From assembly GCA_947565985.1 (NCBI GenBank), contig CANOID010000011.1, forward strand, positions 1 to 45,992: a stretch of 45,992 bases of DNA, given 5' to 3'. This DNA comes from an uncultured Lachnoclostridium sp. GTDB lineage: Bacteria; Bacillota; Clostridia; Lachnospirales; Lachnospiraceae. The first letter of the stretch is position 1; each line of letters begins with the position of its first letter. Shown here in pieces: positions 1 through 45,992 of the stretch. Below the pieces are notes generated by a model. It did no database searches and was not told the origin of the DNA. It saw nothing but the letters and a program-made list of their open reading frames with translations. The position numbers and the translations under genes are program-made.

Positions 1-133
1 TGTAATACACTATTTAATTATATAGCTATTATTATATTTCAAATAATAAATCACTATATGTTGGTACTTGTCAGTATTCCTAGGCAACTATCATCTCTAA
101 TTCGTCAATAAAATATATATATTATCTATAATA

Positions 134-1054
134 TTATTCCTGCTCTTTTACACTTTCTACAAATTCTTTTACTTCCTGCCATGCCTGTTGTGATTCAGGC
201 AGCATATCAAGTGCCATCTGGAACACATGAAACATACCATCATAGACATTGAGCTTTACTTCACACCCTGCCTTTTTTGCCTTTTTTGCTGCATCAACTG
301 AGTCACTTAAAAGCATTTCAATGCTCCCGACCTGAAAAAGCATCGGCGGCAAATTGTTAAATTCCCCAAATAGTGGTGATATATATGGGTTGTCCGGCTC
401 ATTGTCTCCGACATATTCACCATTGTATATCATACTTTCACGTGTGTTTCCAAACATAGGGTCAAGTTCATAATTTGTTTCATATGATGAACCAGATGCT
501 GTCAAGTCAGTCCATGGTGACATAAGGACAAGAGCTGCTGGCAGACTGATAGAATTATCTCTTAAATATTCACTTAATGCAAGCGTAAGACCACCCCCTG
601 CTGAATCTCCTGCCACTATTATATGTTCACCTTTATAACCAAGCCCAAGTAGCCACTTATATGCTGCAATGGCATCGTGTAGTGCAGCCGGATATGGGTT
701 TTCTGGTGCAACTCGATAATCAATAGTAAGCACTTTCATGCCACCACGCATATCACTATAATATTTTGCAAAACTCCTGTATACATTTCTCATCTTGCCA
801 ATATAGCCTCCGCCGTGAAGCTGTAGTACGATACACTCTGATTTTACCTTTGGTGGCATAAGAATCTCCATATTAAAATTTTTCATTTTGATATCAAGCA
901 TAGAATAACCAGTTGGGCATTTCCATGGAGGCTCTACTAGTCTGCGGCGAAACGTTCCATTCTTTATCCCCGGTCCTATAAGATAGTCAGATGTTGCCAT
1001 ATTAATTAACTGACGCATTATTTTTGCTTTTAAACTAATATTTTCACTGTCCAT
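134..1054 (-). CDS. alpha/beta hydrolase, HSL-type esterase/lipase
   Basis: A 306-residue cytoplasmic hydrolase of the hormone-sensitive-lipase class, expected to cleave or form short acyl or acetyl esters. The oxyanion-hole motif HGGGY is at residues 80-84 and the nucleophile elbow GDSAGG at about 149-154, with catalytic Ser151. The His lies in GMFHVFQ near the C terminus. The usual acid motif GSDExLL reads GSIEMLL, so the neighbouring Glu may serve as the acid. The start follows a GGAGGGC ribosome binding site. It is the last gene of a three-gene minus-strand operon, 27 nt after a zinc-ribbon membrane protein and downstream of an acetyltransferase-like protein. This suggests work on an ester made by that partner (inference). 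The substrate is unknown. Confidence 0.88.
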   Translation of the reverse strand: MDSENISLKAKIMRQLINMATSDYLIGPGIKNGTFRRRLVEPPWKCPTGYSMLDIKMKNFNMEILMPPKVKSECIVLQLHGGGYIGKMRNVYRSFAKYYSDMRGGMKVLTIDYRVAPENPYPAALHDAIAAYKWLLGLGYKGEHIIVAGDSAGGGLTLALSEYLRDNSISLPAALVLMSPWTDLTASGSSYETNYELDPMFGNTRESMIYNGEYVGDNEPDNPYISPLFGEFNNLPPMLFQVGSIEMLLSDSVDAAKKAKKAGCEVKLNVYDGMFHVFQMALDMLPESQQAWQEVKEFVESVKEQE

Positions 1055-1081
1055 TGTCAGCCCTCCATGTAAGTTAAATAA

Positions 1082-1747
1082 TTAAATATAAAATCTACGT
1101 TTTAGTTCATTTTTTGCCTTTTTGCCACCTATTACAAGGCAAGATGTAAAAATTACTGCGGAGACTCCAAATGTAACCCACGGAATCAGGGGACCTATTA
1201 CCTTGCCAGCCAGATAAAATACCATGTGAATAATGCTCATTATAAGTGTGAATATCTGCATTAAAATATAACTCTGCCAATTTTCATAATTAATAACCAT
1301 ACATATAATTATTGTAACATCTAATAACAGTATAATTAATGGTATTCCTATATTAAATGACCATCCGCTAAAACCAAGTGCAAAATCTATTACAACTACA
1401 AGCAACATTGCACCAAGCATCTGAACAAATATTTTTTTAATATGACCATTCCTTTTATTAACAGTATATTGTAGTGTCAATATCATATAAAATATTGTTC
1501 CACCCGTTATTACTGACCACTTTATACCATTATAATTATAATAATTAAGCACTATTAAAAATATTTCTGTGACTACTGCAAAATAGCTTACAATATTTAT
1601 AAGCCTTTTAAGCAATCTTGTTTTTTTCCTGATATCAGGATAAATGTCTTCTGTTCCGCTGCCATCACCAGACAATACCATTCCACAGAAAAGACAGCGA
1701 GATGTCTCATCATTAATAATTACACCACATCTTTTACACTTATTCAT
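1082..1747 (-). CDS. zinc-ribbon membrane protein, DUF6320-like
   Basis: A small membrane protein that opens with a zinc ribbon (two CxxC pairs, CKRC and CLFC, within the first 25 residues). After a short linker come about six hydrophobic segments. I take the ATG at 1747 (MNKCKRC), which has a GGGG Shine-Dalgarno just upstream. A longer reading from 1759 adds four residues but has a poorer site. The start overlaps the end of the acetyltransferase-like gene by 8 nt, so the two are translationally coupled. As I recall, DUF6320 proteins of clostridia have this architecture and sit beside acetyltransferase/esterase pairs. Function is unknown; a role in membrane placement or sensing for the pair is only a guess. 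Confidence 0.7.
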   Translation of the reverse strand: MNKCKRCGVIINDETSRCLFCGMVLSGDGSGTEDIYPDIRKKTRLLKRLINIVSYFAVVTEIFLIVLNYYNYNGIKWSVITGGTIFYMILTLQYTVNKRNGHIKKIFVQMLGAMLLVVVIDFALGFSGWSFNIGIPLIILLLDVTIIICMVINYENWQSYILMQIFTLIMSIIHMVFYLAGKVIGPLIPWVTFGVSAVIFTSCLVIGGKKAKNELKRRFYI

Positions 1748-3089
1748 AGTATACCCCATTGCTTTCTATAGTTACCTGTATTCCCTGCTCTGCAAGCAGA
1801 CTAAAAAAACGCTTTTGTATAGATACATCTGTAAGTATTGATGTAAATGTAAAAGTTATCTCTCCATTATAAGAAACTAAAGCTCCCTTAATATTTTGTC
1901 CTGTAGACACGGATATCATAGTATAAAAACGCTTGATATAATTTTTATAAGCACTGTCTATATCTATACTTCCTATATTTGTAAGTGTAGTAGTTCCTGC
2001 TTTTGCAGATGACCTGTACACAAATTTCATAGCAATCTTTTTAATAAAAAATGGTACAGACCGTAAAAATATATTTTTCTGATTAGATACATTATAAGAA
2101 AAAAGCTCTTCCAGATGTTCTTTATTTATTTGACTTCTAAGACTATTCCTGACCTTTAAAAGAACTTCTTCAAATGTATAATCATCTTTGTCAGCCTCAA
2201 ATAATGCACTTACCATAACAAAAAAATTTCTGGTAGTCATAGAATTAAAATAGGGTCTTAAATTTACAGGCACACAGGTAACAATCGGTTTTGTACTGGA
2301 TTGCATATGCAGACATTCATAATAAATTGCATATGTCAGCACACCTACAAGGTATTCATTGATACTCGATTCAAAACTTTTACATACCCTTTTAACATCA
2401 TCTAATGGCATAATTCCATGTATAACTCCAAGTGCACCAGCCAAAAGTTTTTCGCCCTTAACTTCAAATGCTCTAGCAGTCTTATATCCCTTAGCATGGC
2501 TCTTCTTGTAATTTTTTAAATAGCTGTCCTCTGTATTAAGTGATGTTGAATCGGACAGTCCATCACGTTCTTTCTTTGTAATCTCTGGATGCTTAATCCT
2601 AAGATACTGGTACGTAAGTTCACGCAGAAAATTAATACCACCCATACCATCGGCTAAAACATGGAATACTTCAAGGTTAATTCTGTTTTTATAATATGTT
2701 ACTCTGAAAAGATAATTATTATTGGCATATGGTTCAATATATCTGCATGGATAATCATTCTCTATTTCAACAAGTGGTGGTCTTTTATTATTAGTCTCAA
2801 AATAATACCAGAAAACACCCTTCCTCATATGAACATTAAATGTGTCAAAACTAGGCAAGACCATATCAAGTGCTTTTTGTAATGCTAACCTGTCAATTTC
2901 CTCATCTAAATCAACCGATATCCTGTATACATTTGTCATAGTCTGTGTAGCAATGGCAGGAAAAAGGTTGGCTGTATTATCGAGTTTCTGCCAATTAGTC
3001 CTCTTGGTTCTTCTATATCTATTTTTTTGTGGCTTTTCATTAGTAGCACCCATTAATTTGTTATAGTTTCCTTCATTCTCTATTTCCAT
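1740..3089 (-). CDS. alcohol-acetyltransferase / condensation-domain-like acyltransferase
   Basis: A 449-residue protein of the chloramphenicol-acetyltransferase-like fold (AATase/condensation type), which moves an acyl group from a CoA or carrier thioester to an alcohol or amine. The catalytic HxxxDG motif is visible as HVLADGMGG in the first half. The C-terminal half has the LTNIGSID and YNGEITFTFT segments typical of these two-lobed enzymes. There is no signal peptide or membrane segment. It is the first gene of the operon with the zinc-ribbon membrane protein and the esterase, and a TATAAT box lies about 45 nt upstream. Substrates cannot be told from sequence. An ester-forming and ester-cleaving pair is the simplest reading. 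Confidence 0.72.
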   Translation of the reverse strand: MEIENEGNYNKLMGATNEKPQKNRYRRTKRTNWQKLDNTANLFPAIATQTMTNVYRISVDLDEEIDRLALQKALDMVLPSFDTFNVHMRKGVFWYYFETNNKRPPLVEIENDYPCRYIEPYANNNYLFRVTYYKNRINLEVFHVLADGMGGINFLRELTYQYLRIKHPEITKKERDGLSDSTSLNTEDSYLKNYKKSHAKGYKTARAFEVKGEKLLAGALGVIHGIMPLDDVKRVCKSFESSINEYLVGVLTYAIYYECLHMQSSTKPIVTCVPVNLRPYFNSMTTRNFFVMVSALFEADKDDYTFEEVLLKVRNSLRSQINKEHLEELFSYNVSNQKNIFLRSVPFFIKKIAMKFVYRSSAKAGTTTLTNIGSIDIDSAYKNYIKRFYTMISVSTGQNIKGALVSYNGEITFTFTSILTDVSIQKRFFSLLAEQGIQVTIESNGVYYE

Positions 3090-3134
3090 TAAAATAAAGC
3101 CTTTCTATCAAAGAGATTTATAATTTTGGAAAGT

Positions 3135-3140
3135 ATTATA
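3135..3140 (-). promoter_or_regulatory. -10 box of acetyltransferase-esterase operon
   Basis: A perfect TATAAT on the minus strand lies about 45 nt before the acetyltransferase start at 3089. No strong -35 is visible at 17 nt, so the upstream half is weak or uses an activator. Confidence 0.45.
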
Positions 3141-3170
3141 ACACACTTTACCAGTATTGGGAATATCTAA

Positions 3171-3956
3171 CATACACCAGCCCCCGAATATATAATAGTC
3201 CACGATGGACCCCCATCTGACAAGAACGCAAAAAATTACTATATAAAATACAAGGATTACATCAAAAATGTGGCTTCAAGTGAAATTTATGCTACATGGC
3301 CTGAAGCAACTATATTTGCTAATATACTTGCAATTCAGTCTATAACCCTTAACCGTGTTTATACAGAATGGTACAGAAGCAAGGGGTATGATTTTACTAT
3401 TACTTCTTCTACTGCCTATGACCAAAAGTGGATTCCCGGTCGTAATATATTTGACAGTATATCACGTGCTGTAGATACTATTTTTGCTAACTACCTTTCA
3501 AAACCAAATGTATCACAGCCATTATTTACCCAGTACTGTGACGGTCGTCAGGTATCATGTCCGAACTGGATGCGTCAATGGGACTCTAAATACCTAGGAG
3601 ACCAAGGATATTCTGCAATTGAAATACTAAGAACATTTTATGGAAACTCAATATACATCAACACTTCTGAAGAAATATCAGGTGTTCCTTCTTCATGGCC
3701 CGGATTTGAATTAACTATAGGTTCAAGCAACAGCAAAGTCAAACAAATGCAGGACCAATTAAATGTTATATCAAAAGCATATCCTTTGATTCCGAAAATT
3801 GTATCTGACGGAATATATGGTCAGAACACCGCTAATGCAGTAAAAGTATTCCAGCAAGTGTTTAACCTTCCACAGACGGGCGTTGTTGATTTTCCAACAT
3901 GGTATAAGATATCAGAAATCTTCGTGGGTGTGAGCCGTATTGCAGAAGTCGTATAA
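3171..3956 (+). pseudogene. 5'-truncated peptidoglycan-binding / SpoIID-like repeat protein
   Basis: The frame is open from a TAA at 3168 to 3956 (261 codons) and encodes family sequence from its first codons (PEYIIVHDGPP, then NVASSEIYATWP). Only a GTG at 3270 could start it, which would discard that conserved part. As I recall, full clostridial homologues carry about 150-200 more residues before PEYIxVH. The 5' portion therefore seems deleted, with the divergent acetyltransferase promoter now in its place. The C-terminal 80 residues are a peptidoglycan-binding domain with a GSSNSKVKQMQ start and a DGIYGQNTANAV core. The family resembles cell-wall/spore proteins. I see no promoter or ribosome binding site. 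A 9-bp hairpin follows the stop. Confidence 0.72.
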
Positions 3957-3987
3957 TCAAACCATATGTTGTACAAAAATAGTTATA

Positions 3988-4009
3988 GGGGATAACAATA
4001 GTTATCCCC
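3988..4009. terminator. bidirectional hairpin between convergent genes
   Basis: A perfect 9-bp stem GGGGATAAC/GTTATCCCC with a 4-nt loop lies between the ends of the plus-strand pseudogene (3956) and the minus-strand cotH (4032). Short T runs follow on both strands, so it probably ends transcription both ways. Confidence 0.65.
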
Positions 4010-4031
4010 ATATCTTAAAGTTGACTTTGTT

Positions 4032-5861
4032 TTATTTGTTTTTATTTTTTTTAGTATTTTTGCCTTTTACTATAACTTTACAGAATTTTATACTTTGTGT
4101 TCTGTTACTTGTTACAGCTATATAAGCGGTTCCTGCTTTCTTTGCATGAATGTATCCAGCTTCGTTAACTTCTACAATAGACTCATCTGATGAAACATAT
4201 ATATAATCTATATATGGCATTTTGTCAGAGGAATATTTGGGCAAAAGCCTATAATAATCACCATTCTTTAAAGTAACTTTTTCTTTATTTAGTGAAAGTT
4301 CTGGTACATAATTAAGGTCGTCATCATAACCAATAATGTGTATTACACATGATGTCTTAAGACCATTTGGGGTAGTTGCTGTAATTGTGGCATCTCCCTT
4401 TTTTAATGTGGCAAATTCAGTGTTTCCATCCTCTCCATTAACTACTATCTTTACAACACTTTCATCACTGCTTCTATAAGTTACATCTGGTAATTCGGCA
4501 TCGAATGGAATTGTATATACAGGCAGAACAGGAATCGTATCATATGTATAGTAATAAAACTCTTTCTGTGCAAATGAAATTTTAGTTGCCTTGACAATCT
4601 TTTTTTCATCAATCCATTTGGCATATAATACTATATCTTTATTTATGTTCTCGCCTTCGTTTACATAAACCTCACTTTTTTTGCCATTATTATTTATTTT
4701 AGAATACCATCCTTTAAATTTATATCCTTTTTTTACAGGAGGCTCTGGTAATATAATACCAGTATTACTGTTGCTAGTATATATATCTTCTTTATATACC
4801 TTTCCATCAGACATATATGTTATTTTGTGTTCAACAGGTTCAAGTGAGTTTATATTTTCATCTATCCATGTCACTCTGTCAGTAATCCACTGCTTTAAGC
4901 GAGTGACTTCACTTTCAAATGTTCTGCTTTCAGAATCAACTTCTGTAGAATCAACTTCTATACCTTCTACTGCTATAGATACATTTGACCCAAAGATAGA
5001 CCATATCCCACCATATATCTCATTTACATTGTAATTTGCTTTTTGTGAGTAATTTAACTCTGTTACATATTGGTCAATCTTTCCTCCATCCTTGCAGGCA
5101 TAAAGAAGTTTTTCTTTAAATGCAGGCCATCTTGCAATAAGTTTATTTACAAATGTTTTGTCCTGCATAAGCCTACCAAACCATGTTTCAGATGTCTTGT
5201 TAAAACCTTCAGTATTTGTATCAGTATCTCCCCATGCAACATAGTCAAAGTCCCAGAGAGGTCCCCAGAACAACTTTCCATTTCTTTCTTTATACAGATA
5301 AGTACTTGAAGAACCATATGCATCACCATTGCTTGATATTTCCTGCACCCAGTAATAATCAATGGCAGCATCTATATCCATATATTCACTATAAGAAATT
5401 CCTTCTTTATCCTTAAAATCTTCACCATATATCGCATTTTCTGTTTTTTGCATATATTGTGAGATGTAATTATACTGTGCTTCATTAAAATAGTCATCAA
5501 AACTTGGACTTTCTATAACAAAGCGGTTTCCTTTCTCTGTAGAAAATATCTGACCTTGTTCATCATTTTCCGTATAAGGTGACATACCAAGAAGATATCC
5601 TCCTGTAATCAGAGGTTCACTTGTAGCATTTTTAGAAGTTTCATCGGCTTCCAAGTCGTCAATATTAACACGACTGCTGCCTACGCGTACCTGTTCACAT
5701 AAGTAATAACTTCCCAAATACTGGTTATTTAATATCAAATCAACAAATACACACTGTGGTGTATATTTCATCCCCATTTCATCTCCAAGCCAAAAAGTCA
5801 GCTTATTGCGCAGCATTGATGCATCATAGTAATTAGCCAGAAGAATCCAGTGTTTGTTTTT
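4032..5861 (-). CDS. CotH kinase family protein, exon 2 (C-terminal part)
   Basis: The distal part of a secreted CotH-kinase-like protein, 609 codons plus stop, read in frame from the upstream exon if the 991-bp insert is removed. It opens with KNKHWILLANYYD, the direct continuation of the FGMG that ends exon 1. The rest of the CotH domain follows, with LRNKL, a YYWVQEISSNGDAYG segment and WGPLWDFDY, the part that matches the kinase active region. After it come an InlB/Listeria-Bacteroides-type repeat (YKFKGWYSK...YAKW) and two Ig-like BIG2-type repeats (SSDESVV, SSDESIV), which suggest a surface or matrix location. Unspliced, an ATG at 5906 inside the insert could start a leaderless product that would stay cytoplasmic. 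Known CotH proteins phosphorylate secreted or spore-coat proteins; the target here is unknown. Confidence 0.85.
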   Translation of the reverse strand, partial: KNKHWILLANYYDASMLRNKLTFWLGDEMGMKYTPQCVFVDLILNNQYLGSYYLCEQVRVGSSRVNIDDLEADETSKNATSEPLITGGYLLGMSPYTENDEQGQIFSTEKGNRFVIESPSFDDYFNEAQYNYISQYMQKTENAIYGEDFKDKEGISYSEYMDIDAAIDYYWVQEISSNGDAYGSSSTYLYKERNGKLFWGPLWDFDYVAWGDTDTNTEGFNKTSETWFGRLMQDKTFVNKLIARWPAFKEKLLYACKDGGKIDQYVTELNYSQKANYNVNEIYGGIWSIFGSNVSIAVEGIEVDSTEVDSESRTFESEVTRLKQWITDRVTWIDENINSLEPVEHKITYMSDGKVYKEDIYTSNSNTGIILPEPPVKKGYKFKGWYSKINNNGKKSEVYVNEGENINKDIVLYAKWIDEKKIVKATKISFAQKEFYYYTYDTIPVLPVYTIPFDAELPDVTYRSSDESVVKIVVNGEDGNTEFATLKKGDATITATTPNGLKTSCVIHIIGYDDDLNYVPELSLNKEKVTLKNGDYYRLLPKYSSDKMPYIDYIYVSSDESIVEVNEAGYIHAKKAGTAYIAVTSNRTQSIKFCKVIVKGKNTKKNKNK

Positions 5862-5915
5862 ACCGCTACGATAAATATATATAAATTTGATATAATCTAT
5901 AAACATTTATACTGT

Positions 5916-5934
5916 GATGTTCTCACGAAACATC
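5916..5934 (-). repeat. right-end hairpin of the IStron-like element
   Basis: A perfect 6-bp stem GATGTT/AACATC with a 7-nt loop TCGTGAG overlaps the stop of the tnpB remnant, about 55 nt from the right junction. Subterminal hairpins like this are the sites bound by Y1 transposases in IS200/IS605 elements. Confidence 0.55.
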
Positions 5935-6231
5935 TTCCTGTTTCAATGAGTCCGTTTTTGCTCCAGCCAAAGCCAGCACTACTCACGTTTGATATAACTC
6001 TCCACAGGCTTAAATTCCCCAGTAGCAATAGGTACATATCAGTACTGTCTTGTCAATGATGTTATACTGATCCATAATTTGCTGAATGCAAACGTAATGC
6101 TCTGAACATTTTACATACGAAAAGACTAATTCGTGAAACCAGCAATATTCAATTGCTGTTATTATATCAAAGCTAAATTGTACTGTCAAGACAAAAAAAT
6201 TAATTTTGATATATGATATGGCAAAGTTCAC
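5923..6231 (-). pseudogene. remnant of tnpB C-terminus (IS605 OrfB family)
   Basis: One reading frame holds 73 unrecognised codons up to a TAA at 6012-6010. It then continues ACGELYQT, a TGA at 5985-5983, and VVLALAGAKTDSLKQEDVS with a final TGA at 5925-5923. The ACGE plus S-x-KQE pattern is typical of the very C terminus of TnpB/OrfB proteins. The catalytic RuvC and zinc-finger parts are absent. In related elements this stretch also encodes the omega-RNA scaffold, which could explain why the tail survives while the protein is lost (inference). The 5' boundary is arbitrary. Confidence 0.55.
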
Positions 6232-6360
6232 TTCAACAAATTTACCTATGCTTACTAATTCTATAGTATGTTATCCATTCTGATTTCAGTATACTATTAT
6301 ATCAAAAAAGATTAGATTTATTAAGTTTATATATATTTATCTCATTCACACCAGAACGCA

Positions 6361-6852
6361 ACTTCTGATGCAGTCTTTCCGTTACCGGTAGACCTCTGAC
6401 ACTTTCATGCCAGCGTAGACTATATCTTCATCTGTATCATTTCACATACAGAGCCACATTTTTCTTCCGCCATTCGCTTGCGGTTTTACTCTCACTCCAT
6501 GAGATAGTCGTTGGAGGTCTTCCATATTTATTTTCATAAACTTAGGACTGTCCCTGCTAAACACCCATTATTACAGCACTTAGGACGAACGTTTCCAGTG
6601 TGTCACGCTTTGCCTTTCACTGTCACTGATTCGCTTTTGTTTCACCTTATGCTATCTGTACTGTTTTTTCCGCTTTCGCACCACTCAGCTTATCCTTTCG
6701 GATTACTGTTTCGGTCGTACAGCTTTAGGGATTAAAAGCATTTAACGTGGGGTCTGCACCGTTCACACGGTACAGAGGGTATTCTGTTCAATATATCTAT
6801 TTTCTGTATATATTTATACAGATTTTTCTATATTTGTAACAACAGTTTTGTT
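6361..6852 (-). ncRNA. group I intron (IA-like) catalytic core
   Basis: Read on the minus strand, AACGACTATC (6514-6504) matches from memory the R region of the phage T4 td intron. GAAGATATAGTCT (6429-6417) matches its S region. GACTAT (6509-6504) and ATAGTC (6423-6418) pair to form P7. Right after S come a CTGGCA/TGTCAG hairpin (P9-like) and CCG-GTAA-CGG with a GNRA tetraloop. The 5' exon ends GGGT, as in td, and ACCC at 6780-6777 could pair with it as an internal guide. The 3' splice site should lie at the far end of the element near 5862. The P and Q strands were not assigned. Confidence 0.82.
6804..6821 (-). repeat. perfect 7-bp hairpin near left end of the element
   Basis: CTGTATA/TATACAG with a 4-nt AATA loop lies about 30 nt inside the left junction. 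It may be a transposase recognition hairpin or part of the intron's P2 region. Confidence 0.5.
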
Positions 6853-7692
6853 ACCCATTCCAAACAAATCTGTACTTTTAGCAAGTTTAAACTTATAAGG
6901 CTTTTTAGTTGAATACCACGTTGAATTTCCTCTGCCTCTTAAATAGTCAAGGTCATATGTACCTGATTCAAATTTTTTGTCAGAATATTCAGACTTATAT
7001 CCATCTGGTACATTAATTGACACTTTGCCATAACATTCTGAATTGTGTGACTGGTCACCATTCATTTCTGCAATTGAACCTTCTGATTCATCAATATCAA
7101 AGCTTACCATAGGAATACTGCTTTTCATGAAAAATATACTCCGCATCAATAAGGTTACATCACCCTGTGTTTCTGTAACCACTTTAAATGAAACTGTATG
7201 TTTTCCTGTAATTTTCTTCTCTTTAATATCCTCACACACATTTTTTACATAGTTCCAGTAATCGTTACGTTTCTGGCAATTAAGTTTTAATGAAATAAAA
7301 GGTTCTTTATCATTGTCCAGATAAAACTGTAGTGTAGTTTTTGTTTTCTTGGCAGCAAGACCATCTACAACAATATGTGTTGCTTCTTTTGCACCAAAAT
7401 CGATTTCATCCTTAAATGTAAAAATACTCTCAGCAATATTTGTACTGCTTCCCTTTATAAGCACACCATTGCCCTTTTCATGTGTTGTCATGCTTACCTT
7501 AGAATTTGAAACTACAAATTTCTGCTCACCTAACAACTTAATTATGTCCTGCTTATCAGTGCTTTCATTTGTTTCTTTTACACTTTCATCAGCCTTTTCG
7601 GTTGCAGCCGCATATATTGGCTGATATCCTGCAAATCCTGATACTATTATAAGAGAAAACACAAGTATAAGTTTTTTAAAATATTTGCTCAT
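6814..7692 (-). CDS. CotH kinase family protein, exon 1 (signal peptide and N-terminal part)
   Basis: The N-terminal part of the interrupted cotH. The start at 7692 (MSKYFKKLILVFSL) has a GAAAGGAG site 8-9 nt upstream and opens a clear signal peptide ending near YAAA. The longer open frame to 7887 has no such support. Coding matches the family to LRGRGNSTW...KKPYKFKL...TDLFGMG, whose last codon is GGT at 6855-6853. Beyond that point 12 codons of intron sequence are read before a TAA at 6816-6814. Unspliced mRNA thus gives a secreted stub of 292 residues. Joined to exon 2 the product would be 889 residues. The gene is divergent from a DUF445 gene. Confidence 0.82.
   Translation of the reverse strand: MSKYFKKLILVFSLIIVSGFAGYQPIYAAATEKADESVKETNESTDKQDIIKLLGEQKFVVSNSKVSMTTHEKGNGVLIKGSSTNIAESIFTFKDEIDFGAKEATHIVVDGLAAKKTKTTLQFYLDNDKEPFISLKLNCQKRNDYWNYVKNVCEDIKEKKITGKHTVSFKVVTETQGDVTLLMRSIFFMKSSIPMVSFDIDESEGSIAEMNGDQSHNSECYGKVSINVPDGYKSEYSDKKFESGTYDLDYLRGRGNSTWYSTKKPYKFKLAKSTDLFGMGNKTVVTNIEKSV
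6836..6854 (-). repeat. left-end hairpin of the IStron-like element
   Basis: GTAACAA/TTGTTAC is a perfect 7-bp stem with a 5-nt AACTG loop, and begins within the last bases of the 5' exon. It could act as the left-end Y1 transposase hairpin, as the intron P1 extension, or both. Confidence 0.55.
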
Positions 7693-7815
7693 AATAATAT
7701 TCTCCTTTCTATTTTGATAGACAAAGCTTATCACAGTAAAAATATAAAAACAATAGTAGTACTGAAATTTTAAAAAAGTTTTAATTTTTACAAAATGTTG
7801 CAAAATAAAAACCTC

Positions 7816-7844
7816 TTGAATATTTTGTTTTTTTGTAGTAAGAT
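7816..7844 (+). promoter_or_regulatory. promoter of the DUF445 gene
   Basis: TTGAAT and TAAGAT are separated by 17 nt, about 42 nt before the DUF445 ATG. The match is moderate. Confidence 0.4.
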
Positions 7845-7886
7845 TGTTTAATACATTGGCTTTCTGATAAAAAAAGGAGATATACA

Positions 7887-8762
7887 ATGGAGATATTACA
7901 GATTATTTTACCAATTGCTATTGGGGCATTAATCGGGTACTGCACCAATTATATAGCAATTAAAATGCTTTTCCATCCATACAAAGAGGTACGGATTGGT
8001 CAATGGAAGTTACCTTTTACTCCTGGAGTGATACCAAAAAATCAGCCACGTATTGCACAGGCAGTTGGCAATGCCATAAGCAAACAGCTTTTGACTTCCG
8101 AGGATATTTTAAATGAAATAAAAGCAAGCTCTGTGAAAGAGTCATTTATTAGTGGAATAGAAGAATTTTTATTTGAAAAAGAGGATACTATTGGTGAACT
8201 GCTTGGTGATGACAACAGTGAAATTGCAGAAAAGGCAAGCACAATAATAACAGATGTGTTGCTTGATGGTGTAGAACAGGCAGATTTAAAGTCAGTAATT
8301 GCAAAAATCGCATCAAATGCATTGGGAGATATTTTAGATAATCCACTTGTTTCAATGTTTTTAAATGGTGATAGACTAGATGCTATTTATGAAAATATAA
8401 GTAATTCATTTAAAGATTATATTAAAATGTATGGCAAGGACGCAGTTATGCCTATTGTACAAGAAAAAATAACAGAGATAGAGGACAACCCGATAAAGTA
8501 TTCTATGGAAACGTTAGGCATCAGTAGAGAACCAGTCCGTGAAATTACTGGAAATATTATTGATGATTTCATTGAAGATAATGGAATGAAAATCGTACAA
8601 AATATTAATATTAATGAAGTTGTACAGAGAAAAATAGAGGAAATGGACGCAGCAGAACTTGAACAGCTCGTGTTCTCAGTTATGAAACAAGAATTGCAGG
8701 CAGTTATAAACCTTGGTGCTTTAATTGGTGCAGTTATTGGGATTATAAACATTTTTATATAA
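7887..8762 (+). CDS. DUF445 family membrane protein (YheB-like)
   Basis: A 291-residue protein with a hydrophobic segment at each end. The N-terminal signature GALIGYCTNYIAIKMLFHPY and the following FTPGVIPKNQPRIA are diagnostic of DUF445/YheB. The middle is a soluble, acidic alpha-helical region of about 200 residues. The start has a strong AAGGAGATATACAATG context. In Bacillus, YheB-type proteins are membrane proteins of unclear function. The gene stands alone, divergent from cotH and convergent with a histidine kinase. Its stop codon lies inside the loop of a 16-bp terminator stem. Confidence 0.9.
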   Translation: MEILQIILPIAIGALIGYCTNYIAIKMLFHPYKEVRIGQWKLPFTPGVIPKNQPRIAQAVGNAISKQLLTSEDILNEIKASSVKESFISGIEEFLFEKEDTIGELLGDDNSEIAEKASTIITDVLLDGVEQADLKSVIAKIASNALGDILDNPLVSMFLNGDRLDAIYENISNSFKDYIKMYGKDAVMPIVQEKITEIEDNPIKYSMETLGISREPVREITGNIIDDFIEDNGMKIVQNININEVVQRKIEEMDAAELEQLVFSVMKQELQAVINLGALIGAVIGIINIFI

Positions 8763-8776
8763 AATGTTTATAATCC
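8740..8776. terminator. 16-bp bidirectional terminator
   Basis: A perfect 16-bp inverted repeat (GGATTATAAACATTTT and its complement) with a 5-nt loop covers the end of the DUF445 coding region and serves the convergent histidine kinase gene. Confidence 0.75.
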
Positions 8777-8800
8777 TTAAATTATTTTCAATAGCTGATA

Positions 8801-11371
8801 TTAATCCGTCTCCATACTATCCTTATCAATATTTGGAACATCTGTCTCTGGAAAGGATAGTACCACCTTGAATAAATCACCATCTACATATAGCTTTAAA
8901 CTTCCTCCCATCAGTTCTGTAAGATTCTGTGCTATAGAAAGTCCAAGTCCGCTTCCTTCTGTGTGGCGTGAAGAATCTCCACGTACAAATCTTTCTAGAA
9001 GCTCATCACTTGAGATATTAAGCTGATAGTTTGATGTATTGCGAAATACAATCACAGCTTCTTTATTTTTTGATTCGAGATTAATATAGACCCTAGTTCC
9101 CGGCTGACCATACTTACAGATATTGTTCATAAGGTTGTCAAATATTCTCCATATATGTCTGTTATCCGCCATTATATATATATTTTCTTCTGGTTTATTT
9201 ATCACAAATGTAAGCCCTTTATCTGCTAACTTTTCTTCAAATTCACCCAATGTCTGTGTAAGCAGTATATTTATATCACAAAGCTCCAGCTCGACCGTAA
9301 TATTTCCTGTTGATGCCTTAGATGCTTCCATTAAATCCTCAATAAGCTTTTTTAATCTTGCAGACTGACGTTCGAGAACTTCTATATATTCTTGTGCCTT
9401 TAGCTGTGCTATATTTTCTTTTTTTAGTAAATCTACGTAATTAATAATTGAAGTAAGTGGAGTTTTAATATCATGTGAAACATTTGTAATAAGCTCTGTT
9501 TTAAAATGTTCACTTTTTATTTTTTCATTTACTGCTAAAGACATTCCCTCTCCTATCTTGTTAAGATACTCGCCATGCTTTTTAAATTGCTGCATCATTT
9601 TTGAAGTATCAACTTTGCTTTCAAGATTGCCGTCAGCCATTTTTTTTGCATGATTTTGTAAATTTTCCATTTGAAATATTACTTTTAATACAAAGAAATC
9701 AAAGGCTATACATATGCCTGTACCAATTAACATAAGAAGCAAATGTGTTCCAGTATCAAGATATAAGCCATTTATTAATAACAAACCAAACAACACAAAT
9801 AAATTTGTTATAACAAGTACTGTGATGGTTCTTGTAAATAGTGATATATTTTCGCTCATTTTACCAAATGCCTCTAAAACTTTCTTAATAATTGTGTATA
9901 TAAAATATACGATTGTATTTTTTAAAAGTATCTGTGCACCAGCTCGACAGCTTATTTCTAATAAAAATAATATAAAAAGGAAAATGCATGATATAATCCA
10001 CAGTGCAGCTAATAGGCATATAGGTAGTAAAAATGCCGAGCTTTCAATAGTTACTACCTCTTGTGTAAATATATTCATACCACAAGCTATATCAAACATT
10101 AATATTACACCTATAATAATGGTATATACAGAAAATGGTAACTTGTGAATTATGTTTTTCCTTGTCATATCATTATCTGAAGATATATATTTACTACGGC
10201 AAGCGAGTATTAGCATTACTAAGAATACTATAACTGATATTATAGATGTTACAACCATTATATAACGCATATCGTATAAAAACGTTATAAGCTTTTTTTG
10301 TATTGCAAATAAATCAATATGATTATTCTTAATTTTTTGATTAACCTTGGACAATACTGTATATATGTTACTATATGAATCATCTCCTATTTGGTATGAT
10401 ATATTGATGTTTAAATACTCAACACTGTTATACCTGCTGGTTTCCAGTTCATTATTATAAATAATATCATCCTCAATATGATTTTCCAAATAACATTCGT
10501 AACCTTTTTTATATCCAAAAAACTGTTTTCCATCTGATATTTTGCCACTTTTAATTGTCTCTGGTAAAAAATCAACTTCATTAAGTGAAATTTTTTGCCA
10601 TTTTTTATATCCAGATGTGTCTAACACTATATTATACACATCTGTACTTCGGTAAAAATGTTTACCACTATTGCTTGTTTCAAGTTTAAATGTAATTATA
10701 TCTGTTTTGTTGAAAACATAATCATATTTATTTAATGTCTTATAGTCTTTATTGTCTAAAACTGATGCTGAAACTTTAATAGTCTTTACTGGAAAGGCGT
10801 AGTTGGCTGTTTCAAAATAGAATATTCCATTATTATAAAATAATCTTTCAGCATATTCCTCATGTGATGTATAGCTGTTGAAACTGTCGTGTTGATAACC
10901 ACTGGTAAAAAAACTTTCTATTAGTGTTACTGTTTGGTATCTATTGTCTTCATTTTTTGAAAATATTTTAACACTTTTAAATTCAGATGTATAATTTTCA
11001 TACAGTCCAGATAAATATTTACTATTATTAGAATAAATTATATTTTGTTTATTGCTAATAACTGTTTTGTTATATTGACTGTTAATATCTTCATCAGGAT
11101 TTATGCCTTTTACAATTACATATTCCATATTTGAATCTTCCATAATTTTGGGCTCATTGTCTTCATTCATTGCTTGAAAAATATATCTGGAATACAAACC
11201 TAAAAGATTTTTCTGCCCGTTTTCTACAGCTCCCTCTAACGTACTGTCATATATATTAACAGCAGATGCCAAAAATATGCCTCCAAAAGAAAAAATACAT
11301 AGACAACCAGCAATAACTGCTAAAAGTATTGCCAAGTATCTGGCAAAGACTGAATTTACTATTTTTTTCAT
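8801..11371 (-). CDS. sensor histidine kinase with large extracellular domain
   Basis: An 856-residue sensor kinase. TM1 at about 10-38 is followed by an extracellular domain of roughly 330 residues with no family I recognise. A bundle of about five to six membrane segments follows (about 368-390, 413-435, 446-475, 515-535, 543-562), then a HAMP-like linker, HisKA with phospho-acceptor His633 (VSHDIKTPL), and HATPase with GSGLGLSIAQNL at about 806-817. Both catalytic modules look intact. It is the second gene of a two-component pair, 29 nt after its response regulator. The paired regulator is OmpR-like, and many such pairs sense envelope stress or antimicrobial peptides. The signal here is unknown. 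Confidence 0.92.
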   Translation of the reverse strand: MKKIVNSVFARYLAILLAVIAGCLCIFSFGGIFLASAVNIYDSTLEGAVENGQKNLLGLYSRYIFQAMNEDNEPKIMEDSNMEYVIVKGINPDEDINSQYNKTVISNKQNIIYSNNSKYLSGLYENYTSEFKSVKIFSKNEDNRYQTVTLIESFFTSGYQHDSFNSYTSHEEYAERLFYNNGIFYFETANYAFPVKTIKVSASVLDNKDYKTLNKYDYVFNKTDIITFKLETSNSGKHFYRSTDVYNIVLDTSGYKKWQKISLNEVDFLPETIKSGKISDGKQFFGYKKGYECYLENHIEDDIIYNNELETSRYNSVEYLNINISYQIGDDSYSNIYTVLSKVNQKIKNNHIDLFAIQKKLITFLYDMRYIMVVTSIISVIVFLVMLILACRSKYISSDNDMTRKNIIHKLPFSVYTIIIGVILMFDIACGMNIFTQEVVTIESSAFLLPICLLAALWIISCIFLFILFLLEISCRAGAQILLKNTIVYFIYTIIKKVLEAFGKMSENISLFTRTITVLVITNLFVLFGLLLINGLYLDTGTHLLLMLIGTGICIAFDFFVLKVIFQMENLQNHAKKMADGNLESKVDTSKMMQQFKKHGEYLNKIGEGMSLAVNEKIKSEHFKTELITNVSHDIKTPLTSIINYVDLLKKENIAQLKAQEYIEVLERQSARLKKLIEDLMEASKASTGNITVELELCDINILLTQTLGEFEEKLADKGLTFVINKPEENIYIMADNRHIWRIFDNLMNNICKYGQPGTRVYINLESKNKEAVIVFRNTSNYQLNISSDELLERFVRGDSSRHTEGSGLGLSIAQNLTELMGGSLKLYVDGDLFKVVLSFPETDVPNIDKDSMETD

Positions 11372-11400
11372 TTATATAATTACTCTCCCTTCGATAGATT

Positions 11401-12099
11401 TTACTTGAGATTACCATCTTCCATCTTATATCCTCTTCCCCATACAGCTATCAGATACCTTGGGTTTGCAGGGTCATACTCAATCTTTTCTCTTAAGTGT
11501 CTTATATGCACTGCTACTGTATTTTCTGTGCCAAATGGTTCATCTTTCCAAACTTTCTGGTATATTTTCTGTGGTGAGAATGCTTCTCCATGATTTTGCA
11601 TAAGAAATTTAAGTATATCATATTCTGTTCTTGTAAGCTGTACAGCCTCCCCATCAAGAGTAACTTCTTTTGCTTTGTCATTTAGACAGATACCCCCAAG
11701 TACTAGAATATCATCATGTGTACTGCCGCCTCCAAGTTTTAAATACCTGCGTAGCTGTGATTTAACCCTTGCCTGTAATTCAATAGGATTAAATGGTTTA
11801 GTTACATAGTCATCAGCACCAACATTTAACCCCAAAACCTTGTCAACGTCTTCACTTTTTGCAGTAAGGAAAATTACAGGAACATTACTTATCTTCCTTA
11901 TCTTTGAAATGGTTTCGATACCATCCATTCCTGGCATCATTATATCTAAAAGCACAAGTTGTATATCTTGGCACATTAAAATATCCACTGCTTCTTTTCC
12001 ATTATAAGCTTTATATACTCCATAACCATCTGCTTTTAAATATATTTCAAGTGCAGATACAATATCTTTTTCATCATCACAAATTAAAATATTATGCAT
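11401..12099 (-). CDS. OmpR/PhoB-family response regulator
   Basis: A 232-residue regulator with an N-terminal receiver domain (acidic pocket CDDE, phospho-acceptor Asp52 in LLDIMMPGMDG, conserved Lys in YVTKPF) and a C-terminal winged helix (TRTEYDILKFLM...VAVHIRHLREKIE...WGRGYKM). It is cotranscribed with the sensor kinase that follows and probably controls transport or envelope genes. The intergenic region upstream carries two AAGATTAAG direct repeats 23 bp apart, possible sites for the regulator itself. Confidence 0.93.
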   Translation of the reverse strand: MHNILICDDEKDIVSALEIYLKADGYGVYKAYNGKEAVDILMCQDIQLVLLDIMMPGMDGIETISKIRKISNVPVIFLTAKSEDVDKVLGLNVGADDYVTKPFNPIELQARVKSQLRRYLKLGGGSTHDDILVLGGICLNDKAKEVTLDGEAVQLTRTEYDILKFLMQNHGEAFSPQKIYQKVWKDEPFGTENTVAVHIRHLREKIEYDPANPRYLIAVWGRGYKMEDGNLK

Positions 12100-12157
12100 A
12101 ATAATTCCAAGCCTTTCTTTTTTTCTTATAAGAACTATTGAATATTTTATGAAAAAT

Positions 12158-12189
12158 AAGATTAAGTTTCAATATGGAGAAAGATTAAG
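12158..12189. promoter_or_regulatory. AAGATTAAG direct repeats, candidate operator
   Basis: Two exact copies of AAGATTAAG at 12158-12166 and 12181-12189 have starts 23 bp apart, about two helical turns. They lie between the response regulator gene and the divergent BofC-like gene. Direct repeats on one face of the helix suit OmpR-family dimers. Confidence 0.35.
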
Positions 12190-12266
12190 ATTTGTTTAAA
12201 TTTATAAACTGTATAATCTTATTTTTGGAAGGTAATACTATATAAAAAGAAAGGTTCGGTGGTTTT

Positions 12267-12953
12267 ATGGGAAGAAAAACTAAATATTTTTGTGGTATAT
12301 GTACTTTGATTGCAGTATTTGCCTTTGGCAACTATGTGAGCTATAAATCTGCTTTAAAACATTTTGAAGAAATGCAATCTGAAAGTGAAAAAAAGACATA
12401 TAATCAATTTGAGGCATATGTTTCGGAAAAGATTGATTCAAGGTATAAAGAACTCGAAGAAGAACGGCAACATACAGAGGACACTATTTCAGCAGATACA
12501 AGTGAATATGACAAACTTGGAGTACAGACTATTTACCAAATTGAAAGTTATAACTCTGTAAAAGATACAACAACCGTTGAATATGAAACACTTCCAGAGG
12601 AACTTATTGGGCTTACAAGGGAACAAGTGGATAGCTATTGCAGAAATTATATAAAAAATATGCCAGCAGAAGAATTTTTAAATGGACTTCAGAGTATGGG
12701 GGTTACAGGTTTTTCAAATGAACGTCTTGTTGTAAAAAAAATATATGACAACTCAAAAGTAAAATTTAAATATTATTTGATTGCAGTTGATGGTGAAGTA
12801 GTTGCATATTATGGTGACCAGAAAACAGTCTATGAGTATACAGGTATAGAAACTACAGTACTGCCAGCTAAAGAAAAACGGGCACTTAAAAAGGGAATTG
12901 AAGTAAGGGATGAAGAAGAACTGTACAGTATATTGGAAAATTATTCATCATAA
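12267..12953 (+). CDS. membrane-anchored BofC C-terminal-domain-like protein
   Basis: A 228-residue protein with one N-terminal membrane segment (about 8-25), a charged helical stretch rich in Glu/Lys/Gln (about 30-80), and a C-terminal domain. That domain has LTREQVDSYCRNY, YYLIAVDGEVVAYYGD and GIEVRDEEELYSILENY. The last third resembles the C-terminal domain of BofC, which in Bacillus works in the intermembrane space of the forespore to control SigK processing. A sporulation role is family inference only, since no other checkpoint gene is nearby. It stands alone between the divergent regulator and the downstream flavoprotein gene. Confidence 0.6.
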   Translation: MGRKTKYFCGICTLIAVFAFGNYVSYKSALKHFEEMQSESEKKTYNQFEAYVSEKIDSRYKELEEERQHTEDTISADTSEYDKLGVQTIYQIESYNSVKDTTTVEYETLPEELIGLTREQVDSYCRNYIKNMPAEEFLNGLQSMGVTGFSNERLVVKKIYDNSKVKFKYYLIAVDGEVVAYYGDQKTVYEYTGIETTVLPAKEKRALKKGIEVRDEEELYSILENYSS

Positions 12954-13041
12954 ATAAAAGAATTATCATTCCTGTGCTTGACCTTTTATAGCATTAGCGG
13001 TAAAGTATATCAAAAGAAAAAAGTTATGTGTGAGGTTTTAG

Positions 13042-14295
13042 ATGGAACGCAGAGAAATTTTAATAGCGGGTGGCGGAGCGGCAGGAATAATTGCCGCTCT
13101 TGCTGCGTCAGAAAATGGGGCAGATGTACTTATTATCGAGAAAATGGGACAGTTAGGCAAGAAAATACTTGCGACTGGGAATGGCAGATGCAACTATACG
13201 AATTATTATCAGTCAGAAGAGTGTTATAGGGGAGAAGAACCATTGTTTGCTTGGAATGCACTGCAAAAGTTTGGAATGCAGCAAACAGTAGAACTGTTTA
13301 AATCATATGGCATACTTCCATATGACAGAGATGGCTATGTGTACCCATTGTCTGGTCAGGCTTCTTGTATAAGAGATATCTTACATATGCAGCTTAAAAG
13401 TACTGGCACAGTTATTCATACAGATGAAAAAATAGTAGATGCACAGTTGTATCTTAATAAAAAAACTGGGAAACAATGTGGATTTACAGTTTTAACTGAC
13501 AAGCATAAATATTTTACAAAAAAACTTGTTATTGCCACAGGCGGTAAAGCAAGCCCTATACATGGCTCTGATGGCTCTGGTTATAAGATTGCTATGGGTC
13601 TTGGTCACTCGTTGGTTACTCCAATTCCTGCACTGTCGTCTTGTATGCTAGACGAGAAATATACAAAAGACTGGGCTGGTGCAAGAACAAATGGAAGCGT
13701 GATGGCATACAGTGAAGAAGGCTGTCTTATGTGTGAAGATAGTGGAGAACTACAGTTTGTGGCACATGGCATATCGGGCATACCTGTATTTCAGGTTAGT
13801 AGATATATATCGAAAGAACTGTCTAAAGGTAAAAGACCATATCTTATAATGGATATAATGCCATTTTATAGTGAAAAAGAAATTGTATGTGAGCTTTTAA
13901 ACAGAAAAAAGAAATATTCCATCTACAGCACTGGTGATATTTTTAAAGGACTGCTTAATAACAGGCTTGTGGCAGCACTAATTAAAAAGTGTGGTTTGTC
14001 TTTAAAAAAGCCTGCAAAAGAGCTGCCAGAGGCAAGTATTAAAAAGTTGGCAGCAGTTATGAAAAATTGGCGAATGGATGTTATAGATACAGGCGGATTT
14101 GACAAAGCACAGGTGACTTGTGGTGGTATAAATACATCTGAAATAAATTTTGATACAATGGAGTCAAAAATTTGCAACGGACTTTACTTTGCTGGAGAAA
14201 TATTGGATATAGATGGTATATGTGGCGGTTATAACCTACAGTGGGCATGGACAAGTGGGTATATAGCAGGAATTGCCGCCGGAAAGATAGCATAG
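13042..14295 (+). CDS. FAD-dependent oxidoreductase, HI0933/BaiN family
   Basis: A 417-residue flavoprotein. The N-terminal dinucleotide-binding motif GGGAAGIIAA is at about residues 9-18, followed by the family marker GKKILATGNGRCNYTN. A second motif TGGKASPIHGSDGSGY lies near the middle. The C-terminal FAD segment LYFAGEILDIDGICGGYNLQWAWTSG is diagnostic of the HI0933/YhiN/BaiN group. Members reduce enone-type substrates; BaiN acts on bile-acid intermediates. The substrate here is not predictable, and this family is common in gut Firmicutes as a housekeeping protein. The start follows GTGAGG. The gene ends 1 nt before the convergent ZIP transporter. Confidence 0.88.
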   Translation: MERREILIAGGGAAGIIAALAASENGADVLIIEKMGQLGKKILATGNGRCNYTNYYQSEECYRGEEPLFAWNALQKFGMQQTVELFKSYGILPYDRDGYVYPLSGQASCIRDILHMQLKSTGTVIHTDEKIVDAQLYLNKKTGKQCGFTVLTDKHKYFTKKLVIATGGKASPIHGSDGSGYKIAMGLGHSLVTPIPALSSCMLDEKYTKDWAGARTNGSVMAYSEEGCLMCEDSGELQFVAHGISGIPVFQVSRYISKELSKGKRPYLIMDIMPFYSEKEIVCELLNRKKKYSIYSTGDIFKGLLNNRLVAALIKKCGLSLKKPAKELPEASIKKLAAVMKNWRMDVIDTGGFDKAQVTCGGINTSEINFDTMESKICNGLYFAGEILDIDGICGGYNLQWAWTSGYIAGIAAGKIA

Positions 14296-14296
14296 T

Positions 14297-15073
14297 TTAC
14301 CCAAAATTTATGTCAAGTATCATCATTGCGACAAAGCCAAAAGCTACACCTATTGTTCCTAAATTAAAACTGTCTTCGGACTGTGCTGCTGGAATAAGTT
14401 CCTCTACTACTACATAGACCATTGCTCCTGCTGCAAATGCAAGAAGATATGGAAGTGCAGGTATAATAAGACCTGTTAGTGCAATTGTTATAACTGCACA
14501 GATAGGCTCAACTATGCCAGACATTGCTCCATATATAAATGCTTTTAACTTAGGCATTCCCTCATTTTTAAGAGGCATTGAAATAATTGCACCCTCTGGA
14601 AAGTTTTGTATTGCAACGCCTGATGCAAGCGTAAATGCGGCTGCCATAGTAATGCCTGTATTTCCCGTAAATGCACCAGCTACTGCAACACCTACTGCCA
14701 TACCCTCGGGAATGTTGTGGAATGTTACTGCAAGAGCAAGCATTGTTGATTTTTTTATTCTAAACTTAAGCCCCTCTGGCTTATCATTATCAAGTCTTAA
14801 ATGAGGAACTATCTTATCAAGCCCAGTTAAAAAAAATATTCCTGCTAAAAAACCAAAAGCAGCAGGTATCCATTTACAAGTACCCATATTTACAGACATA
14901 TCAATGGAAGGTATTAAAAGCGACCACACAGATGCTGCAAGCATTACACCTGATGCAAACCCAAGAAGTAATTTTTCTGTCTTGCCATCAAGGCTGTTTT
15001 TCATAAGAAAAACCATAGCACTGCCAGCCACAGTTCCTATAAATGGGATTAAAACACTTAGCGTCGCAAACAT
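14297..15073 (-). CDS. ZIP-family divalent metal transporter
   Basis: A 258-residue integral membrane protein with about eight hydrophobic segments. The metal-binding signatures of helices 4 and 5 are plain: HNIPEGMAVGVAV and NFPEGAIISMP. The former has the usual His, the latter Asn in the H-position, as in GufA-type ZIPs. Helix 6 carries EPICA, and VVEELIPAA follows. These transporters bring zinc, and sometimes iron or manganese, into the cytoplasm. It is a single gene, convergent with the flavoprotein gene and divergent from ecsC. No metal-responsive operator was recognised. Confidence 0.9.
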   Translation of the reverse strand: MFATLSVLIPFIGTVAGSAMVFLMKNSLDGKTEKLLLGFASGVMLAASVWSLLIPSIDMSVNMGTCKWIPAAFGFLAGIFFLTGLDKIVPHLRLDNDKPEGLKFRIKKSTMLALAVTFHNIPEGMAVGVAVAGAFTGNTGITMAAAFTLASGVAIQNFPEGAIISMPLKNEGMPKLKAFIYGAMSGIVEPICAVITIALTGLIIPALPYLLAFAAGAMVYVVVEELIPAAQSEDSFNLGTIGVAFGFVAMMILDINFG

Positions 15074-15132
15074 TTTACTATATCCTTGGATTATAACTGT
15101 TATTTTTTATATTATGTAGAAAATAAAAAAGG

Positions 15133-15162
15133 GTGACAAACTTTGTGTAAAAATGTTAAAAT
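15133..15162 (+). promoter_or_regulatory. candidate promoter of the EcsC-phosphodiesterase operon
   Basis: GTGACA and TAAAAT are separated by 18 nt, about 40 nt upstream of the EcsC ATG. A moderate match in AT-rich sequence. Confidence 0.35.
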
Positions 15163-15203
15163 AGAGGTAATATAAAAATATAGATATAGAAAAGAGGTAA
15201 AAT

Positions 15204-15998
15204 ATGCAAAAAGAACATATAAAAAGTGAGTTAAAGAGTTTAACGCGGGCAGAAGAAAAGTTTATCAACAAAAATATTACAGTAAAAGAATCAAAGCTGC
15301 AAGAAACAATCAGCAGATACGTACCTGACAAGCTTGAAAATACATTAAATAAAGCATTCTATAAAGCTTTTAGCATTGTATTTGAAAATGGGACAGACTT
15401 TATTGAAAAGACGTATAATAAAGAAAAATATGAACAAGATTTTAAAGTCAATGAGTACTCAGCCGATTTAAGAAACAACAAAAGCAGCCTAAAGAAATTT
15501 GACAGGGTGGCACTTGGAAGCAAAACTATCAATATGGCTATTTCTGCTGCTGAAGGCGTAGGTATGGGTATTTTAGGATTGGGTATTCCTGATATTCCTA
15601 TATTTATTTCGGTGATTTTAAAAAGCATATATGAAATAGCACTACACTTTGGATATAGTTATGAAACAGAAAAAGAACGTATATTTATCCTGCAAATAAT
15701 AGAAACGGCACTTTGCCATGAAGATAACCTTGTACAAGGAGATATTGAAATAAACGACTGGATAAATTCAGACGAAAAGTTGTCATTTTTTACAAGTATG
15801 GATGAACAGATGAAAAAAACTTCACTTGTACTGTCCAAAGAGCTTCTCTATCTTAAATTTGTTCAAGGAATACCAGTTGCTGGCGTAATTGGCGGTGTGT
15901 CAGATATAGTATACCAGAAAAAAATTACGGATTATGCGTTGTTAAAATATAAAAGAAGATTTTTAATAAAACACATGAAAGAGGATGTTATTATATGA
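15204..15998 (+). CDS. EcsC family protein
   Basis: A 264-residue protein recognised as EcsC by its central glycine-rich hydrophobic segment (GVGMGILGLGIPDIPIFISVILKS) and the following YEIALHFGYSYETEKERIFILQIIETAL. A second hydrophobic stretch (GIPVAGVIGGVSDIVYQKKI) lies near the C terminus. The rest is charged and helical. In Bacillus, EcsC is encoded with the EcsAB ABC exporter, but no transporter is adjacent here. The gene overlaps the phosphodiesterase start by 4 nt (ATGA), so the pair is translationally coupled. Molecular function is not established. Confidence 0.85.
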   Translation: MQKEHIKSELKSLTRAEEKFINKNITVKESKLQETISRYVPDKLENTLNKAFYKAFSIVFENGTDFIEKTYNKEKYEQDFKVNEYSADLRNNKSSLKKFDRVALGSKTINMAISAAEGVGMGILGLGIPDIPIFISVILKSIYEIALHFGYSYETEKERIFILQIIETALCHEDNLVQGDIEINDWINSDEKLSFFTSMDEQMKKTSLVLSKELLYLKFVQGIPVAGVIGGVSDIVYQKKITDYALLKYKRRFLIKHMKEDVII

Positions 15999-16810
15999 AA
16001 AAGTATTTACCACTAATTGGAATACCAATATTATACTATCTTTGTTCAAAACCAAATAATCAACCAGAACGTATGGAACCATTTAAAGATTATTATTTTG
16101 CACACAGGGGCTTTTATAATAACGAAAAAAAATGTCCAGAAAATTCCATACCAGCATTTAAAAAGGCTGTAAAACTTGGCTTTGGCATAGAGTTAGATGT
16201 CCAGAAAACCTCTGATGGACAGCTTGTAGTTTTCCATGATGAATCACTTGAACGGATGTGTGGAAAAAATAAACGACTTACAGAGTGCACCTATAAAGAG
16301 CTTTGTAATTATAATTTAGCAAGAAGCAACGAAAAGATTCCAAAGTTAGATGAAGTGCTTAATGTAGTAGATGGACAAGTTCCACTTATTATAGAGATTA
16401 AGCCAGAAGGGGACTGGAAAGAGACAACAAAGCTTTTATCCAAAAGAATGAAAAAATACAATGGGAAATACTGTGTAGAATCATTTCAACCCTTAGCAGT
16501 TGCATTGTATAAAAAGTTACAGCCACAGATTACACGTGGACAGTTAGCATCAGATATGTTTAAAGAAAGAGATAAAAACAATATTATTGTAAAATTTCTA
16601 TGTTCAAATCTTTTGCTCAACTTTATGTCAAAACCTGATTTTATCGCTTATAACCACTACTATAGTGAGAATCTGTCCTATAAAATAGTGAGAAAGCTAT
16701 TTCCAGTAACAAATGTTGCATGGACAATAAAAAACAGCAAGGAACTAGCAAAAGCAAGCAAGGTATTTGATATATTTATATTTGAAGGATTTATACCAAA
16801 ACAAAAGTGA
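15995..16810 (+). CDS. glycerophosphodiester phosphodiesterase
   Basis: A 271-residue enzyme of the GDPD TIM-barrel family, which hydrolyses glycerophosphodiesters to glycerol-3-phosphate and an alcohol. Motifs in order: AHRGF (catalytic His-Arg), PENSIPAF, ELDVQKTSDGQLVVFHDE (metal ligands and second His), IIEIKPE, and WTIKN near the end. A hydrophobic N-terminal segment (LPLIGIPILYYLC) probably anchors it to the membrane. It is coupled to ecsC and followed 31 nt later by a HAD phosphatase, which suggests one small operon for lipid-headgroup or phosphate-ester turnover. Confidence 0.92.
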   Translation: MKKYLPLIGIPILYYLCSKPNNQPERMEPFKDYYFAHRGFYNNEKKCPENSIPAFKKAVKLGFGIELDVQKTSDGQLVVFHDESLERMCGKNKRLTECTYKELCNYNLARSNEKIPKLDEVLNVVDGQVPLIIEIKPEGDWKETTKLLSKRMKKYNGKYCVESFQPLAVALYKKLQPQITRGQLASDMFKERDKNNIIVKFLCSNLLLNFMSKPDFIAYNHYYSENLSYKIVRKLFPVTNVAWTIKNSKELAKASKVFDIFIFEGFIPKQK

Positions 16811-16841
16811 AAATATTATTTCTAATATAGAAAGGGTTGTT

Positions 16842-17501
16842 ATGAACAAAGATAAAAAATATAAAGCTATAATTTTCGATTTAGACGGAACTCTTTTAGA
16901 TACTCTGGAGGACCTTACTGACGCTGTAAACTACACTATGCGTAAATTCAACTATCCAGAACATACATTAGCGGATGTGTGTTCTTTTGTTGGCAATGGC
17001 ATAAAAGTCTTAATAGAGCGTTGCCTTAAAGATGGTATAAATACACCAAGGTTTAATGACATTGTTAATGAATTTCAACAGTACTATACTACACATTGTC
17101 GCATAAAAACACATCCTTATACAGGTATTATGGAGCTTCTTGAAAAACTTTACGCTGATGGATATAAACTTGCAATAGTTTCTAATAAAAACCAAGCGGC
17201 AGTAACAGAGTTAAATAATATATATTTTTCAAAATATGTGACCACAGCTATAGGTAACAGTGAAAGTATACGTAAAAAGCCTGCTCCTGATACTACTCTT
17301 AAAGCAATGGAAAATATTAACTGTACTAAAGATGAATGTATATACATAGGTGATTCTGAGGTTGATATTGAGACTGCCAAAAACTCAGGGCTTGACTGCA
17401 TCAGTGTAAGCTGGGGCTTTAGAGATAAAGCCCTGCTTAAAAAACTAAATCCCAATGCTGTTATAGATGCTCCAAACGAACTACTTAAATACTTGGTATA
17501 G
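16842..17501 (+). CDS. HAD-superfamily phosphatase, phosphoglycolate-phosphatase-like
   Basis: A 219-residue HAD subfamily IA hydrolase. I chose the ATG at 16842 because it follows AGAAAGGG and puts the nucleophile motif FDLDGTLLDT near the N terminus; a start at 16767 inside the preceding gene is unlikely. The helical cap follows, then motif II AIVSNKN, a Lys in RKKPAPD, and motif IV YIGDSEVDIETAKNSG. Substrates of this group include phosphoglycolate and nucleoside or sugar phosphates. The last 17 nt overlap the end of the convergent alcohol dehydrogenase gene. Confidence 0.9.
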   Translation: MNKDKKYKAIIFDLDGTLLDTLEDLTDAVNYTMRKFNYPEHTLADVCSFVGNGIKVLIERCLKDGINTPRFNDIVNEFQQYYTTHCRIKTHPYTGIMELLEKLYADGYKLAIVSNKNQAAVTELNNIYFSKYVTTAIGNSESIRKKPAPDTTLKAMENINCTKDECIYIGDSEVDIETAKNSGLDCISVSWGFRDKALLKKLNPNAVIDAPNELLKYLV

Positions 17502-18738
17502 CACTAGAACTATTTAAAATTATACGCACCAGATATTTACATTCTCTTAAAGACATTATCTTAGGTACGGGGTAATAAGGGTTTGCTTCTGCTATAGCAC
17601 GTTTTGATATATTTGTGATATCCTTTTTGCTAATGCCACCGTTATTTGTTTTATCTGCCAATGCCTTATAAAAACTGGAATCTATTCCAAAGCGGTGGTT
17701 AAGCATTTTTATAAAGTTTATATATGTTGTTGCTTTCTGTGTTTTGGTCATTCCATATTTTGAAAGTCCTGTAATATCTGAAAGTTTTGCAAGCTTTTTA
17801 TAGATACACCTGCCATACCATTCAAGTACATAGGGAAGCACTATTGACACTACCATACCATGTGGTAGGTCATATCTGCCACCTATTGCATGACTTATTG
17901 AATGGACATACCCAAGTGATGTCCTCATAAACGCACGACCAGCAAGATATGATGCTTTAAGCATATTTTTTCTTGAGCTTACTTTGCCATCTTGGTAATA
18001 TACACTCATAATATTTTTTACAATAAGCTTAACTGCTGTTTCTGCATCCGTTCTTGCCTTTTTCAAAGAATATTTGTTTATATATGATTCTGTGGCATGA
18101 GTAAGTGCATCCATACTTGTATATGCAATTAAATTCTTTGAAAGACTTTCTGTCATAATTGGGTCAAGTACGGCATACTGTGGGGATATCCTTGTATCTG
18201 CAATTATTTTTTTATTTCCATTAATGTCTTTAATCACAGCACAGGCTGTAACCTCCGCACCTGTACCAGCTGTTGCAGGAACAGCAACAATAACAGGGAT
18301 TTTTCTTTTCACTTTTTGATATCCTAAAAGACTATTGATACTTTTATTTGGGTTTGCAATTCCAGCTGCTGCTGCTTTTGCACAGTCTATTACAGAGCCA
18401 CCACCAATAGCAATAATTGCACCACACCCTTTTGTAAAATAAAGTTTTCTTGCTCTCTCGACACTTTCAATCCCAGTTTCAGTACTTGTACCATAAAACA
18501 CGGTAAACTTAAGACCTTTCTTTTTAAAGATACTTATTATTTTATTAAACACCGCTGACTTTACTATATTAGGACCAGTAATAATAAGCACATTTTTAAT
18601 ATTCTGTTTTTCTAGCATATCTGGAATCCAATATATAGTCTCTCTTCCTGATATAACTTTATTGTTATACCTTATAATATGCATAACTTGAAGCAGTACA
18701 CCTTGGCAAATGCGATAACAAAAATTTCTAAAAATCAT
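17485..18738 (-). CDS. iron-containing alcohol dehydrogenase
   Basis: A 417-residue group III alcohol dehydrogenase (NAD(P)-linked alcohol/aldehyde interconversion). Visible signatures are the nucleotide-binding GGGSVIDCAKA, PATAGTGAEVT, the metal-ligand segments TSMDALTHATESY and SISHAIGGRYDLPHGMVVSIVLP, and a C-terminal helical domain. The ATG at 18738 has AAGGAG 10 nt upstream and overlaps the end of the ribosomal GTPase gene by 11 nt, so it is probably the fourth and last gene of the hydrogenase operon. A role as an electron sink for NAD(P)H would fit beside a hydrogenase, but this is inference. Its 3' end overlaps the convergent HAD gene. Confidence 0.92.
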   Translation of the reverse strand: MIFRNFCYRICQGVLLQVMHIIRYNNKVISGRETIYWIPDMLEKQNIKNVLIITGPNIVKSAVFNKIISIFKKKGLKFTVFYGTSTETGIESVERARKLYFTKGCGAIIAIGGGSVIDCAKAAAAGIANPNKSINSLLGYQKVKRKIPVIVAVPATAGTGAEVTACAVIKDINGNKKIIADTRISPQYAVLDPIMTESLSKNLIAYTSMDALTHATESYINKYSLKKARTDAETAVKLIVKNIMSVYYQDGKVSSRKNMLKASYLAGRAFMRTSLGYVHSISHAIGGRYDLPHGMVVSIVLPYVLEWYGRCIYKKLAKLSDITGLSKYGMTKTQKATTYINFIKMLNHRFGIDSSFYKALADKTNNGGISKKDITNISKRAIAEANPYYPVPKIMSLRECKYLVRIILNSSSAIPSI

Positions 18739-21349
18739 TGTCTATAATCTCCTTAATACGCTCTGATACTCGTTTAACTTCTTCTTTAAACTCATCTGCT
18801 GACATTCTTTTAGCTCCGTCGCCTGCCACTATCATCTGTTCAAGTGCATCTGATGTTGCAACTGTGACATTGTGTTTCTTTCCTATCTCATGTGTAACTT
18901 TTTCAATATACATATCTGCTGTTTCTGCTTCTTTTGTGTATACAACGTGTATATTGTGATAATTTGTAAACTTGCCCGGGTTTCCTTTTACTTTATAGGC
19001 ATCAAAAACAAGTATCAATATACACTGTTTATAGCCCTGATAGTTACAAAGAATATCCATAAGCCTGCCTCTTGCAGCATCAAGGCTCACTTTTGAAAGG
19101 TCATTTAATTCTTCCCATGAAAATATTATATTATACCCATCTACCAGCAAATATTGTTTTTCTGTGTTTTTATTTCTATTATTTTTCTTCTCATATCTGG
19201 CAAGATTTTTTAAATACTCTTCGTCAGTATTTTTCTGTTTTTTGTTATTTCTTTTCTCATATCCAAAATACCCTGATGTTTCACTTTTAAGTTTGCTTGC
19301 AATGGGACCAAATGTTCTTTCAAAAATAGCCTCTAACTCCCTGTCTTCTTCTATTGTTCCACTGTAACTTACATTTTGTCTCTTTTCTACTTCTTCATTT
19401 TCCTTATTTTCTTTATCCTCTGTCTCTATTCCTTCAAGATGCATATAGCTCCGGACTTCATACCATGGCACATAAAACCCTGAACCATGTGCACAAAATA
19501 TAGAGCCTGTTGGATTATTTATATCTTCATCAGGATTGTAACCCATTTTTTCCACTATATCTGGTCCATTGTGACATGGCATATAACCTTTTAAATTACA
19601 TGACAACCTACCTTTGCCTCCTGTGTATGCCCGAACTTGTGACATATATCCTGACATAGCAGATACAGGAGCTTCGCCTGTCAATACTTGTAACTCCCCT
19701 TCATTTATAGGTCCTTCAAAGGAACCATCCATCATTTGTATATCTGTTATTGCTTTGCCAACACATTCAATCGGAACTTCAAGTCTAAAACTGTAATATG
19801 GCTCTAATAGTATGCTCTGTGCCTGCATAAGCCCATGTCTTACTGCACGGTATGTTGCCTGTCTAAAATCGCCTCCTTCTGTGTGTTTAAGATGTGCCTT
19901 TCCTGCAATTAATGTAATTTTTATATCTGTAATAGCAGAACCTGTAAGTACACCCGGATGTTCTCTTTCATCAAGGTGTGAAAGAATTAACCGCTGCCAG
20001 TTTTTACTTAAAGCATCTTCTTTACACTTTGATGTAAATATAAGTCCACTGCCCCTCTCTCCCGGCTCTAACAGAAGGTGTACCTCTGCATAATGTTTTA
20101 GTGGTTCAAAATGCCCTACTCCTTCAACTGTTTTTGTAATAGTTTCCTTGTACACTATACTTCCATTGCCAAAGCTGGTTTTTATATTAAATCTTTCTAC
20201 TAAAAGCCGCTGTAAAACTTCAAGTTGCACTTCGCCCATAAGTTGTATATTTATCTCTTGAAGCTTTTCATTCCACACTGTATGAAGTTGTGGCTCTTCT
20301 TCTTCTAAAATCTTTAGACACTCAAGAAGTCTATGGCAATCTGTGTCATCTTCTGGCACTATCTTATACGCAAGCACTGGTTCAAGTATTGGAACAGATA
20401 ATGATTCTTTTACTCCAAGGTTCTCTCCTGGATAAGTATTTTTCAGTCCTGTTATAGCACAGACCATGCCAGCAACTGCAACTGCAACCGTTTTATACTT
20501 AGAACCTGAATAAATCCTTATTTGCTCTGCTTTTTCTTGTATGCCAGATATTTGTTCTTTAGCTTTAAGACTTCCACCTGTAACTTTAAGATAAGTAAGC
20601 CGTACCCCTTGTTCATCCCTTGCAATTTTATATACTTTTGCCCCAAATACGCTATCATATTTTACAGGAGAATAATAGCTATAAAAGCCTTCCATAAACT
20701 CTTCTACACCCTGCATTTTTAGAGCTGAGCCAAAGTAACAAGGAAAAATCTTTCGTTCTGATATCAGTTTTTTTATCTTATCATCACTAATTATACCAGT
20801 TTCCATATAGATATCCAAAATATGCTCGTCGGACATAGCTATATCTTCATAAAACTCATCAGTTTTTCCATCAGAAAAATTAATACAGCCATCATCAAGC
20901 CTTTTTTTTAGCTCTGCAATAATATCCAAGTGACTTCGGTCTGTTATATCCATCTTGTTGATAAAAATAAACACTGGAATATTATACATTTTTAAGAGCT
21001 TCCATAAGGTATCTGTATGTGGCTGTACACCATCTGTAGCACTTATAACAAGCACTGCATAATCAAGTACATTAAGCGTTCTCTCCATCTCTGCGGAAAA
21101 ATCTGCATGACCGGGAGTGTCAAGAAGTGAAATCTCTATATCTTTCCAGTTAATAATCGCTTGTTTTGAAAATATTGTTATTCCTCGTTCACGTTCAAGC
21201 CCATTATTATCAAGAAATGCGTTTTTATGGTCTACTCGCCCAAGTTGTCTTATACTGCCTGCCAGAAACAACATTCCTTCGGATAATGTTGTTTTCCCAG
21301 CATCTACATGTGCCAGTATTCCTGTCACAAGCCTATTCACTTCTGCCAC
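18728..21349 (-). CDS. Tet(M/O/P)-like ribosomal GTPase fused to a NYN/YacP (Rae1-like) nuclease domain
   Basis: An 873-residue protein, about 230 longer than Tet(M). Residues 1-650 are an EF-G-like translation factor of the ribosomal-protection class: P-loop AHVDAGKTTL (13-22), RERGITI switch, DTPGH (77-81), NKMD (131-134), and the later EF-G domains. A charged linker rich in Glu, Lys and Asn follows. Residues 731-870 form a NYN/PIN-like domain of the YacP family, with acidic residues at VDGYN (Asp737), VFDAY (Asp783), ETADMY (Asp812) and TSDALE (Asp834). B. subtilis YacP (Rae1) cuts mRNA in the ribosomal A site. The fusion could deliver a nuclease to the site the GTPase domain binds (inference). 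Tetracycline resistance should not be assumed. It lies 8 nt after the histidine kinase-RNase H gene. Confidence 0.88.
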   Translation of the reverse strand: MAEVNRLVTGILAHVDAGKTTLSEGMLFLAGSIRQLGRVDHKNAFLDNNGLERERGITIFSKQAIINWKDIEISLLDTPGHADFSAEMERTLNVLDYAVLVISATDGVQPHTDTLWKLLKMYNIPVFIFINKMDITDRSHLDIIAELKKRLDDGCINFSDGKTDEFYEDIAMSDEHILDIYMETGIISDDKIKKLISERKIFPCYFGSALKMQGVEEFMEGFYSYYSPVKYDSVFGAKVYKIARDEQGVRLTYLKVTGGSLKAKEQISGIQEKAEQIRIYSGSKYKTVAVAVAGMVCAITGLKNTYPGENLGVKESLSVPILEPVLAYKIVPEDDTDCHRLLECLKILEEEEPQLHTVWNEKLQEINIQLMGEVQLEVLQRLLVERFNIKTSFGNGSIVYKETITKTVEGVGHFEPLKHYAEVHLLLEPGERGSGLIFTSKCKEDALSKNWQRLILSHLDEREHPGVLTGSAITDIKITLIAGKAHLKHTEGGDFRQATYRAVRHGLMQAQSILLEPYYSFRLEVPIECVGKAITDIQMMDGSFEGPINEGELQVLTGEAPVSAMSGYMSQVRAYTGGKGRLSCNLKGYMPCHNGPDIVEKMGYNPDEDINNPTGSIFCAHGSGFYVPWYEVRSYMHLEGIETEDKENKENEEVEKRQNVSYSGTIEEDRELEAIFERTFGPIASKLKSETSGYFGYEKRNNKKQKNTDEEYLKNLARYEKKNNRNKNTEKQYLLVDGYNIIFSWEELNDLSKVSLDAARGRLMDILCNYQGYKQCILILVFDAYKVKGNPGKFTNYHNIHVVYTKEAETADMYIEKVTHEIGKKHNVTVATSDALEQMIVAGDGAKRMSADEFKEEVKRVSERIKEIIDNDF

Positions 21350-21357
21350 CTCACTTT

Positions 21358-24207
21358 TTATAGACCCAAAGCATTTTTAGCAAGCCTGTCTGCCATATCA
21401 TTATATTTATCGTGCGAATGACCCTTAACTTTTACAAATTCTATTAAAACCTGATTCTTTATACTGTCATAAAACCTCTTATACGCTTTTGTACCTTCTT
21501 TATTCGCTTTCCACTCTCCAAGACACCACTTCGCTATACCTTCGTAATCATGATATATCGTAATTTTTTCAAGCCCCTCATCAACTGCATAACGCATTGC
21601 TGTCTCAGCTCCCTTTATCTCTCCTGCCACATTACGCATTTTAGCAAGCTCTACATCATTATCTTTTTGTGAGAAACAAATTTCTTTCTCATCACGAAGT
21701 ACTACTACACCATACGAAAATTCACCATTATAGTAACTTCCATCCACATAAGCTTTTGCAGTATTATCACTATTTTTAAGGCACTGTTCTTCAAGTGTTT
21801 GTAATAACTGTTCAACATCTATTGGCTTGCAAAGATGTGCTGTCATTCCTGCTGCAAATGATTTTTTCTTATCCTCATCATATGCGTTAGCTGTCATAGC
21901 TATAATAGGTATATTCTTTGCATCTTCCCTGTCAAGGTTCCTTATTGCCATTGTTGTCTCCATTCCATCCATATTTGGCATACATATATCCATAAGAACT
22001 GCATCAAAATGCCACAAATTAGATGACTTGAATGCTTTAAGCCCCTCAATGCCATCTTCTGCACATACTACATTGATGCCAGTATGTTCTAGTATGAGCT
22101 TTAGAAGTTCTATATTTACAGGATAGTCTTCACAGAGCAGGACATTCTTTCCTGCAAGTTTTTCTCTGTTATTGTTTTTTTGGTTGTCATCTTCTTTTAA
22201 AGTTTGTTCTGACTTTTTGACAGGAAGGTATATAATAAACTGCGTGCCAATATTTTCTTCGCTTTCCAGTTCAATAAAACCACCCATCATTTCTACAAGG
22301 TTTTTAACAATAGAAAGACCAAGCCCAGTACCCTCAATTCTTGTTACAACTTGTGTTTCATCCTGCGAATATGGTTCAAATGCGTGTCTTGCAAATTTTT
22401 CACTCATGCCAGAACCATTGTCACACACTATAATTCTACAGTTGCAGCCTTTTACAATTTCATCCATACATTCCAGTACAAATTGTACTTTGCCACCTTC
22501 TGGCGTAAACTTTATTGCATTAGAAAGCAGATTTAAAAATATCTGTTTAAGCCTTAAACTATCCACGTATACATTGCCAGTGTAGTACCATTTTGACGTA
22601 TCTGCTATAAGTTGTATATTTTTTCTGTCAGCTTCCGCCTGTACTGAATTAATTACACTTTTAAACAATTCATTCCAATCTACGTCATCATAATTAAGTG
22701 TCATTTTGTGGCTTTCAATCTTGCCTAAATCAAGTGTATCATTTATAAGCTGTACAAGAAATTCACCTGAAGTCTTAATCTTTTCAAGATATTCATTTTT
22801 TTCATCAAACGAACTGCTCTCTATTGCAAGGTTAGTAAAACCAATTACACCATTTAAAGGTGTCCTCATATCATGGCTCATATTAGAAAGAAATATTGTC
22901 TTTGCTTCATTTGCTTTTTTTGCATCATAAAGAGCATCAGAAAGCAGTTTTTCCTTTTTCTGTTCCTCTTTGACTGTTTCTGTAACATCTTTTTTGGCTA
23001 TTACAACAATATTATTTTTCTTATCCAGCCATCTAATACTAATCTTATAGCGTTTGTCTATACCTTTGACTGTTCTGTCATAGTAAAAAACATATTCTGA
23101 AGCGTTGGAAAGCTTTTTCCTTATAACATTTGGGTCGAGGTTTTCTAAAGATTTATCCCTTTTGTCTTTTGAAACTCCGGGTATATTGTAAAAAATTCTG
23201 CGCATTGTTGCATTGTAGTCACCATTTCTTCCGTATTTACCTCTACCCATATACATATCAGGCTCTACAGTAAAACAACAAAAATATCTATTTTTAACTA
23301 CATCAACACATAACACAGATAAAAATTCTGTACAGACAAGTTTCTTAGAAGCCTCTCTTTTAAGGATTTCAACAGTTATATCTTCTTCAATTACAAAAAC
23401 TATTATATCATTTGTGTAAGGGTTTTTCTTCATATTTATAGTGAATCTCAACCACAAAGTACCTGTATATTCATCAATATTCATAGGAAGCTCAAGTGTT
23501 TTTGACCTTTTGCCTGCATTAAACATTTCTACAAGTCTTTTACTGTCAAAAATATTGTAAAATGTTCCTTTTGTAGATTCACTACCAAAGAAAAATTCTG
23601 CTTTTTTATAGCACTCATTCACTGACATACCCGGATGTATCTGACCTGATAGGGTTCTACCTTCCATCCACTCAACTTTATTTTTTTGAATATTAAATCG
23701 AATTACACATATACAGTTATCATAACAGTTGCTAAACTTCATAATTTCTTCATCATAAAGCCTATTTAATTTAAGAACTGCCTCCTGTCCAAGCTTTTTA
23801 CTCTCTAACAGCTCTCTTTCAATATTTTTTTGTTTTGTTATATCTATAAAAGAGCAAAATGCATATATGGAACCATCTGCCTGCTTCACTGGTATACAAG
23901 TTGAATAAATCCACACATATCTGTGTGTATAATAATTCATATATCGAAAAACACACTCAGAACTCTTTTCTTCTACAAATGCTTGTTTCAGAGAATACTT
24001 TACATTTTTTATATCATCTGGATGTACAACATAAAATATATCAAATTCTTTTGATTTTCTCGATACAGAGTTTTTATAACCAGTTAATTTAATCACAGAA
24101 GGAGATGCAGTAACAAGTATTATCTTATCACCTTCTTCACTGTATACAGCACTTCCACAGGCAATACTGCCATTAACTTCATTTAACAGCTTAAAATCTG
24201 GTTCCAT
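21358..24207 (-). CDS. PAS hybrid histidine kinase with C-terminal RNase H domain
   Basis: A 949-residue protein without membrane segments. Order: PAS domain (about 10-125), a poorly defined PAS-like middle (about 150-410), HisKA with His445 (SNMSHDMRTPLNG), HATPase (about 545-665, GTGLGLSIVKNL), receiver domain (about 686-800, phospho-acceptor Asp740), then RNase HI (816-949). The RNase H carries the catalytic acids Asp822 (VDGS), Glu863 (GEIKGAE), Asp887 (YHDYEG) and Asp940 (NDMADRLAK), plus GHSH for the flexible His, so it looks active. The reading frame is continuous across the junction, with a short linker. It lies between a hydrogenase gene (35 nt gap) and a ribosomal GTPase-nuclease gene (8 nt gap). 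There is no DNA-binding output domain; the RNase H may be the output, or the product of a gene fusion. Confidence 0.9.
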   Translation of the reverse strand: MEPDFKLLNEVNGSIACGSAVYSEEGDKIILVTASPSVIKLTGYKNSVSRKSKEFDIFYVVHPDDIKNVKYSLKQAFVEEKSSECVFRYMNYYTHRYVWIYSTCIPVKQADGSIYAFCSFIDITKQKNIERELLESKKLGQEAVLKLNRLYDEEIMKFSNCYDNCICVIRFNIQKNKVEWMEGRTLSGQIHPGMSVNECYKKAEFFFGSESTKGTFYNIFDSKRLVEMFNAGKRSKTLELPMNIDEYTGTLWLRFTINMKKNPYTNDIIVFVIEEDITVEILKREASKKLVCTEFLSVLCVDVVKNRYFCCFTVEPDMYMGRGKYGRNGDYNATMRRIFYNIPGVSKDKRDKSLENLDPNVIRKKLSNASEYVFYYDRTVKGIDKRYKISIRWLDKKNNIVVIAKKDVTETVKEEQKKEKLLSDALYDAKKANEAKTIFLSNMSHDMRTPLNGVIGFTNLAIESSSFDEKNEYLEKIKTSGEFLVQLINDTLDLGKIESHKMTLNYDDVDWNELFKSVINSVQAEADRKNIQLIADTSKWYYTGNVYVDSLRLKQIFLNLLSNAIKFTPEGGKVQFVLECMDEIVKGCNCRIIVCDNGSGMSEKFARHAFEPYSQDETQVVTRIEGTGLGLSIVKNLVEMMGGFIELESEENIGTQFIIYLPVKKSEQTLKEDDNQKNNNREKLAGKNVLLCEDYPVNIELLKLILEHTGINVVCAEDGIEGLKAFKSSNLWHFDAVLMDICMPNMDGMETTMAIRNLDREDAKNIPIIAMTANAYDEDKKKSFAAGMTAHLCKPIDVEQLLQTLEEQCLKNSDNTAKAYVDGSYYNGEFSYGVVVLRDEKEICFSQKDNDVELAKMRNVAGEIKGAETAMRYAVDEGLEKITIYHDYEGIAKWCLGEWKANKEGTKAYKRFYDSIKNQVLIEFVKVKGHSHDKYNDMADRLAKNALGL

Positions 24208-24242
24208 ATTAGCACTCCTATTTTCTAACTTATTTTCACACT

Positions 24243-25691
24243 TTACTCTCTGTGCATTGAGAATGATTCCATATCATAGTTTTTAAGATTATCCACAATA
24301 CTTCTATCATCGGCTTTTTCTATCATTTCATCTCTGCTCTTTTTAAACTTAGGGTATACGCCATAAGAACTTGGACCACCTACGCAGCCATTTTCACAAG
24401 CCATTCCCTCAATAAAGTCTTCTTTAAGTCTTCCCACTTTCTGCTGTAACAATACTTTCTTACAATCTTGAGCACCACTTGCCTTGTAAACTGAAAGGCA
24501 ATTTCCATCACGTCCTGTCTCATTTAAGTATTCTACAACTGATGCAGTAACACCACCTGAGTTACCATATTTTTTACCAAACTTACTTGATTCTTGATAA
24601 TCATCAATATCCTCAAAATGTTCAGTATCTTTTGCAAGCATAATTGCATGAAGTTCACTAAATGCAAGCACAGCATCTGCATTGCCTTCTATCTTCTGGT
24701 CAACCACTTCTGATTTTTTTGCTATGCAAGGTCCGATAAATACTGTATATGCATTAGGTTCTTTTGCTTTAATCATTCTTGATACAGCACACATAGGTGA
24801 AACTGTGGTTGATACAAGGTCTGCTGATTCAGGGAAATGTTTCCTTATCATATTGACAAATGCAGGGCAACAAGAAGTTGTTTTCTTCTCTCCTTTTTCA
24901 TGTGCTTCCCACCACTCTTCTGCTTCACTTGAAGTAGTCATGTCACCTCCAAGACCAACTTCTATCATATCTGTAAAACCAGTGTTTTTAAGGGCTTTAC
25001 GCCAGCTTGCCATTGAAACTCCCTCAAACTGACCTTCAGTTGCAGGTGCAAGTAATGCATATACAGGTCTGTCTGATTTAATTGCATTAATTACATCTAC
25101 TATAAATGTTTTAGAACCTATTGCTCCAAATGGACATTTATGTATACACTGTCCGCATTTAATACATTTTTCATCATCAATTACGGAAATTCCATTCTCG
25201 TCATATGTTATTGCATCAACAGGACAGCTAAATTTACATGGTCTTTGCAGATGCACAATAACGTGGAACGGACAGTTCTTTGCACAAAGACCACATTCAC
25301 GACATTTGTGTGGGTCAATTACAGGATGATTTCCTTTCATTGTAATTGCACCAAATTTACATGAATTCATACATGACTTGCCAATACAGTTCTGGCAGTT
25401 GTCGGTAATAATATAACTAGCAATTGGGCAATCTGCACAGGCAGAAGGAATTACTTGTATTATATTACCATCGTCTTTCTCTCCCGGAGCCTTTCCCTCA
25501 GCAAGCCTTACACGCTGTCTTATAATCTCACGCTCTTTGTAGATACAGCAGCGAAACTGTGGAGCAGGTCCTTCAATAATTTTGTAAGGGATGCTGTCCC
25601 TTTCTTCCTCTAACTTGCCTTCAAATGCAAGTTTTGCAACCATGTTCAGTACATCATGTTTTACACTAATAATTCCCTCATCAGCAAACAT
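24243..25691 (-). CDS. [FeFe] hydrogenase, group-B-like, monomeric
   Basis: A 482-residue iron-sulfur enzyme. The N-terminal 200 residues hold several ferredoxin-type Cys clusters (CADC, CQNCIGKSCMNSC, CRECGLCAKNCP, CIKCGQCIHKCP). The H-cluster domain follows with all three signatures: TSCCPAF (272-278), IGPCIAKKSE (319-328) and EGMACENGCVGG (Cys432, Cys436). TSCCPAF and IGPC instead of TSCCPGW and MPC point to the group B type rather than the classical group A. It is probably cytoplasmic; H2 evolution, uptake or sensing cannot be told apart. The start has AGGAGG and a promoter with a palindrome over its -10. It heads the four-gene operon. Confidence 0.9.
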   Translation of the reverse strand: MFADEGIISVKHDVLNMVAKLAFEGKLEEERDSIPYKIIEGPAPQFRCCIYKEREIIRQRVRLAEGKAPGEKDDGNIIQVIPSACADCPIASYIITDNCQNCIGKSCMNSCKFGAITMKGNHPVIDPHKCRECGLCAKNCPFHVIVHLQRPCKFSCPVDAITYDENGISVIDDEKCIKCGQCIHKCPFGAIGSKTFIVDVINAIKSDRPVYALLAPATEGQFEGVSMASWRKALKNTGFTDMIEVGLGGDMTTSSEAEEWWEAHEKGEKKTTSCCPAFVNMIRKHFPESADLVSTTVSPMCAVSRMIKAKEPNAYTVFIGPCIAKKSEVVDQKIEGNADAVLAFSELHAIMLAKDTEHFEDIDDYQESSKFGKKYGNSGGVTASVVEYLNETGRDGNCLSVYKASGAQDCKKVLLQQKVGRLKEDFIEGMACENGCVGGPSSYGVYPKFKKSRDEMIEKADDRSIVDNLKNYDMESFSMHRE

Positions 25692-25720
25692 AGTTTTTCC
25701 TCCTTTTTTTGATATTAATG

Positions 25721-25760
25721 TATACTACCATAGTATATACTAAATGACGAATTTTCTCAA
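25721..25760 (-). promoter_or_regulatory. hydrogenase operon promoter with palindromic operator
   Basis: On the minus strand TTGAGA (25760-25755) and TATACT (25737-25732) are 17 nt apart. The -10 lies in the perfect palindrome TATACTA-cca-TAGTATA (25721-25737), which also covers the expected transcription start. A dimeric repressor bound there would block the polymerase. The ATG is at 25691, after AGGAGG. Confidence 0.6.
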
Positions 25761-25767
25761 GCTACTA

Positions 25768-27621
25768 TTATGCAAACCAGAATTCTTTCCAGTCATATTT
25801 ATATACACGATATAAATTTCTATCAATCGTAAATTCTTTAATAAGCTTTCCAGTGCTGTCTGCCTCCATAAATTTGTTTTTGTCAGCATTGCAATATATA
25901 AATACATCACCTAAATTTACAATATTTCCTTCATCTTTTGTCTTTTCAAATGATACTGTATCTGTACGCATATATGTTCTTGCTGTTTCATCGACAAGAT
26001 ATCTGTAATAGTATGATTTACTGTTATTTACTGCTTTAAGACCAAAATTGTTGTTTAACATTGATAAGTAATACTGTCCTTCTGCTAGTGACGATGGTCT
26101 TTCATATATAATTGCATTCTGCCCTGCCTGTGACATAAATGGCTCAGAGGACTTCTGATTGTCATCAAATATAGAAACTATTTCTTGTGTTTCTGGTGTG
26201 GAAGTAGCCTCACTTTCTTCCTGTGTTTTTGCAAGCACTTTCTTTTTAAGACCTTTAAAATTATTCCATATACTTTTATTAGAGATAATATAATCTACCT
26301 GTGGCATCAGGCTGTTTACATTGTTTACTTTAAATATGCTTGAAAGTGCCTGTGAACTTATAAGCAATTGGTTTGTTCCTGTTACCTGTATGGAATTTAT
26401 ATCTATCCAGTCAGGATTAACCTTGCCACTATCCTTTACAGCCTGTCTGTAAACTGGAGCAAGCAATATATTCATATCGAGTGCAGTACTTGTTCTGCCA
26501 CTCTCAATTTCAACTTTTACAATACAACTTTTTTTAACAGATTTCTTTTTATTAGAAGTAGCTATTACATAAAAATTGCCAAATCCGTCATATGCAAACT
26601 CTCCACTCTGTTTATAGCCGTTTATCTTATATACTTTTGTCACCTGCCCTAATGGGTTTACAAGTGCAATCTTATTGTCTGCACAAGCATACGCAATTCC
26701 ATTGTAAAGCATATGTAAGTTTCTTCCTGAATATCCATCAAGTGGAATTTCACCTCTTAAAACACCTGAATTATCATATAAAAGTATTGCGTAGCTTTTC
26801 ACTTTCTTATAGCCATTTTTCTTTATACGCCTTGTAACTGTTCTCCCGTTTTTTCTGATTTTTCTTGTTACAATACGTGTAGTTTTTACTTTCCTGTTCT
26901 TTCCATCTGAGAATACAACATAAAGCCCATTACTGATTTTGTTTTTTCCATGTTCATCCCCATTTTTTATAATGGTCTGTGAACCCATGTCACTTTTTGG
27001 TATATCAATCTTATATGTAACTGTATCAACAAGCTCATCACTACTATTGTAAAATTCTAATATAATAAAGTTGGTCTTTCCCTGTACAAGCCCTATTACC
27101 TGATACTCATGCTCTTTTGTCAGATTGCCTTCTGTTTGACTTTGTAGAGTACGTGTAAAATCAGGTATTTTGCTGTCTTTTACTGAAATAGTACACTTGC
27201 AGCGGTATTTACCGCTTGTATTAAAATAGACATACATTGAACTGTTATTAGTTCCATATGGATTATATGCCCACAGTGCAGTTTCTGGTTCGTATAAACC
27301 AGCCCTGCCTTTGACATCTGTAATGGTTTCTTCGGCCTTTAAAGAGTTTTTTACATCATATATGTCATTTTGTGAAGAATGTTCAATCGTTACCACATTT
27401 TTTTTATCGCCTGATAAATAAAGCGGTATCACATCGTATTCATCTACAGTGTCCGCCGCCTTTGTACTTTGAACTGATACTAAATCTTTTTCCTCATTAA
27501 TGATTTCTGCATCCTTTTGTTCAAGCTTATTAGACATATCATTCATTTTCCACAAAAAAGCACCAATTGCAGCTATCATTAAAAGACTGGTAACCAAAAC
27601 AGTAATAAGCTTTTTTTTCAT
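25768..27621 (-). CDS. arylsulfotransferase (ASST)-like exported beta-propeller protein
   Basis: A 617-residue protein with an N-terminal membrane anchor (about 5-24), then an Ig-like N-terminal region and a beta-propeller-like C-terminal part. The segments GEFAYDGFGNFYVIATS, DWIDINSIQVTGTNQLLISSQ and the closing YRVYKYDWKEFWF recall bacterial PAPS-independent arylsulfotransferases. In those enzymes the transiently sulfated His lies in a DWxHxNS motif, from memory; here the position is Asp, so catalysis is doubtful. A Lys/Arg-rich insert lies near residues 235-275. It follows a thioesterase gene by 18 nt. The family call rests on motifs only. Confidence 0.55.
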   Translation of the reverse strand: MKKKLITVLVTSLLMIAAIGAFLWKMNDMSNKLEQKDAEIINEEKDLVSVQSTKAADTVDEYDVIPLYLSGDKKNVVTIEHSSQNDIYDVKNSLKAEETITDVKGRAGLYEPETALWAYNPYGTNNSSMYVYFNTSGKYRCKCTISVKDSKIPDFTRTLQSQTEGNLTKEHEYQVIGLVQGKTNFIILEFYNSSDELVDTVTYKIDIPKSDMGSQTIIKNGDEHGKNKISNGLYVVFSDGKNRKVKTTRIVTRKIRKNGRTVTRRIKKNGYKKVKSYAILLYDNSGVLRGEIPLDGYSGRNLHMLYNGIAYACADNKIALVNPLGQVTKVYKINGYKQSGEFAYDGFGNFYVIATSNKKKSVKKSCIVKVEIESGRTSTALDMNILLAPVYRQAVKDSGKVNPDWIDINSIQVTGTNQLLISSQALSSIFKVNNVNSLMPQVDYIISNKSIWNNFKGLKKKVLAKTQEESEATSTPETQEIVSIFDDNQKSSEPFMSQAGQNAIIYERPSSLAEGQYYLSMLNNNFGLKAVNNSKSYYYRYLVDETARTYMRTDTVSFEKTKDEGNIVNLGDVFIYCNADKNKFMEADSTGKLIKEFTIDRNLYRVYKYDWKEFWFA

Positions 27622-27639
27622 TTTTCTTTTTTCCTTTCC

Positions 27640-28095
27640 CTATTTATTTGTAATTTTTTCTTTAAAGTTCTTCTCTTCTGTTAGCTCTTTTAACTTATTA
27701 TATAAAGCAGGATAGAACTTTTTCATTCTAAATGGCTTCATATTTTTATCAAGAAAGCAGTGTCCTGTATGACCTGATGTACACAGTTCTGGCGAACCAT
27801 CTTTATATATTTCATATGCAAGTTCCATCTTTATACCATCAAACTTTGTTATACATGTATGTACAGAAACACTGTCATTGTAGTAAAGTGGCAGCAGGTA
27901 ACGACATTCTACCCACATAACTGGTATAATAATACCCATCTCTTCTATAGAAGCATAGTTAAGCCCCTCCTTATCCATCATTGCAAGTCTTGCCTCCTCA
28001 AAAAGTCTTATATAATTCGAATGGTGGATTATCCCCATCTGGTCCGTTTCGTAATAATGCATTTTACGCATATATATTGTATAATTTTTTTCCAT
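27640..28095 (-). CDS. acyl-CoA thioesterase, 4HBT / YbgC-FadM type
   Basis: A 151-residue hotdog-fold enzyme that hydrolyses acyl-CoA thioesters. The catalytic segment YYETDQMGIIHHSNYIRLFEEAR near residue 14 has the Asp and the His-His-Ser-Asn typical of the 4-hydroxybenzoyl-CoA thioesterase group. The C-terminal strand GHTGHCFLDKNMKPFRM follows. The chain length of its substrate is unknown. It is the first gene of a pair with the ASST-like protein, divergent from the cold-shock gene. A TATACT -10 is seen near 28135-28130. Confidence 0.9.
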   Translation of the reverse strand: MEKNYTIYMRKMHYYETDQMGIIHHSNYIRLFEEARLAMMDKEGLNYASIEEMGIIIPVMWVECRYLLPLYYNDSVSVHTCITKFDGIKMELAYEIYKDGSPELCTSGHTGHCFLDKNMKPFRMKKFYPALYNKLKELTEEKNFKEKITNK

Positions 28096-28199
28096 ATTTA
28101 AAGTCTCCTGTCTGATACTTGATAATTAAAGTATACCACATCATTGTAATAATGTTTAGCTTTTTTTAATCTCGTATATAAATAAAAACAGATTTTTCA

Positions 28200-28228
28200 T
28201 TGACACCTTTGCGATAATATGATAGATT
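28200..28228 (+). promoter_or_regulatory. cold-shock gene promoter
   Basis: A consensus TTGACA at 28200-28205, a 17-nt spacer, and TAGATT at 28223-28228 with a TG-type extension. A leader of about 60 nt precedes the csp ATG. Confidence 0.55.
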
Positions 28229-28295
28229 AAGTATGTTATCAGTTTTGTGTCAAAGCAAAGCATTTACAAATATTTCAGTTTTAGGAGGCAGTACA

Positions 28296-28496
28296 ATGAA
28301 AGGTACAGTTAAGTGGTTTAACGCAAAAAAGGGGTTTGGGTTTATCTCTGATGAGACAGGCAAGGATGTATTTGTGCATTTCTCAGCTCTCCAGATGGAT
28401 GGTTTTAAGGTTCTTGATGAAGGTGAAGCTGTAGAATTTGATGTTGTCAATGGCGAAAAAGGTCCTCAAGCTTCAAACGTAGTAAAGATTGGTTAA
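28296..28496 (+). CDS. csp: cold-shock protein, CspA/CspB family
   Basis: A 66-residue single cold-shock domain with both nucleic-acid-binding motifs, KGFGFI (RNP1) and DVFVHFSAL (RNP2). It binds single-stranded RNA/DNA as an RNA chaperone. The ATG at 28296 follows a strong TTAGGAGG. A longer reading from 28233 would cover the promoter leader and is rejected. Monocistronic, with its own promoter and a downstream bidirectional hairpin. Confidence 0.96.
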
Positions 28497-28613
28497 TATT
28501 GCCAGCTTTATATCGCGTGTTATAATCAATGCGTGGATTCATCTTAATTTTTATATAAATTTATAATGAGATTTATTTTAAAAGTTTTTGATTTTCAGAC
28601 AGGGTTATAACGA

Positions 28614-28647
28614 AACAGAGACTGTTATTTATTATACAGTCTCTGTT
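28614..28647. terminator. bidirectional terminator between csp and the U32 gene
   Basis: A perfect 12-bp stem AACAGAGACTGT/ACAGTCTCTGTT with a 10-nt loop lies between the two convergent genes, followed by TTTTAATG on the plus strand. Confidence 0.75.
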
Positions 28648-28653
28648 TTAATG

Positions 28654-29886
28654 TTATCCATTAATACGTATTATATCCATTGTATCAGCCCTATCTTTAA
28701 AAAGCACTTCTATTTTTTGTCCCGGATGAGGACAACTATTTATATGACAGCCTTTTTCATCTCTCATATCTTTAACACACGTTGTTATATTTTCTCCAGA
28801 TGGCTTCATAATCTCAACTGTATCACCAACACTAAACTTATTCTTCTGTTCTATAGCAACATATCCATCTTCTGAAATACTTCCAGCGATTCCAAGATAA
28901 ACACTGCCTTTGACATATGTGTTATTATCATATATCTGTGAATCATGTTCAGCAGGACCATAAAAAAATCCTGTCGTAAACTGCCTGTATGTGCATTTGG
29001 CAATCTCCTGCATATAATAGTCTTTGCGTGATTCATAAAGTTCTTTAGATTCAAAATAATCATTCATTGCCTGTCTGTAAGTTCTTGCTACTGCTGCCAC
29101 ATACAAGGCTGTTTTCATCCTGCCTTCTATCTTAAAGCTATCGATTCCAGCATCTACAAGGTCTGGAATATGCTCTATCATACATAAATCCTTGGAATTA
29201 AATATATAGGTGCCTCTGTCATTTTCTTCTACTGGCAGATACTCACCAGGACGATTTTCTTCCATTAAGTAATACTTCCAGCGGCATGGATGAGTACAAG
29301 CTCCAAGGTTTGCATCTCTACCTGTAAAGTAGTTGCTAAGTAAGCACCTTCCCGAATATGATATACACATTGCACCATGTACAAACACTTCTATTTCAAG
29401 GCTGTCAGAAATATTTTGGCGTATCTGCTTTATTTCTTCTATTGAAAGTTCCCTTGCTGCTACAACTCTTTTTGCACCCTGTTTTTGCCAGAAGAGGTAT
29501 GTCATATAGTTAACATTATTTGCCTGAGTGCTTATGTGCAGTTCTATATCTGGACAGATTTGTCTTGCTATTGTAAATACTCCCGGGTCAGATATAATAA
29601 GTGCATCAGGTTTTATCTCTTTAAGTTCTTCAAAATATGCACGCACTCCCTCTAAATCCCTATTATGTGCTGTAATATTTGCCGTTACAAATACTCTCTT
29701 ACCATACTTATGTGCAAATTCTATTCCTGCTTTCATATCTTCTTTTGAAAAATTTTTTGCCTTTGCACGTAGTCCATACATCTCACCACCAATATAAATG
29801 GCATCAGCACCATATACTACAGCTACTTTAAGTACTTCAAGGCTGCTTGCCGGAACTAATAACTCAGGTCTTCCATTTGCTAACAT
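28654..29886 (-). CDS. trhP: U32 family protein, tRNA U34 hydroxylation (TrhP/YrrO-like)
   Basis: A 410-residue U32 'peptidase' family protein. The signature EVFVHGAMCISYSGRCLLS lies near residue 165, with further Cys in ACTHPCRW, consistent with an Fe-S or metal site. Characterised members (TrhP of E. coli, YrrN/YrrO of B. subtilis) make 5-hydroxyuridine at tRNA position 34, using prephenate. Its start overlaps by 23 nt the end of a TrmR-like methyltransferase gene, the enzyme that methylates this ho5U, so the two steps are coupled. The same order occurs in Bacillus (yrrM-yrrN-yrrO). Only one U32 gene is present here. Confidence 0.88.
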   Translation of the reverse strand: MLANGRPELLVPASSLEVLKVAVVYGADAIYIGGEMYGLRAKAKNFSKEDMKAGIEFAHKYGKRVFVTANITAHNRDLEGVRAYFEELKEIKPDALIISDPGVFTIARQICPDIELHISTQANNVNYMTYLFWQKQGAKRVVAARELSIEEIKQIRQNISDSLEIEVFVHGAMCISYSGRCLLSNYFTGRDANLGACTHPCRWKYYLMEENRPGEYLPVEENDRGTYIFNSKDLCMIEHIPDLVDAGIDSFKIEGRMKTALYVAAVARTYRQAMNDYFESKELYESRKDYYMQEIAKCTYRQFTTGFFYGPAEHDSQIYDNNTYVKGSVYLGIAGSISEDGYVAIEQKNKFSVGDTVEIMKPSGENITTCVKDMRDEKGCHINSCPHPGQKIEVLFKDRADTMDIIRING

Positions 29887-30544
29887 CAGCTTCCCCCTTT
29901 TTTATAGAAACTGCCACACCATCGCCAATTGGCAGTATAATTGTATCAAAATCCCCTGAATGAGTAAGATAATACAAATACTCACGCATCCTCTTGTGAA
30001 TTGTCCTGTCACGTCTTGTTACAGCATAGCGAGATTGGAGTATTTCTCCATCTTTAAGTACATTATCGGTTACAAGTACTCCTCTGTCCCTAAGAAGCTT
30101 GTATACAGACTCTGCAAAATTCATATACTGCCCCTTTGCCGCATCCATAAACACAAAATCATATATCTTTTCTTTAGTTACAAGCATTTTAAGGACATCT
30201 AGTGCATCACCTTGGATAAGGTTTATTCGATTTTCTTTATTATATTTTTTATAATTTTTTAATGCGCCCTCTATACGTGCTGGAACTTTTTCTATAGTGT
30301 CTATAGCTGTATGCTCACTTACATACTCGCTTATAAGCATACTTGAAAATCCTGTTGCTGTGCCAATTTCAAGTACAGCCAAGGGATTTAGAAGTCTTAA
30401 AAGAAATCCAAGCAATGTCTGTACAGGACGCTTTATCACAGGTACACTGCAATTCAGAGCTGCTGTTTCAGTTTCTTTTAAATATTGTGGTATATCCCAT
30501 GACAGCGAATCTATAAATACGCTAAGCCTCTCGTCAATAATCAT
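29864..30544 (-). CDS. trmR: O-methyltransferase, tRNA 5-hydroxyuridine methyltransferase-like (TrmR/YrrM)
   Basis: A 226-residue class I SAM-dependent methyltransferase of the YrrM/catechol-OMT type. The SAM-binding motif VLEIGTATGFSSMLI lies near residues 65-80, with FVFMDAAKGQY and VLVTDNVL as metal/SAM-site segments. In B. subtilis TrmR methylates ho5U34 in tRNA to mo5U34, and its position just upstream of the U32 gene supports that role here. It lies 6 nt after the MltG-like gene, within the conserved yrr cluster. Confidence 0.86.
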   Translation of the reverse strand: MIIDERLSVFIDSLSWDIPQYLKETETAALNCSVPVIKRPVQTLLGFLLRLLNPLAVLEIGTATGFSSMLISEYVSEHTAIDTIEKVPARIEGALKNYKKYNKENRINLIQGDALDVLKMLVTKEKIYDFVFMDAAKGQYMNFAESVYKLLRDRGVLVTDNVLKDGEILQSRYAVTRRDRTIHKRMREYLYYLTHSGDFDTIILPIGDGVAVSIKKGEADVSKWKT

Positions 30545-30550
30545 AAATCC

Positions 30551-30937
30551 TCATTTCGCAATACAGTCTATAATAGTATCGTAATCCATACTTGTATTTA
30601 ATATATATTTACCTACCTTTAATACAACTTTGTCTTTATCCATAAGCTGTGTTTTTATATAAAATGCAAACCTATTTTTAATGATACCAGCTTCATTTAA
30701 CTTCTTTGCTACATCAGACATATCATCACCATCTCTGACCTCAAATATCTTGTCTTGACCGGGAGCTTCTTCTGCTACTACAGGTCCAAAGATGCTATAA
30801 CAGAAATTATATCCAAAGCGGCACAGATAAGAAGTTCCATAAACTACTATTATTAGGAGCAGACTATTTACAATAAGGTACAAACTTCCCCTTAATAAAA
30901 AGAGCATATTTTCTCTGCTGTCTGTATTTTGCAACAT
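30551..30937 (-). CDS. short MltG-like protein: membrane segment plus LysM-like domain only
   Basis: A 128-residue protein occupying the place of mltG (yrrL) in the cluster. A single membrane helix (about 15-38) is followed by an outside domain with VRDGDDMSDVAKKLNEAGII and FAFYIKTQL, the LysM-like region that precedes the transglycosylase domain in MltG. The sequence stops there, whereas full MltG has about 200 more residues including the catalytic YceG domain. No decayed remainder fits in the 6 nt before the next gene, so it looks like a stable shortened form, perhaps regulatory or a binding partner. It cannot cut glycan by itself. Confidence 0.75.
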   Translation of the reverse strand: MLQNTDSRENMLFLLRGSLYLIVNSLLLIIVVYGTSYLCRFGYNFCYSIFGPVVAEEAPGQDKIFEVRDGDDMSDVAKKLNEAGIIKNRFAFYIKTQLMDKDKVVLKVGKYILNTSMDYDTIIDCIAK

Positions 30938-30943
30938 AATAAA

Positions 30944-31294
30944 TCACCTAGCTTCTAAAAAATCAGTTTCAATCTTTATTCCCTCTAAAAATTGTTTCTG
31001 TAAATTGCGTATCATCACACAGTACTGATGCTCTGCTGCAAAAAACTCGCTTGAAATGGCATTGTTCTGTAAATCGTAGTATTCTTTTTGAAGTTTATTA
31101 TTTTCATGTATAAAGTTCTCGCTGTTAGACATTTGCATCTCAAGACTTTTTCTATGGAACATACCAATCCTGTTATAAAGTTCAGGTTGTGACTTGATAC
31201 GTTCTAGGAGACTGTGGTACTGGTTGTACTCACTTGTCCCCTTTATAGCTTCAATAAGCTTATCCATTCTTTCTTCCAGTTCCAATACAACCAT
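30944..31294 (-). CDS. YlbF/YmcA family protein
   Basis: A 116-residue, almost fully helical protein of the YlbF/YmcA (Com_YlbF) family, with SEYNQYHSLLERIKSQPELYNRI near the N terminus and a coiled-coil middle. In B. subtilis YlbF, YmcA and YaaT form an Fe-S-containing Y-complex that steers RNase Y during mRNA maturation and affects competence, biofilm and sporulation. Here it follows the RNase J gene by 14 nt and precedes the MltG-like gene by 6 nt, which ties it to RNA decay by operon context. Confidence 0.85.
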   Translation of the reverse strand: MVVLELEERMDKLIEAIKGTSEYNQYHSLLERIKSQPELYNRIGMFHRKSLEMQMSNSENFIHENNKLQKEYYDLQNNAISSEFFAAEHQYCVMIRNLQKQFLEGIKIETDFLEAR

Positions 31295-31308
31295 CCTTTC
31301 TTATGTTA

Positions 31309-33123
31309 CTATTCCACTTCCATAATTATAGGCAGTATCATAGGATTTCTCTTCATTTTCTTCCACAGGTAATCACTAAGGCTATCTTTTATTTCTGTTT
31401 TAATCTTTGCCCAATCAGATATATTATTGTCAAGGCATCTTTCCAGTGCCGCATATACAATGCTTTTGGCTTCATCTATAAGATATTCAGATTCACGTAC
31501 ATATACAAACCCTCTTGATACGATATCTGGTCCTGCAAGAAGTTGATTTGTATACTTTTCAAGTGTCAGCACAATAATAATCAGTCCATTTTCTGACAGA
31601 TGTTGCCTATCACGTAAAACAATATTACCAACATCACCAACGCCTAGTCCATCTACCATAATACCCTGTGCCTGAACTTTTCCTACTAATATTGCCTTTT
31701 CTTCAGTAATTTCAAGCATATCACCTGATGACAACACTATCGTGTTCTCTTTCGGAATTCCGAGTTCTTGTGCAAGTTCTGCATGGTATTTAAGATGACG
31801 GTACTCGCCATGCACTGGTATTGCATATTTAGGTTTTGTAAGAGCATATATAAGCTTAATTTCTTCTTGTGAAGCATGACCTGACACGTGTGTGTCCTGT
31901 TCTATAACTTTCGCCCCTTTTTCAGCCAGTTCATTGATAACTTTAGACACAGACTTTTCATTACCCGGAATAGGTCTTGAACTGAAAATAACTGTATCGC
32001 CTGGCTCTATTGACACTTTACGATGGATACTTGCTGCCATTCTCGAAAGTGCTGCCATAGCCTCTCCTTGACTTCCTGTAGTAATAAGAACAAGCTTTTC
32101 AGAAGGGTAATTTTTCATTTCTTCCATATCAATCATAATGTGCTTTGGCACGGAAAGATATCCAAGTTCTGTAGCTGTGCTGATTACATTAACCATGCTT
32201 CTGCCTTCAACTACTATCTTGCGCCCATATTTTTCAGCGGAATTTATAACCTGCTGCACACGGTCAACATTTGAAGCAAATGTTGCAACTATTATTCTGC
32301 TCTTTGCATTGTCTGCAAATATTTCGTCAAATGTCCTTCCAACTGTCTTTTCTGACATTGTATACCCAAGCTTCATAACATTGGTGCTGTCACACATAAG
32401 TGCAAGCACGCCTTTCTTTCCAAGTTCAGCAAACCTTTGTAAATCTATAGTTTTGCCATTGACAGGCGTAAAATCAACTTTAAAATCACCTGTGTGTATA
32501 ACTGTACCTGCAGGAGAAAATATAGCAAGCGCTGCAGCATCAGATATGCTGTGATTAGTTCTAATAAATTCTACACGGAAACAGCCAAGATTTACAGATT
32601 GTCCATATTTTACGATTTTGCGTCTTACAGGCTTTGGAAGTACATTTTCTTTAAGCTTGTTTTCAATAAGCCCCATAGTAAGCTTTGTAGCGTACACAGG
32701 TACATTTATTTCTTTTAGTGCATAAGGAAGCGCCCCTATATGGTCCTCATGCCCATGTGTAATTACAAATCCCTTTACTTTGTCACTGTGTTCTTTCAGA
32801 TAGCTTATATCTGGTATAACAAGGTCTATTCCAAGCATCTCGTCTCCTGGGAATGACAGACCACAGTCGACAACTATAATAGAATCTTCATACTCAAATG
32901 CTGTAATGTTCATTCCAATCTGTTCAAGCCCACCAAGTGGTATAATTTTAAGTCCATGCCCTAATACAGACCTCTCATCTCTTTTTAGAATAGTTCTCTT
33001 AATTGGAGAAACTTTCTTTTCTATGGGTCTCGCTATCTTCCTCCTTGTCATCTTTTTGGAACTCTCTTCTGTTTCATGTATAGTTTCACCAAATAAAAGT
33101 TCCGTTTCATTTTCTTTTTTCAC
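31309..33123 (-). CDS. rnj: ribonuclease J
   Basis: A 604-residue metallo-beta-lactamase/beta-CASP RNase with 5'-3' exonuclease and endonuclease activity. After a basic N-terminal extension of about 55 residues come PLGGLEQIGMN, VVDCGLSFPG, the zinc motif THGHEDHIGA, HTGDFKVD, the beta-CASP region (TTGSQGEAMAAL) and HVSGHA, then PVHGEYRHL and a C-terminal domain. It starts with GTG after an AGG-type site. A 167-nt gap separates it from the DUF1292 gene, probably holding its own promoter and leader. YlbF follows at 14 nt. Confidence 0.95.
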   Translation of the reverse strand: MKKENETELLFGETIHETEESSKKMTRRKIARPIEKKVSPIKRTILKRDERSVLGHGLKIIPLGGLEQIGMNITAFEYEDSIIVVDCGLSFPGDEMLGIDLVIPDISYLKEHSDKVKGFVITHGHEDHIGALPYALKEINVPVYATKLTMGLIENKLKENVLPKPVRRKIVKYGQSVNLGCFRVEFIRTNHSISDAAALAIFSPAGTVIHTGDFKVDFTPVNGKTIDLQRFAELGKKGVLALMCDSTNVMKLGYTMSEKTVGRTFDEIFADNAKSRIIVATFASNVDRVQQVINSAEKYGRKIVVEGRSMVNVISTATELGYLSVPKHIMIDMEEMKNYPSEKLVLITTGSQGEAMAALSRMAASIHRKVSIEPGDTVIFSSRPIPGNEKSVSKVINELAEKGAKVIEQDTHVSGHASQEEIKLIYALTKPKYAIPVHGEYRHLKYHAELAQELGIPKENTIVLSSGDMLEITEEKAILVGKVQAQGIMVDGLGVGDVGNIVLRDRQHLSENGLIIIVLTLEKYTNQLLAGPDIVSRGFVYVRESEYLIDEAKSIVYAALERCLDNNISDWAKIKTEIKDSLSDYLWKKMKRNPMILPIIMEVE

Positions 33124-33290
33124 TAAAATATCCTGCCTTTCTAACTTGATAATATTCTATACCAAGGCAAACTTAATAAACCTGTTTTATACTGTTTTTT
33201 TGTCGGAAAAATCCCTCAAACAGACACAAAAGGTTAATTAAATCTACTCTTTATATTTTATATTTTGTTACTATTTACAGTCACTATATT

Positions 33291-33551
33291 TCACATTTGA
33301 ATATCCACATCATCCAAAGTTTCTTCAAATACTTGAGAAATAGCGTAAAGCTCCTGCTCGTCTTCTACCATTTCATATATTTTCTGTCCGTCTTCTTCAC
33401 ATACTTCTTTTAAAATAAAAGCATCCTCTTCCTTACTATCCGTAACCAAGATATAGCCTACACTTGCTATTGTAACCTGTCCAAGCACAGAAAAAGATAT
33501 AGTACTCCCATCCTCTGAAGTAAATTCAATCTCATTCTGTTTATTTTCCAT
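33291..33551 (-). CDS. DUF1292 family protein (YrzB-like)
   Basis: An 86-residue acidic protein with the DUF1292 core EFTSEDGSTISFSVLGQVTIASVGYILVTD followed by an Asp/Glu-rich region ending EETLDDVD. In Bacillus yrzB lies between yrrK (ruvX) and yrrL, as here. Function is unknown. It lies 30 nt after ruvX. Confidence 0.9.
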   Translation of the reverse strand: MENKQNEIEFTSEDGSTISFSVLGQVTIASVGYILVTDSKEEDAFILKEVCEEDGQKIYEMVEDEQELYAISQVFEETLDDVDIQM

Positions 33552-33581
33552 TAATAATCTTCCTCCAATATGACAGCTCTA

Positions 33582-34001
33582 TTAACTAAGGCTGTCTAAA
33601 TATCCTTGTAAAATCATAGATGCTGCAATCTTATCTATGTATTCTTTCCGCTTTTTTCTGCACACTCCGCCAGCACTTAAAACTGAATCTGCTGCATATG
33701 TTGTAAGCCTTTCATCCCAAAAGATAATTTCTATCCCTGTACGCCTTTCCAGCTCTTTTGCAAACTCACGTGTTTTAAGACAACGCTCTCCTTCAGTATT
33801 ATTCATATTTAACGGCAAGCCAATTACTATCTTTTCTATATAATATTCTTTTATAATAAATTCTATCCTTGCATATGTTTGTCGCAATTTATTGATACGT
33901 TCTCTTTTAATAGTCTCAACAGGCTGTGCTATAAGAAGCATTTCATCACTAATTGCCACTCCGACAGTTTTATCACCATAATCTAAACCCATAATTCTCA
34001 T
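33582..34001 (-). CDS. ruvX: putative Holliday junction resolvase RuvX (YqgF)
   Basis: A 139-residue RNase H-fold protein with [14 protein letters not shown] at the N terminus (first catalytic Asp), [14 protein letters not shown] in the middle and FWDERLTT. Members are proposed Holliday-junction resolvases and also process pre-16S rRNA. It lies 9 nt after ireB and upstream of DUF1292, the order conserved across Firmicutes. Confidence 0.94.
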
Positions 34002-34010
34002 ATTGATACT

Positions 34011-34274
34011 CTAGCTTTCAAAGTTATTTTTTATATAGTAGTCTAACAAAAATTCAATTATCTCATCACGTTCTACACGTCTGATAAGACTTCTCGCCCC
34101 TTTATGGCTAGTAATATAAGTTGGGTCACCTGACATTACATAACCTACTATCTGGTTTACAGGGTTATATCCCTTTTCCTTTAAAGCTTCATATATCATT
34201 GCAATAACATCTTTTACTGCAAATTCTTGGTCTTTCTGGACTTTAAAATACTGTGTATTATTAATCTCTTGCAT
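34011..34274 (-). CDS. ireB: IreB family regulatory phosphoprotein (YrzL)
   Basis: An 87-residue protein with the family core NTQYFKV...ALKEKGYNPVNQIVGYVMSGDPTYITSHKGARSLIRR. In Enterococcus IreB is phosphorylated by the IreK Ser/Thr kinase and limits cephalosporin resistance. I prefer the ATG at 34274, which aligns with homologues starting just before NNTQYFKV and has GGAGG upstream. An ATG at 34292 would add six residues and itself contains that GGAGG. It lies between mtaB and ruvX. Confidence 0.92.
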   Translation of the reverse strand: MQEINNTQYFKVQKDQEFAVKDVIAMIYEALKEKGYNPVNQIVGYVMSGDPTYITSHKGARSLIRRVERDEIIEFLLDYYIKNNFES

Positions 34275-34359
34275 AAAGGTAATTGCCTCCATTCTTTCAC
34301 GTACAAATCTTATATCAATATAGTAATATATCTAAACCAAAAAAACAACACTTTTTTCA

Positions 34360-35679
34360 TTATAATATTTGTGCAAGAAGTATTTCATGTGTAAGATTTT
34401 CAAGTATACGAACTTTTTGTATAGTGTTGCATAGACTTTTAGTATCATTAATTCTCTCTGCTGGTACTGCAATACGTATGTATCTTTCATTGTGACCAAT
34501 AAGATATTTTTCGTTATCTATCTTTATAATTTCTTCAAAAAGTACTTTTTCGTATTCCTTTACTGCTTGCTTTTGGTATGCTATTTCAAGTTCTCTCTCC
34601 ATTACGGAAAGTTTATGACTTCTGTCCGCTTTTTTTTGCTCTGTAAGCTGACCATCCATTTCATCTGCTATGGTTCCACGTCGCCTTGAATACTTAAATA
34701 TATGTATCTGAGCAAATCCTATTTTCTGAACAAATCTGCACGTCTCTTTAAATTCTTCTTCTGTTTCCTGCGGGAATCCTACTATTATATCAGTTGTTAT
34801 AGCAGGGTTCTCGAAGTATTTTCGCAATACTTTTACACATTCAAAATACTTTTCAGATGTATAGTGTCTGTTCATCCGTTTTAAAACTGTATCAGAACCG
34901 CTTTGCAGCGACAGATGAAAATGTGGACAAAGCTGTGGTATAGCTACAAGTTCCTTTACAAAATTCTCAGTTATTATACGTGGCTCAAGTGAGCCAAGGC
35001 GTATACGCTCTATACCATCTACATGGCTTATAGCTTTTAACAGCTTTAATAGTGGTTTACCACCAAGTTTAATAAAGCTTTGTGCATCATCAGGGCTGGC
35101 ACCATATGAAGACACGTGTATGCCAGTTATAACAATTTCTTTATATCCTTTTTTGGCAAGCTCTTTAACTTCTGTCTCAATGTCTGCTATACTGCGGCTT
35201 TTTATTTCTCCTCTGACATATGGAATAATACAGTATGTACAATATTGGTTACATCCGTCCTGTACTTTGACATAAGCTCTTGTATGTTCATGCCTCTCTG
35301 CTGTTGTCACTATAGAATTGTCTGTACTTATAATACCATCTTTTATAGAGTCGTTTACAATATCAAGAATATGTGATTTATCTTTATTTGATATAAATAT
35401 ATCAATACTGTCATCTTTTTCGCCCTTTTTAATTGCAGAATCAACATAACATCCTGTTGCAACTACAAGTGCATTAGGATTTAGTTTTCGTGCTTTGTGT
35501 AGCATCTGTCTTGACTTTCGATCCGCTATATTAGTAACTGTACATGTATTTATAATATACACATCTGCACAGTCTTCAAAGCTTGTAATTATATATCCTG
35601 CATCCGCGAATGACTTTTTCATCTTATCTGTTTCGTAAGAATTAACCTTACACCCCAGTGTCAAAAATGCAACTTTCAC
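34360..35679 (-). CDS. mtaB: tRNA (t6A37) methylthiotransferase MtaB
   Basis: A 439-residue radical-SAM methylthiotransferase that converts t6A37 to ms2t6A in tRNAs reading ANN codons. The N-terminal UPF0004 domain has LGCKVNSYE, NTCTVTN and TGCYVD, giving the three Cys of one Fe-S cluster. The radical-SAM motif CNQYCTYCIIPYVRG follows, then the TIM-barrel and a TRAM-like C terminus. It starts with GTG after GGAGGG. It seems to be the first gene of the minus-strand cluster running down to the U32 gene. Confidence 0.94.
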   Translation of the reverse strand: MKVAFLTLGCKVNSYETDKMKKSFADAGYIITSFEDCADVYIINTCTVTNIADRKSRQMLHKARKLNPNALVVATGCYVDSAIKKGEKDDSIDIFISNKDKSHILDIVNDSIKDGIISTDNSIVTTAERHEHTRAYVKVQDGCNQYCTYCIIPYVRGEIKSRSIADIETEVKELAKKGYKEIVITGIHVSSYGASPDDAQSFIKLGGKPLLKLLKAISHVDGIERIRLGSLEPRIITENFVKELVAIPQLCPHFHLSLQSGSDTVLKRMNRHYTSEKYFECVKVLRKYFENPAITTDIIVGFPQETEEEFKETCRFVQKIGFAQIHIFKYSRRRGTIADEMDGQLTEQKKADRSHKLSVMERELEIAYQKQAVKEYEKVLFEEIIKIDNEKYLIGHNERYIRIAVPAERINDTKSLCNTIQKVRILENLTHEILLAQIL

Positions 35680-35817
35680 AATTTACCCTCCATTTGCATA
35701 TATTTTTTGCGATTTTTTTGATTTTTTATGGTATGTTTTCCCAATTTTTAGATAGATTGTATATTGACTTTTTGCCCCATCATGTTAGTATATAGTAATA
35801 TAATTAAGAAAAGGAGG

Positions 35818-35847
35818 ATGCAGGAAATAGAAATATTTCTTTGCTAA
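35818..35847 (+). other. nine-codon leader ORF ahead of the HPr-like gene
   Basis: ATG at 35818 directly follows AAGGAGG and encodes MQEIEIFLC, ending at TAA 35845-35847, six bases before the HPr-like ATG and in the same frame. The HPr-like gene has no good ribosome binding site of its own. Translation may be coupled through this leader, or the TAA may be a recent mutation or sequence error. The AGGAGG is almost abutting its ATG, so its own initiation may be weak. Confidence 0.35.
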
Positions 35848-35853
35848 TTTTTT

Positions 35854-36087
35854 ATGAAAACAGTAAAAATTTCTTTAAACTCTATTGATAAGGTGAAAGC
35901 ATTTGTAAACGACGTTACTAAGTTTGATACAGATTTCGACCTTGTATCTGGCAGATATGTGATTGATGCAAAGTCTATAATGGGCATTTTTAGCCTTGAC
36001 CTTTCAAAAGCAATTGACTTAAATATTCATGACGATGAGAACATTGATGACATACTCAAAATCTTAGAGCCATACATCGTTGGTTAA
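35854..36087 (+). CDS. HPr-like protein lacking the phosphorylatable histidine
   Basis: A 77-residue protein with the HPr/Crh fold pattern. The C-terminal half is characteristic (VIDAKSIMGIFSLDLSKAIDLNI), including the Ser-46 region. The N-terminal loop that carries His15 (GLHARPA) is replaced by DKVKAFVND, so it cannot carry phosphate for the PTS in the usual way. It could be a regulatory paralogue like Crh, which keeps Ser46 but lacks His15. The nearest Shine-Dalgarno is 36 nt upstream, before a nine-codon ORF. A terminator hairpin follows. Confidence 0.82.
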   Translation: MKTVKISLNSIDKVKAFVNDVTKFDTDFDLVSGRYVIDAKSIMGIFSLDLSKAIDLNIHDDENIDDILKILEPYIVG

Positions 36088-36126
36088 TTAGCATTACAGA
36101 TACTTTAAAACAAATCGACAATTTCC

Positions 36127-36148
36127 GAGAACACCTTGAGGTGTTCTC
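36127..36148 (+). terminator. terminator of the HPr-like gene
   Basis: A perfect 9-bp stem GAGAACACC/GGTGTTCTC with a TTGA loop is followed by TTTATG, between the convergent HPr-like and thiI genes. Confidence 0.7.
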
Positions 36149-36169
36149 TTTATGTCTGCAAATTTACTG

Positions 36170-37351
36170 TTACTCGTCTATTTCAATAATTTCAACAGTC
36201 TCAAGTGCTGTTTTTACCATTTCATCTATTTGCTCTGCAATCTTTTTTTCTGAGTTTCTTATTACATTTGCATTTGGTTTCGTTACAGGATGTTTTGCTA
36301 CAAATATTGTACAACAATCCTCATAAGGTTGAATTGATGTCTCAAAAGTCCCTATTTTTTCTGCAAGATTCACTATATCCTGTTTGTCAAATGCTATAAG
36401 CGGGCGATAAACTGGCAGACTGCACACCTCATTAGTCACTAAAAGACTCTGCATCGTCTGACTTGCAACTTGTCCTATACTTTCTCCTGTAACAAGTCCT
36501 ATACATCTATTATTGACCGCAATCTCCTCTGCTATACGCATCATATAGCGACGCATTATAATTGTAAGCTCTTCATGTGGGCATTTTTCATAAATGTACA
36601 TCTGTATTTCAGTAAAATTAATTATATTTAGACGAATTTTGCCTGTATAACGTGACATTATCCTAGCAAGATTTAAAACCTTTTCTTTTGCACGTTCACT
36701 TGTATAAGGAGGTGCATGGAAATATACAGCATCAAGTACAACACCTCTTTTGGATATCATATATCCTGCAACAGGACTGTCTATGCCTCCAGATAAAAGC
36801 AGCATTGCCTTACCAGCAGTACCTAATGGCATACCACCCATTCCCTGATAAACCTTTGAATAAACATATGCTTTGTCCCTTACTTCTATCCATATATAAA
36901 CATCAGGGCTGTGCACATCCACTTTTAGACCATCGAAACGCTCCAAAAGATATCCACCCATCTGCTCACATATTTCTGGTGATGTAAACTGGTAACACTT
37001 ATCACTTCTTTTAGATTTTACTTTAAATGAAAAATTTATCTCTTTATATTGTTTTTCTATAAAATCCCCTGCTGCTTTTTTTAAGTTTTCCCATGACTTA
37101 TCTTCTATAACTTCAACAGGGCTTATTGCTGATATTCCCGGAACTCTCTGAAGTGTCTCTATAACTTCATCAGAATCAAAATCTCCTGTCGCCTCTACAT
37201 ATATCCTGCCCTGTTCTCTAACAACAGTAAAATCTCCATCTACTTTAGAAAGTTTTATTCTTATCTGTTCACACAAAGCATTTTCAAACTTATACCTGTT
37301 TTTTCCCTTAACACCGATTTCCGCATATTTTAATAAAAATCCCTGAATCAT
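36170..37351 (-). CDS. thiI: tRNA 4-thiouridine synthase ThiI
   Basis: A 393-residue protein with an N-terminal ferredoxin-like/THUMP region (to about residue 165) and a PP-loop ATPase domain (LLLSGGIDSPVAGYM). Conserved Cys are seen in FEDCCTI-like context near the end and KCPHEEL in the middle. It transfers sulfur to U8 of tRNA. There is no C-terminal rhodanese domain, as in other Firmicutes, where a dedicated cysteine desulfurase supplies sulfur. Such a gene lies 16 nt upstream. A thiazole role is less likely in this short form. Confidence 0.95.
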   Translation of the reverse strand: MIQGFLLKYAEIGVKGKNRYKFENALCEQIRIKLSKVDGDFTVVREQGRIYVEATGDFDSDEVIETLQRVPGISAISPVEVIEDKSWENLKKAAGDFIEKQYKEINFSFKVKSKRSDKCYQFTSPEICEQMGGYLLERFDGLKVDVHSPDVYIWIEVRDKAYVYSKVYQGMGGMPLGTAGKAMLLLSGGIDSPVAGYMISKRGVVLDAVYFHAPPYTSERAKEKVLNLARIMSRYTGKIRLNIINFTEIQMYIYEKCPHEELTIIMRRYMMRIAEEIAVNNRCIGLVTGESIGQVASQTMQSLLVTNEVCSLPVYRPLIAFDKQDIVNLAEKIGTFETSIQPYEDCCTIFVAKHPVTKPNANVIRNSEKKIAEQIDEMVKTALETVEIIEIDE

Positions 37352-37367
37352 AGGTTATTCCTCCACA

Positions 37368-38531
37368 CTATTTTATGGTAAACTTTCTAAGAATTGGCAA
37401 TTCTTCGCATAGTACATCTACAGCATAATCTATCTGCTCCTCAGTAGTAAAGATTGACAAGCTGAATCTTAATGTAGAATCAAGAAGCCTATCCTCTACA
37501 CCAGATGCTTTTAATGTGCCGCTAAGTTCTGGGTGATTTGAAGAACAAGCAGAACCTGATGATACATATATACCTTTTTTCGCCAGTGCATTAAGCAATA
37601 CTTCACTTCTTATGCCTTCAAAACTAGCACTTATTATATGTGGTGCAGTTTCTTCAATCATAATTTTATCTATAGCATTTACATGAACCTTATCAAGCTT
37701 TGTAAGCTTTTCAATAAGCCTTTTCTTTAATCTATAAAGCTTTATAATATTTTCACTGTTATGTTCATATATAAGTTTAGAAGCAAGCCCTAAACCTGCT
37801 ATTGCTGGCACATTTTCTGTGCCAGAACGCATACCCTTTTGCTGTCCTCCGCCAAAGGTGACAGGAACAAGCTTTGTTTTAGCCTTTACATACAAAAATC
37901 CGCTACCCTTCGGTCCATGTATCTTATGACCACTTACAGACATCATATCTATACCAAGTTTCTTAGGAACTATTTTATATTTTCCATATGCCTGAATTGC
38001 GTCTACATGAAATAAAGTATCTGAATTTATATTTTTAACTATATTGGATAAATTTTTAATATTCTGTACACAACCAAGTTCATTATTTACGTACATAATC
38101 GATATAAGAATTGTATCATCTCTGATAGCATCTACAAGTGCAGTCTCATCTACATGACCATTTTTATCCACTGGAAGATATGTCACATCAAATCCTTGTC
38201 TTTCAAGAAAAGCTAATGGTTCATGCACCGATGCGTGTTCTATGCGTGTAGTAATAATATGCTTTCCTTTGCGTTTATTGGCAATTGCTGCTCCTATCAG
38301 TGCCATATTATTGGCTTCAGTTCCACCTGATGTAAATACTATCTCACTTGGCTGGCACTTTAAAAGTGCAGCAATATTTTCTGCAGCATTAACAATATAC
38401 TTTTCCGCAGCTATGCCTTTAGTATGTCTTGAAGAAGGATTTCCATAATCATCTTTCATAACTTGAACCATTAAATCACATACTTCTGGAAAGACAGGAG
38501 TAGTTGCTGCATTGTCAAGATATGCCTCCAT
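37368..38531 (-). CDS. cysteine desulfurase, NifS/NifZ-like
   Basis: A 387-residue class V PLP enzyme that takes sulfur from cysteine. It has the N-terminal YLDNAATTPV, the cofactor-site FTSGGTEANNMA, HVDAIQAYGK, the PLP-lysine segment SVSGHKIHGPKG and the active-site Cys in VSSGSACSSNHPE. It lies 16 nt before thiI, matching the nifZ-thiI pair of Bacillus that makes s4U, so tRNA thiolation is its likely job. A general role in Fe-S assembly is possible. It is 35 nt downstream of rsmE. Confidence 0.93.
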   Translation of the reverse strand: MEAYLDNAATTPVFPEVCDLMVQVMKDDYGNPSSRHTKGIAAEKYIVNAAENIAALLKCQPSEIVFTSGGTEANNMALIGAAIANKRKGKHIITTRIEHASVHEPLAFLERQGFDVTYLPVDKNGHVDETALVDAIRDDTILISIMYVNNELGCVQNIKNLSNIVKNINSDTLFHVDAIQAYGKYKIVPKKLGIDMMSVSGHKIHGPKGSGFLYVKAKTKLVPVTFGGGQQKGMRSGTENVPAIAGLGLASKLIYEHNSENIIKLYRLKKRLIEKLTKLDKVHVNAIDKIMIEETAPHIISASFEGIRSEVLLNALAKKGIYVSSGSACSSNHPELSGTLKASGVEDRLLDSTLRFSLSIFTTEEQIDYAVDVLCEELPILRKFTIK

Positions 38532-38566
38532 AGTCGCTATAACCTCCGTAAAATAACCTTTATATT

Positions 38567-39304
38567 TCAGTCTTGCATTGCAAACATCAGTATAGATATA
38601 AATGCCATACCTGCTGTCTCAGTGCGAAGAATTCTTTTTCCTAAAGTAACAGGATAAATCCCCATATTTATAGCCTGTGCAATTTCTTCTTTCTCAAATC
38701 CACCCTCTGGTCCAATAAATATACCTGCACTATTTTTACTACAAGCTTCACTCACAATTTTTCTTGAACTGTCAATTCCGTCCGCTAACTCATATGGTAT
38801 CATATTGTACTCTAAGCTAGAGGCAATGTCAAATGCTTTTTGTAGTGTAACGGGAATCTTAACCTTTGGAATAATCCCTCTGCCTGACTGTTTTGCTGCT
38901 GCTTCTGCTATTGCCTGCCAACGCTGCTGCTTTTTTAATGCTTTACTTTCATTAAGCTTGACAACACATCTTTTTGTTATAACAGGAACTATTTCTGACA
39001 CGCCAAGTTCAACCGTTTTTTGTACAATAAGCTCCATCTTATCACCCTTGGGAAGTCCTTGGAACAACACTAGTTTTGTTTTAAGCTCCGTATCTGAATT
39101 ATAGACTTTTTCAATATCAAGACTTATACAATGGCTATCTATCTCTTTAATCCTTGAAACATAATCAATGCCATCACCATCACACGCAACAATCCAGTCT
39201 CCTTTTTCAAGGCGTAACACGTTTTTAATATGGTTTACATCTGTTCCTGTTATATATATCTGATTGCCATTAATATCTTTTCTATTTATATAAAAGCGAT
39301 ACAT
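38567..39304 (-). CDS. rsmE: 16S rRNA (m3U1498) methyltransferase RsmE
   Basis: A 245-residue SPOUT methyltransferase. An N-terminal PUA-like domain (HIKNVLRLEKGD) is followed by the trefoil-knot SAM domain with LFQGLPKGDKMELIVQKTVELGV, AAKQSGRG, IGPEGGFEKEEI and LGKRILRTETA. It methylates N3 of U1498 of 16S rRNA. It is the first gene of the rsmE - cysteine desulfurase - thiI operon, which thus handles rRNA and tRNA modification. Confidence 0.95.
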   Translation of the reverse strand: MYRFYINRKDINGNQIYITGTDVNHIKNVLRLEKGDWIVACDGDGIDYVSRIKEIDSHCISLDIEKVYNSDTELKTKLVLFQGLPKGDKMELIVQKTVELGVSEIVPVITKRCVVKLNESKALKKQQRWQAIAEAAAKQSGRGIIPKVKIPVTLQKAFDIASSLEYNMIPYELADGIDSSRKIVSEACSKNSAGIFIGPEGGFEKEEIAQAINMGIYPVTLGKRILRTETAGMAFISILMFAMQD

Positions 39305-39385
39305 ATCTATATAATTCCTTCCTACATTGGTATTTTTATAATATCATTTCTTGAATTGCTTTGCAAGAAAGTCAGATAAAGAAAT

Positions 39386-39419
39386 AAAGCAGGAACAACA
39401 TTAATGCTATTCCTGCTTT
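39386..39419 (-). terminator. terminator of the FliD-like gene
   Basis: A perfect 10-bp stem AAAGCAGGAA/TTCCTGCTTT with a 14-nt loop, followed on the minus strand by ATTTCTTT, 32 nt past the stop codon. Confidence 0.75.
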
Positions 39420-39450
39420 TAAAAAAAATTCAAGCTAATAATAATCATTA

Positions 39451-40227
39451 TTATAAATACTTATTCATCTTAGTAGTGCTGGTAGTACCAAGATATGAAT
39501 ATGCACCATTGTATGTATATGCTGATGCATGGTTGTTAGTATATGCTGTACTATTTGCTATGCGATAACTTGCAGATGCTTTTGAAGTAACACTTGAACC
39601 ATATGAACCGCTTCCTACAAATAAGGTATTTACTGTAGTCATATTTGACTTTTTAAGTTTATCCTCATCAAGTGTCAGCTTGTTGTCCTTTCCAATCGTA
39701 ATACCTATATCAGAAAGCAGACCAGCATTTTTCTTTGTATTCTTAATTACATCAAGTGTCTTGCTTAACATCTTGGTTGAGTTTAAATCACCTGTAGAAT
39801 CAATAAATGAATTATATGCCTCAACATACTTCTTAACTGCACTGTTTATCTTGTCTGTGTCATAAACTGGCTTGCCTTTTTCGTCTAATGTATTCTTATA
39901 CAGTGACTTAGTGTTAAGTCCATCAAGTGCGTCTAATAATGACTCAGCATCTGATTTAGCCATCTGAAGACTGCCTGTAGAGTCTGTTGCTGCTGTTTCG
40001 TCATCTGTACTTGTTCCATCCAATGACTTTTTAGCATTCTCTTTTTGTGTTGAATAATAAGCATTTAAAAGCTTCTTATATGAACCACTTTTTATAAGTG
40101 ACATATCACCTATCACAGAACTAGTGCCTGAGAAAAGACCTATACCCCCACTATTATTGTTTTGTCCTGTATTAAAAAACGCATTAAAAAAATCACCATT
40201 TGAACCATTAACTGAATTAATTGCCAT
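39451..40227 (-). CDS. unrecognised Ser/Thr/Asn-rich protein with FliD-C-terminus-like segment
   Basis: A 258-residue protein of low complexity, rich in Ser, Thr, Asn and Tyr, without signal peptide or membrane segment. The middle (about 120-200) reads NSAVKKYVEAYNSF...LLSDIGITIGKDNKLTLDEDKLKKS...LF, which follows the pattern of the C-terminal region of FliD (flagellar cap). The N terminus (NSVNG...FFNAFF) looks like that of a flagellar-type export substrate. The ATG at 40227 has GGAG eight nt upstream; 40248 lacks a site. A sigma-D-like promoter lies upstream and a terminator downstream, so it is monocistronic. A flagellar or surface role is inference. Confidence 0.6.
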   Translation of the reverse strand: MAINSVNGSNGDFFNAFFNTGQNNNSGGIGLFSGTSSVIGDMSLIKSGSYKKLLNAYYSTQKENAKKSLDGTSTDDETAATDSTGSLQMAKSDAESLLDALDGLNTKSLYKNTLDEKGKPVYDTDKINSAVKKYVEAYNSFIDSTGDLNSTKMLSKTLDVIKNTKKNAGLLSDIGITIGKDNKLTLDEDKLKKSNMTTVNTLFVGSGSYGSSVTSKASASYRIANSTAYTNNHASAYTYNGAYSYLGTTSTTKMNKYL

Positions 40228-40268
40228 ATCACTCACTCCTTTGCACAATATAAAATAGGTTATATATT

Positions 40269-40295
40269 ATATCGAAATATATTTAAAATAGTTTA
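40269..40295 (-). promoter_or_regulatory. sigma-D (sigma-28)-like promoter
   Basis: On the minus strand TAAA (40295-40292), a 15-nt spacer and TTCGATAT (40276-40269) match TAAA-N15-GCCGATAT with six of eight bases in the -10. It lies about 40 nt upstream of the FliD-like start. AT-rich context lowers the weight. Confidence 0.45.
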
Positions 40296-40328
40296 TGGCT
40301 TTTTACAAATTTTTCTCAAGATTTAAAA

Positions 40329-40357
40329 TTGACATTTATGTATAATATCTTTATATT
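40329..40357 (+). promoter_or_regulatory. promoter of the Cof-type phosphatase gene
   Basis: Perfect TTGACA, 17-nt spacer, TATATT, about 65 nt before the ATG at 40422. Confidence 0.6.
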
Positions 40358-40421
40358 ATATATTACTATGTACAACTTTTATTATTAATTTTTTCAATAA
40401 ACATATGAGAGGAAATATCTA

Positions 40422-41222
40422 ATGCAAAATTTAATTTTTTTTGATGTAGATGGAACACTAATTGTAAAAAATGGCGAAGACTACCATATACCTGAAAGTA
40501 CGTCCAAAGCTTTAAAACTTCTTAGAGAAAACGGTAACTTATGTTTTATAAATTCAGGAAGAACAATGGCTGAAATGGATTCTGTAATACGTGGGATTGA
40601 AGTTGATGGTTTTGTATGTGGCTGTGGTACATATATAAGCTATAAAGATGATGTACTTTTTTCGATATCAATACCATTAAAACTTTGCGACGAGATTATT
40701 AATGACCTTCAAAAATGTAATGTTGAGTGGTTTCTTGAAGGAAAAAATCGTATATATTTTAATAATATACCTTCAAACACACAGATAGGTCTATTTAAAA
40801 AAGAACTTATTGAAAAGTTTTTCCTTCCATTTTCTATAATATTACCTGATAATAAAGATACACCTGTTTTTGATAAATTCTGTGTATGTCTTCTGCCTAA
40901 CAATAATTTTGAATATTTTTTAAATAAATACAGAGAATATTTTACATTTATTGACCGAGGTGATGACTTTTTTGAAATAGTGCCTAAAGGATATTCTAAG
41001 GCCACTGGAATACAGTTTTTAGCAGATTACTTTGATATTCCAATTAAAAATACATATGCAGTAGGTGATAGTGCCAATGACCTTTCTATGCTTGAATTTG
41101 CTGGGACTGGTATTGTTATGGGAAATAGTCCTGAAAATGTCACAAAATATGCAGACTATGTAACAGATTCTATAATGGATAATGGTATTTATAATGCAAT
41201 GAAATATTTTAATCTTATATAA
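40422..41222 (+). CDS. Cof-type HAD-IIB phosphatase
   Basis: A 266-residue HAD subfamily IIB hydrolase. The nucleophile motif FFDVDGTLI is at the N terminus, followed by motif II INSGRT, a large C2 cap, Lys in PKGYSKATG and motif IV AVGDSANDLSMLEFA. Members act on sugar phosphates, nucleotides or cofactor phosphates; the substrate is not predictable. It is a single gene with a clear promoter and a shared hairpin at its end. Confidence 0.92.
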   Translation: MQNLIFFDVDGTLIVKNGEDYHIPESTSKALKLLRENGNLCFINSGRTMAEMDSVIRGIEVDGFVCGCGTYISYKDDVLFSISIPLKLCDEIINDLQKCNVEWFLEGKNRIYFNNIPSNTQIGLFKKELIEKFFLPFSIILPDNKDTPVFDKFCVCLLPNNNFEYFLNKYREYFTFIDRGDDFFEIVPKGYSKATGIQFLADYFDIPIKNTYAVGDSANDLSMLEFAGTGIVMGNSPENVTKYADYVTDSIMDNGIYNAMKYFNLI

Positions 41223-41237
41223 ACTTACAATTAGTGT

Positions 41238-41269
41238 ACTGCCAGTGTCTATCCCTCGCCATTGGCAGT
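41238..41269. terminator. hairpin between convergent genes
   Basis: A 10-bp stem (ACTGCCAGTG/CATTGGCAGT, one G-T pair) with a 12-nt loop overlaps the last codons of the minus-strand membrane protein gene and follows the Cof phosphatase gene by 15 nt. Confidence 0.55.
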
Positions 41270-41710
41270 CTGTCCAGACAGCTTTTCAAGCACAGATTTA
41301 TAGACCATAATAAGATATGCGTCTATAAAACAGTATTTATTAGAGAGAAATTCTGTCAGTTTATAAAGAAAACAGATACCCATAAGCATTACACTTATAC
41401 ATGTCACTGTATAATTAAGCTGTAATGCGAGGATTACAAAATTTGCTATTACATAAAATATAAAAACAGAGAAAAATTTTCTGCCTATCTGTAATGCCAG
41501 ATAAAGCGTTTCGGCAAGCAATTCACTACATTCATTTATATATTCACTGTTTTTTTCTTTAAGCTGCTCATACATATCTTGGAAAATCTTTTTATCTTCA
41601 ATTTTTGCTTTGGAATTGCCTTTTAAAACCTCTTCTTCACACATTCTGACATACGACATATACTTATTATTACCAAATTGTCTTCTTAAACACTTTCTAA
41701 AAACATTCAT
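41249..41710 (-). CDS. small membrane protein of unknown function
   Basis: A 153-residue protein I do not recognise. The first 75 residues are charged and helical (KAKIEDKKIFQDMYEQLKEKNSEYINECSELL, possible coiled coil). Two or three hydrophobic segments follow (about 79-98, 100-118, perhaps 125-138), then a short polar tail. The start has GGGG about ten nt upstream. It is separated from the REC-HPt gene by a terminator hairpin and is probably monocistronic. Confidence 0.65.
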   Translation of the reverse strand: MNVFRKCLRRQFGNNKYMSYVRMCEEEVLKGNSKAKIEDKKIFQDMYEQLKEKNSEYINECSELLAETLYLALQIGRKFFSVFIFYVIANFVILALQLNYTVTCISVMLMGICFLYKLTEFLSNKYCFIDAYLIMVYKSVLEKLSGQTANGEG

Positions 41711-41790
41711 TCTAATACCCCATTTTGATATTTTCTTTATAATTTATGTAATTTTTTATATTGTGTTAATAAAAAACATAATACAATATA

Positions 41791-41820
41791 TGCGTGCTAG
41801 GTGTATTTCCCAAGCACGCA
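41791..41820 (-). terminator. terminator of the REC-HPt gene
   Basis: A perfect 8-bp stem TGCGTGCT/AGCACGCA with a 14-nt loop, followed on the minus strand by an AT-rich tract and TTTTTT, directly after the stop at 41837. Confidence 0.65.
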
Positions 41821-41836
41821 GTTATCAATTATCAGT

Positions 41837-42874
41837 TTAATGATACATCGTTTCCAAAACTTCCATAGCTTCGTCATATTGAAAATTCTGAATAAAATTA
41901 TCTATACTTTGTAATTTAGTTCTGTGCTCATTATCACTACCTGAAAGCATTTCTTCAAGAAGATCTGTAATCTCTATATACTCAAAATTTTGTATACTTT
42001 CTTTTAATTTATCCAGTTTTTGTACAAATTCAGACTCTGCCATTTGAATATTTGGCTTTTTTGAATTGGCTTTTTCGTTATAATACTCACAGACAAACTT
42101 AAGCTGGTCATTGATTTTCTTTACGCTGTCCATATATTCATCAATATTTGCATGGATATATGCACTGTCTAAATCTTTTGAAGCAGCTTCAAGCATTTTT
42201 GAATTACCAGCAAGACTGGTAGCACCTATGTTTAAAAAAATCCCCTTTAGACTGTGAAAATGCAGTTTCATAATATCCATATGTTCTGTATTTCTTATAA
42301 CATCTAGCTTATTATAATTCTCAGATATATTTCCCAAAGATACATTTAGAACTTTCATATAGCTTTCTAAGTTTCCTGCCATAAGTGAAATACCTTCTTC
42401 ATAGTCAAGACCTTCCACCTGCGAAAGAAAATCAGCAGAATTAATATCTTCTTCATCTTCTTCATCATCACTTGTGGATTCTTCCCACATAAGCCCATAC
42501 TGTTTAAGCTTCATTTCAAAATCTTCTGTACGGACAGGCTTTCTTAAAACACAGTCTGCTCCTGCCTCTATAAAGAAATTGGTTACTTCTTCATCTACAG
42601 TGGCTGAAACACCTATTACCTTTGGTTTATTTTTATCTTCTGACACAAACATTATCTGTCTTGTAGTCTGTACGCCATCCATATCAGGCATAATGTAGTC
42701 CATAAGAACTATATCATATTGTGTGCCACATACCTTTTCTATTGCCTCCATACCTGATTCGGCTATATCAGTTTTTATTCCATAGTGTTCAATCATTGCA
42801 GACAACACCATAGCATTAACTGCATTATCATCTACAACAAGAACTCTTATATCTGCAATAATTCTTTGCTCCAT
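41837..42874 (-). CDS. receiver-HPt phosphorelay protein
   Basis: A 345-residue protein with an N-terminal receiver domain (VDDNAVNAMVL, phospho-acceptor Asp59 in LMDYIMPDMDG, Lys in VLRKPV), an acidic linker (DDEEDEEDINS) and an HPt domain with phospho-accepting His207 (HFHSLKG). The last 60 residues are helical and unassigned. There is no DNA-binding or enzymatic output, so it should pass phosphate on. I prefer the ATG at 42874, after a GGAGA; 42892 is also possible. It lies about 31 nt after galM. The hybrid kinase at 21358-24207 ends in a receiver and lacks an HPt, so it is a candidate partner (inference). Confidence 0.86.
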   Translation of the reverse strand: MEQRIIADIRVLVVDDNAVNAMVLSAMIEHYGIKTDIAESGMEAIEKVCGTQYDIVLMDYIMPDMDGVQTTRQIMFVSEDKNKPKVIGVSATVDEEVTNFFIEAGADCVLRKPVRTEDFEMKLKQYGLMWEESTSDDEEDEEDINSADFLSQVEGLDYEEGISLMAGNLESYMKVLNVSLGNISENYNKLDVIRNTEHMDIMKLHFHSLKGIFLNIGATSLAGNSKMLEAASKDLDSAYIHANIDEYMDSVKKINDQLKFVCEYYNEKANSKKPNIQMAESEFVQKLDKLKESIQNFEYIEITDLLEEMLSGSDNEHRTKLQSIDNFIQNFQYDEAMEVLETMYH

Positions 42875-42905
42875 ATATAATATTGTCTCCATTCTGTTAC
42901 TTAAA

Positions 42906-43958
42906 CTATTTAAATGTTTTAAAGCGATATACTGTAACACTGTGAAATTCTTCTCCAGCTCTTAAAACGGCATCTGGAAAGGTTTCTATATTGACGGCAT
43001 CTGGAAAATTCTGTGTCTCAAAACACGCACCGCCAAAATTACCATAGTGCATTGCGTCCTTGCCTCCATCTGCGTCAAGCGTTTCTGCAGTATATAACTG
43101 CATACCCGGCTGGTCAGTAAATACTTCCATAATGCGTCCTGAATCTAATGCCTTAAACTGTGCTACTTTCCTGACACCATCACTACCATTTTCATTTAAT
43201 ACAAAATTATGGTCATAACCTGTTACTATCTTTCCTTCTGCATCTTTCGCACCAATACCATCTTTTAACTTCTTAAATTCTTTAAAATCAAGGGCTGTAC
43301 CTGCAAGCTCTTTTATCTCTCCTGTAGGTACAAGAATATCATCAACAGGAGTGTAGCAGTCTGCATTTATCTGTACCTCCTGTTCAAGTACATTTTTACA
43401 CTTGTGTCCTCCTGTTCCAAGGTTAAAGAATGAATGGTTAGTAAAGTTGACAACTGTGTCTTTATCACAAATGGCATAGTATGATATTATAAGTTCATCA
43501 TTGTCATTAAGTGTATAAGTAATTGTCAAGTCAAGATTGCCGGGAAAACCCTGTTCTCCATCAGGACTCTTCCTTGTAAATGAAATACTGTCCTCTTCTA
43601 CACCCTCTGCGCACCCTGTAGTATACATACAGTAGTCATACCTTGAATATCCGCCATGCAGACAGTTAGTATTGTCATTCTGGTCAAGCTTATACTCCTT
43701 GCCATTAAGAACAAACTTTGCATTAGAAATCCTATTTGCAACCCTTCCAACAGGAACTCCAAAGAAGGTACTGTTTACCTTATAAGAAGCAATGTCTTCA
43801 AAGCCAAGTACAACATCTTCAAATATGCCATCCCTGTCTGGAACAATAATATTTGTAATTGTTGCACCTAAATCAATAAATGACACTTCCATTCCGTTGC
43901 TGTTTTTCAAAGTGTACTTTGTTACGCCCATATCCATTGTATTTTTCGTAATACTCAT
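42906..43958 (-). CDS. galM: galactose mutarotase (aldose 1-epimerase)
   Basis: A 350-residue enzyme that interconverts alpha and beta anomers of aldoses. Signature segments: GVPVGRVANRI, LHGG, NHSFFNLG (catalytic His), YDHNFVL, MQLYTAE and the catalytic Glu in GACFETQNFPDAVN. The length is normal for the family. No other galactose gene is adjacent; it lies 58 nt after the decarboxylase gene and before the REC-HPt gene on the same strand. Confidence 0.95.
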   Translation of the reverse strand: MSITKNTMDMGVTKYTLKNSNGMEVSFIDLGATITNIIVPDRDGIFEDVVLGFEDIASYKVNSTFFGVPVGRVANRISNAKFVLNGKEYKLDQNDNTNCLHGGYSRYDYCMYTTGCAEGVEEDSISFTRKSPDGEQGFPGNLDLTITYTLNDNDELIISYYAICDKDTVVNFTNHSFFNLGTGGHKCKNVLEQEVQINADCYTPVDDILVPTGEIKELAGTALDFKEFKKLKDGIGAKDAEGKIVTGYDHNFVLNENGSDGVRKVAQFKALDSGRIMEVFTDQPGMQLYTAETLDADGGKDAMHYGNFGGACFETQNFPDAVNIETFPDAVLRAGEEFHSVTVYRFKTFK

Positions 43959-44016
43959 AAAAACCTCCCCAATTAAATTAATTATATTCTGTCTTGTCAG
44001 TATAGCAAATTGACAA

Positions 44017-45426
44017 TCACTTTACAAGTGATACAACGCATACATTTTTAATATTGTACATTTCTAGTAAATTGACAACGTTTTTGTCAATAACTTCACC
44101 ACACACCACAATTGGCACTGCTGGCGGACACGATATTGTTTCTTCTGCACATATGCGTCCAATACTATCCTTTATATCTATTACTTCAGAAGGGGCAAAG
44201 ACAGCTTCACGAATTGTCATTCGCCTTTTTGGAATCTGATAAAATGCTGGCAGTATTGAAGGCACTATACTGTTCTTTTTGTGTAATAATTGGGTAACAC
44301 TACTCCACTGTATTATTTTATCAAAATCCAATCTTTTATTTTCTGGTGTTGCCATAAGCACAACAAATTGAATATCTGCATACTCACACTCTATACCATA
44401 TTGTCGCATTTCATCTGCTATATGCATTCCTATATAACCAGCTTTAGCAGTATTTATAACAATCTTTAAAGGTTCAGTGTTCATAACAGATATTTTTATA
44501 GATTTTAAATATTTCTTTACTTTATTTACAGAATTTATGCAGTTTTTAAGTTTTTGTCTGTACCCATCTGCAATATATCTGTTACACAAGTCAAGTGACT
44601 GCAGTATAAGATATGATGGGCTTGTCGAGCCAAAGAGTGCAAGCCCCCTTTGTATAGCCTCTGAAAACCTCTCCTTGTATTTTTCGGCAATATGAAGATA
44701 TGCACCACCTGTAAGTACGGGAAGTGTCTTATGTGCTGAATCACAGCACATAGCCGCTCCAAGTTTTATTGGATGAAGATTACATTCAAGAAATGCCAGA
44801 TATGCACCATGTGCATTATCTATTATAAGAGGTATACAATATTTTTCACAGACCTTTGCAATACCTGCAATATCAGCTATGTTTCCTAGATAGTCAGGCG
44901 ATGTTATATACACAGCTATAGGATAATTTTTTTGAATATTTTTTTCAAGATTTTCTTTTTTAATGTTTTCAAAGTATGTTTTTATATCCTCTGGTAAAAC
45001 TTTGCATTCACATATACTGTTAGATGACCTGTACGTTAAAAACTCCATATCTATATCAATAAGTGCACACGCATCTATTATTGAGCGGTGTACATTTCTA
45101 GCAGCAAGTATATATTCTCTTTCTTGACTGTCATTTTTTCTCTGGCTACGTGCATCCATAAGGACTGTCATAAGCATAGCCTTAATACAGAGTGATGAAC
45201 CTTCTGTTGAATAAAATGTCTGACCCGTATAAAAAAGACGTGATGCATTAGACTGGCTTCTGGCAATTATGCCAGAAGCCATACTTAATACATCAGCGCC
45301 ATATATTTCTGTTATATCCAAATCTTCACATCCTATAAACTTATGTCCCTTGTGTCCCGGCATATGAAAACGCGACATATCGGATTCTTTATACTTTTTT
45401 ACAAAATCATATATCGGAGTGTCCAT
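44017..45426 (-). CDS. Orn/Lys/Arg-type PLP decarboxylase
   Basis: A 469-residue fold-type I PLP enzyme of the Orn/Lys/Arg decarboxylase group, in its shorter Gram-positive form (SpeA/YaaO-like). Visible: FHMPGHKG near the N terminus, YTGQTFYSTEGSSL, the cofactor Asp in IDNAHGAYL, the PLP lysine in DSAHKTLPVLTGGAYLH, and the C-terminal RRMTIREAV and PAVPIVVCGEVID. I take the ATG at 45426, which has AAGGGG upstream; a start at 45483 would lie deep in the preceding gene. It overlaps the phosphatidylserine decarboxylase gene by 20 nt. Arginine, lysine and ornithine cannot be distinguished. Confidence 0.9.
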   Translation of the reverse strand: MDTPIYDFVKKYKESDMSRFHMPGHKGHKFIGCEDLDITEIYGADVLSMASGIIARSQSNASRLFYTGQTFYSTEGSSLCIKAMLMTVLMDARSQRKNDSQEREYILAARNVHRSIIDACALIDIDMEFLTYRSSNSICECKVLPEDIKTYFENIKKENLEKNIQKNYPIAVYITSPDYLGNIADIAGIAKVCEKYCIPLIIDNAHGAYLAFLECNLHPIKLGAAMCCDSAHKTLPVLTGGAYLHIAEKYKERFSEAIQRGLALFGSTSPSYLILQSLDLCNRYIADGYRQKLKNCINSVNKVKKYLKSIKISVMNTEPLKIVINTAKAGYIGMHIADEMRQYGIECEYADIQFVVLMATPENKRLDFDKIIQWSSVTQLLHKKNSIVPSILPAFYQIPKRRMTIREAVFAPSEVIDIKDSIGRICAEETISCPPAVPIVVCGEVIDKNVVNLLEMYNIKNVCVVSLVK

Positions 45427-45992
45427 TTTTAGTCCCCTTTTTCCCAATAATACTTCCCATTTTAACCACGGTTTCATATTCATAAAGGCTATTGTTTAAT
45501 ATTTCTTCATCTATAGTAACCCTTCCCTCTGTAAATGCCAGAATAACAGTTGAACCACCATATTCAAATCTACCTTTCTCTTGACCACGTACTGCATATG
45601 TCTCTTTGTTATAATTGGTTATTCTGCCTACAAGCATAGCTCCAACTTCCATCATTAAGACTTTGCCAAAGTTCTGACTGTTAAGTATTGAAAACTCTCT
45701 TGTATTTTCTTTATAAACCGAAAATCCAAAGCCTGCCGCTGGATGCACTGTGTGCAATACACCAGATATTTTATAATTTCTCTTTTGCTTTCCGTTATCA
45801 ATATAAGCATATCTGTGGTAATCTTGTACATCAAGCCTAAATACTAGAAGCATTCCTCCTTTATAGTATTTGGCAAGCTTACTGCTTCTCACAAGGCTTT
45901 TCATATCATAAAATGTGCCTTTCACCATAAAACGTGAATCATCTGTAATTTTATACACAGTTAGCTTTGCGTCACATGGTGCACATAAATCT
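45407..45992 (-). CDS. psd: phosphatidylserine decarboxylase, partial (5' end outside window)
   Basis: The frame is open from the right edge of the window to the stop at 45407, about 194 codons. It reads LCAPCDAKLTVYKI at the edge, then FRLDVQDYHRYAYIDNG, HTVHPAA, and the self-cleavage region RFEYGGSTVILAF. There the Gly-Ser-Thr makes the pyruvoyl group. A GTG at 45958 is not the real start, because family sequence continues upstream. The enzyme turns phosphatidylserine into phosphatidylethanolamine at the membrane. The decarboxylase downstream overlaps its 3' end by 20 nt. Confidence 0.92.
   Translation of the reverse strand, partial: DLCAPCDAKLTVYKITDDSRFMVKGTFYDMKSLVRSSKLAKYYKGGMLLVFRLDVQDYHRYAYIDNGKQKRNYKISGVLHTVHPAAGFGFSVYKENTREFSILNSQNFGKVLMMEVGAMLVGRITNYNKETYAVRGQEKGRFEYGGSTVILAFTEGRVTIDEEILNNSLYEYETVVKMGSIIGKKGTKNGHSDI

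What the first reader, a model, noticed from the sequence alone, without database searches (positions are those of the whole stretch)
5862..6852. IStron-like element (group I intron + IS605 remnant) inserted in a secreted CotH gene
Seen: a 991-bp block splits a CotH frame at FGMG|KNKHW. Its first half carries a group IA intron core (P7 pairing GACTAT/ATAGTC, P9-like hairpin, GNRA loop). Its second half ends in a TnpB-type tail and a terminal hairpin. Known: clostridial IStrons combine a group I intron with IS605 genes and splice themselves from the host mRNA. Inference: this is a small non-autonomous IStron, and splicing may keep an exported protein functional.
Basis: partly seen in the sequence, partly recalled or inferred. 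Interest (0 to 1): 0.85.

Follow-up and report, generated by a model that had tools for sequence, protein, structure and literature searches.

The report
ORF-less IStron with guide RNA
A transposon that is also an intron of the self-splicing kind sits inside a secreted-protein gene of a bacterium; it has lost its protein genes but kept the guide RNA of a DNA-cutting enzyme, with a promoter-like sequence of its own in front.

Summary
A 991-bp insert (best read as 5863-6853, minus strand) interrupts a CotH gene exactly at GMG|KNKHW; 17 of 17 CotH loci checked in 16 other genomes of the genus are uninterrupted there. The 5' half is a group I intron: Rfam 40.6 bits (E 1.3e-8, below the curated cut-off); 21 of 39 tested pairs change on both sides across 10 relatives, P7 included. 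tnpA and tnpB are scraps; between them lie about 115 bp of foreign sequence with a 12-of-12 extended -10 promoter match pointing into the guide RNA. A sister IStron with intact TnpB lies elsewhere in the genome, inside an apiosidase-like gene. Best reading: a non-autonomous IStron that removes itself from cotH mRNA and makes a guide RNA for TnpB supplied in trans. Splicing and guide activity are inferred, not shown. ORF-less IStrons are known; a kept guide RNA with its own promoter is the new variant.

The parts
6854..7692 (-). cotH 5' exon; starts MSKYFKKLILVFSLIIVSGFAGYQPIYAAA (signal peptide by eye), ends FGMG
   Evidence: relatives continue straight into KNKHW
5863..6853 (-). ORF-less IS607-type IStron, 991 bp, begins TAACAAAAC, ends TATTTATCGTAGCGG
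6777..6780 (-). ACCC, candidate internal guide sequence pairing with the GGG of the 5' exon; 9 of 9 introns tested carry ACCC or GCCC starting 27-74 nt after GGG (the GGG itself was used to recognise the 5' ends)
6396..6638 (-). group I intron match RF00028, 40.6 bits
   Evidence: gathering cut-off 50; covariation
6504..6509 (-). P7 5' strand GACTAT
   Evidence: GATCAT in L045
6418..6423 (-). P7 3' strand ATAGTC
   Evidence: ATGATC in L045, a compensatory change
6204..6264 (-). tnpA scraps (ATA where the sister has its ATG; internal deletion)
6089..6203 (-). foreign filler, in part 80-82% alike to intergenic stretches of two same-genus genomes
6161..6189 (-). promoter-like TTGACA-17-TATAAT with TGn, 12 of 12, the only such site in the window
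6062..6088 (-). tnpB C-terminal scrap HSANYGSV*
5935..6008 (-). RAGATH-18 core of the IS607 TnpB guide (omega/re) RNA, RF03064, 68.9 bits
5871..5910 (-). AU-rich terminal stem of the element
5843..5862 (-). predicted guide: first 20 nt of the 3' exon
   Evidence: inference from the IS607 reRNA layout (PMC11061315 sections 5-6; PMC10711439 passages)
4032..5862 (-). cotH 3' exon; CotH kinase domain PF08757 (profile 35-321 of 322), then List_Bact_rpt and Big_2

Best explanation
The block is an IS607-type (group B) IStron that has lost tnpA and tnpB. Shown: its anatomy, its group I intron core, its intact TnpB guide-RNA scaffold, its exact boundaries, uninterrupted cotH loci in the genus, and a TnpB-bearing sister in the genome. 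Inferred: (1) in the cotH transcript the group I ribozyme cuts after GGG and joins it to the base after CGG, so cotH is still made; (2) the promoter in the filler transcribes the guide RNA independently of cotH; (3) the guide RNA, whose guide is the 3' exon, loads TnpB made by the sister copy and cuts empty cotH alleles next to GGG, favouring retention of the insert; (4) any movement needs TnpA in trans. The confidence given is for the element's identity and step 1; I put steps 2-3 together at about 0.35.
For: RAGATH-18 68.9 bits; RF00028 40.6 bits, E 1.3e-8; 21 of 39 pairs change on both sides, 0 of 500 shuffles reach the covariation score. Sister at C31: intron 100% over 533 nt, 392-aa TnpB that keeps, by eye on the alignment, the RuvC residues of solved ISFba1 TnpB 8iaz; it splits Pfam Apiosidase at profile 210 | 219. 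In 6 of 6 elements whose two ends I could read, the host frames on the two sides are in phase. Empty cotH sites in 17 of 17 loci checked. Promoter 12 of 12; shuffled elements reach 12 of 12 in 2 of 2000 and with TG in 0 of 2000. 56 of 56 predicted guide-RNA pairs are standard in the window copy; against C31, 3 pairs differ on both sides and all 3 stay paired. The group B IStron BcISt1 splices in vivo after G (PMC4227781, section 18).
Against: No RNA data. The Rfam intron score is below the curated cut-off. No second copy of this deletion form: no other match in its genome or in 27 genus mates spans it, so the genes may have been lost in situ and the small form may never have moved. A promoter match is not evidence of transcription; the number of promoter-like sites in the region is as expected by chance (12 against 10.6), and 76 of 2000 shuffles reach 11 of 12. 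Use of TnpB in trans is untested; the 5' flank (AATGGG) is neither of the TAMs reported for RAGATH-18 TnpBs (AGGAG, GAGGG), though ISXfa1 TnpB uses GGG (PMC10711439, passage). The sister's own TnpA is truncated to 88 aa.
Confidence: 0.8

Rival explanations
1. Dead insertion: the intron no longer splices and cotH is a split pseudogene.
For: Both transposase genes are gone; only DNA was seen; no transcript evidence.
Against: Intron core intact and identical to the sister's over 533 nt; both exons open over their full length (279 codons left, about 610 right) and 71-76% identical to the two nearest relatives; boundaries exact.
Confidence: 0.15
2. The guide RNA is a passive leftover of the right end and the promoter a by-product of filler; only the intron matters.
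For: Single copy of this form; the filler resembles intergenic sequence elsewhere in the genus. Of 9 other TnpB-less RAGATH-18 mini-elements in the genome, 7 show no site of 10 of 12 or better in the 300 nt (fewer in L017, at a contig end) before the RNA, L015's 11 of 12 lies in its host flank and L020 has 10 of 12: orphan guide RNAs here do not as a rule carry such a promoter.
Against: The ORF-less IStrons L045, L080, L087 show no RAGATH-18, so it is not needed for the intron's survival; 56 of 56 guide-RNA pairs are intact in the window copy; the TnpB-less copy at C115 also has an 11 of 12 promoter with TG, while the TnpB-bearing C31 copy has at best 10 of 12 there.
Confidence: 0.4
3. Assembly artefact joining parts of two IStron copies.
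For: 533 identical nt shared with C31 in a 185-contig draft genome could be collapsed or misjoined.
Against: Each contig carries both halves of the right host gene (cotH on C11; Apiosidase on C31), and the filler and the 3' part differ from C31 (3' part 88%). The exact intron identity could still be partly an assembly effect.
Confidence: 0.05

Closest known systems
Group B IStrons with IS607 (BcISt1, CbISt1-4 and others; Tourasse 2014, PMC4227781; read: abstract, sections 14, 15, 16, 18 and part 1 of 2 of section 20)
   Same: group I intron first, insertion after a GG-ending site, T as first base and CGG as last bases, AU-rich 3' stem, IS607-type genes in the sister
   Different: no ORF; foreign filler with a promoter; guide RNA kept
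ORF-less BcISt1 of emetic B. cereus (same paper)
   Same: intron kept, both ORFs lost
   Different: by the paper's text those keep only the sequence forming the inverted-repeat stem; this one keeps the whole RAGATH-18 RNA
Clostridial IS607 IStron with intron versus guide-RNA conflict (Zedaveinyte 2024, Science eadm8189; seen only as a citation; its content is recalled)
   Same: one stretch of RNA serves splicing and guide production
   Different: here a separate promoter could uncouple the two, and TnpB is absent in cis
RAGATH-18-guided IS607 TnpB (PMC11061315; abstract, sections 5 and 6 read, word search)
   Same: RAGATH-18 scaffold at the right end
   Different: no adjacent TnpB; the paper finds 64% of RAGATH-18 RNAs beside TnpB, and 'IStron' and 'splic' do not occur in its main text
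MITEtron in dsrA of Thiomargarita (PMC4853749, passages only)
   Same: transposase-less element fused to a group I intron
   Different: no guide RNA mentioned in the passages seen

Membership tests
Group B (IS607-type) IStron | inserted after a GG-ending site and ending CGG, no target duplication | tested here: met
   GGAATGGG|T...TAGCGG|TAAAAAC; uninterrupted relatives
Group B (IS607-type) IStron | group I intron at the 5' end with P7 and P9-type hairpin | tested here: met
   subclass IA2 not separately tested
Group B (IS607-type) IStron | long AU-rich stem at the 3' end | tested here: met
   columns 208-247
Group B (IS607-type) IStron | IS607 ORF A / ORF B | tested here: not met
   only scraps in this copy; in the sister ORF B is intact and ORF A truncated. 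PMC4227781 accepts ORF-less copies as IStrons, so this lowers completeness, not the family
Group B (IS607-type) IStron | splicing in vivo | not testable with these tools
   no RNA data
Group I catalytic intron (RF00028) | score at or above Rfam's gathering cut-off | tested here: inconclusive
   40.6 against 50, E 1.3e-8; some relatives found by model R1 pass it: L098 51.5, L109 65.6, L121 67.1, L106 74.6, the other 16 of 20 given did not
RAGATH-18 / IS607 TnpB guide RNA | RF03064 above gathering cut-off | tested here: met
   68.9 against 44.9
RAGATH-18 / IS607 TnpB guide RNA | TnpB gene directly upstream | tested here: not met
   TnpB only in trans
Group A (IS200/IS605) IStron such as CdISt1 | inserted after a T-rich pentanucleotide, ending TCAG | tested here: not met
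   GGG and CGG instead (criteria from PMC4227781 section 15)

The most novel reading that the evidence does not exclude
A guide-only IStron: an intron-bearing transposon that dropped its protein genes, took in a strong promoter to make its guide RNA apart from the spliced host mRNA, and so uses another element's TnpB to hold its site. It would be one of a hidden set of orphan guide RNAs: of 15 RAGATH-18 matches in this draft genome (13 over the cut-off), 11 have no TnpB match, intact or decayed, beside them (one, C62, lies 204 bases from a contig end). Against the general form: most of the other orphans show no comparable promoter.
Probability: 0.35. Interest if true: 0.75.

Novelty: new variant of a known kind. 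Interest (0 to 1): 0.55.

Why it matters
In IStrons, splicing and guide-RNA production draw on the same transcript, so an excised intron may cost a guide RNA (conflict recalled from Zedaveinyte 2024, not read). An element with an internal promoter in front of the guide RNA gives a natural test of how that conflict can be resolved, and of whether TnpB acts for non-autonomous relatives in trans.

Tried and rejected
IS605 affiliation: rejected on target site, end sequence and RAGATH-18. Sister copies of the deletion form: none in the own genome or 27 genus mates. Filler: sought in 299 family genomes (7 with matches, the own genome included; beyond it only G002 scores above 41 bits) and not identified; it resembles promoter-bearing intergenic stretches in G002 and G003 (L024, L023). 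Order-wide search with intron model R1: 21 of 344 genomes, 52 matches listed, the own two included; 30 loci were fetched, 20 of them given to Rfam, and none of the 20 has RAGATH-18 at its cut-off. These loci hold only about 1.5 kb of flank, so full elements can be missed. A group I reading of the L074-type mini-elements was considered and dropped: no Rfam intron hit up to E 5, fold z -0.97. Literature searches listed no paper on an IStron with guide RNA but no TnpB; the Science 2024 paper is not held, so absence from print is not claimed.

Rows dropped before counts: of 19 CotH matches in other genomes the two partial ones on G016:C49 were not checked. For the in-phase count, ends of L080 and L084 were chosen by eye from the CGG motif; intron loci with only one readable end or none (L078, L079, L081, L082, L083, L085, L086, the viral ones and L088) were left out. 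Alignment A1 used 10 of 13 cores printed; L013 (same as window), L079 and L083 (long inserts) were left out, and the divergent pattern matches L047, L048, L049, L088 were not considered; L048, which also has a GGGGTAAC candidate end, was not in the 9. In one search the HU start was sought on one strand of each locus only.

Full report
What is there. On the minus strand a CotH gene runs from 7692 to 4032. It is interrupted by 991 bp. The 3' exon carries the CotH kinase domain (PF08757, 131.5 bits, profile 35-321 of 322). The 5' exon begins with a signal peptide (by eye).

Empty sites. Part of the 3' exon protein was searched in 28 genomes of the genus: 17 matched, the own genome included. In 17 of 17 loci checked, from the 16 others, the 5' exon match ends at GM and the 3' exon match begins after a gap of one or two codons, with no insert. 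The nearest two read FGMGKNKHW. Two further partial matches (G016:C49) were not checked. Many of these loci are much less alike over the exons (down to 36-38%), so some may be paralogues. The insert is specific to this genome in the set examined.

The intron. Rfam over 5700-7000 gives RF00028 at 6638-6396, 40.6 bits, E 1.3e-8, below the curated cut-off of 50. A 21-base pattern from the core found 12 stretches in genome contigs and 3 in viral contigs. Ten cores aligned at 82% mean column identity. With a structure that includes P7, 97.4% of cells pair, 21 of 39 pairs change on both sides, and 0 of 500 shuffles reach the covariation score; sliding partners by 1-3 columns drops pairing to 37-57%. 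P7 is GACTAT/ATAGTC in nine and GATCAT/ATGATC in L045. The structure was partly derived from these sequences, which favours it. The window intron folds at z -4.95. In 9 of 9 introns tested, ACCC or GCCC starts 27-74 nt after the GGG that precedes the intron, a plausible guide for the 5' splice site; the GGG itself served to recognise those ends.

The IS part. The own genome holds a fuller sister at C31 (L013). Its intron matches the window copy at 100% over 533 nt; it encodes an 88-aa TnpA start (MerR-like, 22.2 bits against a cut-off of 28.2) and a 392-aa TnpB closest among solved structures to 8iaz (E 1.6e-68). It lies inside an apiosidase-like gene whose two halves match Pfam Apiosidase at 1-210 and 219-319 of 320. 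In the window copy tnpA survives as scraps with ATA for ATG, and tnpB as its last eight codons. The IS part is IS607-type (group B of PMC4227781), not IS605. Other TnpA matches without stops stand at C69, C2 and C28 (216, 218 and 208 aa of open frame).

The guide RNA. RAGATH-18 matches at 6008-5935 with 68.9 bits. PMC11061315 (abstract, sections 5 and 6) shows RAGATH-18 RNAs guiding IS607 TnpB, with the variable sequence past the conserved 3' flank as guide; PMC10711439 (passages) gives GG crossover for IS607. On a six-sequence alignment 56 of 56 predicted pairs are standard in the window copy, 53 of 56 in C31; against C31, 3 pairs differ on both sides and 5 on one side with pairing kept in both. 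The structure was predicted on an alignment that includes the window copy.

The promoter. About 115 bp of filler, not in C31, lies between the tnpA and tnpB scraps. It contains TTGACA-17-TATAAT with TGn, the only 12 of 12 site in the 46-kb window; shuffles of the element give 12 of 12 in 2 of 2000, with TG in 0 of 2000, and 11 of 12 or better in 76 of 2000. A start near 6154 would run through the guide RNA into the 3' exon. The overall number of promoter-like sites nearby is as expected by chance (12 against 10.6). Part of the filler is 80-82% alike to intergenic stretches of G003 and G002; TTGAC in one and TTGGC in the other stand at the place of the -35. Among other TnpB-less RAGATH-18 copies, C115 has an 11 of 12 site with TG, but 7 of 9 mini-elements have none of 10 of 12 or better.

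Relatives. Six elements had two ends I could read: window, C31, L045 (response regulator with LytTR domain, Lachnospiraceae MAG), L080, L087, L084. In 6 of 6 the host frames on the two sides are in phase. L045, L080 and L087 show neither TnpB nor RAGATH-18. The other intron loci with RAGATH-18 at the cut-off (L013, L049, L078, L079, L081) each have a TnpB match. Among the intron loci examined, intron + RAGATH-18 without TnpB was not seen; the window is the only case.

Assessment. That this is an ORF-less IS607-type IStron is well supported. That it splices is likely by homology (shown for group B BcISt1 by RT-PCR in PMC4227781, section 18) but not shown here. That its guide RNA is made and used in trans is a testable inference.

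Noticed in passing
L015-L020, L022, L074, L075 (own genome C94, C63, C62, C47, C37, C8, C43, C57, C76): Stand-alone RAGATH-18 mini-elements without TnpB (312-323 and 449-450 bp in the 7 whose two ends were read). 8 of 9 end 3-11 nt before an ATG that opens a frame of at least 91 codons (UvrB-, FabZ-, QueA-, TrpA- and HU-like by eye among them); L020's ATG opens only 44. The 7 left flanks read end in Shine-Dalgarno-like GAAGG, AGGGG, TGGAG or GGAGG.
   Followed up: partly
L074:790-850 against L150, L151, L152, L156, L161, L164: HU-like gene: 6 of 16 relative loci scanned (one strand each) matched the start pattern, and all 6 have GAGGAGG 8-9 nt before the ATG; in the own genome a 450-bp mini-element separates AAGGAGG from the ATG. 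How the gene is then translated is open: removal from RNA, or AGCAGGA at the element's end as a substitute.
   Followed up: partly
L014 (own genome C115) 878-1143: Orphan RAGATH-18 with an 11 of 12 promoter (TG) upstream and its end changed from CGG to CGA, between a GGDEF-like gene and a UvrC-like gene (names by eye).
   Followed up: partly
L079 from 1976; L078 from 1999: Full IStrons whose 3' flank looks like dnaE (Veillonellaceae MAG) and a cobyrinate synthase (Tepidibacter MAG), by eye; the contigs begin inside the intron, so 5' flanks are missing.
   Followed up: no
L084 (Ruminococcus sp. MAG): An intron of this family with TGGG before it and AACGG at its end but no IS part, host frames in phase on the two sides.
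   Followed up: partly
own genome C69 (L073 1492-3390): IS607 with TnpA (216 aa) and TnpB (389 aa), no match to intron model R1, also ending 7 nt before an ATG; a possible source of TnpA in trans.
   Followed up: partly
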